From Microbacterium sp. BH-3-3-3 (lineage in GTDB: Bacteria; Actinomycetota; Actinomycetes; Actinomycetales; Microbacteriaceae): a stretch of 64,000 nt of DNA. Location of the stretch: the NCBI RefSeq assembly GCF_001792815.1, contig NZ_CP017674.1, forward strand, positions 2,170,001-2,234,000. Reading direction: 5' to 3'. The position numbers and the translations under genes were made by a program. Below, in pieces: positions 1 to 64,000 of the stretch (position 1 is the stretch's first letter; each line of letters begins with the position of its first letter). Under the pieces are notes generated by a model, which was not told the origin of the DNA, did no database searches, and saw nothing but the letters and a program-made list of their open reading frames with translations.

Positions 1-26
1 CGGTGCGAGAAGAGGTCGCCGCGTGA
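1..26 (+). CDS. 3' end of an upstream gene in the RiPP-like operon (partial)
   Basis: The last codons of an open frame read V-R-E-E-V-A-A and stop at TGA 24-26, overlapping the GTG start of the next gene at 23-25. The same 4-nt overlap joins the following three genes, so this is probably the tail of another member of the operon. In class V lanthipeptide clusters a phosphotransferase-like gene commonly sits next to the HopA1-type gene, but nothing in this short piece identifies it. Confidence 0.4.
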
Positions 27-967
27 TCGCGCCGCTGTTCACCCAATTGCACGACGAGGTGGAGATCGCACCCGACGGTCGTCGCGCCGTCGTCGGCGGC
101 GTCGAGCTGCTCGCGGCCTCGCCACGAGACCTCGCCATCTCGGTTGCGATGGCGCTCTACGACGAGGTCCACGCACGCCGAGAGGGGCCGACGGACGCCC
201 TAGAGGGGTTCGCGCACATCCGCGACACCGACTTCGAGCGGCGTCTGGCCGAGTCCGTGCGCGATATCCGCACGTCGTACGACGTCACCGTCGAAGGGGC
301 GGGCGTGGTGCTGATCGAGGGCGTCCGCGTGCGGCTCGACGACCCGCAGCTGGCCCGTGTGTCGCCTCGGCTCGGGCGTCACACCCTCGACACCATCGGT
401 GCGCGCCCCGCCCTGACCCCCGGGTTCTTCCTGGTGCGCTCATCGCCGTGGAACGACGCGTTCTCGCGTCCGGTGCTGCGCCTGTACACCCGGGTCGAGG
501 ATGCCGGCCGGGCGCCCGCCGTCTGGGAGACGGCGACCTCGACGCTACGGCAGCTGCGCACGCCGTGGCAGGCCAAGATACTCTCGCACCCGGCGAGCTA
601 CCCCCGCGCGGACGCACTGGTGGTCTACCTCCCGCGCTCGTCATGGCGCGCCGCAGCGGAGTTGGCACCTCGCCTGTCGGCTGTCGCGGCCGCCACCGGC
701 CCGATCTCACGGTACGCGGAGCAACTCGCGCCGGGGGTCACCCTCGCCTTCGAGCCCGACGACTCCCGCACCGGCTACGAGGGGTTGAGCTTCGGGCAGC
801 ATCGCAGCCGCGCCGTCGCCGAAGCGCTCGTGTCCACGGCCGGCGCGGACCGTCGTACTTCCCTCGCCGCGGTCGAGAAGAGCCTGATCGATGCGGGCGT
901 CGACCCGCGGCATCCCTCCCGCAACCTTTCTACGCCTGCGTTCTCGCCCCTGGGGGTGTTCGGATGA
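23..967 (+). CDS. HopA1-family protein, probable RiPP (class V lanthipeptide-type) maturation factor
   Basis: A 314-residue protein starting at GTG 23, with an AGAAGAGG ribosome site about 7 nt upstream. The C-terminal part carries a 'GLSFGQHRSRAVAEAL' segment that matches the SFGxHR signature of the T3SS-effector HopA1 family as I know it. In Actinobacteria these proteins occur in RiPP clusters; in class V lanthipeptides a HopA1-like protein (LxmY/SprH3 type) works with a kinase-like partner to dehydrate Ser/Thr and form lanthionine. That role is inferred here from family and context. The gene overlaps by 4 nt with the M16 peptidase gene downstream. The fold is well suggested, but catalytic residues cannot be assigned from sequence alone. 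No signal peptide or membrane segment is visible, so a cytoplasmic location is expected. Confidence 0.72.
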   Translation: MIAPLFTQLHDEVEIAPDGRRAVVGGVELLAASPRDLAISVAMALYDEVHARREGPTDALEGFAHIRDTDFERRLAESVRDIRTSYDVTVEGAGVVLIEGVRVRLDDPQLARVSPRLGRHTLDTIGARPALTPGFFLVRSSPWNDAFSRPVLRLYTRVEDAGRAPAVWETATSTLRQLRTPWQAKILSHPASYPRADALVVYLPRSSWRAAAELAPRLSAVAAATGPISRYAEQLAPGVTLAFEPDDSRTGYEGLSFGQHRSRAVAEALVSTAGADRRTSLAAVEKSLIDAGVDPRHPSRNLSTPAFSPLGVFG

Positions 968-2133
968 CGACGTCGCTCGCGGTCGCGGAACGCGATGTGC
1001 GTACGGACGCCGGCCTGCGGATCGTGGTGAGCGCGTCGCGCGCGCCGCAGATCGCCGTCGCGGTCGTCGTGGGCAGCGGATCGCGTGCAGACACGGCAGA
1101 CACGGCCGGCCTCGCGCACCTGGTCGAGCACTGCACCTACCGGTCTGACCTCTCTGAGGACTCCCGCGCGCACTCGACGACGCTGACGGCGGCCGGCGCC
1201 CTGTTCGGCGCCTCGACGTACCCCGACACCACCGAATTCTTCCTCACCGCCCGTCCCGACAACCTCGCTGGCGTCCTGGCCGCCGAAGCGAGGCGGCTGA
1301 AGACGCTGTCGGTGCGCGTCGAGATGCTCGACCTCGAACGCAACGCGATCGAGGAGGAACGCGCGGCGCGCGCCGGCGCACGAGCCGCCGACGATCTGTG
1401 GGTGCAGCACCTCCGGCGACACGGTGCGCCCGGCGACGTCTGGCACGACGGATACGGGGATGCCGCGGGACTGTCCTCCCTCGACCTCGAGGACATCGTG
1501 CTGTTCCACCGCGAGCACTACCGCGCCGACAACATCGTCGTCGCCATCGAGGCACCGTCTCCCGACGAGGCGCTGGCGCTGGCGCGCGATGCCTTCGAGG
1601 GAATCCCGGGCGCGGATGCCGCGGCATCCGCCGTCCGTGTCGAGCAGAGTGTCCCGACGGTCGTCACGGCGCCGTTCGGCCCCGGTGTCGCCGCCTCGGT
1701 CGCCGCCCGCGTCTGCGCCGTGGCCGACCCCGACGGCTACGCGGCCCACCTGATCGTGCGGGCGATGCTCGCACCCCTCGGTGTGTCCTCGGCGGTCGGC
1801 CGCCACGGACCCTTGTCGACCGGCTCACCCGATCTCGCGCTCGCCGTGGCGGTGCAGCCCGATCCTCGCAGCGCCCTTTACCAGTTGAGAGGTGCCCTTG
1901 ACTCGATCGCCGGCGCGGGCGACGGGGCCGCGACCGACGCCGCGCGCACACGTGCGGGCATCGATTTCGCCCTCGGCCTCGATGCGCCGGTGACGCGCGT
2001 TCGCACACGCGCGCGCACCGCAAAATTGTACGACCGGCCCGACCTCTTCGACCGACTGGCCGAGGCGCTGGCGCGGTGCCCCCGCGAACGCATCCGTTCC
2101 GCGGCCCGGGAGCTGAACGAGGTGCTGCCGTGA
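964..2133 (+). CDS. M16 zinc peptidase, catalytic subunit
   Basis: A 389-residue protein. The start is ATG 964, which overlaps the TGA of the HopA1-like gene (ATGA); a longer open frame exists upstream but would run through the previous gene. The inverted zinc motif HxxEH is present as H52-L-V-E55-H56, and a Glu cluster at residues 130-132 (N-A-I-E-E-E) lies at the distance expected for the third zinc ligand. It is therefore a complete pitrilysin/MPP-beta-like catalytic half. M16 enzymes of this size act as pairs of two about 40 kDa subunits, and the next gene supplies the second. In RiPP clusters such pairs remove leader peptides or trim the product. That substrate is an inference from the neighbours. 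Confidence 0.85.
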   Translation: MTTSLAVAERDVRTDAGLRIVVSASRAPQIAVAVVVGSGSRADTADTAGLAHLVEHCTYRSDLSEDSRAHSTTLTAAGALFGASTYPDTTEFFLTARPDNLAGVLAAEARRLKTLSVRVEMLDLERNAIEEERAARAGARAADDLWVQHLRRHGAPGDVWHDGYGDAAGLSSLDLEDIVLFHREHYRADNIVVAIEAPSPDEALALARDAFEGIPGADAAASAVRVEQSVPTVVTAPFGPGVAASVAARVCAVADPDGYAAHLIVRAMLAPLGVSSAVGRHGPLSTGSPDLALAVAVQPDPRSALYQLRGALDSIAGAGDGAATDAARTRAGIDFALGLDAPVTRVRTRARTAKLYDRPDLFDRLAEALARCPRERIRSAARELNEVLP

Positions 2134-3251
2134 TCGGCCGGAGCTGCGAGGGACTGCAGGTCCTCGCCGTGTCACCCTCCGACCTCGATCTCTGCGCCGT
2201 CCACGTGGTGGCTCACGCGTCGGGCGTGGGGGCGACCACCGACCTGGCCCGCGCGCTTCACCGAAGCGACGAGATCGGTGCCCTGCGCGACAAAGGGTAT
2301 GTCGCCACCGCCAGTGCCCGGGGCGCCGGAGTTGTGACCTCGGCAATTGCGCCGGCGCACGCCGCGCGCGAGGTCGCCGAATCGCTGGCCCGGGCGATCG
2401 CGCGAAGCGACGAGCAGATCCCCCCGGCGCCGTCGTCACCGGATGTGACCGAGACAGCGCTCGCCCAGGTGATCGGCGGCGGTGACGGTGCCATGCTCCC
2501 CTCCGCAGGTCTCGGCGCCGCACCGCGCTCGGTCGTGCTCGTCGCGCCGCAGGCAGCGCTGCCGGGAGCCGACGACATTCGTCCGCTCACCGTGGGCGGT
2601 ATCGATGCGGCACGCCATCGTGCGCCCGTCCCGGTCGACGGGCCGATCTTTCTGGCTCTGCCGCCGACGGGGCGGATCGCGCTCGAGGTGGTCGCCGTTC
2701 TCGACCCCTGGACCGATGCGCGCGACACCTTCTCCCGGTCGCTCCTGTCGACGGCCCTGGCGGGGCACCACTCGGGCCTCGTGACCACGGCCGTCGACGC
2801 TGCCCTGCACGGCGGGTACGACGTCTCGTCGACGCTGGACGTCGTGGCCGGCGTCGACGTGCTGCGGCTGAGCGTCGGCGTGCGCGACTCCGCACTGCTG
2901 GCCCCGGTGTACTCGTGCCTCGCCCGTGTGCTCGACGATCTCGCAGCTCTGCTGCGTCGACCGGGCGTCCTCGACGGCGCCCGCGCCCACGCGGCAGCCG
3001 CATACGAGGCCTCGCGCGCCTCGCTCGTTGCGCTCGCGGAGGGCATCACGTCCTTCGTCGCACAGGGACTCCCCGTGGAGGACTTCGATCGTGCCGGGGA
3101 CCTCATCGCGGCCACCCGTGACGACGACGTCATCCGAACGTCCGCGGCGCTGAGCCCCGCGCGGCGGGTCGTCGTCCTGCACGGTGCGACCGAGCGGGCG
3201 CAGGACGCCGTCCGCGCTCTCGTCCGCCAGACCCCCGGAGGTGCCGAATGA
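2130..3251 (+). CDS. M16-family non-catalytic partner subunit
   Basis: A 373-residue protein. GTG 2130 is chosen as start because it overlaps the TGA of the catalytic subunit (GTGA); an ATG 54 nt earlier would extend far into that gene. The fold pattern follows M16 proteins, but the zinc site is gone: where HxxEH is expected the sequence reads 'VHVVAHASGVG'. This is typical of the alpha-type or regulatory halves (MPP-alpha, PqqG-like) that form the substrate chamber with the catalytic half. Translational coupling fits a fixed 1:1 heterodimer. A Gly-rich loop such as the one in MPP-alpha is not obvious, so the assignment rests on size, context and weak family likeness. Confidence 0.7.
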   Translation: MIGRSCEGLQVLAVSPSDLDLCAVHVVAHASGVGATTDLARALHRSDEIGALRDKGYVATASARGAGVVTSAIAPAHAAREVAESLARAIARSDEQIPPAPSSPDVTETALAQVIGGGDGAMLPSAGLGAAPRSVVLVAPQAALPGADDIRPLTVGGIDAARHRAPVPVDGPIFLALPPTGRIALEVVAVLDPWTDARDTFSRSLLSTALAGHHSGLVTTAVDAALHGGYDVSSTLDVVAGVDVLRLSVGVRDSALLAPVYSCLARVLDDLAALLRRPGVLDGARAHAAAAYEASRASLVALAEGITSFVAQGLPVEDFDRAGDLIAATRDDDVIRTSAALSPARRVVVLHGATERAQDAVRALVRQTPGGAE

Positions 3252-4216
3252 CCCGGCCGTCGATCTTTCTTCCCACCCAGCCCGCGGACCCGGCGGTCCT
3301 TCGCATCTTCGCGCGCGAGGCTTTCGCCGCCGACGCACGGCGACTGTGGACCGGGCAGACCCTCGGGATCGAGACGCACGACATCGCCTCTTACCTGAGC
3401 GGCTTGGGCTACGGGATGCCGTTCGCCAGCGGCGTGCAGCTGATGGGTCTGCGGCATCCGCTCAAGGCTGCTGTCGACGCCCGGTCGACCGCCATCGTCT
3501 CGGGGCACGAGTACGTGCTCGGTCTCGGCAGTGGGTCCCTGGCGTTCCGTCGTGCACTCGGGATGAACACGGTGACGCCGGTGTCCGATGCGCGGGAGTA
3601 TCTGACCTCGGTGCGCACCGCGCTGCACGCGGGTGCCGGCGGTGGCCCGACAGGGGATCCGGTGGCCGATGTGATGCCGCGCCTTCCCAGCCCGCCGGTG
3701 CGCCTGGGTCTGGGCGTCCTCGGCCCGCGCATGGCCGAGGCGGCCGGGGCCGTCGCCGACACCGCGATCACCTGGCTGGCGCCTCGGCCCTACATCGCGG
3801 ACACGCTCATCCCCGCGATGGCCTCAACGAGCGGGCGATCCCGTCCGACGGTCACCGCCGTCGTGCACTGCGCCGTCCGGCGTCCAGGCCTCGACCCGGT
3901 GCGCACCGTCTCGGCGATCGTGGGCGCCCACCTCAGCGGGCCGCACTACCAGCGCATGCTGCGGCGTGCGGGCCTGCCGATCGAGGCCGACGACGTCGCG
4001 GCGAACGCCCGAACGCTCCTCGCTGAGAACGTCTTCGTGGTGGGCACGGCCGACGAGATCGCCGAGGAGATCGCCGCCTACGCGCGGGACGGGGTGGATG
4101 AGGTCGCGGTCAACGTCGGGGGTGTCTTTCTCACTCGTGGCGCCTCCGCCGCGATCGACGACATGCGCGAGATCTTCGCGGCGGTCGCTGCGCGCACCGC
4201 CGCGGTCCCCGTCTGA
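3248..4216 (+). CDS. LLM-class (F420-type) oxidoreductase of the RiPP-like operon
   Basis: A 322-residue luciferase-like TIM-barrel protein. ATG 3248 overlaps the previous stop by 4 nt. The 'YVLGLGSGS' segment near residue 95 and the C-terminal 'VVGTADEIAEEIAAYARDG' pattern are typical of LLM flavin/F420-dependent oxidoreductases. In class V lanthipeptide clusters an F420H2-dependent LLM reductase (LxmJ type) reduces dehydroalanine to D-alanine, and this gene is the best candidate for such a step here. The cofactor cannot be proved from sequence: FMN is possible, though cofC, cofD and fgd at the right end of the window show that the organism makes and reduces F420. It appears to be the last gene of the operon; the next gene follows after 151 nt with its own strong ribosome site. 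Confidence 0.75.
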   Translation: MTRPSIFLPTQPADPAVLRIFAREAFAADARRLWTGQTLGIETHDIASYLSGLGYGMPFASGVQLMGLRHPLKAAVDARSTAIVSGHEYVLGLGSGSLAFRRALGMNTVTPVSDAREYLTSVRTALHAGAGGGPTGDPVADVMPRLPSPPVRLGLGVLGPRMAEAAGAVADTAITWLAPRPYIADTLIPAMASTSGRSRPTVTAVVHCAVRRPGLDPVRTVSAIVGAHLSGPHYQRMLRRAGLPIEADDVAANARTLLAENVFVVGTADEIAEEIAAYARDGVDEVAVNVGGVFLTRGASAAIDDMREIFAAVAARTAAVPV

Positions 4217-4367
4217 CCCCTCGGGTCGCAGCGCGGCGCCGGCGGGCGCAGCATCCTCGCGGGTGCGTCGTCAAGTGGGGCGGAAACACAGGTCGGGTCG
4301 GAATCCTTGACCGTGCACGTACCCGGCGGCCGTTGCACCGTCGACGACACCCCACAGGAGGATCACC

Positions 4368-4940
4368 GTGACCGAGTACACGATCGGCTACATCGTCGGA
4401 AGCATCTCCAGCACCTCGATCAACCGCCGTCTCGCGAAGGCGCTCGAGAAGGTCGCCCCCGAGGGCGTGACCCTGAAGGAGATCCCGATCAAGGACCTTC
4501 CCTTCTACTCGCCCGACTACGACGGCAACTTCCCCGAGGTGGCGACGGAGTTCAAGAAGGCCATCGAAGACGCAGACGGCATGTTCATCGTCACCCCCGA
4601 GTACAGCCGCTCCATCCCCGGCGTGCTCAAGAACGCCCTCGACTGGTCGGCCCGCCCCTACGGCGAGGCGTCGTTCAACGACAAGCCGACCGCCGTCATC
4701 GGCACCTCGCAGGGCGGCGTCGCGACCGCCGCGGGCCAGCAGCACCTGCGCTCCGTGCTCCTGCACTACAACGCCCTCGTCCTGGGGCAGCCCGAGGGCT
4801 ACATCCAGTCGACCCCCGGCCTCTTCGAGGACGACGGCACCGTGACCGACGAGGGCACGGCCGCGTTCCTCCGGTCGATCATCGAGGCGCTCGTGACGCT
4901 CATCGAGCGCACCGCGCCCGCCGAGGTCCCCGCGGCCTGA
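4368..4940 (+). CDS. NADPH-dependent FMN reductase family protein
   Basis: A 190-residue flavodoxin-like protein of the FMN_red family (PF03358). The start is GTG 4368, preceded by a near-perfect AGGAGG at 4356-4361. Family features are the N-terminal phosphate-binding loop 'GSISSTSINRRLA', the 'FIVTPEYSRSIPGVLKNALDW' stretch (VTPEYN-like) around residues 75-95 and the glycine-rich 'GTSQGGVAT' loop. Members reduce FMN, quinones, azo dyes or chromate with NAD(P)H in the cytoplasm; the substrate here is unknown. The gene stands alone, with 151 nt of non-coding DNA upstream in which I see no gene, and ends at a strong hairpin. Confidence 0.88.
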   Translation: MTEYTIGYIVGSISSTSINRRLAKALEKVAPEGVTLKEIPIKDLPFYSPDYDGNFPEVATEFKKAIEDADGMFIVTPEYSRSIPGVLKNALDWSARPYGEASFNDKPTAVIGTSQGGVATAAGQQHLRSVLLHYNALVLGQPEGYIQSTPGLFEDDGTVTDEGTAAFLRSIIEALVTLIERTAPAEVPAA

Positions 4941-4953
4941 CGATCGGGCATCA

Positions 4954-4985
4954 CGGCGGGGTCGGGGTTCGCCCCGGCCCCGCCG
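4954..4985 (+). terminator. Hairpin terminator after the FMN reductase gene
   Basis: Arms 4954-4967 and 4972-4985 form a 14-bp stem with a single G.U pair, closed by a stable TTCG tetraloop. It starts 13 nt after the stop codon. There is no long U-tract, as is usual in high-GC actinobacteria. Confidence 0.75.
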
Positions 4986-5110
4986 TCGTTCGACGCGGGG
5001 CGGTCAGGGGTGTGGGGCGCGTTCTGTGCACTGGGGCGGACGATGCACGCCCCGATGCACCGAAGGCGCCCCGAACGACGCGACGCGAGACGTCGGCGTT
5101 CACCGCGGGG

Positions 5111-5536
5111 TCAGCGCGAGGACTGCTCCTCGCGCCAGCCCTCCTCTTTCTGGATGTACTCGTTGTCGGCGAACGCCGCGAAGTCGGTCTCGTCGGTCAC
5201 GCGACGCACCTCGAGCTTGTTACCGGCGATGAGCGGCGCGCGCCGGGCCCACTCGACGGCCTCGTCGCGCGTCGACACCTCGATGATCCAGAAGCCGTTG
5301 AACAGCTCGTGCGTCTCGCCGTACGGGCCGTCGGTGACGACCGGCTCCTCCCCGCCGAACTCGACGACGAAGTTGGCGCTCATGTCCTCGGCCAGACCGT
5401 CGCCGGCGACGAGCACGCCCGCGGTGATCATGGACTCGTTGTACGCGCCCATCGCGTTGATGACCTGCTCGAAGGGGATCTCTTTGTACGCCGCGTACGC
5501 CTCGTCGGTGCCGCGCATGATCAGCATGAACTTCAT
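5111..5536 (-). CDS. YCII/DGPF-family protein
   Basis: A 141-residue protein. The internal ATG at 5534-5536 is chosen because the family begins 'MKFMLIM', and an AGAAGAG ribosome site sits about 7 nt upstream; the longer frame reads through non-conserved sequence. The segments 'KFMLIMRGT', 'VTDGPYGE' (the DGPF-like motif) and 'GFWIIEVSTRDEAVEWARRAP' define the YCII-related fold often annotated as 'dehydrogenase' or ECF-sigma-associated DGPF protein. No enzymatic role is established for most members. No ECF sigma gene is adjacent, so this is a solitary copy. The 252 nt upstream (5537-5788) hold no gene that I can support and should contain its promoter. Confidence 0.85.
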   Translation of the reverse strand: MKFMLIMRGTDEAYAAYKEIPFEQVINAMGAYNESMITAGVLVAGDGLAEDMSANFVVEFGGEEPVVTDGPYGETHELFNGFWIIEVSTRDEAVEWARRAPLIAGNKLEVRRVTDETDFAAFADNEYIQKEEGWREEQSSR

Positions 5537-5788
5537 CGTGGACTCTTCTCGTGGGTGCTCTCGCGAGCGAACTGAGGGGAGCGAATGCCTTCCCCTACTA
5601 TCGCGTCGAACGGCGCCGGGCGGAATCGTCGGGGGCCGAGAGAATTTCCGGATGCCGCGGACGTGGTGCGGCGCGGAATCGCGGGAGCGCCCCGAAATCA
5701 GAGCCCGCGGCGGCACGGAGAAGATTCCGGTGCGCGCGTTCGATGCCGCGCCGCCGCCCGAGCGGTCGGGTGCCCGCTGAGCCGGCGC

Positions 5789-6634
5789 TCAGCCGAAGAT
5801 CATCGGCAGGTCGTCGTCATCGTCGGCGCCCGAGAGGTCGAGGTCGGCCACCACGGGAACGTGATCGCTCGGAACCTCGCCCTTGCGTTCGTTGCGGTGG
5901 ATCTCGGCGCCCTGCACGGCGTCGGCGAAGGCCCGCGAGCCGAGGATGAAGTCGATGCGGAGCCCCTCGTTGCGGGGGAAGCGCAGCTGCTTGTAGTCCC
6001 AGTAGGTGTAACCGGTGGGAAGGAGGGGCCGCACGACGTCGGTGAGTCCGGCCGTCTCGAAGGCGGCGAACGCCGCCCGCTCGGCGGGAGAGACGTGCGT
6101 GCTCGCGCCCTGCACGATCGTCGGGTCGCCGTTGTCGGCATCGGTGGGCGCGATGTTGAAGTCGCCCGTCAGCGCGAGGGGCAGGTCGGGGTCGCCCGCG
6201 AGGGTGTCGGCGGTGTACTGCCGGAGCTTGTCGAGCCAGTCGAGCTTGTACGTGAAGTGCGGGTCGTCGAGCCCGCGCCCGTTGGGCACGTACAGGCTCC
6301 AGACGCGCACGCCGCCCACGGTCGCACCGATGGCCCGGGCTTCCTGGGGAAGATCGGGGCCCTCTTTGCCCTTCTCGAAACCGGGCATGCCGGGGAATCC
6401 GATCTCGACGTCCTCGAGGGGCTCGCGACTGGCGATCGCGACGCCGTTCCACTGGTTCAGGCCGTGTGCGGCGACGTGATACCCCGCCTCTTCGAACGCG
6501 GCGTAGGGGAACTGCTCGGTCTTGCACTTGATCTCCTGCATCGCCAGCACGTCGATGTGCTCGCGCACGCAGAACTCGACGGTGCGGGTGACGCGGGCGC
6601 GGATGGAGTTGACGTTCCAGGTGGCCAGGCGCAT
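5789..6634 (-). CDS. xthA: Exodeoxyribonuclease III / AP endonuclease
   Basis: A 281-residue protein starting at the ATG 6632-6634, giving the canonical N-terminus 'MRLATWNVNSIRAR'. All exonuclease III motifs are visible: NVNS, 'MQEIKCK' with the metal-binding Glu, 'YVPNGR', 'TGDFNIAP', 'DYKQLRFPRNEGLRIDFIL' and the C-terminal 'PSDHVPV' with the catalytic His. It cuts DNA 5' of abasic sites and removes 3' blocking groups during base excision repair in the cytoplasm. The short Asp-rich tail 'GADDDDDLPMIFG' is a lineage-specific extension. It is divergently oriented from pyrE; the 117 nt between them must hold both promoters. Confidence 0.97.
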   Translation of the reverse strand: MRLATWNVNSIRARVTRTVEFCVREHIDVLAMQEIKCKTEQFPYAAFEEAGYHVAAHGLNQWNGVAIASREPLEDVEIGFPGMPGFEKGKEGPDLPQEARAIGATVGGVRVWSLYVPNGRGLDDPHFTYKLDWLDKLRQYTADTLAGDPDLPLALTGDFNIAPTDADNGDPTIVQGASTHVSPAERAAFAAFETAGLTDVVRPLLPTGYTYWDYKQLRFPRNEGLRIDFILGSRAFADAVQGAEIHRNERKGEVPSDHVPVVADLDLSGADDDDDLPMIFG

Positions 6635-6751
6635 GGCATCCAGCCTACTTTCGTGCGCCGACATCGATGAGCGTGCGAGCGGCCGGCGCTGTGCCCACCC
6701 GGCGCCGGAGACGCCGGGCGCGCCGCAGCCCACCCCTCTAGACTCGACGCC

Positions 6752-7330
6752 GTGACCACCGCCTCCACTCCCGAGCTCGAAGCCGACCGTCAGGCGCTCA
6801 TCCGCCTCATCTCCGACGAGGCGGTGTTCCACGGCGACTTCACCCTCTCGAGCGGCAAGAAGGCGACGTACTACGTCGACATGCGAAAGCTCACCCTCGA
6901 CCACCGTGCCGCCCCCGCGATCGGGCGTCTCGTGCTCGACCTCGTCAAAGACTTCGACGGCGTCGTCGCCGTCGGCGGGCTCACGCTCGGCGCCGACCCC
7001 ATCGCCAACGCCGTCATGCACGAGTCGGTGCACGCCGGCCGTCCGCTCGACGCGTTCGTCGTGCGCAAAGAGGCGAAGGACCACGGTCGCGGTCGTCAGA
7101 TCGAGGGGGCCGACATCGTCGGCAAGCGCGTCGTCGTCGTCGAAGACACCTCCACCACCGGGCAGTCGGCGCTCAAGGCCGTCGAGGCGCTGCGCCGCGA
7201 GGGCGCGGAGGTCGTGGCCGTCGCCGTGATCGTCGACCGCAAGACCGGCGCACAGGCCGCGATCGAGGCCGAGGGCCTGCAGTGGCTCGCCTCGGTCGAC
7301 CTCGACGACCTGGGGCTCGCGCCGCAGTAG
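6752..7330 (+). CDS. pyrE: Orotate phosphoribosyltransferase
   Basis: A 192-residue protein with a GTG start at 6752. It transfers ribose-5-phosphate from PRPP to orotate, giving OMP in de novo pyrimidine synthesis. The PRPP-binding signature is 'VVVVEDTSTTGQSAL' (residues about 129-143), the flexible catalytic loop contains 'RKEAKDHGRGRQIEG', and 'DFTLSSGKKATYYVDMRKLT' is the orotate/PRPP-side N-terminal block. Length is normal for actinobacterial PyrE. No other pyr gene is nearby, which is common since pyrE often sits apart from the pyr operon. Downstream, 7331-7482 contains no gene. Confidence 0.97.
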   Translation: MTTASTPELEADRQALIRLISDEAVFHGDFTLSSGKKATYYVDMRKLTLDHRAAPAIGRLVLDLVKDFDGVVAVGGLTLGADPIANAVMHESVHAGRPLDAFVVRKEAKDHGRGRQIEGADIVGKRVVVVEDTSTTGQSALKAVEALRREGAEVVAVAVIVDRKTGAQAAIEAEGLQWLASVDLDDLGLAPQ

Positions 7331-7482
7331 TCGGATCGCCGCGCCGCCCGTCCGCGCCCGTCACGAGAACGGGGCCCACGACGCGAACACGCCGCCGCGG
7401 CGTGAGTCGGTGGCGCCGCCTGTCTCCTGACGCGGTCCGACCCACGGACGCCGGGCCCCGGCGCGCCGCCTCGATCCCGCCC

Positions 7483-7632
7483 TCAGGGCGAGTCGTCTCC
7501 CGGCCCCGGCCCATCGAACGGATCGCGGCCCCCGCCGCCGCGGCGCGACCGTCTCCACTGCACCACGAACGCGACGAGCGTTCCCAGGGTGATGAAGAAG
7601 GCGACGATCAGCCAGAGCGTGCGGTCGTCCAT
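7483..7632 (-). CDS. Small single-pass membrane protein, unknown function
   Basis: A 49-residue open frame with ATG at 7630-7632, preceded by a GAGAGGA ribosome site about 6 nt upstream, and stop TGA at 7483-7485. It reads as one hydrophobic segment (residues about 6-24, 'LWLIVAFFITLGTLVAFVV'), then a basic stretch (QWRRSRRG) and a Gly/Asp/Pro-rich tail ending GDDSP. The positive-inside rule puts the tail in the cytoplasm. It lies 26 nt downstream of the NagD-like phosphatase gene on the same strand and could be cotranscribed with it. I do not recognise a family; the ribosome site and amphipathic logic support it as a real gene. Confidence 0.6.
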   Translation of the reverse strand: MDDRTLWLIVAFFITLGTLVAFVVQWRRSRRGGGGRDPFDGPGPGDDSP

Positions 7633-7658
7633 GCGGTCGTCCTCTCGGTGGGGGCGGC

Positions 7659-8489
7659 TCAGAGACCCGCTTCGAGGCCCTCTTCGCCGTCGGCGAGGTC
7701 GGTCTCGAGGGGCTCCTGGCGAACGAGTTCGGCGATCGAGCCGAGGATCTCGTCGGGGCGGAAGGGGTAGCGCTCGATCTCGCGCTGGTCGCTGATGCCG
7801 GTGAGCACGAGCACGGTGTGCAGGCCCGCCTCGATGCCGGCGACGATGTCGGTGTCCATGCGGTCGCCGATCATGCCGGTGTTCTCGCTGTGCGCGCCGA
7901 TGCGGTTGAGCGCCGAGCGGAACATCATCGGGTTGGGCTTGCCCACGATGTAGGGCTCTTTGCCGGTCGCCTTGGTGATGAGGGCGGCGATGGCGCCCGT
8001 GGCGGGCAGCACACCCTCGGTCGACGGGCCCGTGGCGTCGGGGTTCGTCGCGATGAAGCGGGCTCCGCCGCGGATGAAACGGATGGCCTTGGTGATGGCC
8101 TCGAACGAGTAGTTGCGCGTCTCACCGACCACCACGTAGTCGGGAGCGGTCTCGGTCATGATGAACCCGGCCTCGTGCAGGGCCGTCGTCAGACCCGCTT
8201 CGCCGATGACGAAGGCGGATCCACCGGGCATCTGCGACTTGAGGAAGTCGGCCGTCGCGAGCGCCGACGTCCAGATCGACGCCTCGGGCACGACCAGGCC
8301 GGACGCCCGCAGCCGCGCGCTGAGGTCACGCGGGGTGAAGATCGAGTTGTTGGTCAGCACGAGGAACGGAGTGCCCTCGGAGCGCCACTGCGCGAGCAAC
8401 TCGGACGCTCCCGCGATGGGGGTGTTCTCGTGGACGAGAACGCCGTCCATGTCGGTGAGCCAGCACTCGATGTCGCCTCGGGTCCGCAT
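7659..8489 (-). CDS. HAD-IIA family phosphatase (NagD-like)
   Basis: A 276-residue HAD-superfamily hydrolase. Motif I is D13-M-D15-G ('LTDMDGVLV'), with Asp13 the expected nucleophile; motif II is 'LVLTNNS'; motif III/IV are 'IVGKPNPMMF' and 'MIGDRMDTDI'. The class IIA cap lies between motifs II and III. NagD-like enzymes dephosphorylate small phosphomonoesters such as UMP, p-nitrophenyl phosphate or glycolytic side products in the cytoplasm; the natural substrate cannot be told. The Glu-rich C-terminus ('DLADGEEGLEAGL') is an odd but modest extension. It is followed by a 49-residue membrane protein on the same strand. Confidence 0.9.
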   Translation of the reverse strand: MRTRGDIECWLTDMDGVLVHENTPIAGASELLAQWRSEGTPFLVLTNNSIFTPRDLSARLRASGLVVPEASIWTSALATADFLKSQMPGGSAFVIGEAGLTTALHEAGFIMTETAPDYVVVGETRNYSFEAITKAIRFIRGGARFIATNPDATGPSTEGVLPATGAIAALITKATGKEPYIVGKPNPMMFRSALNRIGAHSENTGMIGDRMDTDIVAGIEAGLHTVLVLTGISDQREIERYPFRPDEILGSIAELVRQEPLETDLADGEEGLEAGL

Positions 8490-8581
8490 GCGGCCAGCCT
8501 AGCCCCGGCCTCCGACGCGCCGCCGGAACGAGCGCGGGCGGGCACGACCGAAGTCGATGCCCGCCCGTCCGCGATGGCGGA

Positions 8582-8752
8582 TTACTTGAAGGTGTCCTTG
8601 ACGTTCTCGCCGGCCTTCTTGGCATCCGCCTTCACCTGGTCGGCCTTGCCCTCGGCGGCCAGCTTGTCGTTGTCGGTCGCGTTGCCGATGGCTTCCTTCG
8701 CCTTGCCCACGATGTCCTGAGCGGCGTTCTTGATCTTGTCGTCGAGACCCAT
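8582..8752 (-). CDS. CsbD-family stress protein
   Basis: A 56-residue protein with ATG at 8750-8752, preceded by a perfect AAAGGAG about 6 nt upstream; stop TAA at 8582-8584. The composition (Lys/Ala/Asp/Glu rich, no Cys or aromatic except one Phe) and the 'MGLDDKIKNAAQDIVGKAKE' opening with later 'AEGKADQVKADAKKAGE' match the CsbD family (PF05532). CsbD is a general-stress protein in Bacillus; its molecular role is unknown. It is divergent from the SDR gene at 8945, and the 192 nt between them hold both promoters. Confidence 0.85.
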   Translation of the reverse strand: MGLDDKIKNAAQDIVGKAKEAIGNATDNDKLAAEGKADQVKADAKKAGENVKDTFK

Positions 8753-8944
8753 GGCCTGACTCCTTTACCTGTCGTGACGGCGTCGGCGGCGGGTGTTCGT
8801 CGCGACGGAGCGGGTGCGCTCGGGGATAAGACGAGACGACGGGACGATTCGTCACGCGATGTTCGGAAAATTTTCCCGCGTGCCGATATTCCTCGTACGG
8901 AATGCACCCGTGACGGCGGCCCACGATCTGGTTAGGGTCGAAGG

Positions 8945-9892
8945 GTGGCGCGCACCGAATGGGACCCCGAGAACCTCCCCGACCTCACGGGGCGCTCCTA
9001 CCTGGTCACGGGAGCCACCCGCGGCCTCGGCTTCTTCTCGTGCGTGCAGCTCGCCGCCGCCGGAGCCCACGTGGTGCTGACCGGACGCAACCCCAACGCC
9101 CTCGCCGCGGCGAAGGCCGCCGTCACGCGCGGTGATCCGGATGCCGACATCGAGACGCTGCTGCTCGACACCAGCAACATGGGGTCGGTGCGGGCGGCGG
9201 CCGCCACCGCCCGCGCACGCGGCCGGCTCGACGGTCTGCTGCTGAACGCCGGCGTGGTGCATCCGCCCAAGACCCGTGAGATGGCCGGCGGGCACGAGCT
9301 CGTGTTCGCCACCAACGTGCTGGGGCACTTCGCCCTGGCAGGCGAGTTGCTCAAGCCCCTCGCCACGGCCCGGGGCCGCATGGTCTGGGTGGGGAGCATG
9401 TCGACCTCGCTGTGGAGGCACGTTCCCACCGACCCCGAGCTCACCGAGGGCTACACCCCGTGGCGCGCGTACGTGCAGTCGAAGGCGGCGACGACCGCCC
9501 TGGCGCTCGAGGCCGACCGGCGGCTGCGGGCCCACGACGTGCCCGTCGAGAGTCTCGTCGCGCACCCCGGTTACTCCACGAGCGGGCGCACCCGCGGCAT
9601 CCGGGGCGTGAACGAGCCGACGCGGCTCGAGCGCTTCCTCGACAACCTGCAGGCGCCCATCACCCAGTCCAAGGAGCACGGCGCCTGGGCGCTGGTGCGG
9701 GCGCTCGTCGACCCGCACGCCGAGGGCGGGGCGATGTACGGGCCGGCACTCGTCGCGCGGGGCGCCCCGCGCCCGGCCACGCCCGCGCGCCGCATCCGCG
9801 GGAGCGAACTCGGCGCCGAGCTGTGGCGCGCGTGCGAGACGGCGACGCACGTGCGCTGGCCGTTCGACCGCGCGCGGCGCGCGGCGTCGTGA
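8945..9892 (+). CDS. SDR-family NAD(P)-dependent oxidoreductase
   Basis: A 315-residue short-chain dehydrogenase with a GTG start. Rossmann features are 'TGATRGLGF' (TGxxxGxG), 'LLLNAGV' (NAG motif) and the catalytic 'YVQSK' (YxxxK), with Ser upstream in 'VGSMST'. The C-terminal 'AHPGYSTSGRT' and 'GALYGPA'-like end resemble retinol-dehydrogenase/WW-oxidoreductase-type SDRs that act on hydrophobic alcohols or aldehydes. The substrate is unknown. The TGR-N motif after beta-2 ('VLTGRNPNAL') suggests NADP(H) preference. It stands alone upstream of the P-type ATPase with a 42-nt gap. Confidence 0.88.
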   Translation: MARTEWDPENLPDLTGRSYLVTGATRGLGFFSCVQLAAAGAHVVLTGRNPNALAAAKAAVTRGDPDADIETLLLDTSNMGSVRAAAATARARGRLDGLLLNAGVVHPPKTREMAGGHELVFATNVLGHFALAGELLKPLATARGRMVWVGSMSTSLWRHVPTDPELTEGYTPWRAYVQSKAATTALALEADRRLRAHDVPVESLVAHPGYSTSGRTRGIRGVNEPTRLERFLDNLQAPITQSKEHGAWALVRALVDPHAEGGAMYGPALVARGAPRPATPARRIRGSELGAELWRACETATHVRWPFDRARRAAS

Positions 9893-9934
9893 TCCGCCCC
9901 CGTCGATGTCGCCGGCGGGCCCTACAGTGATCGC

Positions 9935-12370
9935 ATGGACCAGGCGATCGCCGACAGCATCGAGTTCGACGACGCCCGCGGCTTGAGCGCGGCCGAAGTG
10001 GGCGAACGGGTCGCCTCGGGGCAGACCAACGCGTTCACCGCCGACAGCAGCCGCAGCGCGTGGAACATCGTGCGGTCGAACGTCTTCACGCTCTTCAACG
10101 GGATCGTCGGCGCGTGCTTCCTCGTTCTGCTGCTGCTCGGACGGTGGCAGGACGCCCTGTTCGGCGTGGCCGCGTTGTCGAACGCCGTGATCGGATGCGT
10201 GCAGGAGTTCCGCGCGAAGGCGGCGCTCGACCGGCTCGGGCTGCTCAACGCACCGCGCGCCCGGGTGCGCCGCGACGGGGTCGACGTCGAGATCGCCCCG
10301 TCCGAGGTCGTGCGCGACGATCTGCTCGTGCTGCGCGCCGGCGACCAGGTGTCGGCCGACGCCGTCGTCGTCGACTCGGGGGCGCTGCAGATCGACGAGT
10401 CGATGCTGACCGGCGAATCGGATGCCGTCGACAAGAGGCCCGGTGACGAGGCGCTGTCGGGATCGATCGTCGTGGCGGGCGAGGGCACGGCCCGCGTCGT
10501 GCGCGTCGGCGCCGAGTCGTACGCGAACGCCTTCGCCACCGAGGCGAAACGCTTCCAGCTCGTCTCGAGCGAACTGCGCACCTCGATCGACCGCGTGCTG
10601 CGGTGGGTCGGCTGGGGCGTCGGTCCCATCGGACTGCTGGTGCTGAACGCCCAGATGATGGTCGCCGGCGGGTGGGTGCAGGCGTGGCAGCAGGGCACCT
10701 GGTCGCAGGCCGTCGTGAACACGATCGCCTCGCTCACCGCGATGATCCCGCTGGGGCTCGTGCTGATGACCTCGATCGCATTCGCCGTCGGGGCGGCCCG
10801 GTTGGCGGGGCAGAAGGTGCTCGTCAACGAGCTGCCGGCGGTCGAGGGCCTCGCGCGCGTCGATGTCATCTGCCTCGACAAGACGGGCACGCTCACCGCG
10901 GGCGAGATCCGGTTCGACGCCGCGCTGCCGCTGGCCGAACGGGCGGGGTGGCAGCAGACCCTGGGGTGGTACGGCGCGGCGCCCGACGCCAACGCCACGG
11001 CGCAGTGCCTGCGCGAGCCGTTCCCGGTCGAGGCCCCGCTCGACGCCTCCCGGCGCATCCCGTTCTCGTCGGCACGCAAATGGAGCGCGGTGTCGTTCGC
11101 CGCGGGCCCGTCCGGCACCTGGGTGCTCGGTGCGCCCGAGATGGTCTTCGGCGACGTCGCGGGCGACGCCGGCACCGAGCTGGGCGCGGCCGTGACCCGC
11201 TTGGCGTCGTCGGGGCGCCGCACGCTCGTTCTCGCCCACACCGACGCACCGCTCGACGACGCCGATGTCGAAGCCGAACGTTTTCCCGCCGCGCCCGTGG
11301 CCGTCGCCGTGCTCACCTTCGTCGAGGCGGTGCGCCCCGACGCCGCCGAGGCGCTGGCCTACTTCCGCGACCAGGGCGTGGGCGTGCGCGTGATCTCGGG
11401 CGACAATCCCCGCACCGTGGCCGCGATCGCGCGCGAGGTGGGGCTCGAGGTCGACGAGGGCTACGACGCCCGGCGCCTCCCCGACGACGACGTCGAGCTC
11501 GGCGAGATCCTCGAACAGCACACGGTGTTCGGCCGGGTCACCCCCGACCAGAAGAGGCGCATGGTCACCGCCCTCCAGGCGCGCGGGCACGTCGTGGCCA
11601 TGACGGGCGACGGGGTCAACGACGCACTCGCGATCAAGACGGCCGACATCGGCATCGCGATGAACTCGGGCGCGGCGGCCACCAAGGCGGTGGCGCGTCT
11701 CGTGCTGCTCGACGGTCGGTTCTCGCACCTGCCGTCGGTGGTCGCCGAGGGTCGTCAGGTGATCGCCAACATCGAGCGCGTGTCGATGCTCTTCCTCACC
11801 AAGACCGTCTACGCGACGGGTCTCGCCGTGCTGTTCGGGGCGCTGGTGATGGAGTTCCCCTTCCTCCCGCGGCAGTTGTCGATCACCGATGGCCTCACGA
11901 TCGGCATCCCGGCGTTCTTCCTCGCCCTGCTCCCGAACACACAGCGCTACGTGCCGGGCTTCTTGAAGAGGTCGCTGAGCTTCGCGATCCCGGCCGGGAT
12001 CGTGATCGCCATCGCGCTCACCGTGTACACGCGGTTCGCGCTGGGCATGGGGCTGAGCGTCGAGCAGCTGCGCACCGGGGCGACGATCATCCTCGCCATC
12101 GTCGCGATCTGGGTGCTGACGGTGCTCTCGCGGCCGGTCACGCGGGTGAAGGTGCTCGTCATCGGGGCCATGTTCATCGCCCTCACGGCGATCTTCACGG
12201 TGCCGGCGCTGGGCGACTTCTTCCAGCTGCGCGACCCGGGCGAAGACGGAGCGGTGCTGATCACGATGATCGTCGTGGTCGCGATCGCCGCGATCGAGGC
12301 GGTGCGCTTCGCCCATCGCCGGTTCGTGCGGCGTCTGCTGCGGGCCGATGCCGAGGGGTCTCGACGCTGA
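9935..12370 (+). CDS. CtpE-like cation-transporting P-type ATPase (probable Ca2+)
   Basis: An 811-residue P-type ATPase. Signatures: 'MLTGES' in the actuator domain, phosphorylation motif D315-K-T-G-T-L-T, and hinge 'MTGDGVNDALAIKTADIGIAM'. About eight to ten hydrophobic segments are seen, two before the actuator domain, two around residues 215-285 and the rest after residue 620. There is no N-terminal heavy-metal CxxC domain and no CPC motif in the metal-site helix; instead this helix reads 'TAMIPLGLVLMTSIAFAVGA', which is close to mycobacterial CtpE, reported to import Ca2+. The assignment of Ca2+ is by similarity. No regulator is adjacent; the convergent gene downstream lies only 9 nt away. 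Confidence 0.88.
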   Translation: MDQAIADSIEFDDARGLSAAEVGERVASGQTNAFTADSSRSAWNIVRSNVFTLFNGIVGACFLVLLLLGRWQDALFGVAALSNAVIGCVQEFRAKAALDRLGLLNAPRARVRRDGVDVEIAPSEVVRDDLLVLRAGDQVSADAVVVDSGALQIDESMLTGESDAVDKRPGDEALSGSIVVAGEGTARVVRVGAESYANAFATEAKRFQLVSSELRTSIDRVLRWVGWGVGPIGLLVLNAQMMVAGGWVQAWQQGTWSQAVVNTIASLTAMIPLGLVLMTSIAFAVGAARLAGQKVLVNELPAVEGLARVDVICLDKTGTLTAGEIRFDAALPLAERAGWQQTLGWYGAAPDANATAQCLREPFPVEAPLDASRRIPFSSARKWSAVSFAAGPSGTWVLGAPEMVFGDVAGDAGTELGAAVTRLASSGRRTLVLAHTDAPLDDADVEAERFPAAPVAVAVLTFVEAVRPDAAEALAYFRDQGVGVRVISGDNPRTVAAIAREVGLEVDEGYDARRLPDDDVELGEILEQHTVFGRVTPDQKRRMVTALQARGHVVAMTGDGVNDALAIKTADIGIAMNSGAAATKAVARLVLLDGRFSHLPSVVAEGRQVIANIERVSMLFLTKTVYATGLAVLFGALVMEFPFLPRQLSITDGLTIGIPAFFLALLPNTQRYVPGFLKRSLSFAIPAGIVIAIALTVYTRFALGMGLSVEQLRTGATIILAIVAIWVLTVLSRPVTRVKVLVIGAMFIALTAIFTVPALGDFFQLRDPGEDGAVLITMIVVVAIAAIEAVRFAHRRFVRRLLRADAEGSRR

Positions 12371-12379
12371 CGCGACGGG

Positions 12380-12811
12380 TCAGATCACCGGCGTCGAGGC
12401 CGCAGACTCGGCGCCCGTGCGCGCGAAGTAGCGTCGGGCGTGCGGGGGGATCCACATCGCCGCGATGACCGTGAGCGCCGCGATCAGCGCCACGATGATC
12501 GTCGGGTCGAGCTCGGTCAACGCCAGCGCCGCGGCCTGCAGGACGACCAGGACCGTCAGGTAGGTGGTGAGCAGGGTGCGGGCGAGGCGACTGCCGCGCG
12601 CGAGCGCCGAGCCGCCGGCGACGGTGAGCAGGCCCAGCAGGATGGTCGCGGCACCCACGAGCGAGACGGGGAGCACGAGGTCGTCGGTCACCTCGTAGCG
12701 GGTGAGCAGCACGAGGATGCCGAGCGCCGTGTTGAGCAGCCCGCCCAGGTAGACCAGCACGATCGCGACCGTGACGGCGACGGGGCGGCGCACCGTGGCG
12801 GGAGTGGTCAT
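12380..12811 (-). CDS. Four-helix membrane protein, unknown function
   Basis: A 143-residue protein with four clear hydrophobic segments (about residues 11-36, 45-65, 78-98 and 103-120) and basic loops. It starts with ATG and reads 'MTTPATVRRPVAVTVAIVLVY'-like N-terminus followed by 'YLGGLLNTALGILVLL'. Such small tetraspanning proteins are common and uncharacterised in Microbacteriaceae. It faces the P-type ATPase gene tail-to-tail and follows mntR on the same strand after 68 nt. No motif for transport or catalysis is visible. Confidence 0.7.
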   Translation of the reverse strand: MTTPATVRRPVAVTVAIVLVYLGGLLNTALGILVLLTRYEVTDDLVLPVSLVGAATILLGLLTVAGGSALARGSRLARTLLTTYLTVLVVLQAAALALTELDPTIIVALIAALTVIAAMWIPPHARRYFARTGAESAASTPVI

Positions 12812-12879
12812 GGGGGCCTCACGATCGACGGCGGGGCAGGGTGCCGGTGGGGTCAGCGTAGCGACAGCGGGGGCGATCC

Positions 12880-13515
12880 TCAGCGCGTCAGCCAGACCGA
12901 GGTGCCCGCGCCGTCGGGAAGCGTCACGTCGACGCCGTCCGCGCGCACCACGGCGTCGGAGACGACCTCGATCTCGTGCCCCACGTCGATGCTGCGCTCC
13001 ACCAGCGCCCGCAGCAGCTCGGGGTCACGGTCGCTCACCCGCAGCACGCGCCCGGTGTGGCCCGTCGACGCCTGGGCGAGCAGCACGAAGGCTTCGCGGT
13101 GCACCGTGCCGTCGGCATCCGGGATCGCATCGCCGTGCGGGTCGAAGCGCGGTCGCCCGAGCCGGGCGTCGATGCCCTCCAGCAGCCGGTCGCTGAGCGC
13201 GTGCTCGAGCACCTCGGCTTCGTCGTGGACTTCGTGCCAGGCGTAGTCGAACTCGCGCACGAGCCAGGTCTCGATCAGGCGGTGGCGCCGGATCACCCCG
13301 GCGGCGCGGCGGCCGCCCGCCGCGGTGAGCGAGACGGGACCGTACGGCCGGTGCGTCACCAGGCCCTGGGCGGCGAGCTTCTTCACCATCTCGGTCACGC
13401 TCGACGGAGCGAGGCCCAGCACGGCGGCGAGCTGCGAGGGCGTGATCGGGGAGTCCTGCCACTCGGTGTGGTGGTAGATCGCCTTGAGATAGTCGTCGGA
13501 CACGGGCGATTCCAC
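12880..13515 (-). CDS. mntR: DtxR/MntR-family metal-dependent repressor
   Basis: A 211-residue protein starting at GTG 13513-13515. The N-terminal winged helix ('DYLKAIYHH', 'SQLAAVLGLAPSSVTEMVKKLAAQGLV', then wing 'YGPVSLTAAG') and the dimerisation/metal domain ('RHRLIETWLVREFDYAWHEVHDEAEVLEHALSD') follow DtxR family order; a C-terminal SH3-like FeoA domain occupies about residues 135-211. The metal-ligand positions rich in His/Glu/Asp in 'HEVHDEAEVLEH' are kept. Because the mntH gene lies 9 nt upstream on the same strand and is flanked by two DtxR-type palindromes, it very likely senses Mn2+ and represses the mntH-mntR operon. Fe2+ sensing (IdeR-like) is less likely. Confidence 0.88.
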   Translation of the reverse strand: MESPVSDDYLKAIYHHTEWQDSPITPSQLAAVLGLAPSSVTEMVKKLAAQGLVTHRPYGPVSLTAAGGRRAAGVIRRHRLIETWLVREFDYAWHEVHDEAEVLEHALSDRLLEGIDARLGRPRFDPHGDAIPDADGTVHREAFVLLAQASTGHTGRVLRVSDRDPELLRALVERSIDVGHEIEVVSDAVVRADGVDVTLPDGAGTSVWLTR

Positions 13516-13524
13516 GTCGTCAGC

Positions 13525-14802
13525 CTATCCGCCGGCGAAGACCAGCCACAGGAGCACGGCGTTCAAAGTGACCAGGAACACCGATGCCAGCACCCCGCCG
13601 GCGGTGGTGAGCGGCCGGTTGCGGTGCGCGCCGAGCAGATCGCGCCGCGCGGTGAGGGCGACGAGGGGAATGAGCGCGAACGGGATGCCGAACGACAGCA
13701 CGACCTGGCTGAGCACGAGCGCGAGCGTGGGGTCGACGCCGAGGGCCAGGATGACCAGTGCGGGGATGAGGGTGACGAGCCGCCGCACCAGCAGGGGGAC
13801 GCGCACGCGCAGCAGGCCGTGCATGATCTCGGCGCCGGCGTACGCACCGACCGAGGTCGAGGCGAGTCCGCTGGCGAGCAGCCCGACGGCGAACATGGTC
13901 GCCACGACCGGGCCGAGTCCGTCGCGGAGAGCCGCGTAGGCGCCCTCGAGGCTGTCGGTGCCGTCGACGCCGGCGAGGTTCGCCGCGGCCAGCAGCAGGA
14001 TCGCGAGGTTGACGGTTCCGGCGACCACGAGGGCGATGGTGACGTCCCAGCGGGTGGCGCGCAGCAGTCGGAGCGTCGAGATGCCGCGGGCCTGCTCGAG
14101 GTCGGCTGCCGCCGTCGGCGAGCCGGGGGCGAAGCGGTCGCGGCTGAGCGCCGAATGCGCGTAGATGGCGTGCGGCATGATCGTCGCGCCGAGGATCGAC
14201 GCGGCCAGCAGCACCGAGTTCGTCCCCTCGAAACGCGGAACGAGCCCCTCGACCACACCGGCGGGGTCGGGCGGTGCGAAGAACAGGCCGAAGGTGAATC
14301 CCGCGGCGATGATGAGCAGGAGCCCGATCAGCACGGTCTCGAACGCCCGCGCCCCCCGCCGGGACTGCACGACGAGCAGCAGCATCGACACGACGCCGGT
14401 GATCGCGCCGCCCCAGACAAGGGGGACGCCGAAGAGCAGGTTCAGGGCCACGGCGCCGCCGATGACCTCGGCGATGTCGGTGGCCATGGCGACGAGCTCG
14501 GCCTGTACCCAGTAGAGGCGTCGGGCCCAGGGCCGCTGGATGCGGCGTCCGAGCACCTGGGGCAGGCTCTCGCCGGTGACGATGCCGAGCTTGGCCGAGA
14601 GGTACTGGATGAGCCACGCCATGACGTTGCCCAGCACGACCACCCACACCAGCAGGTAGCCGAAGGTCGCGCCGGCGGTCATGTTGCTGGCGACGTTGCC
14701 GGGGTCGAGGTAGGCGACCCCCGCGACCATCGCCGGTCCGAGCAGCCACAGCCCGCGCCCGGGGGTGTGGCGTCGGTCGGCGACCAGGTCATTTTTCGGC
14801 AT
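13525..14802 (-). CDS. mntH: Nramp-family Mn2+/H+ symporter
   Basis: A 425-residue membrane protein with eleven hydrophobic segments. The metal-binding motif of helix 1 is 'YLDPGNVASN' (DPGN) and that of helix 6 is 'GATIMPHAIYAHS' (MPH), both intact, so Mn2+ (or Fe2+) uptake driven by protons is expected. The start ATG (14800-14802) lies inside a 16-bp palindrome, and a TAGGGT -10-like box ends 6 nt before it, so the transcript is probably leaderless. mntR follows 9 nt downstream in the same direction, giving an autoregulated uptake operon. Confidence 0.93.
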   Translation of the reverse strand: MPKNDLVADRRHTPGRGLWLLGPAMVAGVAYLDPGNVASNMTAGATFGYLLVWVVVLGNVMAWLIQYLSAKLGIVTGESLPQVLGRRIQRPWARRLYWVQAELVAMATDIAEVIGGAVALNLLFGVPLVWGGAITGVVSMLLLVVQSRRGARAFETVLIGLLLIIAAGFTFGLFFAPPDPAGVVEGLVPRFEGTNSVLLAASILGATIMPHAIYAHSALSRDRFAPGSPTAAADLEQARGISTLRLLRATRWDVTIALVVAGTVNLAILLLAAANLAGVDGTDSLEGAYAALRDGLGPVVATMFAVGLLASGLASTSVGAYAGAEIMHGLLRVRVPLLVRRLVTLIPALVILALGVDPTLALVLSQVVLSFGIPFALIPLVALTARRDLLGAHRNRPLTTAGGVLASVFLVTLNAVLLWLVFAGG

Positions 14803-14809
14803 GCCGAAA
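14794..14809 (-). promoter_or_regulatory. Putative MntR operator 1, overlapping the mntH start codon
   Basis: Perfect 16-bp palindrome TTTCGGCATGCCGAAA. Its centre contains the ATG of mntH. It shares the form TTTCGG-N4-CCGAAA with the second palindrome 11 bp further upstream, which is the size and layout of DtxR/MntR boxes. Confidence 0.75.
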
Positions 14810-14814
14810 CCCTA
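14809..14814 (-). promoter_or_regulatory. Putative -10 box of leaderless mntH promoter
   Basis: On the minus strand TAGGGT (TANNNT) ends 6 nt before the A of the mntH ATG, the spacing expected if transcription starts at the start codon. The -35 region at a 17-nt spacing would fall in the second palindrome, so a repressor bound to both sites would cover the whole promoter. An overlapping alternative TATGGA lies 6 nt further upstream. Confidence 0.45.
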
Positions 14815-14820
14815 TCCATA

Positions 14821-14836
14821 TTTCGGGCGACCGAAA
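14821..14836 (-). promoter_or_regulatory. Putative MntR operator 2 upstream of mntH
   Basis: TTTCGGGCGACCGAAA: 6-bp inverted arms TTTCGG/CCGAAA with a 4-nt spacer, identical in arm sequence to the palindrome at the mntH start codon. The centres are 27 bp apart. Confidence 0.72.
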
Positions 14837-14879
14837 AGCGGGGGAGTGGCCGCGGATGCGGCCCGGGTAGCCTGAACCG

Positions 14880-15542
14880 GTGACGGATGCCGCTGACCCC
14901 GCGCCCGAGCCCCGGGTCGCGCCAGAACCCGACGGGGGCGCCGCCGCCCCGACCCACGGCGTTGGACCCTGGCCCGGGGAATGGCCCGACGACCCGCGGT
15001 ACGACCCCGATCTCCTCGCCCACGGCGACACGCGCAACGTCGTCGACGGGTACCGCTACTGGTCGATGGAGGCCATCGTCGCCGACCTCGACGCGCAGCG
15101 GCACCCTTTCCACGTCGCGATCGAGAACTGGCAGCACGACCTCAACATCGGATCGATCGTGCGCAGCGCCAACGCCTTCCTCGCCGCCGAGGTGCACATC
15201 GTCGGCAAGCGTCGGTGGAACCGCCGCGGCGCGATGGTGACCGACCGCTATCAGCACGTGCGTCACCACGAGGACGTCGCGGCGTTCACCGCCTGGGCGC
15301 GCGAGGCGGGTCTGCCCGTGATCGCCGTCGACAACGTCGAGGGATCGGTGCCGGTCGACCGGGCCGACCTGCCCGAGCGCTGCGTGCTGCTGTTCGGCCA
15401 GGAGGGCCCGGGTCTGTCGCCCGAGGCGATCGAGGCCGCGACCGGCGTGGTCGAGATCACGCAGTACGGGTCGACGCGGTCGATCAACGCCGCGTCGGCG
15501 GCCGCCGTGATCATGTACGAATGGTGCCGTCGCTGGGCGTGA
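14880..15542 (+). CDS. TrmH/SpoU-family RNA methyltransferase
   Basis: A 220-residue SPOUT-class methyltransferase with a GTG start. The three family motifs are 'NIGSIVRSANAF' (motif 1 with the catalytic Arg), 'LLFGQEGPGLS' (motif 2) and 'ITQYGSTRSINAASAAAV' (motif 3), which form the trefoil-knot AdoMet site. It should 2'-O-methylate a ribose in tRNA or rRNA; the target nucleotide is not predictable. An Ala/Pro/Asp-rich N-terminal extension of about 35 residues precedes the domain. It is followed after 20 nt by a RidA-family gene on the same strand and is divergent from mntH. Confidence 0.9.
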   Translation: MTDAADPAPEPRVAPEPDGGAAAPTHGVGPWPGEWPDDPRYDPDLLAHGDTRNVVDGYRYWSMEAIVADLDAQRHPFHVAIENWQHDLNIGSIVRSANAFLAAEVHIVGKRRWNRRGAMVTDRYQHVRHHEDVAAFTAWAREAGLPVIAVDNVEGSVPVDRADLPERCVLLFGQEGPGLSPEAIEAATGVVEITQYGSTRSINAASAAAVIMYEWCRRWA

Positions 15543-15562
15543 GCCCGTGCGAGGGTGGAGGG

Positions 15563-16003
15563 ATGCCGCAAGCCGTCACCCTCATCCGTTCGGCCTCGCT
15601 GTCGAGCGTCGCCGAGTACGCCTACGCCGCGACAGCCCCCGCCGAGGCCCGATTGATCTTCCTCGCGGGCTCCTGCCCCCTCGACGCCGACGGCGCGACC
15701 GTCGGGGTGGGCGACGTCGCGGCACAGGCCCGGAGCTGCGTCGACAACCTCGTCACCGCGCTCGCCGATGCCGGGGCGCAGCTCACCGACGTCATCTCGA
15801 CGCGGGTGCTCGTGGCATCCACGCGTCAGGCCGACCTGGTCGCGGCGTGGGACGTCGTGCGCGCCGCGTTCGGCGACCACGACGTGCCGAGCACGTTGAT
15901 GGGGGTCACGGTGCTGGGCTACGACAGCCAGCTGGTCGAGATCGAAGCCGTCGCCGCGGTGCTCGACGAGGTCGCGGCCGAGGGCGTCGACGCCCGCGGC
16001 TGA
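15563..16003 (+). CDS. RidA (YjgF/YER057c/UK114)-family protein
   Basis: A 146-residue protein beginning at ATG 15563, with GAGGG 7 nt upstream; the longer frame overlaps the methyltransferase gene and is not used. The chorismate-mutase-like fold shows as 'LIFLAGSCPLDADGATVGVGDVAAQARSCVDNL' and the C-terminal 'LVEIEAVAAVLD'. Classic RidA enzymes deaminate 2-aminoacrylate-type imines with an Arg just before the last block; here that position reads 'PSTLMGVTVLGYDSQ' and lacks the Arg, so this is likely one of the Rid subfamilies without that activity. Cytoplasmic trimer expected. Confidence 0.85.
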   Translation: MPQAVTLIRSASLSSVAEYAYAATAPAEARLIFLAGSCPLDADGATVGVGDVAAQARSCVDNLVTALADAGAQLTDVISTRVLVASTRQADLVAAWDVVRAAFGDHDVPSTLMGVTVLGYDSQLVEIEAVAAVLDEVAAEGVDARG

Positions 16004-16077
16004 GCCCCGACGCGGGTCGGGTGGCTGCCCTCACCGGCTCCGCGGCGAGGTCGGCCCGTGGGATCGAGGGGCGGGCG

Positions 16078-17406
16078 TCACCCGCCCGCCGTCATCCACC
16101 TCTGCCCGCGCACGCGGAGCCCCAGGGTGAGCGCGCGCGCGAGCATGTAGACGCCGAAGAACGACGCGGCCAGCCACGCGAGCCCCGTGGCGCCGCCGCC
16201 GGCGAAGAGCGCCACGAGCACCAGCGCGGGCACGTACGGCACCAGGTTGAGCACGCCCGCGAGGGCGAGGTAGCGCGCGTCGCCCGCGCCGATCAGCACC
16301 CCGTCGAGCACGAACACGAAAGCGGCGAGCGGCTGCGCCAGGGCGAGCACGAGCAGCGCCGGCTGGATGAGGGCGGCGATCGCGGGATCGCCGGTGAACA
16401 CGAGCCCCACCACGCCCGACGCGGCGGCCACGATCGCCCCCACGGCGAGGCCGAACCACACACCCCAGGCGCTCGTGCGCCGCAGCACCCGGCCGACGGT
16501 CGGGGAGTCACCGGCGCCCAGGGCGCTGCCGATCAGCGCCTGCGCGGCGATCGCGAGCGCGTCGAGGGCGAACGCCGCGGTCGAGAAGATGGTGAACGCG
16601 ATCTGCCACCCCGCCAGCTCCGCCGAGCCGAGACCGGTCGCGACGGCCACGGTGGCGAGGAACGCCACGCGCAGGCTCACCGTGCGCAGGAACAGCCAGC
16701 CGCCCGAACGGGCCGTGCCGCTCACCCCCGCGCGCTCGGGGCGGATGGATGCCGAATGCCGACGGGCCAATCGCCGCACGACCAGCACGTACGCGCCCAC
16801 CATTCCCCACTGCGCCACGACCGTTCCGGCGGCGGAGCCGGCGATCCCCCAGCCGAAGCCGTAGATGAAGACGGCGTTGAGCAGCGCGTTGGCGCCGAAG
16901 CCGAGGCCGGCGATCCACAGCGGCGTCACGGTGTTCTGCATCCCGCGGAGCAATCCGGTCGCCGCGAACACGACCAGCATGGCGGGCAGGCCCCACATCG
17001 AGATCGACAGGTACGTGCGCGCGTTCTCGGCGACGTCGGGGGCGGCGCCGAACACGTCGACGATCGCGGGCGTCGCCAGCACGCCGACGGCCGCGAGCAG
17101 CGCGCCGAGACCCACGGCGAGCCACATGCCGTCGATGCCCACCGAGACCGCGCGACCGAACTCGCCCGCGCCGAAGCGGCGTGCCACGGCGGGGGTCGTC
17201 GAGTACGCGAGGAACACCATGAGTCCGACGACGGTGTGCAGCACCGCTCCCGCGATACCGAGACCGGCCAGGGGCGCCACGCCCAGGTGCCCGACCATCG
17301 CCGCGTCGACGATGAGGAACAGCGGCTCGGCGATGAGTGCGCCCAGCGCCGGAACGGCGAGCCTGAGGATCGCGCGGTTCAGCGTCTCTGGTGGGCGGGT
17401 GGTCAC
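16078..17406 (-). CDS. MATE-family efflux transporter (DinF-like)
   Basis: A 442-residue polytopic protein with about twelve hydrophobic segments arranged as two six-helix halves, starting at GTG 17404-17406. N-terminal 'LNRAILRLAVPALGALIAEPLFLIVDAAMVGHLGVAPLAGLGIAG' has the MATE helix-1 pattern, with the conserved Asp in 'LIVDAAMVGHLG'; the second half opens with 'VSLRVAFLATVAVATGLG'. DinF-type MATE pumps export cationic drugs or oxidised compounds using H+ or Na+. The substrate is unknown. It is convergent with ridA and divergent from the M13 protease gene. Confidence 0.92.
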   Translation of the reverse strand: MTTRPPETLNRAILRLAVPALGALIAEPLFLIVDAAMVGHLGVAPLAGLGIAGAVLHTVVGLMVFLAYSTTPAVARRFGAGEFGRAVSVGIDGMWLAVGLGALLAAVGVLATPAIVDVFGAAPDVAENARTYLSISMWGLPAMLVVFAATGLLRGMQNTVTPLWIAGLGFGANALLNAVFIYGFGWGIAGSAAGTVVAQWGMVGAYVLVVRRLARRHSASIRPERAGVSGTARSGGWLFLRTVSLRVAFLATVAVATGLGSAELAGWQIAFTIFSTAAFALDALAIAAQALIGSALGAGDSPTVGRVLRRTSAWGVWFGLAVGAIVAAASGVVGLVFTGDPAIAALIQPALLVLALAQPLAAFVFVLDGVLIGAGDARYLALAGVLNLVPYVPALVLVALFAGGGATGLAWLAASFFGVYMLARALTLGLRVRGQRWMTAGG

Positions 17407-17505
17407 GCTCCGAGCCTAGGGCGGGGGTGCGACACCGCCCGGGAGCGTGCGGTCATCGACCGCCGTTCCGAGCCCGCACCGATGTGGGGCACTTATCCTG
17501 ACTGC

Positions 17506-19485
17506 ATGACCGACAACCTCCGTTCCGGTCTCGCGCTCGAAGAGCTCAGCGACGAGATCCGCCCGCAGGACGACCTGTTCCGCCACGTGAACGGCCGCTG
17601 GCTGGAGCGCACCGAGATCCCCGACGACAAGGCCCGCTGGGGCTCGTTCCACCTCATCGCCGAGCAGGCCGAGGCGAACGTGCGCACCATCGTGCAGGAG
17701 TCGCAGGATGCCGAGCCCGGCACCGAGGCCCGCAAGATCGGCGACCTCTTCGCGAGCTTCATGGACACTGAGCGCATCGAGCAGCTCGGCCGCGCGCCCA
17801 TCGAGGCCCGCCTGGAGCGCGTCGACGCCGTGACCGACATCGCCTCGTTGCTGCAGCTCATCGGCGACCTCGAGCGCGACGGCGTCAGCGGTCTGCTGGC
17901 GCTGTTCGTCGAGCCCGACCCGGGCGCGCCCACCCGCTACGTCCCGGTGCTGTACCAGAGCGGCATCTCGCTGCCCGACGAGAGCTACTACCGCCTCGAG
18001 AACTTCGACGAGACCCGCACGGCGTACCGCGGCCACATCGAGCGCCTGCTCGACCTGGCCGGCGTCGCCGAGGCCGCGGCATCCGCGGACCGCGTCTTCG
18101 CCCTCGAGACCGAGATCGCCACGCACCACTGGTCGCGCGAAGACAACCGCGACGCGGTCAAGACGTACAACCTGAAGTCGTGGGACGACACCGTCGCCCT
18201 GGCCGGGCTCGACCTCGAGCCGTGGCGTTCCGCCGTCGCGCCGGGGCACGAGAACGCGCTCGCCGAGGTCGTCGTCTACCAGCCGAGCTTCATCGAGTCG
18301 CTCGGGGGACTGCTGGTCGAGGAGCGCCTGGACGACTGGAAGGCCTGGGTGCGATTCAAGATCGTGCACTCCGCCGCGTCGTTCCTCTCCGACGACTTCG
18401 TCGCCGAGAACTTCTCCTTCTACGGCACCCAGCTGACGGGCGTGCCGGTGAACCGCGAGCGCTGGAAGCGCGGGGTGGGTCTCGTCGAGGCCGCCCTGGG
18501 CGAGGCGATCGGCAAGGTCTACGTCGAGCGGCACTTCCCGCCGGCGGCGAAGGACGCCATGGACGGCCTGGTCGCCAACCTCATCGAGGCGTACCGTCGG
18601 TCGATCCGCGGCCTCGAGTGGATGACCGAAGAGACGCGCGAGCGCGCCCTCGCGAAGCTCGACGCGTTCACGCCGAAGATCGGCTACCCCGTGCGCTGGA
18701 AGGACTACGGCGAGCTCGAGGTCGTCGCCGACGACCTGATCGGCAACGTACGCCGCGCTCACCTGTGGGAGCACGACCGCCAGCTCGCGAAGGTCGGCCA
18801 GCCGATCGACCGCGACGAGTGGTACATGACCCCGCAGACCGTGAACGCGTACTACAACCCGCTCATGAACGAGATCGTGTTCCCCGCCGCGATCCTGCAG
18901 TACCCGTTCTTCGACGCCGACCGTGACGCCGCGGCCAACTACGGCGGCATCGGTGCGGTGATCGGTCACGAGATCGGACACGGCTTCGACGACCAGGGCA
19001 GCCGTTTCGACGGTGACGGGTCGCTGCGCGACTGGTGGACGGATGCCGACCGCGCGGCCTTCGAGGAGCGCACCAAGGCCCTCATCGCCCAGTACGACGC
19101 GCTCGTGCCGCAGGGCCTCGCCGACGAGCACCACGTCAACGGCGCGCTCACCATCGGCGAGAACATCGGCGACCTGGGCGGCCTCGGCATCGCGATCGCG
19201 GCATACCGCCTCTTCCTCGAGGGACAGGGCGAGACGGCGGGTGAGGGCCCCGACGTCGACGGGTTCACCGGCATCCAGCGTCTGCTGCTGAGCTGGGCTC
19301 AGATCTGGCAGCAGAAGGGGCGCGACGCCGAGACGATCCGTCTGCTCACCATCGACCCGCACTCGCCGAACGAGTTCCGTTGCAATCAGATCGTGCGTAA
19401 CATCGACGCATTCTACGAGGCGTTCGGAGTCACCGAGGGCGACGCCCTCTGGCTCGACGCCGACCAGCGCGTCACCATTTGGTGA
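17506..19485 (+). CDS. M13-family zinc metalloendopeptidase (neprilysin-like)
   Basis: A 659-residue protein from ATG 17506; the long upstream open frame is a shadow of the MATE gene. The zinc motif is H488-E-I-G-H492 and the third ligand motif is E552-N-I-G-D556, both perfect for M13. The N-terminal domain holds 'QDDLFRHVNGRWLE' and the end contains 'HSPNEFRCNQIVRN', which is the family's C-terminal substrate-binding block. No signal peptide is seen, as in mycobacterial Zmp1, so it may be cytoplasmic or exported by another route. It cleaves short peptides N-terminal to hydrophobic residues. It lies alone upstream of a beta-lactamase-like gene. Confidence 0.95.
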   Translation: MTDNLRSGLALEELSDEIRPQDDLFRHVNGRWLERTEIPDDKARWGSFHLIAEQAEANVRTIVQESQDAEPGTEARKIGDLFASFMDTERIEQLGRAPIEARLERVDAVTDIASLLQLIGDLERDGVSGLLALFVEPDPGAPTRYVPVLYQSGISLPDESYYRLENFDETRTAYRGHIERLLDLAGVAEAAASADRVFALETEIATHHWSREDNRDAVKTYNLKSWDDTVALAGLDLEPWRSAVAPGHENALAEVVVYQPSFIESLGGLLVEERLDDWKAWVRFKIVHSAASFLSDDFVAENFSFYGTQLTGVPVNRERWKRGVGLVEAALGEAIGKVYVERHFPPAAKDAMDGLVANLIEAYRRSIRGLEWMTEETRERALAKLDAFTPKIGYPVRWKDYGELEVVADDLIGNVRRAHLWEHDRQLAKVGQPIDRDEWYMTPQTVNAYYNPLMNEIVFPAAILQYPFFDADRDAAANYGGIGAVIGHEIGHGFDDQGSRFDGDGSLRDWWTDADRAAFEERTKALIAQYDALVPQGLADEHHVNGALTIGENIGDLGGLGIAIAAYRLFLEGQGETAGEGPDVDGFTGIQRLLLSWAQIWQQKGRDAETIRLLTIDPHSPNEFRCNQIVRNIDAFYEAFGVTEGDALWLDADQRVTIW

Positions 19486-19527
19486 GGTCGCGTTTGTTGC
19501 CCTCCTGACCCGGAAGGAGCCACGCTC

Positions 19528-20499
19528 GTGGGCATGCCCCCGGTTCCCGAGCCCGCCGTGCCCGACCCCGTCGGTGGGCCGGTGGAGTCGTCGTCTCGTC
19601 GCGACGCCCCCGCCCTCCGCGGGGCGGGACGCAAGGGACCTAAGCGCCTCCCGCGTCGCGCCGCGGCCGGTCGTCGGTCGTTCACGGCGACGCTGCGCTC
19701 GCTCGACGAGCTGGCGGCGTCGGGGGCCAAGGTCTCGGTGCGCATCGACGATCTCGACGGTGGGGCGGAAGTGCTGTCGGGCGACGACTTCGTGACGCTG
19801 CCCGTCGGCGGCCTCGGCGTGGTGCCGCTGCTGATCGAGGTCGCCGCCGCGATCGAGGCGGGGCGCCTCGACCCGCTCGAGATCGTCGACCGCGCGTCGG
19901 TGCACGACGCCGCCCAGGGCGGGGTCTGGCAGCACCTCAAGGCCCCGGCGCTGCCCGTGGCCGATCTCGCGGCGTTGGCCGCGTCGTCGGGCGACGCTCT
20001 CGCGGTCAACGCCCTCGTGCACCGGGTGGGGCTGCAATCGGTGCGGGCGCGGGTCGAACAGCTGGGCCTGCGGCGCACGGCGCTGCTCGACCGGTTCCGC
20101 GACGCCCGCGGACCCGATGACGCCCCCCATCTGGCCCTGTCCACGGCGCGCGAGATGGCGCACGTGTTCGCCGGTCTGGTGAACTCGACCATCGTGTCGC
20201 CGGGGGTCAGCGCGCAGGTCGCGGAGTGGCTGAGCCTGAACCACGACCTGTCGCTCGTGGCATCCGCCACCGGCCTCGATCCCTTCGCCCACGAGAACGA
20301 TCAGCACGGGCTGCTGTTCGTCAACAAGACGGGTCGCGCGGCGGGCGTGCGCGCCGAGGCCGGCGTCTTGGGCGGACCGCGCGCGGGCGTCGCGTTCGCG
20401 CTGATCGTCAACTTCGACGACCTCTCGATCGCCCACCGTCTGCGGGCGCACGACGCCTTCCGCGTGCTGGGTGTCGAGCTGATGGAGTACGTGTACTGA
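19528..20499 (+). CDS. Beta-lactamase class A-like protein with degenerate active site
   Basis: A 323-residue protein. GTG 19528 is chosen since a GGAAGGAG site lies 8 nt upstream. The layout follows class A beta-lactamase/serine hydrolases: a basic Pro-rich N-terminus (residues 1-50), then the alpha/beta domain. The SxxK position reads 'TLPVGGLGVVPLL', so both nucleophile Ser and general base Lys are missing; the SDN loop appears as 'ASSGDALAVNALV'; the KTG triad is kept in 'FVNKTGRAAGVRAE'. It is therefore probably a non-catalytic member, perhaps binding peptidoglycan or a protein. There is no signal peptide, which is also unusual for an active lactamase. Confidence 0.72.
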   Translation: MGMPPVPEPAVPDPVGGPVESSSRRDAPALRGAGRKGPKRLPRRAAAGRRSFTATLRSLDELAASGAKVSVRIDDLDGGAEVLSGDDFVTLPVGGLGVVPLLIEVAAAIEAGRLDPLEIVDRASVHDAAQGGVWQHLKAPALPVADLAALAASSGDALAVNALVHRVGLQSVRARVEQLGLRRTALLDRFRDARGPDDAPHLALSTAREMAHVFAGLVNSTIVSPGVSAQVAEWLSLNHDLSLVASATGLDPFAHENDQHGLLFVNKTGRAAGVRAEAGVLGGPRAGVAFALIVNFDDLSIAHRLRAHDAFRVLGVELMEYVY

Positions 20500-20608
20500 C
20501 GGGCGGCGAAGAATGCTCCCCCACCGGGCGCGCGAACGCAATCCCTTCCCCGGCGCGGAGGGTCGCTGGGACGCTGGTCGCCTCCACACGAAAGAAGGGA
20601 CCGGGGCC

Positions 20609-20881
20609 ATGTCCGACTCCTCCACCACCGACCCGTTCGCCGACAAGGCCGGCCCCGAGGGCCACTCCATCACCGACTGGACCGACCTCGGTCGCGAGAT
20701 GTGGTCGTATCTGACCGGTCGCGGCGCGGCCGTCAACTACTCGTTCGTCGACATGACCGTCGAGGTTCCCCGCGACATCGGTCCCGACGCCCCGCGCGCG
20801 ACCTGGAAGCTCAACGGCACCCTGCGCGTCACCACGAGCGACGACACCGCGGCCGGGTCCGACCCGCACCGCGGCAGCTGA
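20609..20881 (+). CDS. Small protein of unknown function
   Basis: A 90-residue acidic protein starting at ATG 20609 behind an AGAAGGGA ribosome site (20591-20598). It contains 'HSITDWTDLGREMWSYLTGRGAAVNYSFVDMTVEVPRD' and 'RATWKLNGTLRVTTSDD', predicted as a helix followed by beta strands. No signal peptide or membrane helix is present. It precedes the FHA-domain gene by 14 nt on the same strand and is probably cotranscribed with it. I do not recognise the family, although the pair small protein plus FHA-like protein could be a conserved unit. Confidence 0.68.
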   Translation: MSDSSTTDPFADKAGPEGHSITDWTDLGREMWSYLTGRGAAVNYSFVDMTVEVPRDIGPDAPRATWKLNGTLRVTTSDDTAAGSDPHRGS

Positions 20882-20895
20882 GGGGCGGCGCCGTC

Positions 20896-21786
20896 ATGGT
20901 GCGTCTCGACATCGACCTCGCCTTCTCGGAGCGCGACGAGACGGAGGATGCCGGGTCGCCTCCGTTCGAGGGCACGGTGACCGCCGCGGGCTCCGAGGTG
21001 CGCGTCTTCGTGAGCGACCCCTCGCGCCTGCCGGGCCGCGGTCGGCGCACCCTGGGCGAGTTGTCGACCCTGGCCGATGCCCTGGCATCCCGGGGCATCT
21101 CGGTGCGCGTGGAGGGGCCGGACGGTCCGATCCTGCACCTCGGCGACGTCAAGCGCAGCGTCCTGCAGCGGGCGGTCACGGGGTCGGCGCACATCCGACT
21201 GGGTTCTGTCGCGGCGGTGGCACCGCTGCTGATGAAACGGAACGGTCGGGGGTCGGTCTTCCCGATCCCGCCGGGCACCCCGATGCCGCTGGTTCCCACC
21301 GTCAACCGCACGGTGCGCCGCCGCATCACCACGACGCACTACACGCCCGGCTCGGGGCGGCCGCGCCTGATCTTCGCGGTCGGCGACGCGACGTGGGACG
21401 GCTCGCGGCCGCGCGAGTTCGACCTGCTGCCCGAGAAGACCGTGATCGGTTCGGGCGAAGAGGTCGACCTGCGCCTGCCCGGCCTGGCGCCGGTGCACGC
21501 CGAGATCCGCCACGAGGGCGACGACGAGTACGTGCTGTACGGCTTCGACGAGGTCGGGGGCGGCGGGGCGCGCGAGCAAGGCCCGGGTCGTGACCGCGGC
21601 GGGCGCATCCTGCGCACCGGTGCGCGTATCGAGCTGGGCGACTGGCGGCTCGCGTACTTCCGCGCCGAGTTCGCCGACCACGGCCGACCGTACGGCGGGC
21701 GCGTCGGCGGCGAGTTGGCGCGTCAGCGCAAGCAGCCGCCGCGGGGTGGGAGCGGCCCGCTCAGCCGCGCGAGCGATCCCGACTGA
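20896..21786 (+). CDS. FHA-like domain protein
   Basis: A 296-residue protein starting at ATG 20896. The C-terminal half (residues about 175-265) fits a forkhead-associated beta sandwich: 'KTVIGSGEEVDLRLPGLAPVHAEIRHEGDDEYVLYGF', with the G-S and H positions of phosphothreonine-binding loops, then 'RILRTGARIELGDWRLAYFRAEF'. The N-terminal half has an unassigned alpha/beta region ('RRTLGELSTLADALASRGISVRVEG'). FHA domains bind phosphothreonine peptides, so it may act downstream of a Ser/Thr kinase; no kinase is in the window. The end is basic and disordered. Probably cotranscribed with the 90-residue gene. Confidence 0.75.
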   Translation: MVRLDIDLAFSERDETEDAGSPPFEGTVTAAGSEVRVFVSDPSRLPGRGRRTLGELSTLADALASRGISVRVEGPDGPILHLGDVKRSVLQRAVTGSAHIRLGSVAAVAPLLMKRNGRGSVFPIPPGTPMPLVPTVNRTVRRRITTTHYTPGSGRPRLIFAVGDATWDGSRPREFDLLPEKTVIGSGEEVDLRLPGLAPVHAEIRHEGDDEYVLYGFDEVGGGGAREQGPGRDRGGRILRTGARIELGDWRLAYFRAEFADHGRPYGGRVGGELARQRKQPPRGGSGPLSRASDPD

Positions 21787-21830
21787 GACGGTGGACGGGC
21801 TGGCCGGGCGGGCTGGGCGCCGTCGAAGCG

Positions 21831-21914
21831 GCATCCGTTCGTCGAGGACGCATCCGTTCGTCGAGGCCGCACGGGAGTGTGCTCGATCGGATGCGGTCTC
21901 GACGAACGAATGCG
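21831..21914. repeat. Direct and inverted repeat block between convergent genes
   Basis: GCATCCGTTCGTCGAGG occurs at 21831-21847 and again at 21850-21866 (19-nt period). An inverted copy with one mismatch, CTCGACGAACGAATGCG, lies at 21898-21914. The block sits between the FHA gene and purU, which converge, so it can fold as a hairpin and may serve as a bidirectional terminator. The duplicated arm allows two alternative stems. Confidence 0.7.
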
Positions 21915-21958
21915 TCCTCGGTCGGGCGTGGCGGTAGCGACGCCGCCTCGCGACCGCG

Positions 21959-22840
<882 letters not shown>

Positions 22841-23013
22841 CGGACCATTCTGCCGTGCGCCGACGCGGTCCCCGACCACGGTTGCGGCGCACAGCGGGGC
22901 GCTGTTCGTACAGCGGGGCGGTCATCGCGCGCCCCGGTGCACCGATCGCGCCCCGGTGCGCCGGGCTGACCGCACCAGCCTCGATGTCGGCGGGCGGGGC
23001 TAGCCTGGGAGAC

Positions 23014-24342
23014 GTGAACAACGCCCTGCGCCTCGACCGGCCGGGGTGGCGCACCTGGGTGCTGTGGGGCGTCGGCCTGCTCGCCTACGTCGTCTCGATC
23101 GTCAACCGCACGTCGCTCTCGGCCGTGGGCGTCGATGCCGCCACCCGCTTCCACGCCGATGCGTCGGCGCTGTCGATGTTCGCCGTCATCCAACTCTTCG
23201 TCTACGGCGCCATGCAGATCCCGGTGGGCCTGCTGCTCGACCGCTTCGGCGCGCGGCCCATGATCGCGATCGGCATGGTCCTCATGGCGCTCGGCCAGCT
23301 GGTGATGGCGTTCGCCGATGCGGTGGGGATCGGCATCCTGGCCCGCGTGCTCATCGGGGCGGGCGACGCCGCCATCTTCCCCAGCGTGCTGCGCGTGATC
23401 GCGACGTGGTTCCCGGCGCAACGGGCGCCGCTGCTGGTGCAGCTCACGGGCATCATCGGCCAGTTCGGCCAGATCATCGCCGTGGTGCCGCTCGCCGCGC
23501 TGCTGCACGCCACGAGCTGGAGCGTCGCCTTCGGCAGCGTCGCGGGACTCGGGGTGCTGTTCGCGGTGCTGACGTACGCGATCATCCGCAACCGCCCGCC
23601 CGAGCGTCGCACCGACCCGGTCGACACCTCGGTCGACACGCAGACCGGCGCGATCCGGGTCGTGACCTCGGCGGCCGACCTGCGGCAGGGGTTCCGCGAG
23701 TCGTGGGCGCACCCCGGCACCCGCCTCGGCTTCTGGTCGCACTTCGCCACCCCCTTCGCGGGAACGGCGTTCATGCTGCTCTGGGGCTTCCCGTTCCTCA
23801 CCGCGGGCGAGGGGCTTCCGGCGGCGACGGCGTCGTTGATCATGACGACGCTCGTGCTGTTCGGCATCGTGTGCGGTCCGGTCATCGGCGCGTTGTCGAG
23901 TCGGCATCCCACCCGTCGTTCGCGCTGGCTCGTGCTCCCGGTCGTGGCGTTCCAGGCGGTGGTGTGGATCGCCGTGATTGCCTGGCCGGGGCCCGCCCCG
24001 GTGTGGTTGCTGATCGTGCTGATGTTCGCCCTGTCGACGGGGGGACCCGCCTCGATGATCGCGTTCGACCACGCGCGCACCTTCACTCCCAGCCACCGGC
24101 TCAGCACCGCGACGGGCATCGTGAACGGCGGCGGCTTCCTCGCCGCGCTCCTCGCGATCCTGTTCATCGGCGTCGCGATGGACGTGCAGGGGGCGGGGAC
24201 CCCGGCGACCTATTCTCTGGATGCCTTCCGCCTGGCGTTCCTCACCCAGGTGCCGCTGTGGCTCGTCGGGGGGATCGCGATCGCCGTCGAGCGCGGGCGC
24301 ACGATCCGTCACGTGGGCGGGTTCGACAAGCTGCCGCGCTGA
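23014..24342 (+). CDS. Major facilitator superfamily transporter
   Basis: A 442-residue protein with twelve hydrophobic segments, starting at GTG 23014 ('NNALRLDRPGWRTWVLWGVG'). MFS signature A is seen between helices 2 and 3 as 'PVGLLLDRFGARPMI', and the second-half equivalent is 'GALSSRHPTRRSRW'. The profile is close to the actinobacterial anion/nitrate-sugar type group, but no substrate can be named. An extended loop around residues 190-225 separates the two halves. It is divergent from purU and followed by a convergent membrane protein gene. Confidence 0.88.
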   Translation: MNNALRLDRPGWRTWVLWGVGLLAYVVSIVNRTSLSAVGVDAATRFHADASALSMFAVIQLFVYGAMQIPVGLLLDRFGARPMIAIGMVLMALGQLVMAFADAVGIGILARVLIGAGDAAIFPSVLRVIATWFPAQRAPLLVQLTGIIGQFGQIIAVVPLAALLHATSWSVAFGSVAGLGVLFAVLTYAIIRNRPPERRTDPVDTSVDTQTGAIRVVTSAADLRQGFRESWAHPGTRLGFWSHFATPFAGTAFMLLWGFPFLTAGEGLPAATASLIMTTLVLFGIVCGPVIGALSSRHPTRRSRWLVLPVVAFQAVVWIAVIAWPGPAPVWLLIVLMFALSTGGPASMIAFDHARTFTPSHRLSTATGIVNGGGFLAALLAILFIGVAMDVQGAGTPATYSLDAFRLAFLTQVPLWLVGGIAIAVERGRTIRHVGGFDKLPR

Positions 24343-24383
24343 CGCCCGCGGTGAGGCCGGCAGGGGAGGACGGATCGCTCCGG

Positions 24384-24788
24384 TCAGCCCAGGCCGGTCA
24401 CCCGCTGCCAGAGGTCGATGAGCAGCGGCACCACGTCGGAGGCCCGGTCGGCCGAACCGACGGCCACCGCGACGAGGGGATACACGGTCGTCGCGAGGGC
24501 GGCGAGCACGGCGACGACCGCGAAGGTCCACGCGAGCCAGACGCGGCGGCGCGTGACCGCCACCAGCAGGGCGCCCGCGGCCACGACGACGCCGAGCAGG
24601 GTCGCGAGGGCGACACCGCCGACGGGGAACGGAACGAGGCCCGCCGTGCCGGCCGTGGTCGCGGCGAGGAAGCCGACGAGGGGCAGGTACAGCGCGAGGG
24701 CGATGATCACCGTGAGGGCCGCACCCACGCCGGTGGCGATGAACACGCCGCGGGGCCGGCGACGGGCACCCGAGGTCACGCGCCTCAC
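24384..24788 (-). CDS. Four-helix membrane protein, unknown function
   Basis: A 134-residue protein with four hydrophobic segments (about residues 15-48, 54-78, 84-110 in part) and a short polar C-terminus ending 'LWQRVTGLG'. The GTG start (24786-24788) overlaps the TGA of a 17-codon open frame upstream in the GTGA manner, so translation may depend on that leader. It is convergent with the MFS gene. I do not recognise a family. Confidence 0.65.
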   Translation of the reverse strand: MRRVTSGARRRPRGVFIATGVGAALTVIIALALYLPLVGFLAATTAGTAGLVPFPVGGVALATLLGVVVAAGALLVAVTRRRVWLAWTFAVVAVLAALATTVYPLVAVAVGSADRASDVVPLLIDLWQRVTGLG

Positions 24789-24838
24789 GGGTGCACCTCG
24801 AGCGACGTGACGCGGAAGTCGATGATCGTGGATGCCAT
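24785..24838 (-). CDS. 17-residue leader peptide coupled to the downstream membrane protein
   Basis: ATG 24836-24838 follows an AGAGGA ribosome site by about 8 nt and encodes M-A-S-T-I-I-D-F-R-V-T-S-L-E-V-H-P before TGA 24785-24787. The stop overlaps the GTG start of the membrane protein gene (GTGA). The downstream gene has no ribosome site other than within this leader, so the short frame probably acts as a translational entry point. Whether the peptide itself has a role is unknown. Confidence 0.5.
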   Translation of the reverse strand: MASTIIDFRVTSLEVHP

Positions 24839-24962
24839 GTCGATGTCCTCTCGTGAAGGTGACGGTGTCGTCACGGAGGAGACGTACCGGGCGGCGGAAT
24901 CGTCACGCCCCGACGGGGTTTCCCCGACACGCGCCCGGCGGACCCGGTGCGAGACTCGGAGC

Positions 24963-25649
24963 ATGAGCGCGATTGACATCCGCACGCTGGGCGACATCGA
25001 CGGCATCCACCGGGCCGCGGGGGTACTCGACGAGGTGTGGGGCGAGCGCGGAACGATGCCGGCGAACATCCTGCGCGCCCTCGAACACGCGGGCAACTAC
25101 GTCGTGGGCCTGTTCGACGGCGATCGCATGGTCGGCGCGTCGGCGGCGTTCTTCGCGCCGCCCGCCGAACGCTCGATGCACTCGCACATCACCGGCATCG
25201 TGCCCGGGTACCAGGGCCGCGGCCTCGGTCGTCAGCTGAAGGAGCACCAGCGCGCCTGGGCGCTGGAGCGCGGCGTCGGGCACATCACCTGGACCTTCGA
25301 CCCGCTCGTCGCGCGCAACGCCCACTTCAACCTGGCCGTGCTCGGCGCTCGCGTCACCGACTACCTCGTCAACCAGTACGGCGAGATGGACGACGCCGTG
25401 AACCGCGGCGACGAGTCCGACCGCCTCATGGTCGCGTGGGCGCTCGCCGAGCCGCCCGCACCGACCCCCGCGGATGCCGAGATCCTCGCCGCCGTGGCCG
25501 TGCCCGACGACGTCGCGGCGCTCCGCCGCAGCGACCCGGTGGCCGCCGCCGGGTGGCGCGTGCGCGTGCGCGACGAACTGCGGGAGCACCGGGCATCCGG
25601 TCGCCGCGTCGGCGGTTTCGATCGCCGCGGATACCTCATCGTGCGGTGA
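24963..25649 (+). CDS. GNAT-family acetyltransferase (COG3375-like)
   Basis: A 228-residue protein starting at ATG 24963. The acetyl-CoA loop is 'GIVPGYQGRGLGRQLKEHQ' (Q/RxxGxG as QGRGLG, residues about 78-88). The rest ('TWTFDPLVARNAHFNLAVLGARVTDYLVNQYGEMDD') is typical of the predicted acetyltransferase group COG3375, whose substrate is unknown. It is divergent from the leader/membrane protein unit and convergent with the 69-residue gene downstream, separated from it by a hairpin. Confidence 0.85.
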   Translation: MSAIDIRTLGDIDGIHRAAGVLDEVWGERGTMPANILRALEHAGNYVVGLFDGDRMVGASAAFFAPPAERSMHSHITGIVPGYQGRGLGRQLKEHQRAWALERGVGHITWTFDPLVARNAHFNLAVLGARVTDYLVNQYGEMDDAVNRGDESDRLMVAWALAEPPAPTPADAEILAAVAVPDDVAALRRSDPVAAAGWRVRVRDELREHRASGRRVGGFDRRGYLIVR

Positions 25650-25659
25650 CGCCTCGCGC

Positions 25660-25682
25660 CGCCCGCTCCGTGGGGGCGGGCG
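25660..25682. terminator. Bidirectional hairpin terminator
   Basis: Arms 25660-25669 (CGCCCGCTCC) and 25673-25682 (GGGGCGGGCG) pair over 10 bp with one T.G pair and a 3-nt loop. It lies between the GNAT gene and the convergent 69-residue gene. Confidence 0.6.
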
Positions 25683-25694
25683 ACGCAGCAGGGA

Positions 25695-25904
25695 TCACTG
25701 CTCGGTGATCGGGGTGTCCTTCTCGGCCGCCGGGTCGCCCTGACCGGGGCCCGGGCGCACGGCCGCGTCGTCGCGCACGTCGATGCGCGTGACCCCGTCG
25801 TGCTCGGTGACGTCGAAACGCGGGGCGGCGTCTTCTTCGGTCGCCTTCGGTGCGCTCGTCAACTGGTCGTGACGGTTCTCTTCGAAGCTCTTCTCGTCGC
25901 TCAT
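25695..25904 (-). CDS. Small acidic protein, unknown function
   Basis: A 69-residue hydrophilic protein. ATG 25902-25904 is chosen because a GAGGAG site (overlapping the previous stop) is 8 nt upstream; an earlier GTG at 25911-25913 would leave no room for a ribosome site. The sequence is rich in Asp/Glu/Pro ('DVTEHDGVTRIDVRDDAAVRPGPGQGDPAAEKD') and probably disordered. It directly follows the SDR gene on the same strand and should be cotranscribed. It looks like the small stress-associated multidomain-free proteins common next to SDR genes in actinobacteria, but no family is recognised. Confidence 0.65.
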   Translation of the reverse strand: MSDEKSFEENRHDQLTSAPKATEEDAAPRFDVTEHDGVTRIDVRDDAAVRPGPGQGDPAAEKDTPITEQ

Positions 25905-25909
25905 CGCGC

Positions 25910-26719
25910 TCACTCCTCGCCTGCCGAACGCCAGGCGTCCGACTCCATGTGGGAGCCCGCCTGCGGGCCCATCTGCAGCATTCCGCCGTCGACGACCCAG
26001 CTGGCGCCCGAGACGTACGATCCCGAGGGCGAGGCCAGGAAGCGGATCACGTCGGCCACCTCGCTCGGCTTGCCGGGGCGGCCGAGGGGGATGCCCGGGC
26101 GATGCGTGCGCTCCGCGTCGTCGGCCGACATGTCGTTGATGGGCGTCGCGATCTCGCCCGGGGCGACGGCGTTCGCGGTGATGCCGTACTGGCCGAGTTC
26201 GAGCGCCATCGTCTTGATCAGGCCGCCGAGACCGTGCTTGGCGGCGACGTAGGGGGCGGAGCCCACGCGGGGCTGGTGCTCGTGCACGCTCGACACCGCG
26301 ATGAGGCGACCGCCGTTGCCGGCCTGCACCATGCGGCGGGCCGCGGTGTGCAGGGCGAGGAACGCTCCGTCGAGGTTGAGGGCGATGTCGGTGCGCCAGG
26401 TCTTCAGGTCGAGGTCGAGGAACGTGCCCCCGATGCCGCCGCCCGCGTTGTTGACGAAGACGTCGAGTCCGCCGAGCTCATCGGCCATGGCGTTCACGGC
26501 GTCGGGGACGGAGTCGAAGTCGGTGGCGTCGAACTGCGTGACGATCGCGCGGGCGCCGCGGCCGCGGACGGCCTCGGCGGTCTCTTCGGCGCCGTCCTTG
26601 TCGGAGTGGTAGGTGATCGCGACGTCGATGCCGGCGTCGGCCAGGGCGAGGGCGGTGGCGGCACCGATGCCCGAGTCGGAGCCGGTGACGATCGCGTGGC
26701 GCGGGGTGAAGTCGCTCAT
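25910..26719 (-). CDS. SDR-family oxidoreductase (glucose/aldose dehydrogenase-like)
   Basis: A 269-residue classical SDR. Motifs: 'TGSDSGIGAATA' (TGxxxGIG), 'NNAGGG', Ser in 'IAVSSVHEH', and catalytic 'YVAAKHG' (YxxxK); C-terminal 'SYVSGASWVVDGGMLQMG' completes the family. It resembles glucose 1-dehydrogenase and YhdF/YhxC-type stress SDRs. The N-terminal strand order and a basic-free beta-2 end ('ITYHSDKDG') leave cofactor choice open. It is the first gene of a two-gene unit with the 69-residue protein, and its stop overlaps a possible GTG of that gene. Confidence 0.9.
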   Translation of the reverse strand: MSDFTPRHAIVTGSDSGIGAATALALADAGIDVAITYHSDKDGAEETAEAVRGRGARAIVTQFDATDFDSVPDAVNAMADELGGLDVFVNNAGGGIGGTFLDLDLKTWRTDIALNLDGAFLALHTAARRMVQAGNGGRLIAVSSVHEHQPRVGSAPYVAAKHGLGGLIKTMALELGQYGITANAVAPGEIATPINDMSADDAERTHRPGIPLGRPGKPSEVADVIRFLASPSGSYVSGASWVVDGGMLQMGPQAGSHMESDAWRSAGEE

Positions 26720-26782
26720 GCGACCGACGCTACGCGTGCGCCCCGGCGCGGTCGGCGGCCTTGCCAGCGTCGGACGCGGGCG

Positions 26783-28255
26783 TTACGGTCGCCGGCGCGT
26801 CCGCGGTGGCGGAACGCCTCGAACCATACGAGTGGACAGCGCGTCGACCTCCCGCACAGAGAAGAGAGGCGCGCGGAAGGTGCGTGGCATGCCTGCGTAG
26901 TAACTCAAACAGACCAGGAGGGGATGGCTCAAAAAGCGGGTTGTCGCGATGACGTGTACAGCCCCGGCGGACAGAATCGTTTGCCGTTGGACTAGGTGGC
27001 TGATGAGAAGGGCGACTCGGTCGGACTCCGGATTGGCGTGCAGCCGTGAGCAGAGAACCCTGCTTGCGGGCCAGACCAGCGCGATAGCGAACCCCCCCGC
27101 TGCGAGAATCAGTGCAGGCGACCACCCCCAACCAGAGGTAGTCCACCCGGCGAGCACCGCTGCGGCGCTTATCGATGCGAGCACTGCAACGCCCGTGCCG
27201 ACTGCGCGGAAGCCACGGTCCGCCGTGAGCAGTGGTGTCGACGGATCCTCCCCGAACGCTTCGTGCAGGAGACGCTCCACGCTTCGTCGAGGGAGTGACG
27301 GAAGCACGAGGTTCGTTCCGGCTTGCGCTGCCGAGTCCGTCGTCAACAAAGACAGTCGAACCCGGCCGAGTGCCGTCTCGACAATGTTGCGCTGAAGAAC
27401 GACACCGATGGTCGCCTGCGGCGAGACACTCCGAACGTGGGTGGAGAGAAGACCGTAGGAGATCACGAGGCGTCCGTCCCCGGCTCGCCGCACCTCGAAG
27501 TTCGCGTATCGGAACACTGTCAGAAGAACTCCGAGGGTGCCGATGACTCCGATGAGGACGAACGCCCACGCGGCCGGCGTGAGGCGGATCCATCCTGCGA
27601 TCACCTTGTCGACCGAAAACGTCTGCAACCACTCAGAAAAGGCCATCGCCGCTCCACCGCCGATGAGTGCAAACTGCCCGTAGACCACGCTGGCCAGAAG
27701 CAGTTGGCCGATTCGCGCGCGGTACAGAAGAAGGTCTTCGGTCTTCGCGTCCCCGACCGCCTCCGTATGCCCGTCGCTGACTGCCCGCTGAGCGGCGTGC
27801 ACCGTTCGGTGGATGGATGCTGTCACGTCGTGGTGAAGAGCGTCGTCGGCGGCCCACAAAGACACTTTCGTCCGCTCATCTCCTGCCTGGGACAACGTCA
27901 TCGCGCGCAGGCGCCACGGGACAAACGCCCAAGGCTGGCGGCTGTCGACAGTGCCGACGTCGGTCCACGCGAGGGTCTGTTCTCGGCGGTGGACGGCGCC
28001 GGTTCGCACGATCAAATGTGTGGGAGTAAGGGTGATGCGAGTGAACGCCCAACGCCAGGCCGGTTCAAGGGCGAGCACGCTGATCAACGGACCCAACGCG
28101 AGCCACGCCCACGCCCCGGGCCAGACTCCCGGCGCGAAGATGGCGATTGCGCCCGCCGAGAGCCCGCCGATCAGTTTCGGTGCAGCTTCTAGATATGCCG
28201 CCGGGAGGTAATGCCGCGGCAAGCGCCGGGTTGCCGTTTCAGTCCGTTCACTCAT
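26783..28255 (-). CDS. Tandem bacterial PH-domain membrane protein of the bacteriocin locus (YdbT-like)
   Basis: A 490-residue protein starting at ATG 28253-28255, which overlaps the stop of the preceding PH-domain gene (ATGA). It contains pairs of hydrophobic segments (about residues 28-62, 185-215, 225-250, 360-400) and two or three bPH2/DUF304-like blocks, such as 'RITLTPTHLIVRTGAVHRREQTLAWTDV' and 'VRRAGDGRLVISYGLLSTHV'. This is the YdbS/YdbT-type PF03703 architecture. PF03703 proteins accompany leaderless bacteriocins of the aureocin A53/lacticin Q type and are linked there to self-immunity and export; the role here is inferred from that and from the neighbouring peptide and ABC genes. 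The C-terminus is Arg/Pro rich. Confidence 0.78.
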   Translation of the reverse strand: MSERTETATRRLPRHYLPAAYLEAAPKLIGGLSAGAIAIFAPGVWPGAWAWLALGPLISVLALEPAWRWAFTRITLTPTHLIVRTGAVHRREQTLAWTDVGTVDSRQPWAFVPWRLRAMTLSQAGDERTKVSLWAADDALHHDVTASIHRTVHAAQRAVSDGHTEAVGDAKTEDLLLYRARIGQLLLASVVYGQFALIGGGAAMAFSEWLQTFSVDKVIAGWIRLTPAAWAFVLIGVIGTLGVLLTVFRYANFEVRRAGDGRLVISYGLLSTHVRSVSPQATIGVVLQRNIVETALGRVRLSLLTTDSAAQAGTNLVLPSLPRRSVERLLHEAFGEDPSTPLLTADRGFRAVGTGVAVLASISAAAVLAGWTTSGWGWSPALILAAGGFAIALVWPASRVLCSRLHANPESDRVALLISHLVQRQTILSAGAVHVIATTRFLSHPLLVCLSYYAGMPRTFRAPLFSVREVDALSTRMVRGVPPPRTRRRP

Positions 28256-28779
28256 TCGAGTGGCTCTGCACGGGTCAGCAGCACCGTGGTACGCGCGAGC
28301 TCTGCGGCGCTCCACTCGAGCGGACGCAAGGCTTCGACTTCGGAGATGCACGTGAACCTGACGCTTACGACGTCGAACATACGGAGCAGGGGCCCTTGGA
28401 CAATCTCGACGTTCAGAATCTGCGCGGTGGGGATCGTCGTGCTACGGCGCCAGAGCCAGCCGCGACTGATGTAGACGAAGTCGGGAGTCACCGTGTAACT
28501 ACAACTCTGCACTTCTTTGCGGTTGAGCCACGGCAACTCGATGCACAAGGAGATGATGGCGAGCGCGGCGACGACCGAGCCAAGGATGCCGCGCCACATC
28601 ACATCAGGGAGGAAGCAGATTCCACCTCCCAGCACTGCCACAGCCGCGGCTGTGCTGAACCCCGTCCGGACGTTGAGGTAGTTGAGCGCGCGAGGAGCCA
28701 GCGAACTGTTGCCCGGTGCGTTCTGCGTCGGTGGCGGGCCCTGAAGGGGAAGCTGCGTCGGCCGTACGGATGGCGACAC
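28252..28779 (-). CDS. Single bacterial PH-domain membrane protein of the bacteriocin locus (YdbS-like)
   Basis: A 175-residue protein. GTG 28777-28779 is chosen because a perfect AAAGGAG lies 5 nt upstream; the longer frame has no such site. Two adjacent hydrophobic segments (about residues 39-78) are followed by a bPH2 block: 'CSYTVTPDFVYISRGWLWRRSTTIPTAQILNVEIVQGPLLRMFDVVSVRF'. That is the YdbS pattern of PF03703. The stop overlaps the start of the 490-residue PH protein, so the two are translated together, as in ydbS-ydbT pairs. Likely part of producer self-protection against the peptide at 30708-30902. Confidence 0.78.
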   Translation of the reverse strand: MSPSVRPTQLPLQGPPPTQNAPGNSSLAPRALNYLNVRTGFSTAAAVAVLGGGICFLPDVMWRGILGSVVAALAIISLCIELPWLNRKEVQSCSYTVTPDFVYISRGWLWRRSTTIPTAQILNVEIVQGPLLRMFDVVSVRFTCISEVEALRPLEWSAAELARTTVLLTRAEPLE

Positions 28780-28870
28780 GGCGCTCCTTTCGCATCGTCG
28801 GGCTGAGGAAGGTGCGGGGGTCTGCGACTCCCAGTCAGTTTCGAGAAGCGGGCGCGTAGCATCAGGATGC

Positions 28871-28884
28871 TTCCTCTCGATCCG
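28871..28884 (-). promoter_or_regulatory. Second copy of the bacteriocin leader motif, upstream of the PH operon
   Basis: On the minus strand CGGATCGAGAGGAA is identical over 14 nt to the sequence just before the bacteriocin gene (30908-30921), and the flanks also agree so that 18 of 20 bases match. Here it lies 92 nt before the PH-domain gene start. It may mark a shared regulatory element or a remnant duplication of the leader. Confidence 0.45.
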
Positions 28885-28894
28885 ATTGGAGCAC

Positions 28895-28926
28895 CTGGCT
28901 GGCGCCTTGACCGAGGCGCCAGCCAG
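28895..28926 (-). terminator. Hairpin between the ABC permease and PH-domain genes
   Basis: Perfect 13-bp stem: CTGGCTGGCGCCT (28895-28907) and AGGCGCCAGCCAG (28914-28926), 6-nt loop. It begins 27 nt after the permease stop. It should end or attenuate the peptide-exporter transcript; the T-rich flank is on the other side (ACTTTT at 28927 on the plus strand), so the direction of action is uncertain. Confidence 0.6.
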
Positions 28927-28952
28927 ACTTTTCTCGTGGCAAGATCTCGTCC

Positions 28953-29684
28953 TCACTGCACGTCGGCCCTCTGGTGGCGAACAAAACCTGTGGTGAGCGG
29001 AACGACAAGCCAGAGCACACCAGCACTGATCGCAGGTGTGAGCTGTCCGCTTCCGCTGACGAATTCACTGATCGCGGCCAGGCGGAACCACGAGCCGGCG
29101 CCGTGAGGGACGAGCATCAGGAGCGGATCGAGAGCAAAACCTTGAATGAGAGAAAAGACGATGGCGATGACGACGCGCTGCGTCGCGGCCGCGTAGGCAA
29201 GGCCCGAGATCATGCCGACAGCCGTACCGCCGAGCAAAAGCGCGACGGTGGAGGTATCGGTGTTCCATCCAACGCCGGAGCCTGTCGCCAGCGCAAGCGA
29301 TACCGCCAAGACGACCACGAAGACGGCGGCGAAGATCACGAGCGCCAGGCAGACGATGAGCACCGTCATCGCCTTCGCGAAAAAGACGATGTGACGTCGT
29401 GGTTCGAGGGTGAACGTCGTCATCACGTCGCGTGACTGCCAGTCGGCCGCAACAATCAAGATCGCCAGGATCGGAACGAAGACGGTCACAGCAGAACCAA
29501 CGCCTAGGAGTGCGCCTGCGATGCTTACCGACCCCGGGTCGAGCAAGAGATTGATCGCGGCGACTCCTGCCCCGACGACAACCCATAAGGACACCGTGAT
29601 GCCGAGAGTCCAACGGATCCCGCGCGTCGTCCGCACGTTGCGGAGCTCGGCATGCAGGCAACGGGTGAAGCGAGCTGTCGACAC
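28953..29684 (-). CDS. ABC transporter permease of the bacteriocin locus
   Basis: A 243-residue protein with six hydrophobic segments (about residues 25-48, 57-80, 100-128, 138-160, 168-185, 205-230). GTG 29682-29684 is taken as start, 4 nt after the ATPase stop; upstream in-frame codons belong to the ATPase gene. The amphipathic N-terminus ('RFTRCLHAELRNVRTTRG') is typical of ABC-2 type permeases. Together with the ATPase it forms an exporter without a peptidase domain, as expected for a leaderless peptide, comparable to LnqEF/AucEFG. No strong ribosome site is seen, so expression probably relies on coupling. Confidence 0.78.
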   Translation of the reverse strand: MSTARFTRCLHAELRNVRTTRGIRWTLGITVSLWVVVGAGVAAINLLLDPGSVSIAGALLGVGSAVTVFVPILAILIVAADWQSRDVMTTFTLEPRRHIVFFAKAMTVLIVCLALVIFAAVFVVVLAVSLALATGSGVGWNTDTSTVALLLGGTAVGMISGLAYAAATQRVVIAIVFSLIQGFALDPLLMLVPHGAGSWFRLAAISEFVSGSGQLTPAISAGVLWLVVPLTTGFVRHQRADVQ

Positions 29685-29688
29685 TCCA

Positions 29689-30624
29689 CTACTGGTGAGT
29701 AGCAATGGCGTCTCCTTCGACTCGGTACTCGCCTCGTGTGAGGCGGCGGTACACATCGCTGATGGACTCACGGTCTTCACCGAGCTCGTCGATGAGGATG
29801 CTCTCGGAGATGCAGATCTTGCTCAGGGACCGGGGGTCGGTTCCGACGAAGAACCGGCTCGACCCCCGGTCGAATTTGAATGACAGCGCGCGAGACTGCA
29901 GCGCCCGCATCATGGCATCGGGGTCAACGGCGACAACCGTCGTGCTCGTCTCGGGGCTGAGCTGACCGACTTCTCCAACGTATCGAATCGTCCCCTCGCT
30001 GAGCACAACGATACGGTCGGCGAAGGTCTGAAGTTCTTCAAGGAGATGCGTCGAAACGAGCACGGAGCCGCCGGTCGCGTGCGCGTGCTGTATCAGGGTC
30101 GTTCGAAGCCAGTCCGCGGTTTCGATATCAAGACCGTTCATCGGCTCATCGAGGATGAGGTGCCGAGGACTGCCCATGAGAGCCAAGGCCAGGGCGAGGC
30201 GTTGCTTCATCCCCAGGGAGAGCGCGCCGAATCGACGATGCGAAGCTGAGGCGAGGCCGAGAATGGCGATCAGTCCACGCGCGCGTTCTATCGGGACGCC
30301 AGCCAGTACTGCGGCGCTGGAAAGAGTGTCTTCGACGCTGCGTCCCGGGTGGTGGGCTGTGGGGTCGAGGAGTGCCCCGACACAGCGCCCGGGCTGCGGA
30401 AGGTCGCGGTAAGGAATGCCATCAAACGTCGTCGATCCTGAGCCTGTGAGGGTCAGCCCAAGCATTGCGCGCATAACCGTGGACTTCCCGGACCCGTTCG
30501 GGCCGAGGAGACCCGTGATGGTCCCGGCGGGGACATCGAAGGTGATGTCATCGAGGACCCGCTTCTTGCGGTAGCTCTTGCTGACACCCGTCACTTGTAT
30601 GCCTGTGTCGTGCTCGCGCGGCAT
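29689..30624 (-). CDS. ABC transporter ATPase of the bacteriocin locus
   Basis: A 311-residue protein starting at ATG 30622-30624 with GAGGAG 6 nt upstream. Walker A is 'GPNGSGKST', the signature reads 'LSLGMKQR' and Walker B is 'HLILDEPMNGLD', followed by the switch His in 'LVSTHLLEE'. The domain is of the CcmA/BcrA type used in peptide antibiotic export and immunity. About 90 residues follow the nucleotide-binding domain. It lies between the structural gene (83 nt upstream, past a hairpin) and the permease (4 nt downstream). Role: energising secretion of, and probably protection against, the leaderless peptide. Confidence 0.88.
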   Translation of the reverse strand: MPREHDTGIQVTGVSKSYRKKRVLDDITFDVPAGTITGLLGPNGSGKSTVMRAMLGLTLTGSGSTTFDGIPYRDLPQPGRCVGALLDPTAHHPGRSVEDTLSSAAVLAGVPIERARGLIAILGLASASHRRFGALSLGMKQRLALALALMGSPRHLILDEPMNGLDIETADWLRTTLIQHAHATGGSVLVSTHLLEELQTFADRIVVLSEGTIRYVGEVGQLSPETSTTVVAVDPDAMMRALQSRALSFKFDRGSSRFFVGTDPRSLSKICISESILIDELGEDRESISDVYRRLTRGEYRVEGDAIATHQ

Positions 30625-30661
30625 GCGTTGCTCCTCATTTCTCTTGGGGGCGAAGTGATCA

Positions 30662-30702
30662 ATCCGGATAGGACGGCACATATGATGCCGCCCCATCCGG
30701 AT
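30662..30702 (-). terminator. Attenuator-like hairpin right after the bacteriocin gene
   Basis: Arms 30662-30678 and 30686-30702 form a 17-bp stem in which, on the transcribed strand, all positions pair (two as G.U), with a 7-nt loop. It starts 5 nt after the peptide stop codon and lies 38 nt before the ATPase start. Such a structure would let most transcripts stop or be stabilised after the peptide gene, giving more peptide than exporter. Confidence 0.75.
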
Positions 30703-30707
30703 GCCCC

Positions 30708-30902
30708 TCAGCCGATACCGAGGCTGCGGAGAATCCACTCGACGATCGTGCCGAAGGAGATACCCGCATTGATCCACTCGAGCACGCGACGCCAGTTGTT
30801 ACGCGCCCACGCGACGATCCGTTCTACTTGGCTGGCTACCCATCTGCCCCAGCGGCCGATGTTTGCCCAAACCCAGGAGATGAACCGAAGAACTGCCCCC
30901 AT
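30708..30902 (-). CDS. Leaderless class II bacteriocin, aureocin A53/lacticin Q type
   Basis: A 64-residue peptide from ATG 30900-30902, preceded by GAGAGGA about 8 nt upstream. It has eight Trp (10, 12, 18, 21, 32, 37, 43, 56), eight Arg, three Glu, no Lys, Asp or Cys: net charge about +5. The C-terminal half 'RRVLEWINAG' then 'TIVEWILRSLGIG' lines up with the W-(L/I)-N-(A/V)-G and EW/DW positions of lacticin Q, aureocin A53 and epidermicin NI01. There is no GG leader, Sec signal or modification enzyme, and an ABC exporter plus PH-domain proteins follow, as in those loci. It should be made with its formyl-Met, fold into four amphipathic helices (saposin-like) and attack membranes of related bacteria. 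It is about ten residues longer than the Firmicute members (51-53). Activity is inferred. Confidence 0.85.
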   Translation of the reverse strand: MGAVLRFISWVWANIGRWGRWVASQVERIVAWARNNWRRVLEWINAGISFGTIVEWILRSLGIG

Positions 30903-31214
30903 GATGTTTCCTCTCGATCCGTTGATTTCTGTCAACGGCGATGCGTTCGTGACCGCGATCGCAGCGCCGAGGGTGACGCTAGCCAGGCCGTCGTAGGTAT
31001 TTCTTGACCTGAAAGACCCACGGTTGGACGCGGGGGGCGCAACCTGAACCCACCGAAAGGCGCAACCGCAGGGTGGGTGATACCGCCCCGGGACTGAACA
31101 GACCTGGGGCCTCTGTCGACCGACGCGCGCCGCGATTACGCTCCGAGGGGTTGTGACCCTTGGGTGCGGACGCCTGCAGCGCGGCGCCAGAGCACCCGTG
31201 ACGGAAGGACTCTT
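30903..31214 (-). promoter_or_regulatory. Upstream region of the bacteriocin operon
   Basis: 312 nt without a credible gene. Nearest the peptide gene lie the GGATCGAGAGGAA ribosome-site/leader motif (30908-30920) and a perfect 7-bp hairpin, CCGTTGA/TCAACGG (30919-30925 with 30932-30938, 6-nt loop), just before it. The AT-richer stretch around 30990-31010 (minus strand reads AAGAAATACCTACG) could hold the promoter, but no clear -35/-10 pair is visible. The divergent 68-residue membrane protein gene starts at the far end, so it may carry a second promoter. Confidence 0.4.
30919..30938 (-). promoter_or_regulatory. Small hairpin in the bacteriocin mRNA leader
   Basis: CCGTTGA (30919-30925) and TCAACGG (30932-30938) pair perfectly around a 6-nt loop, ending where the GGATCGAGAGGAA ribosome region begins. 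It could stabilise the 5' end or control access to the ribosome site. Confidence 0.5.
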
Positions 31215-31421
31215 GTGGCCGGAATGAAGCGGACCATCGCAGACGGCGCAGCGCTCGTCGCCCTGTGCGTAGTAGCAGCGGCAGTGAACATCGCGCTCGC
31301 GGTCTTCACCGATGTCGATGCCCCAATACGGTGGGGCGCCACCGTTTCTTGTGGCGTGGTCGCCGCCGCGACGACGTTCGCCATTGTTTCGCGAGTGAAG
31401 CGCACACGCCGCGGGCAGTAG
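31215..31421 (+). CDS. Small two-helix membrane protein, unknown function
   Basis: A 68-residue protein starting at GTG 31215, 5 nt behind a GGAAGGA site (31203-31209). Two hydrophobic segments (about residues 10-30 and 37-55) are connected by a short acidic loop 'FTDVDAPIRWG', and the C-terminus is basic (VKRTRRGQ). It is divergent from the bacteriocin gene and convergent with the response regulator. Small two-helix proteins are common as bacteriocin immunity proteins, but nothing else supports that here. No family recognised. Confidence 0.6.
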   Translation: MAGMKRTIADGAALVALCVVAAAVNIALAVFTDVDAPIRWGATVSCGVVAAATTFAIVSRVKRTRRGQ

Positions 31422-31452
31422 GACCGGTCGCAGTCGACCTGCGCATCAGTGC

Positions 31453-32115
31453 TCAGGGAATGCGAACGACGCCCGTTGATGCCGCGTAGAGAAGAACCTG
31501 GATACGATCGCGAGCGCTCCACTTCGTCATGATGCGACGCAGATGCGACTTAACCGTGGCTTCAGACAGAAAGAGGCTTTGACCGATCTCGGCGTTGGAC
31601 ATGCCCTGGGCGAGGAGCTCGAGTACATCGCGTTCGCGACGTGACACCTGCTCGCCCTCGCTCAGAGTACGACTCGGCTGATTGTCTGCTGACGTACCAA
31701 TTCGCCGGATGAGCGCGCGGCCGGCGATGGGTGAGAGCACGAATCCACCGTGATGGGCGCTGCGTATCGCCGCCGTGATGTGCTCCGGCTCCGAGTCCTT
31801 CACGAGAAAGCCGACCGCCCCGGCACGGAGAGCAGCTACCACCGTTTCGTCGGACCGGTACGTGGTGAGAGCAACGCAGCGTGTCAGCGGGAGGGCTGTT
31901 GCGACCCGTTCAATCGCAGTTATTCCATCGCCGCCCGGCATCCGGACGTCCATCAGCACTACGTCGGGACCGAGGGCGATGCTCTGATCGACGGCACTCG
32001 GCCCGTCGCTCGCCTCACCGACGACTTCCAACTCGGACTCAGCGTCGACGAAGAGGCGAAGCGCACGGCGGACAAGCGCCTCGTCGTCGGCGATGAGGAC
32101 GCGGATCGGTTGCAT
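31453..32115 (-). CDS. NarL/LuxR-type response regulator
   Basis: A 220-residue two-component regulator starting at ATG 32113-32115. The receiver domain has the acidic pair D10-D11, the phosphoacceptor D56 ('LMDVRMP'), Thr in 'ALTTYRS' and Lys in 'FLVKDSE'. The C-terminal LuxR helix-turn-helix is 'LSRRERDVLELLAQGMSNAEIGQSLFLSEATVKSHLRRIM'-like (residues about 150-200). No histidine kinase gene is adjacent, so it is an orphan in this window. It lies in the low-GC island upstream of the bacteriocin genes and on the same strand; it may control them, but this is only positional inference. The 243 nt upstream (32116-32358) contain no gene. Confidence 0.9.
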   Translation of the reverse strand: MQPIRVLIADDEALVRRALRLFVDAESELEVVGEASDGPSAVDQSIALGPDVVLMDVRMPGGDGITAIERVATALPLTRCVALTTYRSDETVVAALRAGAVGFLVKDSEPEHITAAIRSAHHGGFVLSPIAGRALIRRIGTSADNQPSRTLSEGEQVSRRERDVLELLAQGMSNAEIGQSLFLSEATVKSHLRRIMTKWSARDRIQVLLYAASTGVVRIP

Positions 32116-32358
32116 TCGAGCAGCGTATGTGGCGGCTTCTCGGCGGCCGTCGCAAAATCTCTGCCGCCCGGCGCGTGTCCCTGATGGGGCAACGCGTGAC
32201 GCACGCGACAACCGCAGCGTTCTTCCCTTAGTTCATCCCGGTCGTCACCCCGGACTCGATCTCGGCATCGCCTCCGGGCGAAGCGAGATGAGGACGCGGC
32301 GCTGGTGAGGGTGCCGGTCGATGCCTCCGGCGCCCGCACCGGCGGCTACCCTGCCCTC

Positions 32359-33492
32359 ATGCCGCTCACCCGCGCCGCCGCCCCCGTGACCCTGGATGCC
32401 ATCGAGCTGCGCGTGCTGCAGATCCCGCTCGTCTCGCCCTTCACGACGTCGTTCGGCACCGAGACCGTGCGCGAGGTGATCGTCGTCGCGGCCGAGACCC
32501 CCGACGGGCGGGGGTGGGGCGAGGTGGTCACCATGGCTGCGCCGCTGTACTCCAGCGAGTACACCGCGAGCGCGTGGGACGTGCTGGCGAGGTACCTGGC
32601 GCCGGCGTTGCTGGAGCGCCGCGCCTTCGCGCCCGAAGAGGTTCCCGGCATCCTGCGTGCGTTCGTCGGGCACCGCATGGCCAAGGCGGGACTCGAGCTC
32701 GCGGTGATCGACGCCGCCCTGCGCGCCGAGGGGCGCAGCTTCGGGCAGTACCTCGGCGCCGAGAAGGACAGGGTGCCCTCGGGCGTCTCGGTCGGGATTC
32801 AGCGCGACCCCGCGGCGCTCGTCGACGTCGTCGGCGGGTACCTCGACGAGGGCTACGTGCGCATCAAGATCAAGATCAAACCGGGGCGCGACCTCGCCGA
32901 CACGGCCGCCGTGCGCGAGGCCTTCGGATCCATCCCGCTGCAGGTCGACGCGAACTCGGCCTACACGCTGCAGGATGCCGACACCCTCGCCGAACTGGAC
33001 CGCTTCGACCTGCTGCTCATCGAGCAACCGCTGCAGGAAGACGACCTGGTCGACCACGCGACGCTCGCCGCGCGGTTGCGGACCCCTGTCTGCCTCGACG
33101 AGTCGATCGTGTCGGCGAAGGCGGCGGCCGACGCCCTGGCGCTGGGCTCGGGGTCGATCATCAACGTCAAGGCGGGTCGGATCGGCGGGTACCTCGAGGC
33201 CGTCGCGGTGCACGACCTGTGCCGCGACGCCGGCATCGCCGTCTGGTGCGGCGGCATGCTCGAGACGGGCATCGGCCGTGCCGCCAACGCCGCCCTCGCG
33301 GCCCTGCCGGGCTTCACGCTGCCCGGCGACATCTCGGCATCCGCCCGCTTCTACGAGCACGACATCGTCACCGAACCCGCCGTGCTCGACGACGGACACG
33401 TGCGCGTGCCGACCGGTCCGGGCCTCGGCGTCGAGATCGACGCGGCGGCGCTCGAGCGCTTCACCGTGCGCCGCGAGCGGCTCACACGGTGA
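32359..33492 (+). CDS. menC: Enolase-superfamily enzyme: o-succinylbenzoate synthase / N-acylamino acid racemase
   Basis: A 377-residue protein starting at ATG 32359. The muconate-lactonising subgroup features are complete: KxK in 'RIKIKIKPG' (catalytic Lys), metal ligands D ('LQVDANSAY'), E ('LLIEQPLQ') and D ('VCLDES'), and the second catalytic Lys in 'INVKAGRIGG'. The family includes o-succinylbenzoate synthase of menaquinone synthesis and N-succinylamino acid racemase, often in one enzyme. No other men gene is here, so the gene symbol is a family-level label; racemase activity is as likely. The gene is co-oriented with glyS 77 nt downstream. Confidence 0.85.
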   Translation: MPLTRAAAPVTLDAIELRVLQIPLVSPFTTSFGTETVREVIVVAAETPDGRGWGEVVTMAAPLYSSEYTASAWDVLARYLAPALLERRAFAPEEVPGILRAFVGHRMAKAGLELAVIDAALRAEGRSFGQYLGAEKDRVPSGVSVGIQRDPAALVDVVGGYLDEGYVRIKIKIKPGRDLADTAAVREAFGSIPLQVDANSAYTLQDADTLAELDRFDLLLIEQPLQEDDLVDHATLAARLRTPVCLDESIVSAKAAADALALGSGSIINVKAGRIGGYLEAVAVHDLCRDAGIAVWCGGMLETGIGRAANAALAALPGFTLPGDISASARFYEHDIVTEPAVLDDGHVRVPTGPGLGVEIDAAALERFTVRRERLTR

Positions 33493-33569
33493 GCAGGGCC
33501 GACGCTCGATAAACTGGAGCCGCGCACTCGCGCCGCATCCCCACAGCTTTCCCGACCATTGGAGCCACC

Positions 33570-34958
33570 GTGGCCGAACAGTCCCGCCTCGACAAGGTCA
33601 TCGCCCTCGCCCGCCACCGCGGGTTCGTCTTCCAGGCCGGTGAGATCTACGGCGGTTCCCGCTCCGCGTGGGACTACGGCCCCCTCGGCACCGAGCTCAA
33701 AGAGAACATCCGCCGGCAGTGGTGGCAGACGTTCGTGCGCGGGCGCGGCGACATGGTCGGGCTCGACTCGAGCATCATCCTGCCCAAGCGCGTCTGGGAG
33801 GCCTCGGGGCACGTCGCCACCTTCACCGACCCGCTGGTCGAGTGCCTCAGCTGCCACAAGCGCTTCCGCGCCGACACGCTCATCGAGGACTTCGAGGCGC
33901 GCAAGGGCCGCGCGGCCGAGAACGGTCTGGCCGACGTGCCCTGCCCCAACTGCGGCAACAAGGGGCAGTACACCGAGCCCAAGTCGTTCTCGGGCTTGGT
34001 GAAGACCTACCTCGGGGTCGTCGACGACGAGTCGGGCCTGTACTTCCTGCGTCCCGAGACCGCCCAGGGCATCTTCGTGAACTTCTCGAACGTGCTCACG
34101 GCATCCCGTCGCAAGCCCCCGTTCGGCGTCGGCCAGGTCGGCAAGGCGTTCCGCAACGAGATCACCCCCGGAAACTTCATCTTCCGCACGCGCGAGTTCG
34201 AGCAGATGGAGATCGAGTACTTCACGCCGCCCGCCGAGGCGAACGAGTGGTTCGAGCACTGGGTCGAGGCGTGCTGGAACTGGTTCCTCGACCTCGGGAT
34301 CGATCCCGAGAACATGAAGCGCTTCGACGTCCCCGAGGACGACCGTGCGCACTACTCCGCCGGCACGATCGACGTCGAGTACCGCTTCGGCTTCCCGGGC
34401 AAGGAGTGGGGCGAGCTCATGGGCGTCGCCAACCGCACCGACTACGACCTCAAGAGCCACTCCGAGGCGTCGGGCCAGTCGCTCACCTTCTTCGACCAGG
34501 CCTCGGGTGAGAAGTACACGCCGTACGTCATCGAGCCCTCGTTCGGTCTGACGCGCGCCATGATGGCGTTCCTCGTCGACGCCTACCGCGAAGAAGAGGT
34601 GCCCAACGCCAAGGGCGGCACCGACACCCGCACGGTGCTCAAGCTCGACCCGCGCCTCGCGCCCGTCAAGGTCGCCGTGCTGCCGCTGTCGCGCAACGAG
34701 CGCCTGTCGCCGCTGGCGCGCGAGGTCGCCGATACGCTGCGTGCGGCCGGGTGGAACATCGACTTCGACGACGCCGGCGCCATCGGCCGCCGCTACCGCC
34801 GTCAGGACGAGATCGGCACCCCGTTCTGCGTCACGGTCGACTTCGACTCGCTCGACGACAACGCCGTGACCGTGCGCGACCGCGACACGATGGGCCAGGA
34901 GCGCATCGGCCTCGACGCCCTGCACGGCTACCTCGCCGAGCGCCTGCGCGGAGCCTGA
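33570..34958 (+). CDS. glyS: Glycyl-tRNA synthetase (dimeric type)
   Basis: A 462-residue class II aminoacyl-tRNA synthetase, GTG start 33570 with TTGGAG about 6 nt upstream. Motif 2 is within '[27 protein letters not shown]', motif 3 within '[17 protein letters not shown]', and a zinc-binding insertion has C-x2-C pairs ('CLSCHKRF', 'CPNCGNKG'). The C-terminal anticodon-binding domain is residues about 360-462 ('[15 protein letters not shown]'). It charges tRNA-Gly with glycine in the cytoplasm. Length is usual for the alpha2 enzyme of actinobacteria. A strong palindromic terminator follows. Confidence 0.97.
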
Positions 34959-34974
34959 CCCCTCACGCACGACT

Positions 34975-35012
34975 GACCGGATGCCGCGACCTCGAGGTCG
35001 CGGCATCCGGTC
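34975..35012. terminator. 38-bp perfect palindrome, terminator of glyS
   Basis: 19-bp arms, GACCGGATGCCGCGACCTC and its exact complement, meet at 34993/34994 (the inner CTCGAG would form the loop). A T-richer run TCTCGTCGTTTC follows. It starts 16 nt after the glyS stop. Confidence 0.85.
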
Positions 35013-35113
35013 TCGTCGTTTCACGGGTCCGTGACAGCGCCGCGACAGTGCCGTGACAGCGTCCCTGTCCCCGTGACAGGGGCGCGACAGAGCCCCCGGC
35101 GCATTCTTGCGTC

Positions 35114-36120
<1,007 letters not shown>

Positions 36121-36124
<4 letters not shown>

Positions 36125-36924
36125 GCGCCCTCACCCTCTCGCGTGACCTGCCCCGCACCGCGGGTCTCGCCCAGACCGTCCAGAACACCCTCACGATGGC
36201 GGGCCGCGGTCTGCTGAAGATCCGCCGCACGCCCGAGCAGCTCATCGACGTCACGGTGCAGCCGATCCTGTTCACCCTGATGTTCACGTACATCTTCGGT
36301 GGGGCGATCGCCGGAGACGTGCAGAACTACCTGCCCATCATCATCCCGGGCATCCTCGTGCAGACCGTGATCACGACCTCGGTCGTGACGGGCACGCAGT
36401 TGCGCGAAGACATGGACAAGGGCGTGTTCGACCGGTTCCGCTCGCTCCCGATCGCGCGCATCGCGCCGCTGTCGGGTGCCCTGCTGGCCGACACCGTCCG
36501 CTACGCGATCGCCACCACGATCACCTTCGCGATGGGCTACCTGATGGGTTTCCGTCCGGCCGGAGGGCTCTGGGCCGTGGTCGCTGCGGGACTGCTCGTC
36601 ATCGTCTGCTCGTGGGCGATCAGCTGGATCTTCGCCTTCTTCGGCGTCATCGCGCGCAGCGCATCGAGCGTCCAGGGCATCTCGATGCTGATCCTGTTCC
36701 CCCTGACGTTCCTCTCGAACGCCTTCGTCCCCTCGAACACCATGCCCTCGTGGCTGCAGTGGTTCGTCGACGCGAACCCGGTGTCGCACCTGGTGTCGGC
36801 GGTGCGCGACCTCGTCAACAACGGCGTCGTCGGCTCCGACGTGCTCGTGTCGCTGCTCGGCGCCGCGGTGATCGTGGCGGTCTTCGCCCCGCTCACGGTG
36901 CGCGCCTACATGCGCAAGGCCTAG
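36121..36924 (+). CDS. DrrB-family ABC-2 permease
   Basis: A 267-residue ABC-2 membrane subunit starting at ATG 36121, overlapping the ATPase stop (ATGA). Six hydrophobic segments are visible (about residues 48-68, 77-97, 120-142, 150-180, 185-205, 240-262). The conserved loop 'EDMDKGVFDRFRSLPIAR' between helices 2 and 3 and 'LTFLSNAFVPSNTMPSWLQWFVDANP' before the last helix are typical of DrrB. It forms the channel of the exporter. The TAG stop overlaps the stop of the convergent AfsR-like gene by 3 nt (CTAG). Confidence 0.93.
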
Positions 36925-39791
36925 TCGAGCAGGGCCGTGAGGGTCTCGGCATCCACGTCCGACAGGGCGGTACGGATGCCACCAGCGGGTGCCGAGGTCT
37001 CCTCGGCGCCCGCTCCGGTGCGTGCGCTCACCCACACGTGGAACGGGTCGTGCACGTCGGCGGCCCCGCGCACCGCGGTGGCGCGGGCGAGGGCCTCGCG
37101 CGCTCGGGCGGAGCGCCCGGTGACGGCGTTCCACCCCGCGACGGCGAGGAGCACCGACGCGATGATCGGGTGATCCTGCGACGAGATCGCCGCCGAGAGC
37201 GCGGTGCGCAGCGTCACGCGGGCCTCGTCGTCTCGGCCGAGCAGCAGCAGCGCCTGGGCGCGCTGCGCGTCGAGCCATGCCGAGAACTGCTCGGGGATGC
37301 CGGGCTGCCCGCGCAGATCCACCAGGCCGACCACCCGCAGGGCGGCCTCGCCGTCGCCCGCCGCGACCTCGACCTGGGCCGCGGTCATGTACGCCTGGGC
37401 GAGCGAGCGCACCGATCCGTCGGCCTGGGCCGCGTCGTCGATCGCGCGCGCGCGGAGCCGTGCCTCGTCGAGGCGGCCGAGTCGCAGCAGAATGCCCACC
37501 GCCTGCGACTGCTGCTGCAGAACGTCGGGGACCGACGACAGGCCCTGCACGGCCGCCGCCGAGCGGTCTGTGACGGCCAGGGCATCGTCGAGGCGGCCGG
37601 CGAGCGAGAGCCATTCCGCGCGCAACTGGCTCGCGAACCCCGTGCCCCACGGGTCGCCGATCGCCTCGAACATCGCGAGCGCGCGTTCGCTCTCGCGGTC
37701 CAACGCGGTCATGTCGCCGGAGTTCTGCGCCGCTCCCGCCCGCAGCGCGTGCAGGATCGCGCGCGTCCACGCCGGGGCGGCGGCGAACTCCTCGTCGGTG
37801 ACGTCGACGTGCCAGGTGCGCGCGGCGTCGCCGGCGCCGCTGCGCAGCACCGTCTGGGCCAGGCGCAGCAGGGGCGGCACCAGCGCGGTGACGTCGGATC
37901 GATTCCGGTGAGCCGCCTGCTCGAGTTCGGCGCGGCGGGCGGTGTAGCTCTCGAGGGTCACCGTCGACGGCCGACCCGGCGCGGGGAACGCCGCGGCGAA
38001 CAGGGCGACCGCCTCGACCACCACGCGGGGCTCGTCGTCGAGTGCGGCGGTGGGATCGGCGAACTCGGCGACGGCGCGGCGCAGGTCGTCGGTGCGTTCG
38101 CGCACGGCCCAGGGCCACACGAGACTCCGCAGCAGGCGCACCCCCGCGCGCCGGTCGTGCGCCTCGGCGCACACGCGCAGGGCCGCGGTGAGGTTCTCGT
38201 CGTTCGCGTCGAACCAGGCGAGGGCGTCGCGCAGGCCCGGTCCGCGGGTGCGCGCCTCGCGGGCGGCGGCGAGCTCCGTCAGCACCACGGCCGCGCGCAG
38301 GCGGTACGTCTCGGCGGCGCCGTCGGTGCGCAGGCGGTCGAGTCCGTACTCGCGCACGGTCTCGAGCATGCGGAAGCGGGCGTCGCGACGCACGAGCAGC
38401 GAGCGGTCGACGAGGGCGTCGAACTCCGCGGCATCCACCTCGAAGGCGGCAGCCACGGCCGCCGCGTCCGCGGCGCCGATGCCGTCGGCGAAGACGGCGG
38501 AGGCCTGCAGTGCGATGCGTTCGCCCGCAGACAGGGTGTCCCAGCTCCAGTCGATGAGGGCGCGCAGGGTGCGGTGGCGCTCCACGCTCAGGCGGGGACC
38601 GTGCGACAGCAGCGCGAACCGGTCGTCGAGGCCGGCGTCGATCTCGGCGAGGGTGAGTGTTCGAGTGCGGGCGGCGGCGAGCTCGATCGCGAGCGGCAGG
38701 CCGTCGAGGCGCTGCACGATGCGCTCCGCCGTGGCGCGCTCGTCGTCGTCGGGCAGGCGGCCGCGTGCGGAGCGCACGCGCTGGGCGAAGAGCCTCCGGG
38801 CATCGGTCGGCGGCAACGGCCCGAGATCGACGAACGCCTCGCCCGGGATGCCGAGGGGCTCGCGGCTGGTGGTGAGCACGCGCACGCCGGGACTCATGCG
38901 CAGCAGCGCCAGAGCGGCCTCCGCGGCTTCGCGCACGAGGTGCTCGCAGTTGTCGAGCACGATCACGACGTCGCGGCCGGCCACGGCCTCGGTGACCCGG
39001 TCGAGCGGAGAGGCCGGGGTGGCCGCGGTCTCGGGCAGGCGGATGCGACGGCCGACGGCGCCGGCGATCGCGGTCCACACGTCTCCGGCGGCGGCCGGGG
39101 CGAGCTCGACGACGATCGAATCGGCGACCGCGCGGGCGGTCTCGATGGCGAGCGTGGTCTTGCCGGCGCCGCCGGGACCGATGACGGTGACGAGGCGGTC
39201 GGTGCGGAGCCGCTCGCGGATCGCGTCGAGCTCGTCGCCGCGGCCGACGAGGGCGGTCAGCGCGGCTCCGACGGGCGACGCCGCCGGTGCGGACGCGGCG
39301 GGCGGGGATGCCGTCGATGTTTTCGCGGCGGCGGCGGTCAGGCCCTCGGCGTGGGCGCGGTCTTCGAGCAGGTCGCGCACCAGCCAGTCGAAGCCCTCGT
39401 GCGGGGTCCACACGTCGCCGGTCCACAGCGCGAGCGCCGTGCGAGCGCGCTCGGGGTCGTTCGCCGCTCGGGACTCGGCGACCAGGTCGGCGAAGCGGGT
39501 GACGTCGACGTCGTCGCGTGTGAGCTCGAGCCGGTACCCGCCGGGGGTCGACGTGACGAGCCCCGCCGGCAGCGACCCGCGCAGGCGCGAGACGAGCGAC
39601 TGCAGGGCCGCGCGGGGATCGTCGGGGGCGTCGCGCACCCAGACGTCCTCGGCCAGCGCGCGGGTGCCCACGGTCGTCCCGGCATCGATGGCGAGGCGCA
39701 GCAGCAGGGCCTGTCGCGCACGCCCGGGAACGACGACGGCCTCGCCGTCGTCGGATGTCACGGCCAGGCCGCCGAAGAACCTCACCCGCAC
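36921..39791 (-). CDS. AfsR/SARP-like STAND transcriptional regulator
   Basis: A 956-residue regulator. Order: winged-helix trans_reg_C domain (residues about 1-92, 'RVRFFGGLAVTSDDGEAVVVPG', 'ALAEDVWVRDAPDDPRAALQSLVSRLR'), a shortened BTAD region (95-150), an Ala-rich linker, then an NB-ARC-like ATPase with P-loop 'GPGGAGKTT' (205-213), Walker B-like 'VVIVLDNCEHL' and 'TTSREPLGIPGEAF', and a long TPR-type helical C-terminus. Such proteins activate secondary metabolism or transport genes in actinobacteria in response to nucleotide or protein signals. It ends tail-to-tail on the DrrAB-like exporter and is divergent from a giant membrane protein; its target is unknown. Confidence 0.9.
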   Translation of the reverse strand: MRVRFFGGLAVTSDDGEAVVVPGRARQALLLRLAIDAGTTVGTRALAEDVWVRDAPDDPRAALQSLVSRLRGSLPAGLVTSTPGGYRLELTRDDVDVTRFADLVAESRAANDPERARTALALWTGDVWTPHEGFDWLVRDLLEDRAHAEGLTAAAAKTSTASPPAASAPAASPVGAALTALVGRGDELDAIRERLRTDRLVTVIGPGGAGKTTLAIETARAVADSIVVELAPAAAGDVWTAIAGAVGRRIRLPETAATPASPLDRVTEAVAGRDVVIVLDNCEHLVREAAEAALALLRMSPGVRVLTTSREPLGIPGEAFVDLGPLPPTDARRLFAQRVRSARGRLPDDDERATAERIVQRLDGLPLAIELAAARTRTLTLAEIDAGLDDRFALLSHGPRLSVERHRTLRALIDWSWDTLSAGERIALQASAVFADGIGAADAAAVAAAFEVDAAEFDALVDRSLLVRRDARFRMLETVREYGLDRLRTDGAAETYRLRAAVVLTELAAAREARTRGPGLRDALAWFDANDENLTAALRVCAEAHDRRAGVRLLRSLVWPWAVRERTDDLRRAVAEFADPTAALDDEPRVVVEAVALFAAAFPAPGRPSTVTLESYTARRAELEQAAHRNRSDVTALVPPLLRLAQTVLRSGAGDAARTWHVDVTDEEFAAAPAWTRAILHALRAGAAQNSGDMTALDRESERALAMFEAIGDPWGTGFASQLRAEWLSLAGRLDDALAVTDRSAAAVQGLSSVPDVLQQQSQAVGILLRLGRLDEARLRARAIDDAAQADGSVRSLAQAYMTAAQVEVAAGDGEAALRVVGLVDLRGQPGIPEQFSAWLDAQRAQALLLLGRDDEARVTLRTALSAAISSQDHPIIASVLLAVAGWNAVTGRSARAREALARATAVRGAADVHDPFHVWVSARTGAGAEETSAPAGGIRTALSDVDAETLTALLD

Positions 39792-39960
39792 GGTGTCCAG
39801 ACTAGGTCGCGCGAGACGGTCCCCGCCGAGCGCGGGGGGATCGGCTGTTCGGTCGATGGCCGCACCGCGCCCCCTGGGGAGGAGGGGCGGGGGTGGATGA
39901 CACAGGCCGGAGGCGGGACTTCGTTAGCCTGGGGTCGACGACCGACGCCGAGGGGGCACG

Positions 39961-42900
39961 ATGACGGAAGTCGATGGTGGACGAGAGTTCTCCGGTCCTG
40001 CCTGGCCGCCGGGGTTGGGAGCGCTCGTCGACACCTCGCGCTGCCCGTCGTGCTTCACCCCGATCACCGCGACGCCGTGCGTCTCGTGCGGACTGAACCT
40101 CGCCGACTCGCGCACCGCGCGCGTGCTCGAGCTGTCGCAACGTATCGTCGAGCTCGTCGACGAGCGCACCGACGTGCTCCTGCGGGTCCACCGCGAAGCC
40201 GCGGAAGCGACGGCTGCGGCCGCTCCGGCTCCGGCTGCGGGGGAGCGGACGCCGGCGGGGCCGGCCCCCACCGAGGTGCCCCGTGCCCCTGCCGCGACCA
40301 ACGTTGCAGCCAAGACTGACGCCGCAGCCACCACCGACGCCGCAGCTGCGGCCCCGGTGGCGGCGGAGCCCTCCGCGGCGGCCTCGGCTCCGGTCGCGGC
40401 GACCGAGGTGGTCTTCGCGCCGCCGTCGGGGGCGCCGGTTCTTCCTGTGCCCCTCGACCCGTCGCCCGCCCCCGCCGCCGCCTCGGCAGCGGCGCCGCCC
40501 GCCCCCGCCCCCGCCCCCGCCCCGCCGTTCGTCGGGGGCCCGCCCTCCGCCGTGGCGGCGCCGACGGGGTCACCGCCCGCCGGGTCCCCGCCGGCCCCGT
40601 CCCCGCCGGCCCCGTTCCCGCTGGCGAAGCCGCGCCGCTCGAGCGTGCAGGTGTTCCTGCTGTCGGTGGGTGTGGTGCTGCTCGCGGTCGCGGCGGCCTT
40701 CTTCCTCACCGTCGCGTGGATCAGCGGTGGCCTCGTGCTGCGGTCGATCATCATCGGGCTGGTGACCGCCGCGATCATCGCCGCCGCGTCGATCCTGCGC
40801 CGACGCGGTCTCAGCGCCACCGCCGAGGGCATCGCTCTGCTCGGCATCGCCTTCGTCGCCCTCGACGTCTGGGCCGTGCGCGCCAACGACCTGGGCGGGG
40901 CAATGAACGTCGAGCCCCGCGTGTTCTGGGGAGTCACCTCGATCGTCGCGGGCGGAGCCTTCGTCGGGTGGGCGCGGCTCTCGCGGCTCCGTGCCCCGCT
41001 GTCGACCGCGGTCGTGTCGCTCGCGATCGGCCCGGCGGTGCTGGTCACCGGTCTGGTCGAGCGAGATGCCGTCCTCGGCGGGTACGCCGGGGGTCTCGCG
41101 CTCCTCGTCGTCGCTCTGGCGGCCCCGTTGGCCCCGCTCCTCGCCCGCCGCCCGCGGCCGTCGCTCGCCGTCGAGATCGCCGTCGTACGGGGACTCGCCG
41201 CCGTCGGCGCGGCCGTCGCGGTGACCGCCGCCCTGCTCGTCGACCCGCGGAATACCGCCAGTCCCGCTCTGCTGTCGGCCGCCCTCGCGGTGGCTCTCGC
41301 GCTGCACGCCCGCTCGCTCGCCCGGCGCGATGCCGCGCGTCTCGCCCCCACCGCGGCCGTGCTGTCGGTGCTCGTCCTGGGCGTGGGCGTCGCCGCCTCC
41401 GCCGTCCGCACGGCCGACGCCGCGCTGTCGGCGACGGTTCCCGTGCTCATCGCCGCCGCTCTCGCGCTCGGTCTCGACGCCGCTGCGCGCCGCGCCACCC
41501 CCGGCGTGGGTCGGACCACCGTCGCGACCGCTGCCTGGGCGGCCGCTCTCGCCGCCGCGCTCGCCGCGGTCGTCCCGTTCTTCTGGGCGCTGACCGCCTT
41601 CGGTGCCCCGGTGCGCTCGATCATCTCGACGTTCGGGCAGTCCGCCGTCGACACCACAGCTCCGGATGCCACGAGCACCGCCGCCGTCATCGCGCTCGCC
41701 GCCATCGTCGCCCTCGCCACCGTCGTCTGGCGCCTCTCGGGGTCGTGGCCGCAACGCCGATCGCCCGCGCTCATCGCCGCGGCGACCGTCGCCCTGCTCG
41801 CCGGGCCCCAGCTGCGGGTGCTCCTGCTCGACGTCGGCTGGTACCTCGTGCTGGCTGTCATCGCCCTCATCGTCCTCCGGCGCCGGCGCGGCGATATCGC
41901 GCTCGCCGCGGTGGCCGGGTCGCTGGCCCTCGGCATCGGCTGGCTGCTGTCGTTCTCGTCTCCGCTCGCCTGGGGGCTCGCTTCGATCGTCGTGGCCGCC
42001 GTCCTCGCGGCCGCCGCGGGCGTGCACCCGGGGCTCCGCGTGCCGTCCACGGTGTCGGTCGTGCTGTTCGTATCGGGGAGCGCTCCGTTCGTGCCCCCGG
42101 CGATGCGCATCGGCGCCGATGTCGTCATCGAGGGGTTCTCCCTCTTCATCGCGTCGCTCGTCATGGCCTCCCTGTGCCTGATCGTCCTCGTGCTCCCGCT
42201 CGCCCGCGGGGTGGGGCTCACCGCGGCGCAACGCCAATCCGGAATCGTCTCGGCCCTCGCGGTGATCGCTGCCGTGGGACCACTGGCGCTCTTGTTCCGC
42301 ACGGGGGTGGCGGCCGACGTCTGGATGCTCGCTTCGGCGGCCCTTTCGGCGGGGGCGTCGGCAGCCGTGCTCACGGCGCCCTACCGGTCGTGGCGTGTGG
42401 CGAGGCCGGCCGCGGCCCTGCTGGCCCCGCTGCTCGTGGCGGGCGCGGCCGGGGCGGCACTGCGTCTCGTCGACGCGGCCGCTCTCGCGCGCGTGGTCGT
42501 TCTCGCGGCGATCGCCCTCGTGGTCGCTGCGGTGGCGCTCCGCCTGCTGCGCGCCGACGCACTCACCCGCGCGTTCCTCGACGCCGGAACGGCGATCGTC
42601 GTGGCTTTGTCGATCGCCGATGCTCCGTCGCAGGGCGTGCGGTGGATCCCCCTCCTGCTCGCCGCGGTGACCGCGATGGTCTGGGCGACCGACGTCGATG
42701 GCCTCTTCCGGTCGCGCGGCCCGCGGCGTCATCTCGTCTGGCTCGCGCTCCCGCTGGGAACGCTGGCGCTGTGGACCCGACTGTTCTGGCAGCAGACCGA
42801 GGCCGTCGAAGCGTTCACGGTGCCCGTCGGCGTTGCGCTCCTCGCTCTGGCCGCCGGTCACGAGCGTGCGCGACGTCTCGTCGACGGTCGCTCCGTGGCC

Positions 42901-44547
42901 GGTCCCTCGGTCATCGCCGCCGCGGGAATCACCGTCGCTCTCGCCCCCAGCGCCCTGGCCACTCCCGACGACGCCGTCCGCACTCTCGTCGTCGGCGCTG
43001 TCTCGGCCACGGTGCTCGTCGCCGGAGCCTGGGTGCGCCCCGCGCGCACTCCCGACGAGCTGCCCGTCGCCGTCGGTGCCTCGGGAGCGCTCGCCCTCGT
43101 GCTGCTGACGGTCTCGCAGCTCGGGCACGCGGCCGGTCGCGGGGGCATTGGTCTCGCCGATCTCGTCTTGATGGTCACGGCGGTCGCGATCGGGGTGGCC
43201 GCGCGGGGAGTGGCCCGTCGCCCTGCGCCGTGGGCGCTGGCATCGGCGCGCATCGCCGCGGTGACGGCGGCCGCGATCCTCGCCCTGGGCTCGACGGCGC
43301 TCGTCGCCGCCGACGGGGGGCCGATCGTCCGCACGGTGGGAGCGATCGTCGTGCTCGGAGCCCTCGGCGTCGGCGCTCTTCGATCCGCTCCGCCGCTGCT
43401 CGGCATCCCGCTGTCGATCGCCGGACTCGGCGGCGCGGGTCTGGTCGCCGTCGCCGGGGTGGCAGCCGACGTGCGTCCGATCGAGTGGATGACGCTACCG
43501 CTCGCCCTGGCCTGGATCGCCGCCGCCCTGCTCGAGCGCCGCCGCCCGATCACGCCGCCCTTCGTGCTGCTCGCCGCGGCGGGGCTGGCCGTGGGACTGC
43601 TGCCCTCCGCCGTGCTCGCCGACGCGTCGCCGGCCCGGGCGATCGGCGTCGCCGTCGCGGCGAACGCCGTGCTCGTGGGGGCGGTGCTCCTTCTGCGGCA
43701 CGCGTTCGCCCCGCTCCTGACGCCCGTCATCGCGGTCGCGGGACTGGCGCTGATCGTCGCCGCGTCGCTCCGCGCCCTGCGCGAACTCGCCACACCGCTC
43801 TTCGACGTCTGGATGCTCCTCGCGACCGTCCCGCTGGCGGGTGTGGCCGTGCTGCTGCTCCGGCGCCGCGCAGCCGTCGCCTCGTGGATGCCGGTGGTCC
43901 TCGCCCTCGCCGCCCCCTCGGTCGCGGTCGCGCTGACACTGGCGCGTCTGTCGGCGACGGGGGAGGGCGCTGTGCGCCTGGTCGTGACGCTCGTCGCCGT
44001 CCTGACCCTGGGGCTGTGGTGGCGCGGCCGGATCGTGTTCTGGGCCGTGATCGCCCTGTCCACCGTCCTCGCCCTCACCGCGATGGTCCTCGGGAGCGCC
44101 GACCCCGTCGAGGCGGCCACCGCTCCTCTCGCCGCAGCCGTCGTCTTCCACGGCATCCGGGCCCTGCATCGGCATCACGAGCTGCGCACCTGGCCCGCCC
44201 TGGGGATCGGTCTCGGGCTGCTTCTCGTCCCCTCGCTGCTGTTCGACTTCGGCGCCGACAACGCCCTCTGGCGCGTCCTCGCGCTCGGCGTCGTCGCTCT
44301 CGCGGTGCTCCTCATCGGCGCACGATTGCGCTGGCAGGCCCCCGTGCTGCTCGGCGGGGTGGTGCTCATCGTCCACGCCGTCGCCCAGCTGTGGCCGCGG
44401 ATCACCGCGCTCTACGAGAGCGCGACGGGTCTCTGGTGGCTGTGGCTCGGAATCGCCGGCGTCCTGCTCATCGTGGTCGCCGCGACGTACGAGCGTCGCA
44501 TCCGCGAGGTGAAGGCGGTGGCGCTGGCGATCCGCTCCCTGCGCTGA
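39961..44547 (+). CDS. Giant polytopic membrane protein with N-terminal zinc ribbon (SCO7613 type)
   Basis: A 1,528-residue protein. The N-terminus holds a zinc ribbon, C28-P-S-C31 and C40-V-S-C43, then a helix ('LSQRIVELVDERTDVLLRVHREAAEA'), a 140-residue Ala/Pro-rich linker, and from about residue 225 to the end more than thirty hydrophobic segments with very short loops. This matches the proteins NCBI calls 'SCO7613 C-terminal domain-containing membrane protein', whose function is unknown. Nearly all non-helical residues are Arg/Asp at helix ends. There is no catalytic motif. It is divergent from the AfsR-like gene with 169 nt between them. Third-position GC is very high, so it is native. 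Confidence 0.82.
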   Translation: MTEVDGGREFSGPAWPPGLGALVDTSRCPSCFTPITATPCVSCGLNLADSRTARVLELSQRIVELVDERTDVLLRVHREAAEATAAAAPAPAAGERTPAGPAPTEVPRAPAATNVAAKTDAAATTDAAAAAPVAAEPSAAASAPVAATEVVFAPPSGAPVLPVPLDPSPAPAAASAAAPPAPAPAPAPPFVGGPPSAVAAPTGSPPAGSPPAPSPPAPFPLAKPRRSSVQVFLLSVGVVLLAVAAAFFLTVAWISGGLVLRSIIIGLVTAAIIAAASILRRRGLSATAEGIALLGIAFVALDVWAVRANDLGGAMNVEPRVFWGVTSIVAGGAFVGWARLSRLRAPLSTAVVSLAIGPAVLVTGLVERDAVLGGYAGGLALLVVALAAPLAPLLARRPRPSLAVEIAVVRGLAAVGAAVAVTAALLVDPRNTASPALLSAALAVALALHARSLARRDAARLAPTAAVLSVLVLGVGVAASAVRTADAALSATVPVLIAAALALGLDAAARRATPGVGRTTVATAAWAAALAAALAAVVPFFWALTAFGAPVRSIISTFGQSAVDTTAPDATSTAAVIALAAIVALATVVWRLSGSWPQRRSPALIAAATVALLAGPQLRVLLLDVGWYLVLAVIALIVLRRRRGDIALAAVAGSLALGIGWLLSFSSPLAWGLASIVVAAVLAAAAGVHPGLRVPSTVSVVLFVSGSAPFVPPAMRIGADVVIEGFSLFIASLVMASLCLIVLVLPLARGVGLTAAQRQSGIVSALAVIAAVGPLALLFRTGVAADVWMLASAALSAGASAAVLTAPYRSWRVARPAAALLAPLLVAGAAGAALRLVDAAALARVVVLAAIALVVAAVALRLLRADALTRAFLDAGTAIVVALSIADAPSQGVRWIPLLLAAVTAMVWATDVDGLFRSRGPRRHLVWLALPLGTLALWTRLFWQQTEAVEAFTVPVGVALLALAAGHERARRLVDGRSVAGPSVIAAAGITVALAPSALATPDDAVRTLVVGAVSATVLVAGAWVRPARTPDELPVAVGASGALALVLLTVSQLGHAAGRGGIGLADLVLMVTAVAIGVAARGVARRPAPWALASARIAAVTAAAILALGSTALVAADGGPIVRTVGAIVVLGALGVGALRSAPPLLGIPLSIAGLGGAGLVAVAGVAADVRPIEWMTLPLALAWIAAALLERRRPITPPFVLLAAAGLAVGLLPSAVLADASPARAIGVAVAANAVLVGAVLLLRHAFAPLLTPVIAVAGLALIVAASLRALRELATPLFDVWMLLATVPLAGVAVLLLRRRAAVASWMPVVLALAAPSVAVALTLARLSATGEGAVRLVVTLVAVLTLGLWWRGRIVFWAVIALSTVLALTAMVLGSADPVEAATAPLAAAVVFHGIRALHRHHELRTWPALGIGLGLLLVPSLLFDFGADNALWRVLALGVVALAVLLIGARLRWQAPVLLGGVVLIVHAVAQLWPRITALYESATGLWWLWLGIAGVLLIVVAATYERRIREVKAVALAIRSLR

Positions 44548-44557
44548 GTGCGCTTCG

Positions 44558-44577
44558 GGGCGACCGACAGGTCGCCC
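44558..44577. terminator. Hairpin between convergent genes
   Basis: GGGCGACC (44558-44565) and GGTCGCCC (44570-44577) pair perfectly around a GACA loop, 10 nt after the stop of the giant membrane protein gene and 17 nt before the end of the convergent gene. Confidence 0.6.
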
Positions 44578-44593
44578 GAGTCGCCCGGAGGGT

Positions 44594-45064
44594 TCAGATC
44601 ACGGGGCCGTGAGCGGCGAGCGGAGCCCCGGAAGAGGGGGTCCTCCAGTTCGAGCGGCAGAGGACGACCAGGACCGCGGTGATCGCCACGGCGTAGATCG
44701 CCACGGCGATACCGCCGGGGGCACCGAGCGCCGTGAGGGCGGGAAGCACCAGCATGAAGCCGCCGACGACCAGGCAGACGAGCACGAGCGCGCGATCGGT
44801 GGACGCCCCCCGCTCGGTCTGCGCACCTCGACGGGCCAGGAGGAACGCCCGAATCGCCACCACGGCGAAAAGCGCGGCGAGAAGCAGGTTGCCGGGGAGG
44901 GCGAGGAAGGCCGCACCGACCGAGGCGCGCCACACGTCGAACGCCACGAGCAGGGTGACGGGCGTGACCGGAACGAGAACCGCGGCGATCACGCCACGCC
45001 GGAGGGCGGAGCGCGTGATCGCCCGCTGCACCGGATCGCTCACTGACTCGCGAAGGGAGAGCAC
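44594..45064 (-). CDS. Membrane protein, last gene of an ESX-like three-gene unit
   Basis: A 156-residue protein with four hydrophobic segments (about residues 25-45, 50-75, 90-110, 115-138) and a polar C-terminus ending 'LAAHGPVI'. GTG 45062-45064 lies 6 nt after the stop of the preceding gene; no good ribosome site is seen, suggesting coupling. No family recognised. Its neighbours, a predicted soluble protein and a T7SS-like helical protein, suggest a shared function in a secretion or interaction system. Confidence 0.65.
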   Translation of the reverse strand: MLSLRESVSDPVQRAITRSALRRGVIAAVLVPVTPVTLLVAFDVWRASVGAAFLALPGNLLLAALFAVVAIRAFLLARRGAQTERGASTDRALVLVCLVVGGFMLVLPALTALGAPGGIAVAIYAVAITAVLVVLCRSNWRTPSSGAPLAAHGPVI

Positions 45065-45070
45065 GACGCC

Positions 45071-45589
45071 CTAGACGGCGCTGCGGGCCGGATCGATCTC
45101 GACACCCACGCGCTCGCGAAAGCGCAGAACGACCGAGCCGGCCGCCAGCGAATAGCCCCAGGGCATCACGATGCGATCCTGATGGGAGCCCGGAGCGTCC
45201 CACAGCATCGTGACGCTCTCCGGCTTGAGCTCGGCGAGGAAATCGCGGGTGTCGCCGTTCCCCGACGCGAACTCCTCTTCCCATTCCCGGAAGAGTGCCG
45301 ATGGAGCGGAATCGGGATCGTCCAGAGCCGCGGTCAGCGCGTCACGGGCCATCATGTCGATCCGCTCCCAGCCCAGGAGGATGGCGTCGAGTTGCTCGAC
45401 CTGCCGCTCATCGAATCGAGACGGGTAGTCCACTTCGAGGCGGAACGGCACGGTGGCGCCGCTGAGCTCGGTCGTCGTTTCGAACACGGCGCCGCCGACG
45501 CCGCCGACGAGCTCCACGGGTCCGAAGACACGGCTTTCCATTGCGATGTGATCCGTTCTGCTGTGGTCCGGGTGCCGGATGAGGCTCAT
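45071..45589 (-). CDS. Soluble alpha/beta protein, possible partner or immunity protein
   Basis: A 172-residue acidic protein. ATG 45587-45589 shares one base with the TGA of the upstream gene (TGATG), so it is taken as start; a second in-frame ATG lies 16 codons later ('MESRVFGPVEL'). Predicted beta strands 'VFETTTELSGATVPFRLEVDY' are followed by helices ('RQVEQLDAILLGWERIDMMARDALTAAL') and a C-terminal beta part ('GYSLAAGSVVLRFRERVGVEID'). This layout resembles DUF2004/DUF6985-like immunity or accessory proteins of polymorphic systems, but the likeness is weak. Translated with the ESX-like protein gene. Confidence 0.62.
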   Translation of the reverse strand: MSLIRHPDHSRTDHIAMESRVFGPVELVGGVGGAVFETTTELSGATVPFRLEVDYPSRFDERQVEQLDAILLGWERIDMMARDALTAALDDPDSAPSALFREWEEEFASGNGDTRDFLAELKPESVTMLWDAPGSHQDRIVMPWGYSLAAGSVVLRFRERVGVEIDPARSAV

Positions 45590-46881
45590 CAGTTGGGCGT
45601 GAGGGCTTCCGACGCAGCGAGCTGCTCGACGAGTCGCTGGTTCTCTTCGTCGGCGTTGAAGTAGTTCTCCACCTCGGCGTCGAAGAGATCTTTGCCGCGC
45701 GAGTACTCCTGCAGGGTCGAATTGATCGCATCGGCCGTGTAGTCGAACAGATTCAGCGCATTCGAGTGCGTTCCGCTCGAGATCGCGGCGTGCGGCGTCG
45801 GGTCCGAATAGGGCGGAGATCCGAGCGCGGTCTTCGCGGCATCGAGGCCCTCGATCACACGCTGCATATTGCTCGACACGGTATTCGTGTGCTGGCGTAC
45901 CATCACGATCTCGTCGGAGAAGTTCTGATCCTGCGGCTCGATCCGGTAGCGGTTCAGATCGAAGCCGCCCGGGTCCGCGATGATCGCATTGACGGCGCCG
46001 GAGAGCATGGTGCGAACCTCGGACTCCTGATCGGAGACCGCCGTGCGGAGTGTCTCGAGGGCTTCCTCGAAAGACGACATGATCTCGTCGTAGCTTCCGC
46101 CGGTGATCGAGGCATCCGCACTGATGGCGGCGACCGCGGTCGAGGCGGCAGACGAAAGGGTGACCATCGCGCCGACAAGGGGTGCTGCGGCGCCGGCCGT
46201 CGCCACGGTCGCCACCGCTGCGGCGACCGTGGCCACCACTCCCAGCGTGATCTGGAAGTCGGCCGAACCCTTGCTCTCGGCGTACTCGGCACACGCGGAT
46301 TTGGCGTTCTCCACGATGGTGGCCACGTCGTCGCGCACGCCCTCCCACATGGTCGACTGCATCGTGTAATTAATCTGCAGGATCGCGGCAGCGGCTCCGA
46401 GACTCTGCGAGACACCCTTGAACTGGGTGTAGTACTTGTCGAGCATCGGCCCGATGAAGGACGCGACCAACTCCTGCGTGAGCAGATCGCCCATGGTGTT
46501 CGTCGAGGTGAGGATCGCTCCGTCGTCGGCGACGGACGCACCGCTTCCGGACGCCCCGAGACTGGCGGCCGCACTCGACGTGGACGTCTTGTACGCCCCG
46601 GCGTCGGCGCCGGTCGGCAGGGCGCGCCACTTGTCGACAACGTCGTCGACACGCGAGCGGACGCCGTCGTAAGAGATGTCGTCGTTCCAGGGCATGCCGT
46701 CGACCTTGCCGCCGCCCTCGCCGGAGGCGTTCGGCATCTCGTAGCCGTTCGGCGCCCAGCCCCACTTGTAGTAGTAGTTGGTGCCGAACTTGTCTTCGTA
46801 GAAGCCGTCGTCAGCCATGAAGGCGTCGATCGCCGCCTTCTTCAACGCGCCGATTGAACTGTCCAAGTCGTCGTAGCTCAC
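45589..46881 (-). CDS. Helical T7SS/ESX-like secreted protein, unknown function
   Basis: A 430-residue protein starting at GTG 46879-46881. It has a Trp/Tyr-rich N-terminal part ('FGTNYYYKWGWAPNGYEMP'), long helices, and a hydrophobic Ala/Val-rich hairpin (about residues 210-265). Near the C-terminus 'Y407-F-N-A-D411' fits the YxxxD/E type VII secretion signal following a helical hairpin. No cysteine-rich or known toxin domain is present. In Microbacteriaceae such proteins occur with WXG100-like systems; no EccC or WXG100 gene is in this window, so export by a T7SS elsewhere is inference. It heads a three-gene unit with a soluble and a membrane protein. Confidence 0.65.
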   Translation of the reverse strand: MSYDDLDSSIGALKKAAIDAFMADDGFYEDKFGTNYYYKWGWAPNGYEMPNASGEGGGKVDGMPWNDDISYDGVRSRVDDVVDKWRALPTGADAGAYKTSTSSAAASLGASGSGASVADDGAILTSTNTMGDLLTQELVASFIGPMLDKYYTQFKGVSQSLGAAAAILQINYTMQSTMWEGVRDDVATIVENAKSACAEYAESKGSADFQITLGVVATVAAAVATVATAGAAAPLVGAMVTLSSAASTAVAAISADASITGGSYDEIMSSFEEALETLRTAVSDQESEVRTMLSGAVNAIIADPGGFDLNRYRIEPQDQNFSDEIVMVRQHTNTVSSNMQRVIEGLDAAKTALGSPPYSDPTPHAAISSGTHSNALNLFDYTADAINSTLQEYSRGKDLFDAEVENYFNADEENQRLVEQLAASEALTPN

Positions 46882-47045
46882 AGAAATGTCCTCATCCGTC
46901 GCTTGCGAACGGGCGACCGCTGATCATCTCCACCACCGAAGCCGCCCCTCCCCCTATTCTGCATATCGCGTCGCGAAAGAGAACCCCAGCGGGTGAAAGT
47001 GCCTGACCCCACCTAAGATCGTCGTGTCGTGAATGGGGGAAACAA

Positions 47046-47597
47046 ATGACCGAAGGTCGAACGCTCGCGGTTTCGCGGATGCGTGTGGCGAGTATGGCTC
47101 TCTCGGTCGCCGCTCTCGCCTTCTTCGCGGTCGGCATGCTCCTGTCCTGGTCGCGCGTGGCCGTGCTGATCGTGCCCGTGGTCATCGGTGCGGTCGCGCT
47201 CGTTCTCGCGGTCCGGGCGCGCGGAGTCGCCGCCCCTCGCTTCGGCCGGATCATCGCCATCGTGCTGTCCGCGTTGGCGATCGTCGCTCCCGCCGTCACC
47301 ATCGGCGCAGTACTCCTCGGGGGAGCCTTGGCCCCGTCCGCGACGTACACGCTCACGGTCGACTCGCCGGAACCCGTGAACGTGGTCATCAGGGAAGGCG
47401 CCGATCGCACGAACGAGAAGTGGGACTCTGGCGAGACCATCACTCTCGACTCCAGCGCGACGGTCATCGGCATCGGAGCACAGGCGTCGACCCCCACCAC
47501 GGTGATCTCGTGCGAGATCCGCCGCGACGGCAACATCCTGGTCTCCGACGAACGCGCCGGATCCGTCGACTGCAGTTTCACGGGGCGCGACGAGTAG
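47046..47597 (+). CDS. Membrane-anchored protein with MmpS-like extracellular domain
   Basis: A 183-residue protein starting at ATG 47046 behind a GGGGGA site. Three hydrophobic segments lie at about residues 14-33, 38-56 and 66-92, then an extracytoplasmic beta domain: 'TYTLTVDSPEPVNVVIREG', 'EKWDSGETITLDSS', 'SCEIRRDGNILVSDERAGSVDCSF'. The paired Cys and the C-x-I-x-x-D-G pattern resemble the C-terminal domain of mycobacterial MmpS proteins, although the anchor differs. A disulfide between the two Cys is likely. It is divergent from the ESX-like gene across 164 nt, which could carry both promoters. Function unknown. Confidence 0.7.
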   Translation: MTEGRTLAVSRMRVASMALSVAALAFFAVGMLLSWSRVAVLIVPVVIGAVALVLAVRARGVAAPRFGRIIAIVLSALAIVAPAVTIGAVLLGGALAPSATYTLTVDSPEPVNVVIREGADRTNEKWDSGETITLDSSATVIGIGAQASTPTTVISCEIRRDGNILVSDERAGSVDCSFTGRDE

Positions 47598-47689
47598 CGC
47601 AAAAGGCCCGTGCCCGAAAGGCGCTCGTTCGCGTGAACGCGGTGAACGCGAGGAACAGCAGGCTGCCCCTCGGCGCCCGCGGGCGAGCC

Positions 47690-48265
47690 TCAGGCTTTCG
47701 CTTCCTTGGCTGCGGCTTTCGCCGCGCGCTTGTGCTCGCGCACCCGGGTGAGCGATTCCGGGCTCGTGATGTCGGCGACCGAGCGGAACGATCCGTCTTC
47801 CCCGTAGGGCGCTGAGGCCTCACGCCACCCGGCCCCGTCGAAGCCGCACTGCTTGCCGAGCAAGGCGAGGAAGATCTTCGCCTTCTGCTCGCCGAAGCCG
47901 GGAAGCGCCTTCAGGCGCTTCAGCACCGTGGCGCCGTCGGGGTCGTCGCGTGTCCAGAGGTTCTCGGCGTCGCCGCCCCAGTCCTCCTCGAGGGCCGCGC
48001 ACAGCGCTTGCACGCGCCCCGCCATCGAGCCCGGATAGCGGTGCACGGCGGGCGACTGCGAGAAGGTGGCCGCGAAGTCGTCGGGCTCTTCGTGGGCGAG
48101 GGTCGCGGCATCCATCGATCCGACGCGTTCCTGGATCTTCAACGGACCGGCGAACGCCGTCTCCATCGCGACCTGCTGGTCGAGGAGCATGCCGATCAGC
48201 AGCGCGAGCGGGTTGCTCGACAGCAGCTCGTCGGCGGCCGGGTCGTCGGTGATGCGCAGACTCAT
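47690..48265 (-). CDS. HhH-GPD-type base excision repair protein
   Basis: A 191-residue protein starting at ATG 48263-48265 ('MSLRITDDPAADELLSSNP'). A helix-hairpin-helix is visible as 'LPGFGEQKAKIFLALLGKQCG' (residues about 125-145), preceded by helical 'LLIGMLLDQQVAMETAFAGP'. This is the actinobacterial HhH-GPD family annotated as DNA repair, without the Fe-S cysteines of EndoIII and without a proven glycosylase activity. The Lys/Ala-rich tail may bind DNA. It follows a 96-residue gene and hemA on the same strand. Confidence 0.85.
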   Translation of the reverse strand: MSLRITDDPAADELLSSNPLALLIGMLLDQQVAMETAFAGPLKIQERVGSMDAATLAHEEPDDFAATFSQSPAVHRYPGSMAGRVQALCAALEEDWGGDAENLWTRDDPDGATVLKRLKALPGFGEQKAKIFLALLGKQCGFDGAGWREASAPYGEDGSFRSVADITSPESLTRVREHKRAAKAAAKEAKA

Positions 48266-48359
48266 GCGTTCATTCTCGCGCGTTCCCCGCGCGAGGGGTG
48301 CGGCGAGGGAATCGTGCACCCGAGGTATCAGCGGGGGCGGTCTCGCGGTCGGTCTCCGC

Positions 48360-48650
48360 TCACGCCGGCTCGGCGATCCACTTCTCGGCGAAGGGCACGG
48401 CGGACATCGTCGCGAGGTCGGCCGTGATCTCGTTCAGCTGCGCAGTGAAGTCGTCGACGTCACCGGGAGGCAGGCGTTTCACGATCGACCCGTCGACGCG
48501 CCGGATCACGACCTCGCTCACCGATGGCGCGACGCTGCCCGCGTCGAACAGGCCGAGCACCACGGTGCTCGCCCACCGCAGCCCGTTGCGGGCGCGATCC
48601 TCTCCCGCGACGACGTAGACCTCGGATGCCGGTGTGCTCACGGCATCCAT
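48360..48650 (-). CDS. Hypothetical 96-residue protein
   Basis: Starts at ATG 48648-48650 and encodes a soluble acidic protein: 'SEVYVVAGEDRARNGLRWASTVVLGLFDAG' then 'SEVVIRRVDGSIVKRLPPGDVDDFTAQLNEI'. Predicted beta strands followed by a helix. It lies 43 nt downstream of hemA on the same strand and may be cotranscribed. It is not a recognised heme-pathway gene. Codon use fits the neighbours, so it is probably real and lineage-specific. Confidence 0.65.
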   Translation of the reverse strand: MDAVSTPASEVYVVAGEDRARNGLRWASTVVLGLFDAGSVAPSVSEVVIRRVDGSIVKRLPPGDVDDFTAQLNEITADLATMSAVPFAEKWIAEPA

Positions 48651-48693
48651 CCTGCCCGACGGACGCCCGCGCCTCAGCGCGAGCCGGCGTGCC

Positions 48694-50043
48694 TCAGCCC
48701 GCGTCGGCGATGCCGTCGGGGTGGGCGGTGCCGCGCTCGACGAGGGGCTCGGTGACCTCGATGCCGAACAGCGCCGACAGGGCGTCGACGTACTCGTCGG
48801 CCCGGCCGGTCTCGGCCAGCTGGTGCGCGCGGGTCGTGGGGGTGTGCAGCAGCACGCCGACGAGGTGGCGGAGCGCCTGCTCGGTCTGTCCGCCCTCGTC
48901 GCCGCGGGCGCGGACGCGTGCCACCTCGGCGTCGAGCACGCCGAACACGTGGGCGCGCAGGGCGACGACGGCGGGGGTGATGTTCTTGCGCTCGCCGACC
49001 GAGACGAAGCGGCGGGCGGCGTCGCGCACGAGGTCGCGCGCGGCGTCGGTGGCCTGCAGTTCTTCGAGCGGGGCGTGCAGGCGGATGGTCTCGAGGTCGA
49101 GCAGGTCGACGCCCGGCACGGTGGCGACGTCGGGGTCGACGTTGCGGGGCAGGCCCAGGTCGATCACCAGGCGCCGCGCGGTGTGGTCGACGGGGCATCC
49201 GCCGGCGGTCGCCTCGACGGCGGCTTCGGCGCGGGTGCGGCCCGCGGCGAAGGTCGCGGCGCTGACGACGTGGTGCTCGCTGGTGGTGCAGGTGATGACG
49301 AGGTCGGCGTGGGCGACCGCCATCGGGAACGTCTCGGCCGAGACGGCGCGCAGGCCGTGCTTCGTCGCGAACTTGGTCGCCCGACCCGAGGGGGAGTGCA
49401 CCGAGATGTCGGCGGCGCCCTGATCGCGGAGGGCGGCGACCGTGGCCGCGGCGTACGCGCCGGTCCCGACGAGCAGCACTCGCTGCGTCGACCAGTCGGC
49501 GATGCGGCTGTCGGCGAGCTCGAGGCCCAGGCGCACGAGCGAGCGGCCGGCGCGGCCGATGGCGGTGGAGTTCTTCACGCCGCGCTGCGCTTCGGAGGCC
49601 CGCTGGAACAGACGCTCGAGTTCGGCGGAGGTGGTGCCGAGGGCGCGGGACTCGGTGAGCGCGCGGCGCACCTGACCGGCGATCTCGCCCTCGCCGACGA
49701 CGACGGATTCGAGACCGGATGCCACCGAGAACAGGTGCTCGGCCACGTCGCTTCCGCCCAGCACGGTGTACGAGCCCTCGAGTTCGCTGACCGGAACGCC
49801 GGTGGCGGTCTCGATGGCGGCGAGGGTGGCCTCGATGCCGAGGGCGACGCCCGCGGTGACGGGCTCGTCCATGTCGACGTACGCCTCGAAGCGGTTGCAG
49901 GTCGCCACCACGACGGCGCCCTGAACGCACTCGTCGTGCTCGGCGATCAGAGGCGCGACCGGGGTCGCGGGTACGCTGAGCCGCTCGAGGAGCTCGAAGG
50001 ACGCGGTCTTATGACTCGCGCTGACGCACAGCAGCACGTTCAT
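48694..50043 (-). CDS. hemA: Glutamyl-tRNA reductase
   Basis: A 449-residue protein. The catalytic Cys49 is in 'VVVATCNRFEAYVD' and the N-terminus 'MNVLLCVSASHKTASFELLE' is canonical; the NADPH Rossmann domain shows 'RVLLVGTGAYAAATVAALRDQG', and the C-terminal dimerisation helix lies past residue 330. It reduces Glu-tRNA to glutamate-1-semialdehyde, the committed step of heme synthesis by the C5 pathway; hemL in the same window takes the next step. It is divergent from hemE with only 94 nt between the starts, so the two transcripts may share regulation. Confidence 0.97.
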   Translation of the reverse strand: MNVLLCVSASHKTASFELLERLSVPATPVAPLIAEHDECVQGAVVVATCNRFEAYVDMDEPVTAGVALGIEATLAAIETATGVPVSELEGSYTVLGGSDVAEHLFSVASGLESVVVGEGEIAGQVRRALTESRALGTTSAELERLFQRASEAQRGVKNSTAIGRAGRSLVRLGLELADSRIADWSTQRVLLVGTGAYAAATVAALRDQGAADISVHSPSGRATKFATKHGLRAVSAETFPMAVAHADLVITCTTSEHHVVSAATFAAGRTRAEAAVEATAGGCPVDHTARRLVIDLGLPRNVDPDVATVPGVDLLDLETIRLHAPLEELQATDAARDLVRDAARRFVSVGERKNITPAVVALRAHVFGVLDAEVARVRARGDEGGQTEQALRHLVGVLLHTPTTRAHQLAETGRADEYVDALSALFGIEVTEPLVERGTAHPDGIADAG

Positions 50044-50137
50044 ATTCTACGCCCGCGCCCCGTGGGGTATTCCGGTGGGCCGCTCGACGTCGAGGCATCC
50101 CCCTGGTCGGCCGTCGCCCAGTGGGAGGATGGATGCC

Positions 50138-51175
50138 ATGGCCTCCCTCGACGCGCCCCTGCTCCGTGCCCTCCGCGGCGACCGCCCCGAGCGGCAGCCG
50201 GTGTGGTTCATGCGACAGGCGGGGCGCTCCCTGCCCGAGTACCGCGAGCTGCGCGTGGGCACCCGCATGCTCGACGCGTGCCTCACCCCGCACCTCGCGG
50301 CCGAGATCACGCTGCAGCCCATCCGCCGGCACGACGTGGACGCCGCCATCTTCTTCAGCGACATCGTCGTGCCCCTGCGGCTCGCGGGCGTCGACGTCGT
50401 CATCGAGCCGGGCCGCGGGCCGGTGTTCGCCGATCCGGTGCGCACGGCCGACGACGTGGCGCGCATCACGGCGATCGACCCGGCCGAGGTGGCCTCCGCG
50501 GCGGAGCCCGTGCGCGAGGCCGTGCGCCTGGTCACCGCCGAGCTCGACGACGCGGTGCCCCTGATCGGTTTCGCGGGGGCGCCCTTCACCCTCGCCGCCT
50601 ATCTGGTCGAGGGCGGTCCGTCGAAGGAGCACCTGCGGGCCCGCGGGATGATGCACGCCGACCCGGCGTCGTGGCACCGCCTGGCCGGCTGGCTCTCGAA
50701 AGTCTCACGCGCCTTCCTCGACGCGCAGATCGACGGGGGCGCGCAGGCCGTGCAGCTGTTCGACTCGTGGGCCGGATCGCTCTCGCCGGCCACGTTCCGC
50801 GAGTTCATCGCCCCGCACTCGCACGCGGCGCTCGAGGGCATCGACGTGCCGCGCATCCACTTCGGCGTGGGCACCGGAGCCTTCCTCGACGACATGCGCC
50901 TCGGCGGGCTCGCCGACGCGGTCGGCGTCGACTGGCGCATGCCGCTCGACGAGGCGGCGGCTCTGGTCGGTCCCGACGTGACCCTGCAGGGCAACATCGA
51001 CCCGGCACTGCTCGGCGCGCCCTGGCCGGTGCTGGCCGCGCACGTCGACGACGTGCTGGCCCGCGGCCGCGCGGCCCGCGCGCACGTGCTCAACCTCGGC
51101 CACGGCGTGCCCCCCGACACCGATCCCGAGGTGCTGACGCGCATCGTCGCCCGCGCGCACGGCGCAGACGCGTGA
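50138..51175 (+). CDS. hemE: Uroporphyrinogen decarboxylase
   Basis: A 345-residue enzyme from ATG 50138, with GGGAGG (50122-50127) 10 nt upstream; an ATG three codons earlier is too close to that site. The signature 'PVWFMRQAGRSLPEYR' (residues 21-36) with its key Arg residues, the catalytic Asp region 'AAIFFSDIVVPL' and 'FDSWAGSLSP' are conserved. It removes four carboxyl groups from uroporphyrinogen III to give coproporphyrinogen III in the cytoplasm. Its stop overlaps the hemY start by 4 nt. Confidence 0.97.
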   Translation: MASLDAPLLRALRGDRPERQPVWFMRQAGRSLPEYRELRVGTRMLDACLTPHLAAEITLQPIRRHDVDAAIFFSDIVVPLRLAGVDVVIEPGRGPVFADPVRTADDVARITAIDPAEVASAAEPVREAVRLVTAELDDAVPLIGFAGAPFTLAAYLVEGGPSKEHLRARGMMHADPASWHRLAGWLSKVSRAFLDAQIDGGAQAVQLFDSWAGSLSPATFREFIAPHSHAALEGIDVPRIHFGVGTGAFLDDMRLGGLADAVGVDWRMPLDEAAALVGPDVTLQGNIDPALLGAPWPVLAAHVDDVLARGRAARAHVLNLGHGVPPDTDPEVLTRIVARAHGADA

Positions 51176-52683
51176 GCGAGCCCCTCGAGCGGCTGGCGCG
51201 TCACGCGCACGAGACGCACGTGGTCGTCGTGGGCGGGGGAGTGTCGGGTCTCGTCGCCGCGCGGGAGTGCGCCAAGGTCGGCCTGCGGGTCACGGTGCTC
51301 GAGGCGTCCGACGCGGTGGGCGGTGTCGTGCGTTCCGCCGAGGTCGGCGGCGTCACCCTCGACGTGGGGGCCGAGAGCTTCGCGACGCGCGGCGGCATCG
51401 TGCGCGAGCTCCTCGACGACCTCGGCCTCGCCGACGACATCGTGTCGCCGAATCCGGCCGGCGCGTGGGTGGTCGGCGTGCCGGGCGTCGGGGCGGCCCC
51501 GCTGCCGAAGGGCGGGGTGCTCGGCATCCCCGACAATCCCTGGGCGCCCGACGTGCGCCGTGTCATCGGATGGTCGGGAGCGTGGCGCGCCTACGTCGAC
51601 CGCCTGCGGCCCCCGCTCACCATCGGGCACCAGCACAGCCTCGGCAAGCTCGTGCGCTCGCGTCTCGGCGCGCGCGTGCTCGACCGCCTCGTCGCCCCCG
51701 TCACGAGCGGGGTGTACTCCGCCCGCCCCGACGACATCGACGTCGACCTGGCCGCCCCGGGCCTGAACGCCGCCCTCACCCGCGTCGGCTCGCTCACCGG
51801 CGCCGTCGCCGACCTGCGGGCGCGTCGTTCGGCTCCGCGGCCCGCCGATGCTCCGGCATCCGATGTCCCCGTCGCCACCGGTCCCGCGTCGAAGACCGCG
51901 GCGCCCGGCGGGGCGGTCGAGGGGATCGCGGGCGGCATGTCGCGCCTCGTCGACGCGCTCGTCGATCAGCTCGTCGAGCGCGGGGTCGAGCTGCGCACCG
52001 GCGTCGCCGCCGAGCGTCTCGACCCGCGCGACGGCGGCGAATGGACCGTGGCGACCTCGGCCGACGATGAGCCCCTCCACGCGCACGCCGTGATCGTGGC
52101 GCTTCCCGAGGGCGCCGCCCGCGCCCTGCTCGCCCCGGTCGTCCCGGGTCTCGACCTGGGCGACCCCGTGGCGCCGGTGGTCGAGGTCGTCACCCTCGTC
52201 GTGCACGCGCCCGAACTCGATCGCGCGCCGCGCGGCACCGGCGTGCTGACCGTGCCCGGCAGCCACATCGCCAAAGCGCTCACCCACTCGAGTGCGAAGT
52301 GGGACTGGGTGCGGGATGCCACCGAGCCCGGCGTCCACGTCGTGCGGGTCTCGTTCGGAGCACAGGGTGAAGAGCCCGCCACCTCCGCCCTCGACGGCGA
52401 TGCCGCCGCCGCCCTCGCCCTCTCGGAGGCCGCCGCCCTGCTCGGCGTCGAGCTGCCGGCCTCGACCCTGCGTGCCGCGCACCGGGTGCGCTACGTGCAG
52501 TCGCAGCCGGCGGCGACCATCGGGCGGGCCGCCGAGACGGCCGCCGCGCGCGGGGCGATCCGCGCCGTCGCCGGGCTCGGGGCCACGGGCGCCTGGATCT
52601 CGGGCACCGGGCTGGCGCAGGTGATCCCCGATGCGCGCGACGAGGCCGACCGTGTGCGCAGCGACGCGCTCTGGCGACACTGA
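51172..52683 (+). CDS. hemY: Coproporphyrinogen/protoporphyrinogen III oxidase (FAD)
   Basis: A 503-residue flavoprotein starting at GTG 51172 (GTGA overlap with hemE). The FAD-binding 'VVVVGGGVSGLVAA' (residues 17-30), 'VTVLEASDAVGGVV' and the C-terminal 'AGLGATGAWISGTGLAQVI' FAD block are present. In actinobacteria with hemQ this enzyme (also named cgoX) oxidises coproporphyrinogen III to coproporphyrin III. An Ala/Pro-rich insertion near residues 220-245 is lineage-specific. Membrane-associated. Confidence 0.95.
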   Translation: MSEPLERLARHAHETHVVVVGGGVSGLVAARECAKVGLRVTVLEASDAVGGVVRSAEVGGVTLDVGAESFATRGGIVRELLDDLGLADDIVSPNPAGAWVVGVPGVGAAPLPKGGVLGIPDNPWAPDVRRVIGWSGAWRAYVDRLRPPLTIGHQHSLGKLVRSRLGARVLDRLVAPVTSGVYSARPDDIDVDLAAPGLNAALTRVGSLTGAVADLRARRSAPRPADAPASDVPVATGPASKTAAPGGAVEGIAGGMSRLVDALVDQLVERGVELRTGVAAERLDPRDGGEWTVATSADDEPLHAHAVIVALPEGAARALLAPVVPGLDLGDPVAPVVEVVTLVVHAPELDRAPRGTGVLTVPGSHIAKALTHSSAKWDWVRDATEPGVHVVRVSFGAQGEEPATSALDGDAAAALALSEAAALLGVELPASTLRAAHRVRYVQSQPAATIGRAAETAAARGAIRAVAGLGATGAWISGTGLAQVIPDARDEADRVRSDALWRH

Positions 52684-52794
52684 CGGGCGCCGTTCTTCGT
52701 CATCCGCCGCCGTGTGTCAAGGGTGGATGCCGTAATGGGAATACATGGCTACTGTGAGAGTCGACCAGCACTCGTTCGAGCGTGAGGAGACCCC

Positions 52795-53196
52795 ATGAGG
52801 GGCAAAGCAGCACTCGTCGTCGGACTCGTGGCGGGCTACGTGCTCGGTGCACGCGCAGGCCGCGACCGGTACGAGCAGATCAAGACGCAGGCCGAGAAGG
52901 TCTGGGACCAGCCCGTCGTCCAGGGACAGGTCGAGAAGGTCAAGGCGTTCGGCGTCTCGGCCCTCAAGTCCGTCCCCGGTGTGGTGTGGAAGGGCGCGAA
53001 GTCGGTCACCGGCGCCGCGACCCAGTCCGGCACCGCCCAGGAGCGCGCGGAGCGCGCCACGCGGGCGGCGAAGCAGTCGGCCTCCGAGGTCGCCGACGTC
53101 GTCGAGGATTCCGTCGACGACGCCAAGGAAGCCGAGAAGGCCGCGACCACGCGTGCACGCGCGTCCAAGAGCGGCTCCACCTCGTCCGGGAGCTGA
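52795..53196 (+). CDS. YtxH-like small envelope protein
   Basis: A 133-residue protein. One N-terminal hydrophobic stretch, 'KAALVVGLVAGYVLGARAGRDRYEQI', with the GAxxGRxxYE-like pattern of YtxH-type stress proteins, is followed by a long basic-acidic helix rich in Ala, Lys and Glu and a Ser/Thr-rich tail. It is the first of three consecutive small genes (with a holin-like and a DUF3618 protein), separated by 3 nt from the next. These triplets are common in actinobacteria and thought to act at the membrane under stress; the function is unknown. Confidence 0.78.
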   Translation: MRGKAALVVGLVAGYVLGARAGRDRYEQIKTQAEKVWDQPVVQGQVEKVKAFGVSALKSVPGVVWKGAKSVTGAATQSGTAQERAERATRAAKQSASEVADVVEDSVDDAKEAEKAATTRARASKSGSTSSGS

Positions 53197-53199
53197 GGC

Positions 53200-53610
53200 A
53201 TGACCACTCCTCGCGGATTCCGCGATCGTTCCGACGACAGCCTGTTCACTCTGGTCGGCGACATCCCCGAGCTCGTGCGCAACCTCGTCGTCGCCGAGAT
53301 CAACGGCGCCAAGGCGTGGGCGCAGCGCACGGCCAAAGACGCCGGGATCGGCGCCGGCTGGTTCGTCGGCGCGCTCATCGTGCTGTTCTGGGCCGTGCCG
53401 GTGTTCTTCGCGTTCGTCATCGCGGGACTGTCGTCGTGGTGGCCGGTCTGGCTCTCGGCGATCGTCGTGTTCGGCGTGATGATCGTCATCACCGCGATCC
53501 TGGCTCTGTTGGGTTACCTGCGCTTCAAGAAGCTGTCGAAGCGCGAGAACCCCGGCGAAGCGATCGCCGAAGACGTCCGCATCGTCAAGGAGGCCCGCGA
53601 TGAGTATTGA
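53200..53610 (+). CDS. Phage holin-like / DUF1469-family membrane protein
   Basis: A 136-residue protein with two hydrophobic segments (about residues 50-74 and 80-106). N-terminal 'SLFTLVGDIPELVRNLVVAEINGAKAWAQRTAKDAGIGAGW' is the amphipathic helix of PF07332 (Act_tc/YqjE-like). It is annotated 'phage holin family' in databases, but no phage genes are near, so a housekeeping envelope role is more likely. It overlaps the DUF3618 gene by 11 nt. Confidence 0.82.
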   Translation: MTTPRGFRDRSDDSLFTLVGDIPELVRNLVVAEINGAKAWAQRTAKDAGIGAGWFVGALIVLFWAVPVFFAFVIAGLSSWWPVWLSAIVVFGVMIVITAILALLGYLRFKKLSKRENPGEAIAEDVRIVKEARDEY

Positions 53611-53878
53611 TCGTCCCGTTCCCGTGCCCCGCACCGCCGTGCCACTGGGGATCACCGATCCCGTCCAGTCGGCCCGCGCCGAGTTGAAGGCCGCCCTGGC
53701 CGCCCTCGAAGACAAGGCGAACATCCCGCGCCGCGCGAGCGAGGCCGTCGACGACAAGGTCCGTGAGGTGCGCGAGAGCGCGCAGCGCAATCCCGCCGCG
53801 GCGGCCGCCGTCGTCGCGGGGGTCGCGAGCCTCGTCGGCCTGGCGGTCTGGAGCATCGTCCGCGCCTACACGCGCTGA
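53600..53878 (+). CDS. DUF3618-family membrane protein
   Basis: A 92-residue protein starting at ATG 53600, 11 nt inside the previous gene. The soluble helix 'DPVQSARAELKAALAALEDKANIPRRASEAVDDKVREVRESAQRNP' is followed by a single C-terminal hydrophobic segment (about residues 69-88), which is the DUF3618 arrangement. The last gene of the YtxH/holin-like/DUF3618 triplet; ends before a strong hairpin terminator. Confidence 0.82.
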   Translation: MSIDRPVPVPRTAVPLGITDPVQSARAELKAALAALEDKANIPRRASEAVDDKVREVRESAQRNPAAAAAVVAGVASLVGLAVWSIVRAYTR

Positions 53879-53889
53879 CGCTCATCGAA

Positions 53890-53917
53890 GCGGCCCGTCC
53901 CCGTCGGGGCGGGCCGC
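53890..53917 (+). terminator. Hairpin terminator after the envelope triplet
   Basis: GCGGCCCG-T-CCCC (53890-53902) pairs with GGGG-CGGGCCGC (53906-53917): 12 bp with one bulged T and a 3-nt loop, followed by TTCGTCGTTC. It begins 12 nt after the DUF3618 stop. Confidence 0.78.
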
Positions 53918-53963
53918 TTCGTCGTTCACAGGGTGACCGGCTCGAGCGCCGATCCGAGTCCGT

Positions 53964-54752
53964 CTACGGCTCGTTCGCGAACAACCCGTCCAGAAGATCC
54001 TGGAAGTACTCCGGCGTCACCGCGATCGGACCGGCGTACGCGTGGTCGAACCCGGCGATGGCGTACAGCAGCAGGGCGACGAACAGCGCCAGCATCCCCG
54101 ACATCAGCAGGTGCACGCGCAGGTTCCGCACCTCGATCAGCCCGATGAGGATGGCGTTGAGCACCGCGCCCACCCCGAGCACGATCCACAGCACGCTCGG
54201 AAGGGCCAGGTGGGTCAGCGCGATGCGGTCGCGCCGGTCGTGCACCAACTGCTGGAACTGCTCGAGGGCCTCTTGCACGTAGACCACCTCGACCGCCGAG
54301 GTCGGCTCCACGGCCTCGATGGCGCTCTGCATGGCGGTGATGTTGGCATCCGTCTCCATCGGGATCTCGAGGTGCCGCTGCATCGGCCAGTCCTCGTCGA
54401 TGACGTTGCGCGTGTACTGCACGATCTGCTCCTGCAGCTCGTCGGCCTGCGGCTCGGGCAACAGCGTGGCGCTGCGGTACAGCGTGGCCAATGACGACGA
54501 CTCATCGAGCACGACGCCGTCGACCTCGGTGAAGTTGCCGTACGCGGCGGCCGCGATCAGGGCGAGCGTCACGCCGTAGAAGACGCCGTAGGCGCCGACC
54601 GCGTAGCTGAGCACGCGGTCCCACTCGTCACCCTGCGGGGCGACTCTGAAGACCCACTTGCGCAGCACCAGCAGGATTCCGCACGAGCCTCCCACCACGA
54701 GCAGGATGAACATCGGCAACCCCACAGCCATGGGGAGGTCGTACAGCCACAT
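53964..54752 (-). CDS. DUF4239 (bestrophin-like) membrane protein
   Basis: A 262-residue protein starting at ATG 54750-54752 with AAAGGG about 7 nt upstream; the longer frame gives a basic non-conserved tail. Four hydrophobic segments: about residues 8-30, 45-68, 183-205 and 210-230. The central soluble helical part ('EQIVQYTRNVIDEDWPMQRH') is typical of the DUF4239 family, distantly bestrophin-like, which may form anion channels; function is not established. It interrupts the heme gene cluster on the opposite strand. Confidence 0.8.
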   Translation of the reverse strand: MWLYDLPMAVGLPMFILLVVGGSCGILLVLRKWVFRVAPQGDEWDRVLSYAVGAYGVFYGVTLALIAAAAYGNFTEVDGVVLDESSSLATLYRSATLLPEPQADELQEQIVQYTRNVIDEDWPMQRHLEIPMETDANITAMQSAIEAVEPTSAVEVVYVQEALEQFQQLVHDRRDRIALTHLALPSVLWIVLGVGAVLNAILIGLIEVRNLRVHLLMSGMLALFVALLLYAIAGFDHAYAGPIAVTPEYFQDLLDGLFANEP

Positions 54753-54892
54753 CGGGCACCCTTTCGCGGGCGGCGTCCCCCGACGCCGTCGACGCACATT
54801 ATCAATGCGCGTCGACGCGTGCACGCAAGAGTGTGCTTCGGCGGCGAGTCAACCGGTTTGGCCCCCCGCCCCGACGGGACGAAACTGGAGGC

Positions 54893-55564
54893 ATGTCCCA
54901 CGACAGCTCCTCCTCCGTGTACACGCTGTGGGCGGTCTTCCGCCGCGATCCCGAGAACCCGGTCACCGCCACCGAGGCGACCGAGCTCGCCGACCTCGTC
55001 TCGCTCGTCGAGGCCGACGGCGTCACCGTCCGCGGTTTCTACGACGTCAGCGGCCTCCGCGCCGACGCCGACCTCATGGTCTGGCTCCACGGCGAAGACC
55101 CCCAGGCCCTTCAGCGCGACCTGCGGCGCCTGCGCCGCACCGAGCTGCTGAAGAACCTCCTCCCCACCTGGAACGCCATGGGCGTGCACCGCGACGCGGA
55201 GTTCAACCGCTCGCACGTGCCCGGCTTCCTCCGCGGCATCGAGGCGCAGCAGTGGCTCTGCCTCTACCCCTTCGTGCGCAGCTACGAGTGGTACCTCCTG
55301 CCCGAGGAGGAGCGCCGCGAGATGCTCATCGAGCACGGCAAGAAGGGGTCGCAGTACCGCGGCGTCATCGCCAACACGGTGGCCTCGTTCGCCCTCGGCG
55401 ACTACGAGTGGCTCCTGCCGATGGAGGCCGACGTGCTCACCGACCTCGTCGACATGATGCGCGACCTCCGCTACACCGAGGCTCGCCGCCACGTCCGCGA
55501 GGAGGTGCCGTTCTACACCGGCCGTCTGGTCGCGCTCGACGAGATCCCCGAGATCCTGCAGTGA
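54893..55564 (+). CDS. hemQ: Coproheme decarboxylase (chlorite dismutase-like)
   Basis: A 223-residue protein from ATG 54893 with GGAGG just upstream. Actinobacterial ChdC features: catalytic Tyr in 'CLYPFVRSYEWYLLPEEERREML', the proximal His in 'IEHGKKGSQYRG', and the beta-barrel ends 'YTLWAVFRRDP' and 'EVPFYTGRLV'. It converts coproheme III to heme b, the last step of the coproporphyrin-dependent pathway. Also called chdC. Its stop overlaps the hemC start by 4 nt, so it is the first gene of the hemQ-hemC-hemD-hemB operon. Confidence 0.95.
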   Translation: MSHDSSSSVYTLWAVFRRDPENPVTATEATELADLVSLVEADGVTVRGFYDVSGLRADADLMVWLHGEDPQALQRDLRRLRRTELLKNLLPTWNAMGVHRDAEFNRSHVPGFLRGIEAQQWLCLYPFVRSYEWYLLPEEERREMLIEHGKKGSQYRGVIANTVASFALGDYEWLLPMEADVLTDLVDMMRDLRYTEARRHVREEVPFYTGRLVALDEIPEILQ

Positions 55565-56559
55565 GCGCGCCCCTGCGGCTGGGGACTCGTCGCAGCACGC
55601 TGGCGATGGCGCAGTCGCAGATGGTCGCCGATGCCGTGGCCGCGGCATCCGGTCGCCCCGTCGAACTCGTGCCCATCGTGTCGGAGGGCGACGTCAACCG
55701 CGCCTCGCTGTCTCAGCTGGGCGGACGCGGCGTCTTCGCGAACGGTCTGCGCGAGGCTCTCGCCGCCGACCGCTGCGACTTCCTCGTCCACTCGCTCAAA
55801 GACCTGCCGACGGCGCAGCCCGAGGGGCTCGTCATCGCCGCCACGCCCCCGCGCGAAGACGCGCGCGATGTGGTCGTGACCCGCGACGGCGCGCCCCTCG
55901 GCTCACTGGCCGCGGGTGCCCGGGTGGGCACCGGTTCGCCCCGCCGCATCGCCCAGGCCAAGCGGCACAACCCCCGTCTCGACATCCGCGACATCCGCGG
56001 CAACGTCGACTCGCGTCTGGGGCGCGTGCGCGACGGGGAACTGGATGCCGTCATCCTCGCCGCCGCGGGCATCTCGCGCCTCGGGGGCGACCTGGGCGGG
56101 CTGCACGCCGAGGCGCTCGGGCTCGCGGAGTGGCCGACGGCCCCGGGGCAGGGCTCGCTCGCCATCGAGACGCGCGACGACATCGATCCCGACATCCTGG
56201 CCGCGCTCGTGCAGCTCGACGACGAGGACACCCGCGTCGCGATCACCGCGGAGCGCACCGTGCTCTCGGCGCTGGACGCGGGGTGTAGTGCTCCCGTCGG
56301 CACGCACGCCGCCCTCGCCGACGGGGACCTGCGGCTGCGCGCGGTGGTCTACGCGCTCGACGGTGCACGAAGGATCGGTATAGACCGAACTGTGCGTCTC
56401 GCACCGGGGTATGGTGGGGAAACGGGCAGCGGCAATGGAGCGGATGCTGCCGACGACGGGGGTCCGATCGCGCGAGCGACGCGAGCGGGCCGAGAAGCCG
56501 CGCGTCGGTTGCTCGAACGTGGGGCGGCCGACCTGGTACCACGAGAGTCGACCACATGA
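55561..56559 (+). CDS. hemC: Porphobilinogen deaminase (hydroxymethylbilane synthase)
   Basis: A 332-residue protein starting at GTG 55561. The dipyrromethane cofactor Cys lies in 'LSALDAGCSAPVGTHA'; N-terminal 'RLGTRRSTLAMAQSQMVADA' and 'FLVHSLKDLPT' (substrate Arg/Lys/Asp) are conserved. It joins four porphobilinogens into hydroxymethylbilane. A Gly/Asp-rich insertion ('GETGSGNGADAADDGG') near residue 290 is lineage-specific. Coupled to hemQ and hemD by 4-nt overlaps. Confidence 0.97.
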   Translation: MSAPLRLGTRRSTLAMAQSQMVADAVAAASGRPVELVPIVSEGDVNRASLSQLGGRGVFANGLREALAADRCDFLVHSLKDLPTAQPEGLVIAATPPREDARDVVVTRDGAPLGSLAAGARVGTGSPRRIAQAKRHNPRLDIRDIRGNVDSRLGRVRDGELDAVILAAAGISRLGGDLGGLHAEALGLAEWPTAPGQGSLAIETRDDIDPDILAALVQLDDEDTRVAITAERTVLSALDAGCSAPVGTHAALADGDLRLRAVVYALDGARRIGIDRTVRLAPGYGGETGSGNGADAADDGGPIARATRAGREAARRLLERGAADLVPRESTT

Positions 56560-57371
56560 ATGAAGGCCACCGGCACACGCCGCACCCCACGACGGGCAGC
56601 ACGCCCAAGCCCCTCGCGGGCCGGCGCGTCCTCGTGCCGCGCGGTGGTCCCTGGGGCGACGGCGTCGCGGCGAGTCTGCGTCAGCGCGGGGCCGTTCCCG
56701 TCATCGCACCGCTGATCAACTTCGCGCCCACGAACGACCAGGCCACCCTCGAGCAGGCGCTCGCCGAGCTGGCCGACGGGGTGTTCGACTGGCTGACGCT
56801 CACCAGCGCCACCACCGTCGACGTCCTCTACGCCTACAAGGCCGTCATCCCCGCCGGCACCAAGGTCGCCGTCGTCGGCGAGACCACGGCCGCAGCGATG
56901 CAGGCCGTGGGCTACCACGTCGACCTCGTCCCCGAACGCGACAACTCGGCCCAGGGCATGGCCGAGCAGATGATCGACCTCGAGTCCGAGCCGCGCAAGG
57001 TGCTGACCCTGCGCAGCGAGATCGCCAAGCCCGTGCTCACGCGCCTGCTGATCGAGGCGGGGCACGACGTGCGCAGCGTGGTCGCGTATCGCACCGTCGG
57101 TGTGCCGGTGTCCGACAAGATCGCCGGCGACGTGCACTCCGGTCGCATCAACGCCATCCTCGTCACCAGTGGTTCGGTCGCGGAGCAGGTGGTCGATCAG
57201 TTCCCCGAGATCCCGGCATCCACCGTCATCGCCGCGATCGGCCCGCGCACCGCGAAGGACGCCAAGCGCGCCGGTCTCAGCGTCGACGTCGTGGCCGAGA
57301 CGCAGACGGTCGAGTCGCTGATCGAGGCCGTCGCCCGCTTCACCCTCGCCCCCGACGAATCGACCTCATGA
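56556..57371 (+). CDS. hemD: Uroporphyrinogen-III synthase
   Basis: A 271-residue protein (ATGA overlap with hemC). Although HemD is poorly conserved, the bilobed pattern is visible: '[40 protein letters not shown]', '[17 protein letters not shown]', '[15 protein letters not shown]', and in the second lobe '[16 protein letters not shown]' and '[17 protein letters not shown]'. It closes hydroxymethylbilane with inversion of ring D. Its place between hemC and hemB confirms the assignment. Confidence 0.95.
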
Positions 57372-58351
57372 GCTTTCCCGAGCACCGCCCGCGGCGCCTG
57401 CGTCGCACCCCCGCCGTCCGTCGTCTCGCACGAGAGACGCACCTCGTGCCGTCGCAGCTCGTGCTGCCGATGTTCGTGCGCGAGGGCATCACCGAGCCGA
57501 GTCCGATCGGCTCGATGCCCGGCATCGTGCAGCACTCGCTCGATTCGCTCCGCCGCGCCGCGGCCGAGGCGGCCGAGCAGCGCATCGGCGGCGTCATGCT
57601 GTTCGGCGTCCCCGAGACGCGCAACGCCGTGGGCTCGGGAGCCGACGACCCCCGCGGCATCCTGAACGTCGCGACCGAGGCCGTCGTGGCCGAGGTGGGC
57701 GACGCACTGGTCGTGCAGACCGACCTGTGCCTCGACGAGTTCACCGACCACGGGCACTGCGGTGTGCTCCGCGACGACGGTGCCGTCGACAACGACGCGA
57801 CCCTCGAGCGGTACACGGCCATGGGTCTCGCGCAGGCGCGGGCGGGCTCGGCGATGCTGGGCCTGTCGGGAATGATGGACGGCCAGGTCGGCGCGGTGCG
57901 CGAGGCGCTGGATGCCGAGGGCTTCACCGACACGCTCATCCTCGCCTACTCGGCCAAGTACGCCGGAGCCTTCTACGGACCCTTCCGCGAGGCCGTCGAC
58001 TCGCAGCTGAAGGGCGACCGCCGCTCGTACCAGCTCGACCCCGGCAATGGGCGCGAGGGCGTGCGCGAGGCGCTGCTCGACGTCGAAGAGGGCGCCGATG
58101 TGGTCATGGTCAAGCCCGCGCTGCCGTACCTCGACGTTCTCGCCGACGTCAAGGCCTCGGTCGACGTGCCGGTCTGGGCCTACCAGGTGTCGGGCGAGTA
58201 CGCGATGGTCGAGGCCGCCGCGGCGCACGGCTGGATCGACCGCCGCGGCGCCATCCTCGAGAGCCTGCTCGGCATCCGCCGCGCCGGCGCCGACGCGATC
58301 CTGACGTATTGGGCCGTCGAGGCGGCCCGCTGGCTGCGCGCCGAGCTCTGA
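57368..58351 (+). CDS. hemB: Porphobilinogen synthase (delta-aminolevulinate dehydratase)
   Basis: A 327-residue TIM-barrel enzyme, ATGA overlap with hemD. The Schiff-base Lys is in '[14 protein letters not shown]' and the second active-site Lys in '[17 protein letters not shown]'. The metal site reads '[16 protein letters not shown]': two of the three Cys of zinc enzymes remain while the middle one is Asp, so metal use may be mixed (Zn/Mg). It condenses two 5-aminolevulinates. Last gene of the hemQCDB operon; a long hairpin separates it from hemL. Confidence 0.97.
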
Positions 58352-58368
58352 GCCCCCCTTCGTTTCGC

Positions 58369-58428
58369 GTGAGTCGCCACGATTTGTCGCTTCGCTGTCC
58401 GCGGAAGCGACAGATCTTGGCGACTCAC
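58369..58428. repeat. Long imperfect palindrome between hemB and hemL
   Basis: Arms 58369-58393 and 58404-58428 are each 25 nt (GTGAGTCGCCA... against ...TGGCGACTCAC) with two mismatches and a 10-nt loop. It lies 18 nt after the hemB stop and 27 nt before hemL. It may end or attenuate the hemQCDB transcript, or be an interspersed repeat of the genome. Confidence 0.75.
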
Positions 58429-58454
58429 ACGCGTGCACCGGGGAGAATTGACGC

Positions 58455-59795
58455 ATGACCGATCTCAACGACCAGTGGTTCGCCCGCGCCAAAGACGTCA
58501 TCCCGGGCGGCGTGAATTCACCCGTTCGCGCCTACGGGTCCGTCGGCGGAACGCCGCGGTTCATGCAGTCGGCGTCGGGGCCCCGCATCACGGATGCCAC
58601 GGGTCGCGAGTACGTCGACCTCGTCGCCTCGTGGGGTCCGGCCCTTCTCGGCCACGCGCACCCCGAGGTGGTCGAGGCGGTTCGGTCGGCGGCATCCCGG
58701 GGTCTGTCCTTCGGCGCGCCGACGGGGGCCGAGGTCGAGTTGGCCGACCTGATCGCCCACCGCGTGCGGGTCGGCGATCTGGCACCGATCGAGAAGGTGC
58801 GCCTGGTCTCGACCGGCACCGAGGCGACCATGACCGCCATCCGACTGGCGCGCGGCGTCACCGGCCGTGACCTGCTCATCAAATTCGCCGGGCACTACCA
58901 CGGTCACTCCGACGGGCTGCTGGCGGCCGCCGGATCGGGAGTCGCCACGCTCGCCCTGCCCGGCTCGGCCGGTGTTCCCGCGCCCATCGCCGCGCAGACT
59001 CTCGTGCTGCCCTACAACGACCTCGACGCCGTGCGCGAGGTGTTCGCGGTGCACGGCGAGAACATCGCCGCGATCATCGTCGAGGCGGCCTCGGCCAACA
59101 TGGGCGTCGTGCCGCCGCTGCCGGGCTACAACGCCGCGCTCGCCGAGATCGCACACAGCCACGGCTCGCTGCTCATCATGGACGAGGTGCTCACGGGCTT
59201 CCGCGTGCACCCCGCCGGCTTCTGGGGGCTCCAGGCCTCGCGGGGCGAGACGTACCTGCCCGACATCCTCACCTACGGCAAGGTCGTCGGCGGAGGCATG
59301 CCGCTGGCCGCCCTGGCCGGTCGCGCCGAGATCATGGACCACCTCGCCCCCCTCGGCCCGGTGTACCAGGCGGGCACGCTGTCGGGGAACCCGTTGTCGG
59401 TCGCCGCGGGCCTGGCGACGCTGCGCCTCGCGACGCCCGAGGTCTACGCGACGGTCGACGCCGCGGCCGAGCGGGTCGCCGACGCGCTCGACGCCGCCCT
59501 GAGCGCCGAGGGGGTCGTGCACGCGATCCCGCGCGCGGGCTCGCTGTTCGGCGTCGCGTTCCTGCCCGAGATCCCGCTCGACTACGCCACGGCGCTCACT
59601 CAGCAGTCGTGGCGGTACGCCGCGTTCTTCCACTCGATGCTGGATGCCGGCATCTCGCTGCCCCCGAGCGTGTTCGAGGCGTGGTTCCTCACCGCGGCGC
59701 ACGACGATGACGCCCTCTCGCACGTGGTCGACGCCCTGCCGGCCGCGGCGAAGGCGGCGGCGGAGGCCTTGGACCCGACGCTGCTCGCCCAGTAA
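58455..59795 (+). CDS. hemL: Glutamate-1-semialdehyde 2,1-aminomutase
   Basis: A 446-residue class III PLP aminotransferase. The PLP Lys is in '[21 protein letters not shown]', the Asp that binds the pyridine N is in '[12 protein letters not shown]', and the N-terminus '[17 protein letters not shown]' is the GSAM hallmark. It converts glutamate-1-semialdehyde (HemA product) to 5-aminolevulinate, the HemB substrate. It starts its own unit after the palindrome. Downstream, 59796-60076 (281 nt) contains no gene I can support. Confidence 0.97.
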
Positions 59796-60076
59796 CGGCG
59801 GCCGCGCCGAGGTCATCCTCGCGAGGGAGCGGTTTCGTCCTTCGTGATGATGTGCGGGCGGACCCGGGCGACGAGGCTGGGACCATGCTCCCCGCCCACG
59901 CCGCCCCGCCCTCCTTCTCGGCGTTCCTCTCGCGACTCGCGGCGTGGTGGCCCACGTCGATGGCTCCGCGGCGTCGACGCGCCACCTGGCAGCCCTGCCC
60001 CCGCGGAGGGGGCGGCACCCGACCGAGTTGAGCTCGACGACGGGCTCGTCCCCGGGCCCGATGGAAGACTGGACGC

Positions 60077-61042
60077 ATGACTTCTCCCCAGCCCCGTGTC
60101 GTCGTCCTCGCCGGTGGAGTCGGAGGGTCGAAGTTCACGCTCGGCGTCCGCGCGGCGCTGCGGCGCCTCGGCGCCCCCGACGCGACCGTCGTCGTCAACA
60201 CGGGCGACGACCTGTGGCTGTCGGGTGTGCGCCTGCAGCCCGACGTCGACTCCCTCACCTACGCCCTCGCCGGGGTCAATGACACCGAGCGCGGGTGGGG
60301 ACGCGCGGGCGACACGGAGCGGGTCAACGAAGAACTCCAGGCCTGGGGGGCGGGCTGGCCGTGGTTCACGCTCGGCGACCTCGACCTGGGCACCCACCTC
60401 GCCCGCACCGGCTGGCTGCGCGACGGCCTCACCCCCACCGAGGTGCTGGCCCGCATGGCGCAGCGCTGGCCGCTCGGCGTGCGGCTGCTGCCCATGACCG
60501 ACACCGAGGTCGACACGCACGTGCTGCTCGAGGACGGGGGACGGCTGCACTTCCAGGAGTGGTGGACGCGGCACCGCGCCACGCTCACTCCGCGCGCCTT
60601 CGAGAATCCCGGGATCGCCGACGCCGTGCCCGCCCCCGGTGTCGTGGATGCCATCGCCCAGGCCGACGTGGTGCTGCTGGCGCCGTCGAACCCGGTGGTG
60701 TCGATCGGTCCGATCCTCGCGGTCCCCGGAATGCGCGAGGCCCTGCGGGCGACCTCGGCGCGGGTGGTGGGCGTCTCGCCGATCATCGCCGGGCGGGTCG
60801 TGCGCGGCATGGCCGATGTCTGCCTCACGGCGATCGGCGTCGAGACCTCGGCATCGGCCGTCGCGCGGCACTACGCGGCACGGTCGGCCGGCGGTGTGCT
60901 CGACGCGTGGCTGCTGGCGGAAGAAGACGCCGCCGCCGCGCCCGAGGTCGAGGCGGCGGGGATCCGCACGGTGGTCGCGCCGCTGTGGATGCGCGACGAG
61001 ACGACTTCGGCGGCGATCGCCGAGGCGGCGCTGCGCGCCTGA
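60077..61042 (+). CDS. cofD: 2-phospho-L-lactate transferase (F420 biosynthesis)
   Basis: A 321-residue protein. The opening 'VVVLAGGVGGSKFTLGVRAAL' (GGVGGxK/R), 'VVVNTGDDLWLSGVRLQPDVDSLTYAL' and 'LAPSNPVVSIGPILAVPGMREAL' are the CofD/FbiA signatures, including the NTGDD and PSNP loops that bind Fo and the guanylyl donor. It transfers the phospholactyl/phosphoenolpyruvyl group from the GDP donor to Fo, giving (dehydro-)F420-0. It faces cofC tail-to-tail across a repeat-rich 212 nt; fbiB is not in the window. Confidence 0.96.
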   Translation: MTSPQPRVVVLAGGVGGSKFTLGVRAALRRLGAPDATVVVNTGDDLWLSGVRLQPDVDSLTYALAGVNDTERGWGRAGDTERVNEELQAWGAGWPWFTLGDLDLGTHLARTGWLRDGLTPTEVLARMAQRWPLGVRLLPMTDTEVDTHVLLEDGGRLHFQEWWTRHRATLTPRAFENPGIADAVPAPGVVDAIAQADVVLLAPSNPVVSIGPILAVPGMREALRATSARVVGVSPIIAGRVVRGMADVCLTAIGVETSASAVARHYAARSAGGVLDAWLLAEEDAAAAPEVEAAGIRTVVAPLWMRDETTSAAIAEAALRA

Positions 61043-61076
61043 GGAGCCGTTCGCGGGTGCGCTCTGTGTGCGGACT

Positions 61077-61131
61077 TGCGCTTCGCCGGTGGGCTCTGCG
61101 CGGGGCATGCGCTTCGCCGGTGGGCGCTGCG
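61077..61131. repeat. Direct repeats in a GC-extreme stretch between cofD and cofC
   Basis: Two 24-nt copies (61077-61100 and 61108-61131) differ by one base and have a 31-nt period, core TGCGCTTCGCCGGTGGGC. The rest of 61132-61254 is built from short GCGCGCGAGC and GCGCGGGGCCTGG units. The block lies between convergent genes and contains no supported gene. Confidence 0.7.
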
Positions 61132-61254
61132 GCCTGAGCCGCCATTCGCGGTGGGCGCCGCGCGCGAGCGCCGCGCGCGAGCGCTGCGCGCGGGGCGTGG
61201 GCGCGGGGCCTGGGCGCGGGGCCTGGGCGGGCGAGCGGCCGCGCGGGCGAGCGG

Positions 61255-61899
61255 TCAGGCCGCCGCCGACGCCAACACGGCCGACGTGCGCGGGCCCACG
61301 CCCAGCGCGACCGCCTGCGAGAGCTGTTCGGCCGTGTCGACGTCGCGGCGGAGCGACGACGCACGCTCGACGGCCAGGTCGGTGCACCCGAGCAGGCGGT
61401 GACGGGCGGCGGAGTCCTCGCCGAACGCCGAGACCCACACCGCCCCCGCTCGGGCGGTGACGAGGGTGGACCCGGTGGTCTCGGCATCCGGAACCACTCC
61501 CCGCTCGACGGATGCCGCGAGCTCGAGGGCCGCGTCGAGATCGGCGGGACGCAGGGCCGGCAGATCGCCGAGCAGGGCGGCGCGCGCGGTGGCGACACCG
61601 GCCGCGGCCGCGCCGAGGGCGATCGCGGCGTCGAGGCCGCGGGTGTCGCCCTCGGGCACGACCTCGACCTTGCGGGTGCGGCGGAGCTCGGCGCGCACCC
61701 CCGCGTCGTCGGTCACGACGATGACGCGGGCGACCCGGGCCGCCGCGGCTGCCGCGGTCACGGTGTCGAGCGCGATGGCGCGCGCGAGCGCCTCGCGGTC
61801 GACGCCGACGTCGGTCAGGCGCGTCTTGCCCACCGCGGCGGGTTTGACCGGCACGATGATCGTCCAGGCGGGGACGTCAGGCATGTTCATCGCCTCCAT
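61255..61899 (-). CDS. cofC: 2-phospho-L-lactate guanylyltransferase (F420 biosynthesis)
   Basis: A 214-residue nucleotidyltransferase. 'TIIVPVKPAAVGKTRL' is the N-terminal P-loop-like block of CofC/FbiD, followed by 'VIVVTDDAGVRAELR', 'GLDAAIALGA' and 'ALLGDLPALRPADLDAAL' (the metal-binding GDLP). It makes the GDP-linked lactyl or PEP donor used by CofD. The start is not certain: ATG at 61897-61899, or ATGs four and six codons later ('MNMPDVPAW', 'MPDVPAW'); the last begins closest to the conserved block. Upstream lies a 73-bp inverted-repeat element. Confidence 0.93.
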   Translation of the reverse strand: MEAMNMPDVPAWTIIVPVKPAAVGKTRLTDVGVDREALARAIALDTVTAAAAAARVARVIVVTDDAGVRAELRRTRKVEVVPEGDTRGLDAAIALGAAAAGVATARAALLGDLPALRPADLDAALELAASVERGVVPDAETTGSTLVTARAGAVWVSAFGEDSAARHRLLGCTDLAVERASSLRRDVDTAEQLSQAVALGVGPRTSAVLASAAA

Positions 61900-61909
61900 T
61901 GTGTGCCGA

Positions 61910-61982
61910 ACTCCTGAGATATCTGGCTGGGGGTCGTGCTTTCGGCGGGTAGGGGGCAGCGTGGGGACCTTTTCTCAGGAGT
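61910..61982. repeat. 73-bp element with 10-bp terminal inverted repeats
   Basis: ACTCCTGAGA (61910-61919) is exactly complementary to TCTCAGGAGT (61973-61982), with flanking GCCGA and GTGG. The interior is G-rich and non-coding. It sits 10 bp upstream of cofC and could be its promoter region, a miniature repeat, or a hairpin. No target-site duplication is evident. Confidence 0.6.
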
Positions 61983-62029
61983 GTGGCCCACCGGCGCCCC
62001 GCAAGCGGGCCGCTCGCGCGGCTCCCGTC

Positions 62030-62125
62030 CGCGGCGCCGCTGAGCCGCCGTTCCCCGCGGCGCCGCTGAGCCGCCGGACCCCGCGGCGCCGGTGAGTTGC
62101 CGGAGCCCGCAGCGCCGCCGGACCC
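62030..62125. repeat. 26-bp tandem repeat, about 3.7 copies
   Basis: Units begin at 62030, 62056, 62082 and 62108; the first two differ at 2-3 bases, core CGCGGCGCCGCTGAGCCGCC. The third and fourth are more diverged, and the fourth lacks 8 bases in the middle. The array lies just after the fgd stop on the minus strand, within the cofC-fgd spacer, and holds no gene. Confidence 0.8.
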
Positions 62126-62149
62126 GCCGCGTCGTCGCCCCGATCCGGC

Positions 62150-63160
62150 TCAGGCGAAGCGCTTGCGCAGGCGCGGCAGGATCTCCTCGCCGTACATGCG
62201 CAGGAACTCCTCCTGGTCGTGGCCCGGGTCGTGGAACACGAGGTGGCGGAAGCCGAGGTCGACGTATCGCGCGATGCGTTCGACGTGCTCGTCGGGGTCG
62301 GTCGAGACGATGAACCGCGACGCGACACGCTCGATCGGCAGTTCGGCGGCGAGCCGCTGCATCTCGAGGGGGTCGTGCACGCTCATCTTCTCGTCGGCGC
62401 TGAGTGCGAGGGGCGCCCAGAACCGCGTCTTCTCGAGCGCGGTGTCGTGGTCGGGGTGGTACGACACCTTGACCTCCATGAGCGTGTCGACGTCGTCGCG
62501 CGTGCGGCCGGCCTTGCCGAGGCCGTCGTCGAGCGCGGGCAGCAGCGTGTCGGTGTACAGCGCGGGGTCTTTGCCGCTCGTGGTGATGTAGCCCTCGGCG
62601 ATGCGGCCGGCCAGGCGGGTGGCCGCGGGGCCGGAGGCGCCGATGTAGATCGGCACCTTCTGCTCGGGGCGGTCGTAGATCGTGGCATCCTTCACCGAGT
62701 AGTAGGTGCCCTCGTAGGTGACCCGCTCGCCGGCCCAGAGCTCGTTGATGATCGCGATGGCCTCTTTGAGGCGCTGGAAGCGCTCGGGCGCCTCGGGCCA
62801 GTCGAGGCCCAGGGTCACCTCGTTGAGGGCTTCACCCGTGCCGACGCCCAGCACGACACGGCCGGGGTACATCACGCCGAGGGTGGCGAACACCTGGGCG
62901 ATGACGCCGGGGTGGTAGCGGAACGTCGGGGTGAGCACGCTCGTGCCGATGATGACGCGCTCGGTGCGCGCGCCGAGGGCGCCGAGCCAGGGCAGGGCGT
63001 TGGGGGCGTGTCCGCCGTCGTGCATCCACGGCTGGAGGTGGTCCGAGAGGAAGACCGAGTCGAAACCCATCTTCTCGGCGAGCACGCCGAAGTCGAGGAG
63101 CTCGTTGGGTCCGAACTGCTCGCTCGAAGCCTTGTATCCGAAACGCAGGGGAACGGTCAT
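62150..63160 (-). CDS. fgd: F420-dependent glucose-6-phosphate dehydrogenase
   Basis: A 336-residue LLM-family enzyme, the same length as mycobacterial FGD1. Key residues are present in the same order: D40-H41 and W45 in 'LSDHLQPWMHDGGHAP', 'IGTSVLTPTFRYHPGVIAQ' (phosphate/F420 loop), and Glu110 in 'GVGTGEALNE'. It oxidises glucose-6-phosphate to 6-phosphogluconolactone while reducing F420, supplying F420H2 to other enzymes. Its ATG overlaps the stop of the preceding monooxygenase gene by 4 nt (ATGA), so the two share an mRNA. Confidence 0.95.
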   Translation of the reverse strand: MTVPLRFGYKASSEQFGPNELLDFGVLAEKMGFDSVFLSDHLQPWMHDGGHAPNALPWLGALGARTERVIIGTSVLTPTFRYHPGVIAQVFATLGVMYPGRVVLGVGTGEALNEVTLGLDWPEAPERFQRLKEAIAIINELWAGERVTYEGTYYSVKDATIYDRPEQKVPIYIGASGPAATRLAGRIAEGYITTSGKDPALYTDTLLPALDDGLGKAGRTRDDVDTLMEVKVSYHPDHDTALEKTRFWAPLALSADEKMSVHDPLEMQRLAAELPIERVASRFIVSTDPDEHVERIARYVDLGFRHLVFHDPGHDQEEFLRMYGEEILPRLRKRFA

Positions 63161-64000
63161 TTCTCTCCTTCAACGTCGCCACCGCGCACGGGGGTGCGCG
63201 CGGGTTCGAACTCCGACCCGTCGGTGCCGGCGAGTCGTTCATGGAACGCCTGCACGGTGCCCGGCCACAGCAGGGTCAGCCGCCCCGACCGGTCGTCGAC
63301 GTACCAGTTGCGGCATCCGCCGGTGAGCCAGGGGGTGGATGCCGCGGCCGCGGCGATCTCGTCGGTGTACGCCGCCTCGACCTCGGGGCGTACCCGCAGC
63401 ACCCGCTCGGGTCGGCGGTCGCGCTCGGCGAGGGCCCGCACGACGTACGCCGACTGCTCCTCGGCCATGAGGACCGAGGAGTTGTGGCCGAGACTCGCGT
63501 TCGGGCCGTTCAGCACGAACAGGTTGGGGAAGCCGGCGACCACCGTGGAGCCGAACGAGGTCATGCCCTCGGCCCAGTGCGCGGCGAGGGTGCCGTCTTC
63601 TCCGTGCACGAGGTCGGCGTAGGGCTGCTCGGCGGCGGTGAACCCGGTGGCCAGCACCAGCACGTCGGCCTCGTACGTCGCGCCGCTCTGCGCCGTCAGC
63701 GTCGAGCCGTCGACCGCGGCCAGGGCGGTGGGCTCGAGGCTCACAGCCTCGGACGCGACGGCGGGGTAGAACGCATCGGACAGCAGCACGCGTTTGCAGC
63801 CGAAGGCGTAGTCGGGGGTGAGGGCTGCGCGCAGGGCCGGGTCGGCGACCTGGGCGTGCAGGTGCGCGAGCGCGTGGGCGCGGGCGTCGGCGGAGGCCAC
63901 GGCGTCACCCGAGCGCGACGCGAAGCGCGCCTCGCCCTCGGCGTACAGCTCGGCGCGCAGGCGCGCGAGATCCCCCGGATGGGCGGCGAGGTGCGCGCGC
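63157..64000 (-). CDS. Flavin-containing (Baeyer-Villiger-type) monooxygenase, C-terminal part
   Basis: The frame stays open to the end of the window, so at least 280 C-terminal residues are present and the FAD/NADPH-binding N-terminus lies outside; the internal GTG at 63898-63900 is not taken as start. Family marks are 'DYAFGCKRVLLSDAFYPAV' (the P-x-Y-x-x-GCKR block of BVMOs) and 'VLVLATGFTAAEQPYADL' (the ATGF motif), then 'VAGFPNLFVLNGPNASLGHNSS'. Such enzymes oxidise ketones, sulfides or amines with NADPH and O2. It precedes fgd in the same operon, though FMOs do not use F420. Confidence 0.85.
   Translation of the reverse strand, partial: RAHLAAHPGDLARLRAELYAEGEARFASRSGDAVASADARAHALAHLHAQVADPALRAALTPDYAFGCKRVLLSDAFYPAVASEAVSLEPTALAAVDGSTLTAQSGATYEADVLVLATGFTAAEQPYADLVHGEDGTLAAHWAEGMTSFGSTVVAGFPNLFVLNGPNASLGHNSSVLMAEEQSAYVVRALAERDRRPERVLRVRPEVEAAYTDEIAAAAASTPWLTGGCRNWYVDDRSGRLTLLWPGTVQAFHERLAGTDGSEFEPARTPVRGGDVEGEK

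Follow-up and report, generated by a model that had tools for sequence, protein, structure and literature searches.

The closest described systems are the lnq locus of lacticin Q and the auc locus of aureocin A53, which share with the locus reported here a peptide family and an ABC transporter. Their PH-domain pair (LnqC/D, Orf7/8) is homologous to YdbS/YdbT, which the present pair also resembles (PMC8657885), and aureocin A53 has AucIA, a cationic candidate immunity protein of the membrane (PMC8538875). The geobacillin 6 locus likewise holds a peptide, YdbS-like and YdbT-like PH proteins and ABC genes (PMC10311245). For the two-peptide bacteriocin enterocin DD14, unlike the single peptide considered here, the roles proposed are similar to ours: the PH pair exports, the ABC transporter adds export and protection from outside, and a separate membrane protein confers immunity (PMC8657885, PMC13262744). 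How a producer survives a leaderless bacteriocin that is active in its own cytoplasm is poorly understood (PMC13262744). A 2024 survey lists aureocin A53-like peptides in Actinomycetota, naming arcanocin, arachnicin and Microbacterium peptides, with adjoining PH-domain proteins and ABC transport, and reports a DNA-binding response regulator at a Brevilactibacter locus, as here; the survey knew of no characterised actinobacterial producer, and the parts of its text consulted say nothing of a TM65-like protein or of the tandem repeat described below (PMC11580447).

The window, a 64,000-nucleotide stretch of Microbacterium DNA, contains the following features.

26783..28255, minus: PH2, a YdbT-like membrane protein of 490 aa with PH domains (PF03703 in two stretches, 33.7 bits)
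28252..28779, minus: PH1, YdbS-like PH-domain membrane protein, likely 175 aa (PF03703, 46.1 bits; two hydrophobic segments)
28886..28930, minus: permease-PH1 intergenic hairpin (-29.4 kcal/mol, z -5.1; present in aligned relatives)
28953..29684, minus: ABC permease, likely 243 aa from GTG, 4 nt past the ATPase stop; six hydrophobic segments
29689..30624, minus: ABC ATPase, 311 aa (PF00005, 87.5 bits)
30655..30705, minus: peptide-ATPase intergenic hairpin (-33.5 kcal/mol, z -6.0; present in aligned relatives)
30708..30902, minus: gene for a 64-residue aureocin A53-type peptide (NF033881, relatives, predicted fold)
31036..31066, minus: tandem repeat GTTGCGCC-N15-GTTGCGCC, candidate regulator binding site
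31224..31421, plus: TM65, candidate immunity protein: a cationic membrane protein of 65 residues with two helices (homologues in other loci; dN/dS)
31453..32115, minus: NarL-type response regulator, 220 aa (PF00072 and PF00196)
26797..32323, no strand: inserted cassette (its outer limits vary with the relative, 26788-26796 and 32323-32345)

Unlike lnq and auc, the window has its ABC genes before its PH genes (peptide, ATPase, permease, PH1, PH2); its regulator is of NarL type, whereas that of lacticin Q is the TetR-type LnqR (PMC6131525), and TM65 has two transmembrane regions against the three described for AucIA. The geobacillin 6 order, peptide-PH-PH-ABC, is that of other Microbacterium loci and not of the window, and no regulator was found there (PMC10311245).

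Cassette and proposed mechanism

The original prediction placed five genes on the minus strand, and the sequence bears these out together with their tight packing: a 4-nt gap separates the ATPase TAG from the permease GTG at 29684, and the PH genes overlap at ATGA. Spacing and ribosome-binding sites make GTG the likely start of both the permease (29684, 243 aa) and PH1 (28779, 175 aa). The locus had been called complete; its five genes are real, but the boundary was drawn too short, at 30902, and the regulator and TM65 were therefore missed. The gene order was said to differ from that of Firmicutes, which is correct for the window and is no actinobacterial rule, given that the peptide is followed by the PH genes in G113, G200, G227, G075, G077, a Leifsonia and G596. 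The implied novelty does not survive, as a 2024 publication had described such loci from Actinomycetota, Microbacterium among them (PMC11580447), and two of the five relatives of the peptide are already labelled 'aureocin A53 family class IId bacteriocin'.

The cassette is an insert of ~5.5 kb whose empty site is present in four relatives (G006, G007, G009, G020). Its GC content is 63.7%, against 71.6 and 72.4% in the flanks, and its GC3 is also its own; the flanking genes we take to be an SDR, a dipeptide epimerase and a glycyl-tRNA synthetase. A tblastn search of 72,556 plasmid records with PH2 gave no match.

We consider it probable that the locus is a horizontally acquired, self-contained, leaderless system of the aureocin A53/lacticin Q type that operates as follows, by analogy with characterised relatives (PMC8657885, PMC8538875, PMC13262744). 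Upon some cue, the response regulator would bind the tandem repeat and switch on the peptide operon, perhaps also activating the divergent TM65 gene. The peptide, active as translated, would attack Gram-positive neighbours at their membranes. Its main exporter would be the PH pair, the ABC pair would remove peptide from the producer's membrane, and TM65 would be the dedicated small cationic immunity protein, a role held elsewhere by AucIA, AurI or DdD. What the sequence analysis itself shows is the gene content, the peptide family and its predicted fold, the insertion, the conserved repeat and the association of TM65 with the locus; killing, the route of export, the roles in immunity and the regulation are carried over from the characterised relatives.

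The peptide and its relatives

The peptide starts at an ATG at 30902 and comprises 64 aa, with 8 Trp and a net charge of +5. Family membership was judged by NF033881, the NCBI equivalog model for the aureocin A53 family, which the peptide passes at 42.1 bits (cut-off 27); PF11758 scores 16.8 bits, below its cut-off of 25. The predicted fold is a compact four-helix bundle, not the unrelated transmembrane hairpin that would have counted against the original prediction; it resembles solved relatives and aligns with the structures of epidermicin, aureocin A53 and lacticin Q (nine chains compared, three entries listed), and matches in a PDB profile search were counted towards the same type. The predicted mature form, the full frame from its ATG onwards, aligns with the full mature chains of relatives. 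Five relatives were found in 5.8 billion proteins, at 84, 84, 86, 88 and 59% identity over the full length; relative to G015, substitutions are mainly synonymous (dN 0.13, dS 0.75). Both results speak against a chance reading frame. The original assignment of the peptide to the aureocin A53/lacticin Q type, in Microbacterium, is thus supported by profile, relatives and predicted fold.

All counts from genome searches below are lower bounds. Because the single-sequence peptide search overlooked the G075 peptide, which came to light when the frames preceding the PH genes there were read, failure to find a peptide in G056, G232 or other genomes does not prove that there is none. Scanning frames of at least 25 residues with the peptide profile revealed no further gene of this kind in the window. 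The peptide's ribosome-binding stretch recurs at 28871-28883, upstream of PH1, with no aureocin-like frame after it.

Proposed roles in export and immunity

In the YdbS/YdbT reference arrangement, the short partner has two transmembrane segments and a single PHb2 domain, and the long partner beside it has six segments and three domains (PMC8657885). Here, PH1 has two segments and one PF03703 stretch, but PH2 has only four hydrophobic segments above threshold and two passing PF03703 stretches; PH1 matched no solved structure by sequence. The original prediction had bound both the PH proteins and the exporter to such a peptide. This holds for PH2, for which all seven strong matches (E at most 6e-45) among 295 genomes of the genus adjoin an aureocin-like peptide frame, two further matches being weak (G111, E 8e-5; G248, E 1e-3). 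It fails in part for the permease, as two of its five close homologues (G056, G232) adjoin a regulator and an ATPase, with no peptide found there. The top NCBIfam match of the ATPase is the lantibiotic-protection ABC ATPase model, at 151 bits and below the cut-off of 310; the permease, to which a simple hydropathy scan assigns six hydrophobic segments, has no Pfam or NCBIfam match above cut-off. In our proposal, the PH pair carries out most of the export and the ABC pair provides efflux immunity.

Two other readings concern what is made and how it leaves the cell. That the peptide is an AMEP412-like secreted elicitor or signal, and not a bacteriocin, is very improbable: NF040841 does match it weakly, but at 22.8 bits falls below its cut-off of 45, whereas NF033881 is passed, and the peptide's neighbours are those typical of bacteriocin loci. 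Unlikely, though to be taken more seriously, is a main export role for the ABC pair with the PH proteins as accessories, as the lacticin Q authors proposed for LnqEF (reported in PMC8657885). An ABC ATPase match does lie inside the locus or no more than a few kb away in nine genomes or loci (G000, G015, G119, L001, L002, L003, G113, G200, G227), but the retention of regulator, ATPase and permease in G056 and G232, where no peptide was found, fits protection better than export, and in enterocin DD14 the primary exporter is the PH pair (PMC13262744).

TM65 has two hydrophobic segments, a net charge of +5 and no Pfam family above cut-off. It lies within the locus in six of the eight peptide genomes, with matches in 4 of the 287 others of the genus sample (lower bounds). 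The association has a Fisher value of 6.6e-9, which ignores relatedness, or 3.4e-6 with a close trio collapsed to one. Both take all peptide genomes because membership in the window peptide's subfamily was judged post hoc, by length and alignment (the G200 peptide is 40% identical over its length, one from G077 48% over a shorter stretch). The genome searches for TM65 scored at most 20 or 24 initial candidates per genome and the protein search 8,000; G099 was counted as positive on a match over 34 residues that the frame scan did not recover. We propose that TM65 is a dedicated immunity protein linked to the locus, one that may act like the AucIA/AurI-type proteins to which we liken it by features, without classing it as one. 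That TM65 instead assists export, or is a small envelope protein that travels with the cassette, is a substantial possibility, if not the one we favour. Lone copies occur in G008 and G233, with a weaker lone match in G161; weak relatives in G563 and G649 have no peptide frame found nearby, and the loci of G075, G077 and G596 were found to have no TM65. Against this, TM65 is rare in the genus (at least 10 of 295 genomes) and yet sits inside eight loci, at varying places and twice in G113; its GC3 of 0.74 is that of the cassette, unlike the flanks, and it is under purifying selection (dN/dS 0.07-0.50) even as a lone copy.

Building on the immunity reading, we entertain, at slightly less than even chances, a wider one in which TM65 founds a new immunity family for leaderless bacteriocins of Actinomycetota, mobile within and between cassettes. 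It could then persist alone as orphan immunity against neighbours still producing the peptide, as in relative G233, where TM65 stands alone at the very site of the window's cassette; the regulator-ABC module with the same candidate site is likewise alone in two species. Our literature search on orphan immunity of this sort returned nothing on the subject. PH pair, ABC pair and TM65 are three candidate means of protection in one cassette, each separable from the others. Part-copies occur naturally, TM65 without peptide in G233 and G008 and regulator plus ABC genes without a peptide found in G056 and G232, so that these roles are testable.

Regulator, repeat and hairpins

Scanning the window for Rfam families and tRNAs gave no match. 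The two intergenic hairpins, neither followed by a T run, might act as attenuators, judging from their structure. The regulator retains its receiver residues and is 72-75% identical to its counterparts in G015, G119, L001 and L002. The tandem repeat has a single occurrence in the window's genome and is common to relatives: it is found once each in G000, G015, G119, G056 and G232, adjoining the regulator gene, and gives a handle on how such loci are switched on in actinobacteria.

Gene content and putative control elements of the locus

The regulator, peptide, transporter and PH genes share one strand, and a further small gene, TM65, which encodes a cationic two-helix membrane protein, is divergent from them:

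31453-32115, minus strand: NarL-type response regulator gene, first in reading order
31224-31421, plus strand: TM65, 65-codon membrane protein gene, between regulator and peptide genes
31036-31066: tandem repeat GTTGCGCC-N15-GTTGCGCC, in the gap separating the peptide gene from the divergent TM65 gene
30708-30902, minus strand: gene for the 64-residue aureocin A53-type peptide, after the regulator
29689-30624, minus strand: ABC ATPase, after the peptide
28953-29684, minus strand: ABC permease, after the ATPase
28252-28779, minus strand: PH1, YdbS-like PH-domain membrane protein, after the permease
26783-28255, minus strand: PH2, YdbT-like PH-domain membrane protein, last in order

The five genes of the original prediction, from peptide to PH2, are borne out, as are their 4-nt gap and ATGA overlap. 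Residues typical of a receiver domain are present in the regulator, and no kinase gene was seen adjoining it. Among 16 genomes searched, the pattern RTTGCGYC-N15-RTTGCGYC occurs once each in the entry matching the window's locus (G000), G015, G119, G056 and G232, in every case downstream of the regulator gene and ahead of the next operon. G008 has one copy at another place, the remaining 10 of the 16 have none, and the reversed control pattern was found in 0/16. Two strong hairpins, one after the peptide gene and one before PH1, are kept in aligned relatives, and we infer that both are used in regulation. The stretch preceding the peptide start, GGATCGAGAGGAA, has a second copy at 28871-28883, upstream of PH1, and near copies occur in the relatives.

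Insertion of the cassette and its relatives

Empty sites in G006, G007, G009 and G020 match the window to 26788-26796 and resume at 32323-32345, with 53-184 bases separating the matched flanks; G016 has a similar-looking site with about 258 bases between flanks. The empty-site match extends over the PH2 stop codon, so this gene takes its end from the host flank. GC content is 63.7% in the cassette versus 71.6% and 72.4% outside, and GC3 is 0.71-0.77 in its seven genes versus 0.94-0.96 in three flanking genes. In G015 the cluster is sited away from that genome's copies of the window's flanking genes.

A protein search with the peptide returned five relatives, two of them Microbacterium proteins named 'aureocin A53 family class IId bacteriocin', and a genome-contig scan yielded three loci, in Microbacterium oleivorans CD11_3 (L001), Microbacterium sp. 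11MF (L002) and Leifsonia sp. ALI-44-B (L003). Peptide matches were found in 7/295 genomes of the genus sample, with an eighth peptide genome (G075) spotted via its PH genes; the peptide profile matched 2/199 family genomes (G000, G423) and 2/248 order genomes (G000, G596). The window's gene order recurs in L001, L002/G119 and G015, where regulator, ATPase, permease and PH proteins are 58-75% identical to the window's. In L003, G113 and G227 the peptide, PH1 and PH2 genes are followed by an ABC ATPase with 35-37% identity, and G200 has an ATPase match (42%) about 3 kb further along. The peptide also precedes PH1 in G075 and G077. In G596, which belongs to a different family, the peptide matches twice, and PH1 and PH2 are present along with a 46% regulator match; TM65 was not found within the 13 kb fetched. 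The divergent aureocin-like peptides of G077 (L034 7925-8337), G075 (L033 6870-7070) and G596 (L077 8202-8610), two each in G077 and G596, belong to other subfamilies; these three loci have PH genes and lack TM65.

TM65 as a candidate immunity protein

PMC8657885 argues that two PH proteins related to YdbS/YdbT export enterocin DD14, and describes Orf7/8 of aureocin A53 and LnqC/D of lacticin Q as YdbS/YdbT homologues. In PMC13262744, the PH pair is the primary exporter, the ABC transporter acts as secondary exporter and in protection from outside, and DdD is the immunity protein; PMC8538875 gives AucIA, a cationic membrane protein, as an immunity candidate for aureocin A53. By analogy, on which every role given here rests, PH1 and PH2 would export the peptide, the ABC transporter would provide secondary export and protection, and TM65 would be a candidate for the dedicated immunity role.

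TM65 carries a net charge of +5 and two hydrophobic segments. A profile built from five members matched the window, L001-L003, G113 (two copies), G200, G227, G015 and G119; L002 and the G119 locus (L039) are one, so TM65-positive loci total eight. No match was found in the G056, G232, G075 or G077 loci (L031-L034). TM65 lies on the strand opposite to the peptide in five loci (window, G015, G119, L001, Leifsonia) and downstream on the same strand in G113, G200 and G227. Between pairs of members, dN/dS ranges from 0.07 to 0.50; several of the dS values approach or exceed 1. The profile recovered 28 proteins, the window's own among them; all lack a Pfam domain, and those listed by name are called 'hypothetical' or 'uncharacterized'.

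In the genus sample TM65 matches occur in 10/295 genomes, together with the peptide in six (G000, G015, G113, G119, G200, G227) and without it in G008, G161, G233 and, as a partial match, G099. This amounts to 6/8 peptide genomes versus 4/287 others (Fisher 6.6e-9; 3.4e-6 with a close trio counted once). TM65 might instead not be an immunity gene, orphan or otherwise, a reading favored by its absence from the three divergent peptide loci and by weak relatives in G563 and G649 with no peptide frame nearby. The lone copy in G233 (L059 7735-7935) has the window's orientation and sits between the cassette's two flanking genes, there 92% and 89.5% identical to the window's. Either a cassette was lost around TM65 or TM65 was there first; both histories are compatible with an orphan immunity gene, and neither is proof of one. 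Another lone copy, in G008 (L058 7787-8008), adjoins a DUF2277 gene at a different site, where the peptide was not found.

Known locus kind and loci with no peptide found

PMC11580447 reports 97 aureocin A53-like peptides from Actinomycetota. It also describes seven multi-peptide operons in Microbacterium and a clade whose representative is a Microbacterium peptide, and finds two synthesized peptides active against Lactococcus. Among the papers listed by a literature search on leaderless bacteriocins of Microbacterium, it alone concerns such loci by its title, and the parts of it covered mention neither a TM65-like protein nor the tandem repeat. The locus kind is thus known, and TM65 is possibly a new immunity family attached to it.

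G056 and G232 encode counterparts of the window's regulator (72% identical), ATPase (75-76%) and permease (64-65%), at L031 6671-9181 and L032 6988-9498, and both carry the tandem repeat. Neither peptide nor TM65 was found in the 14 kb fetched, no peptide matched genome-wide, and PH matches were weak (E 7e-4 and 1e-6) and far from these genes. The set is perhaps a stand-alone resistance module. G161 (L060 5840-10784) has a TM65-like frame (40 bits) with ABC ATPase matches nearby; also close to it are a histidine kinase (PF07730) and a regulator that shares 49% identity with that of the window. This is possibly a related resistance locus with its own kinase.
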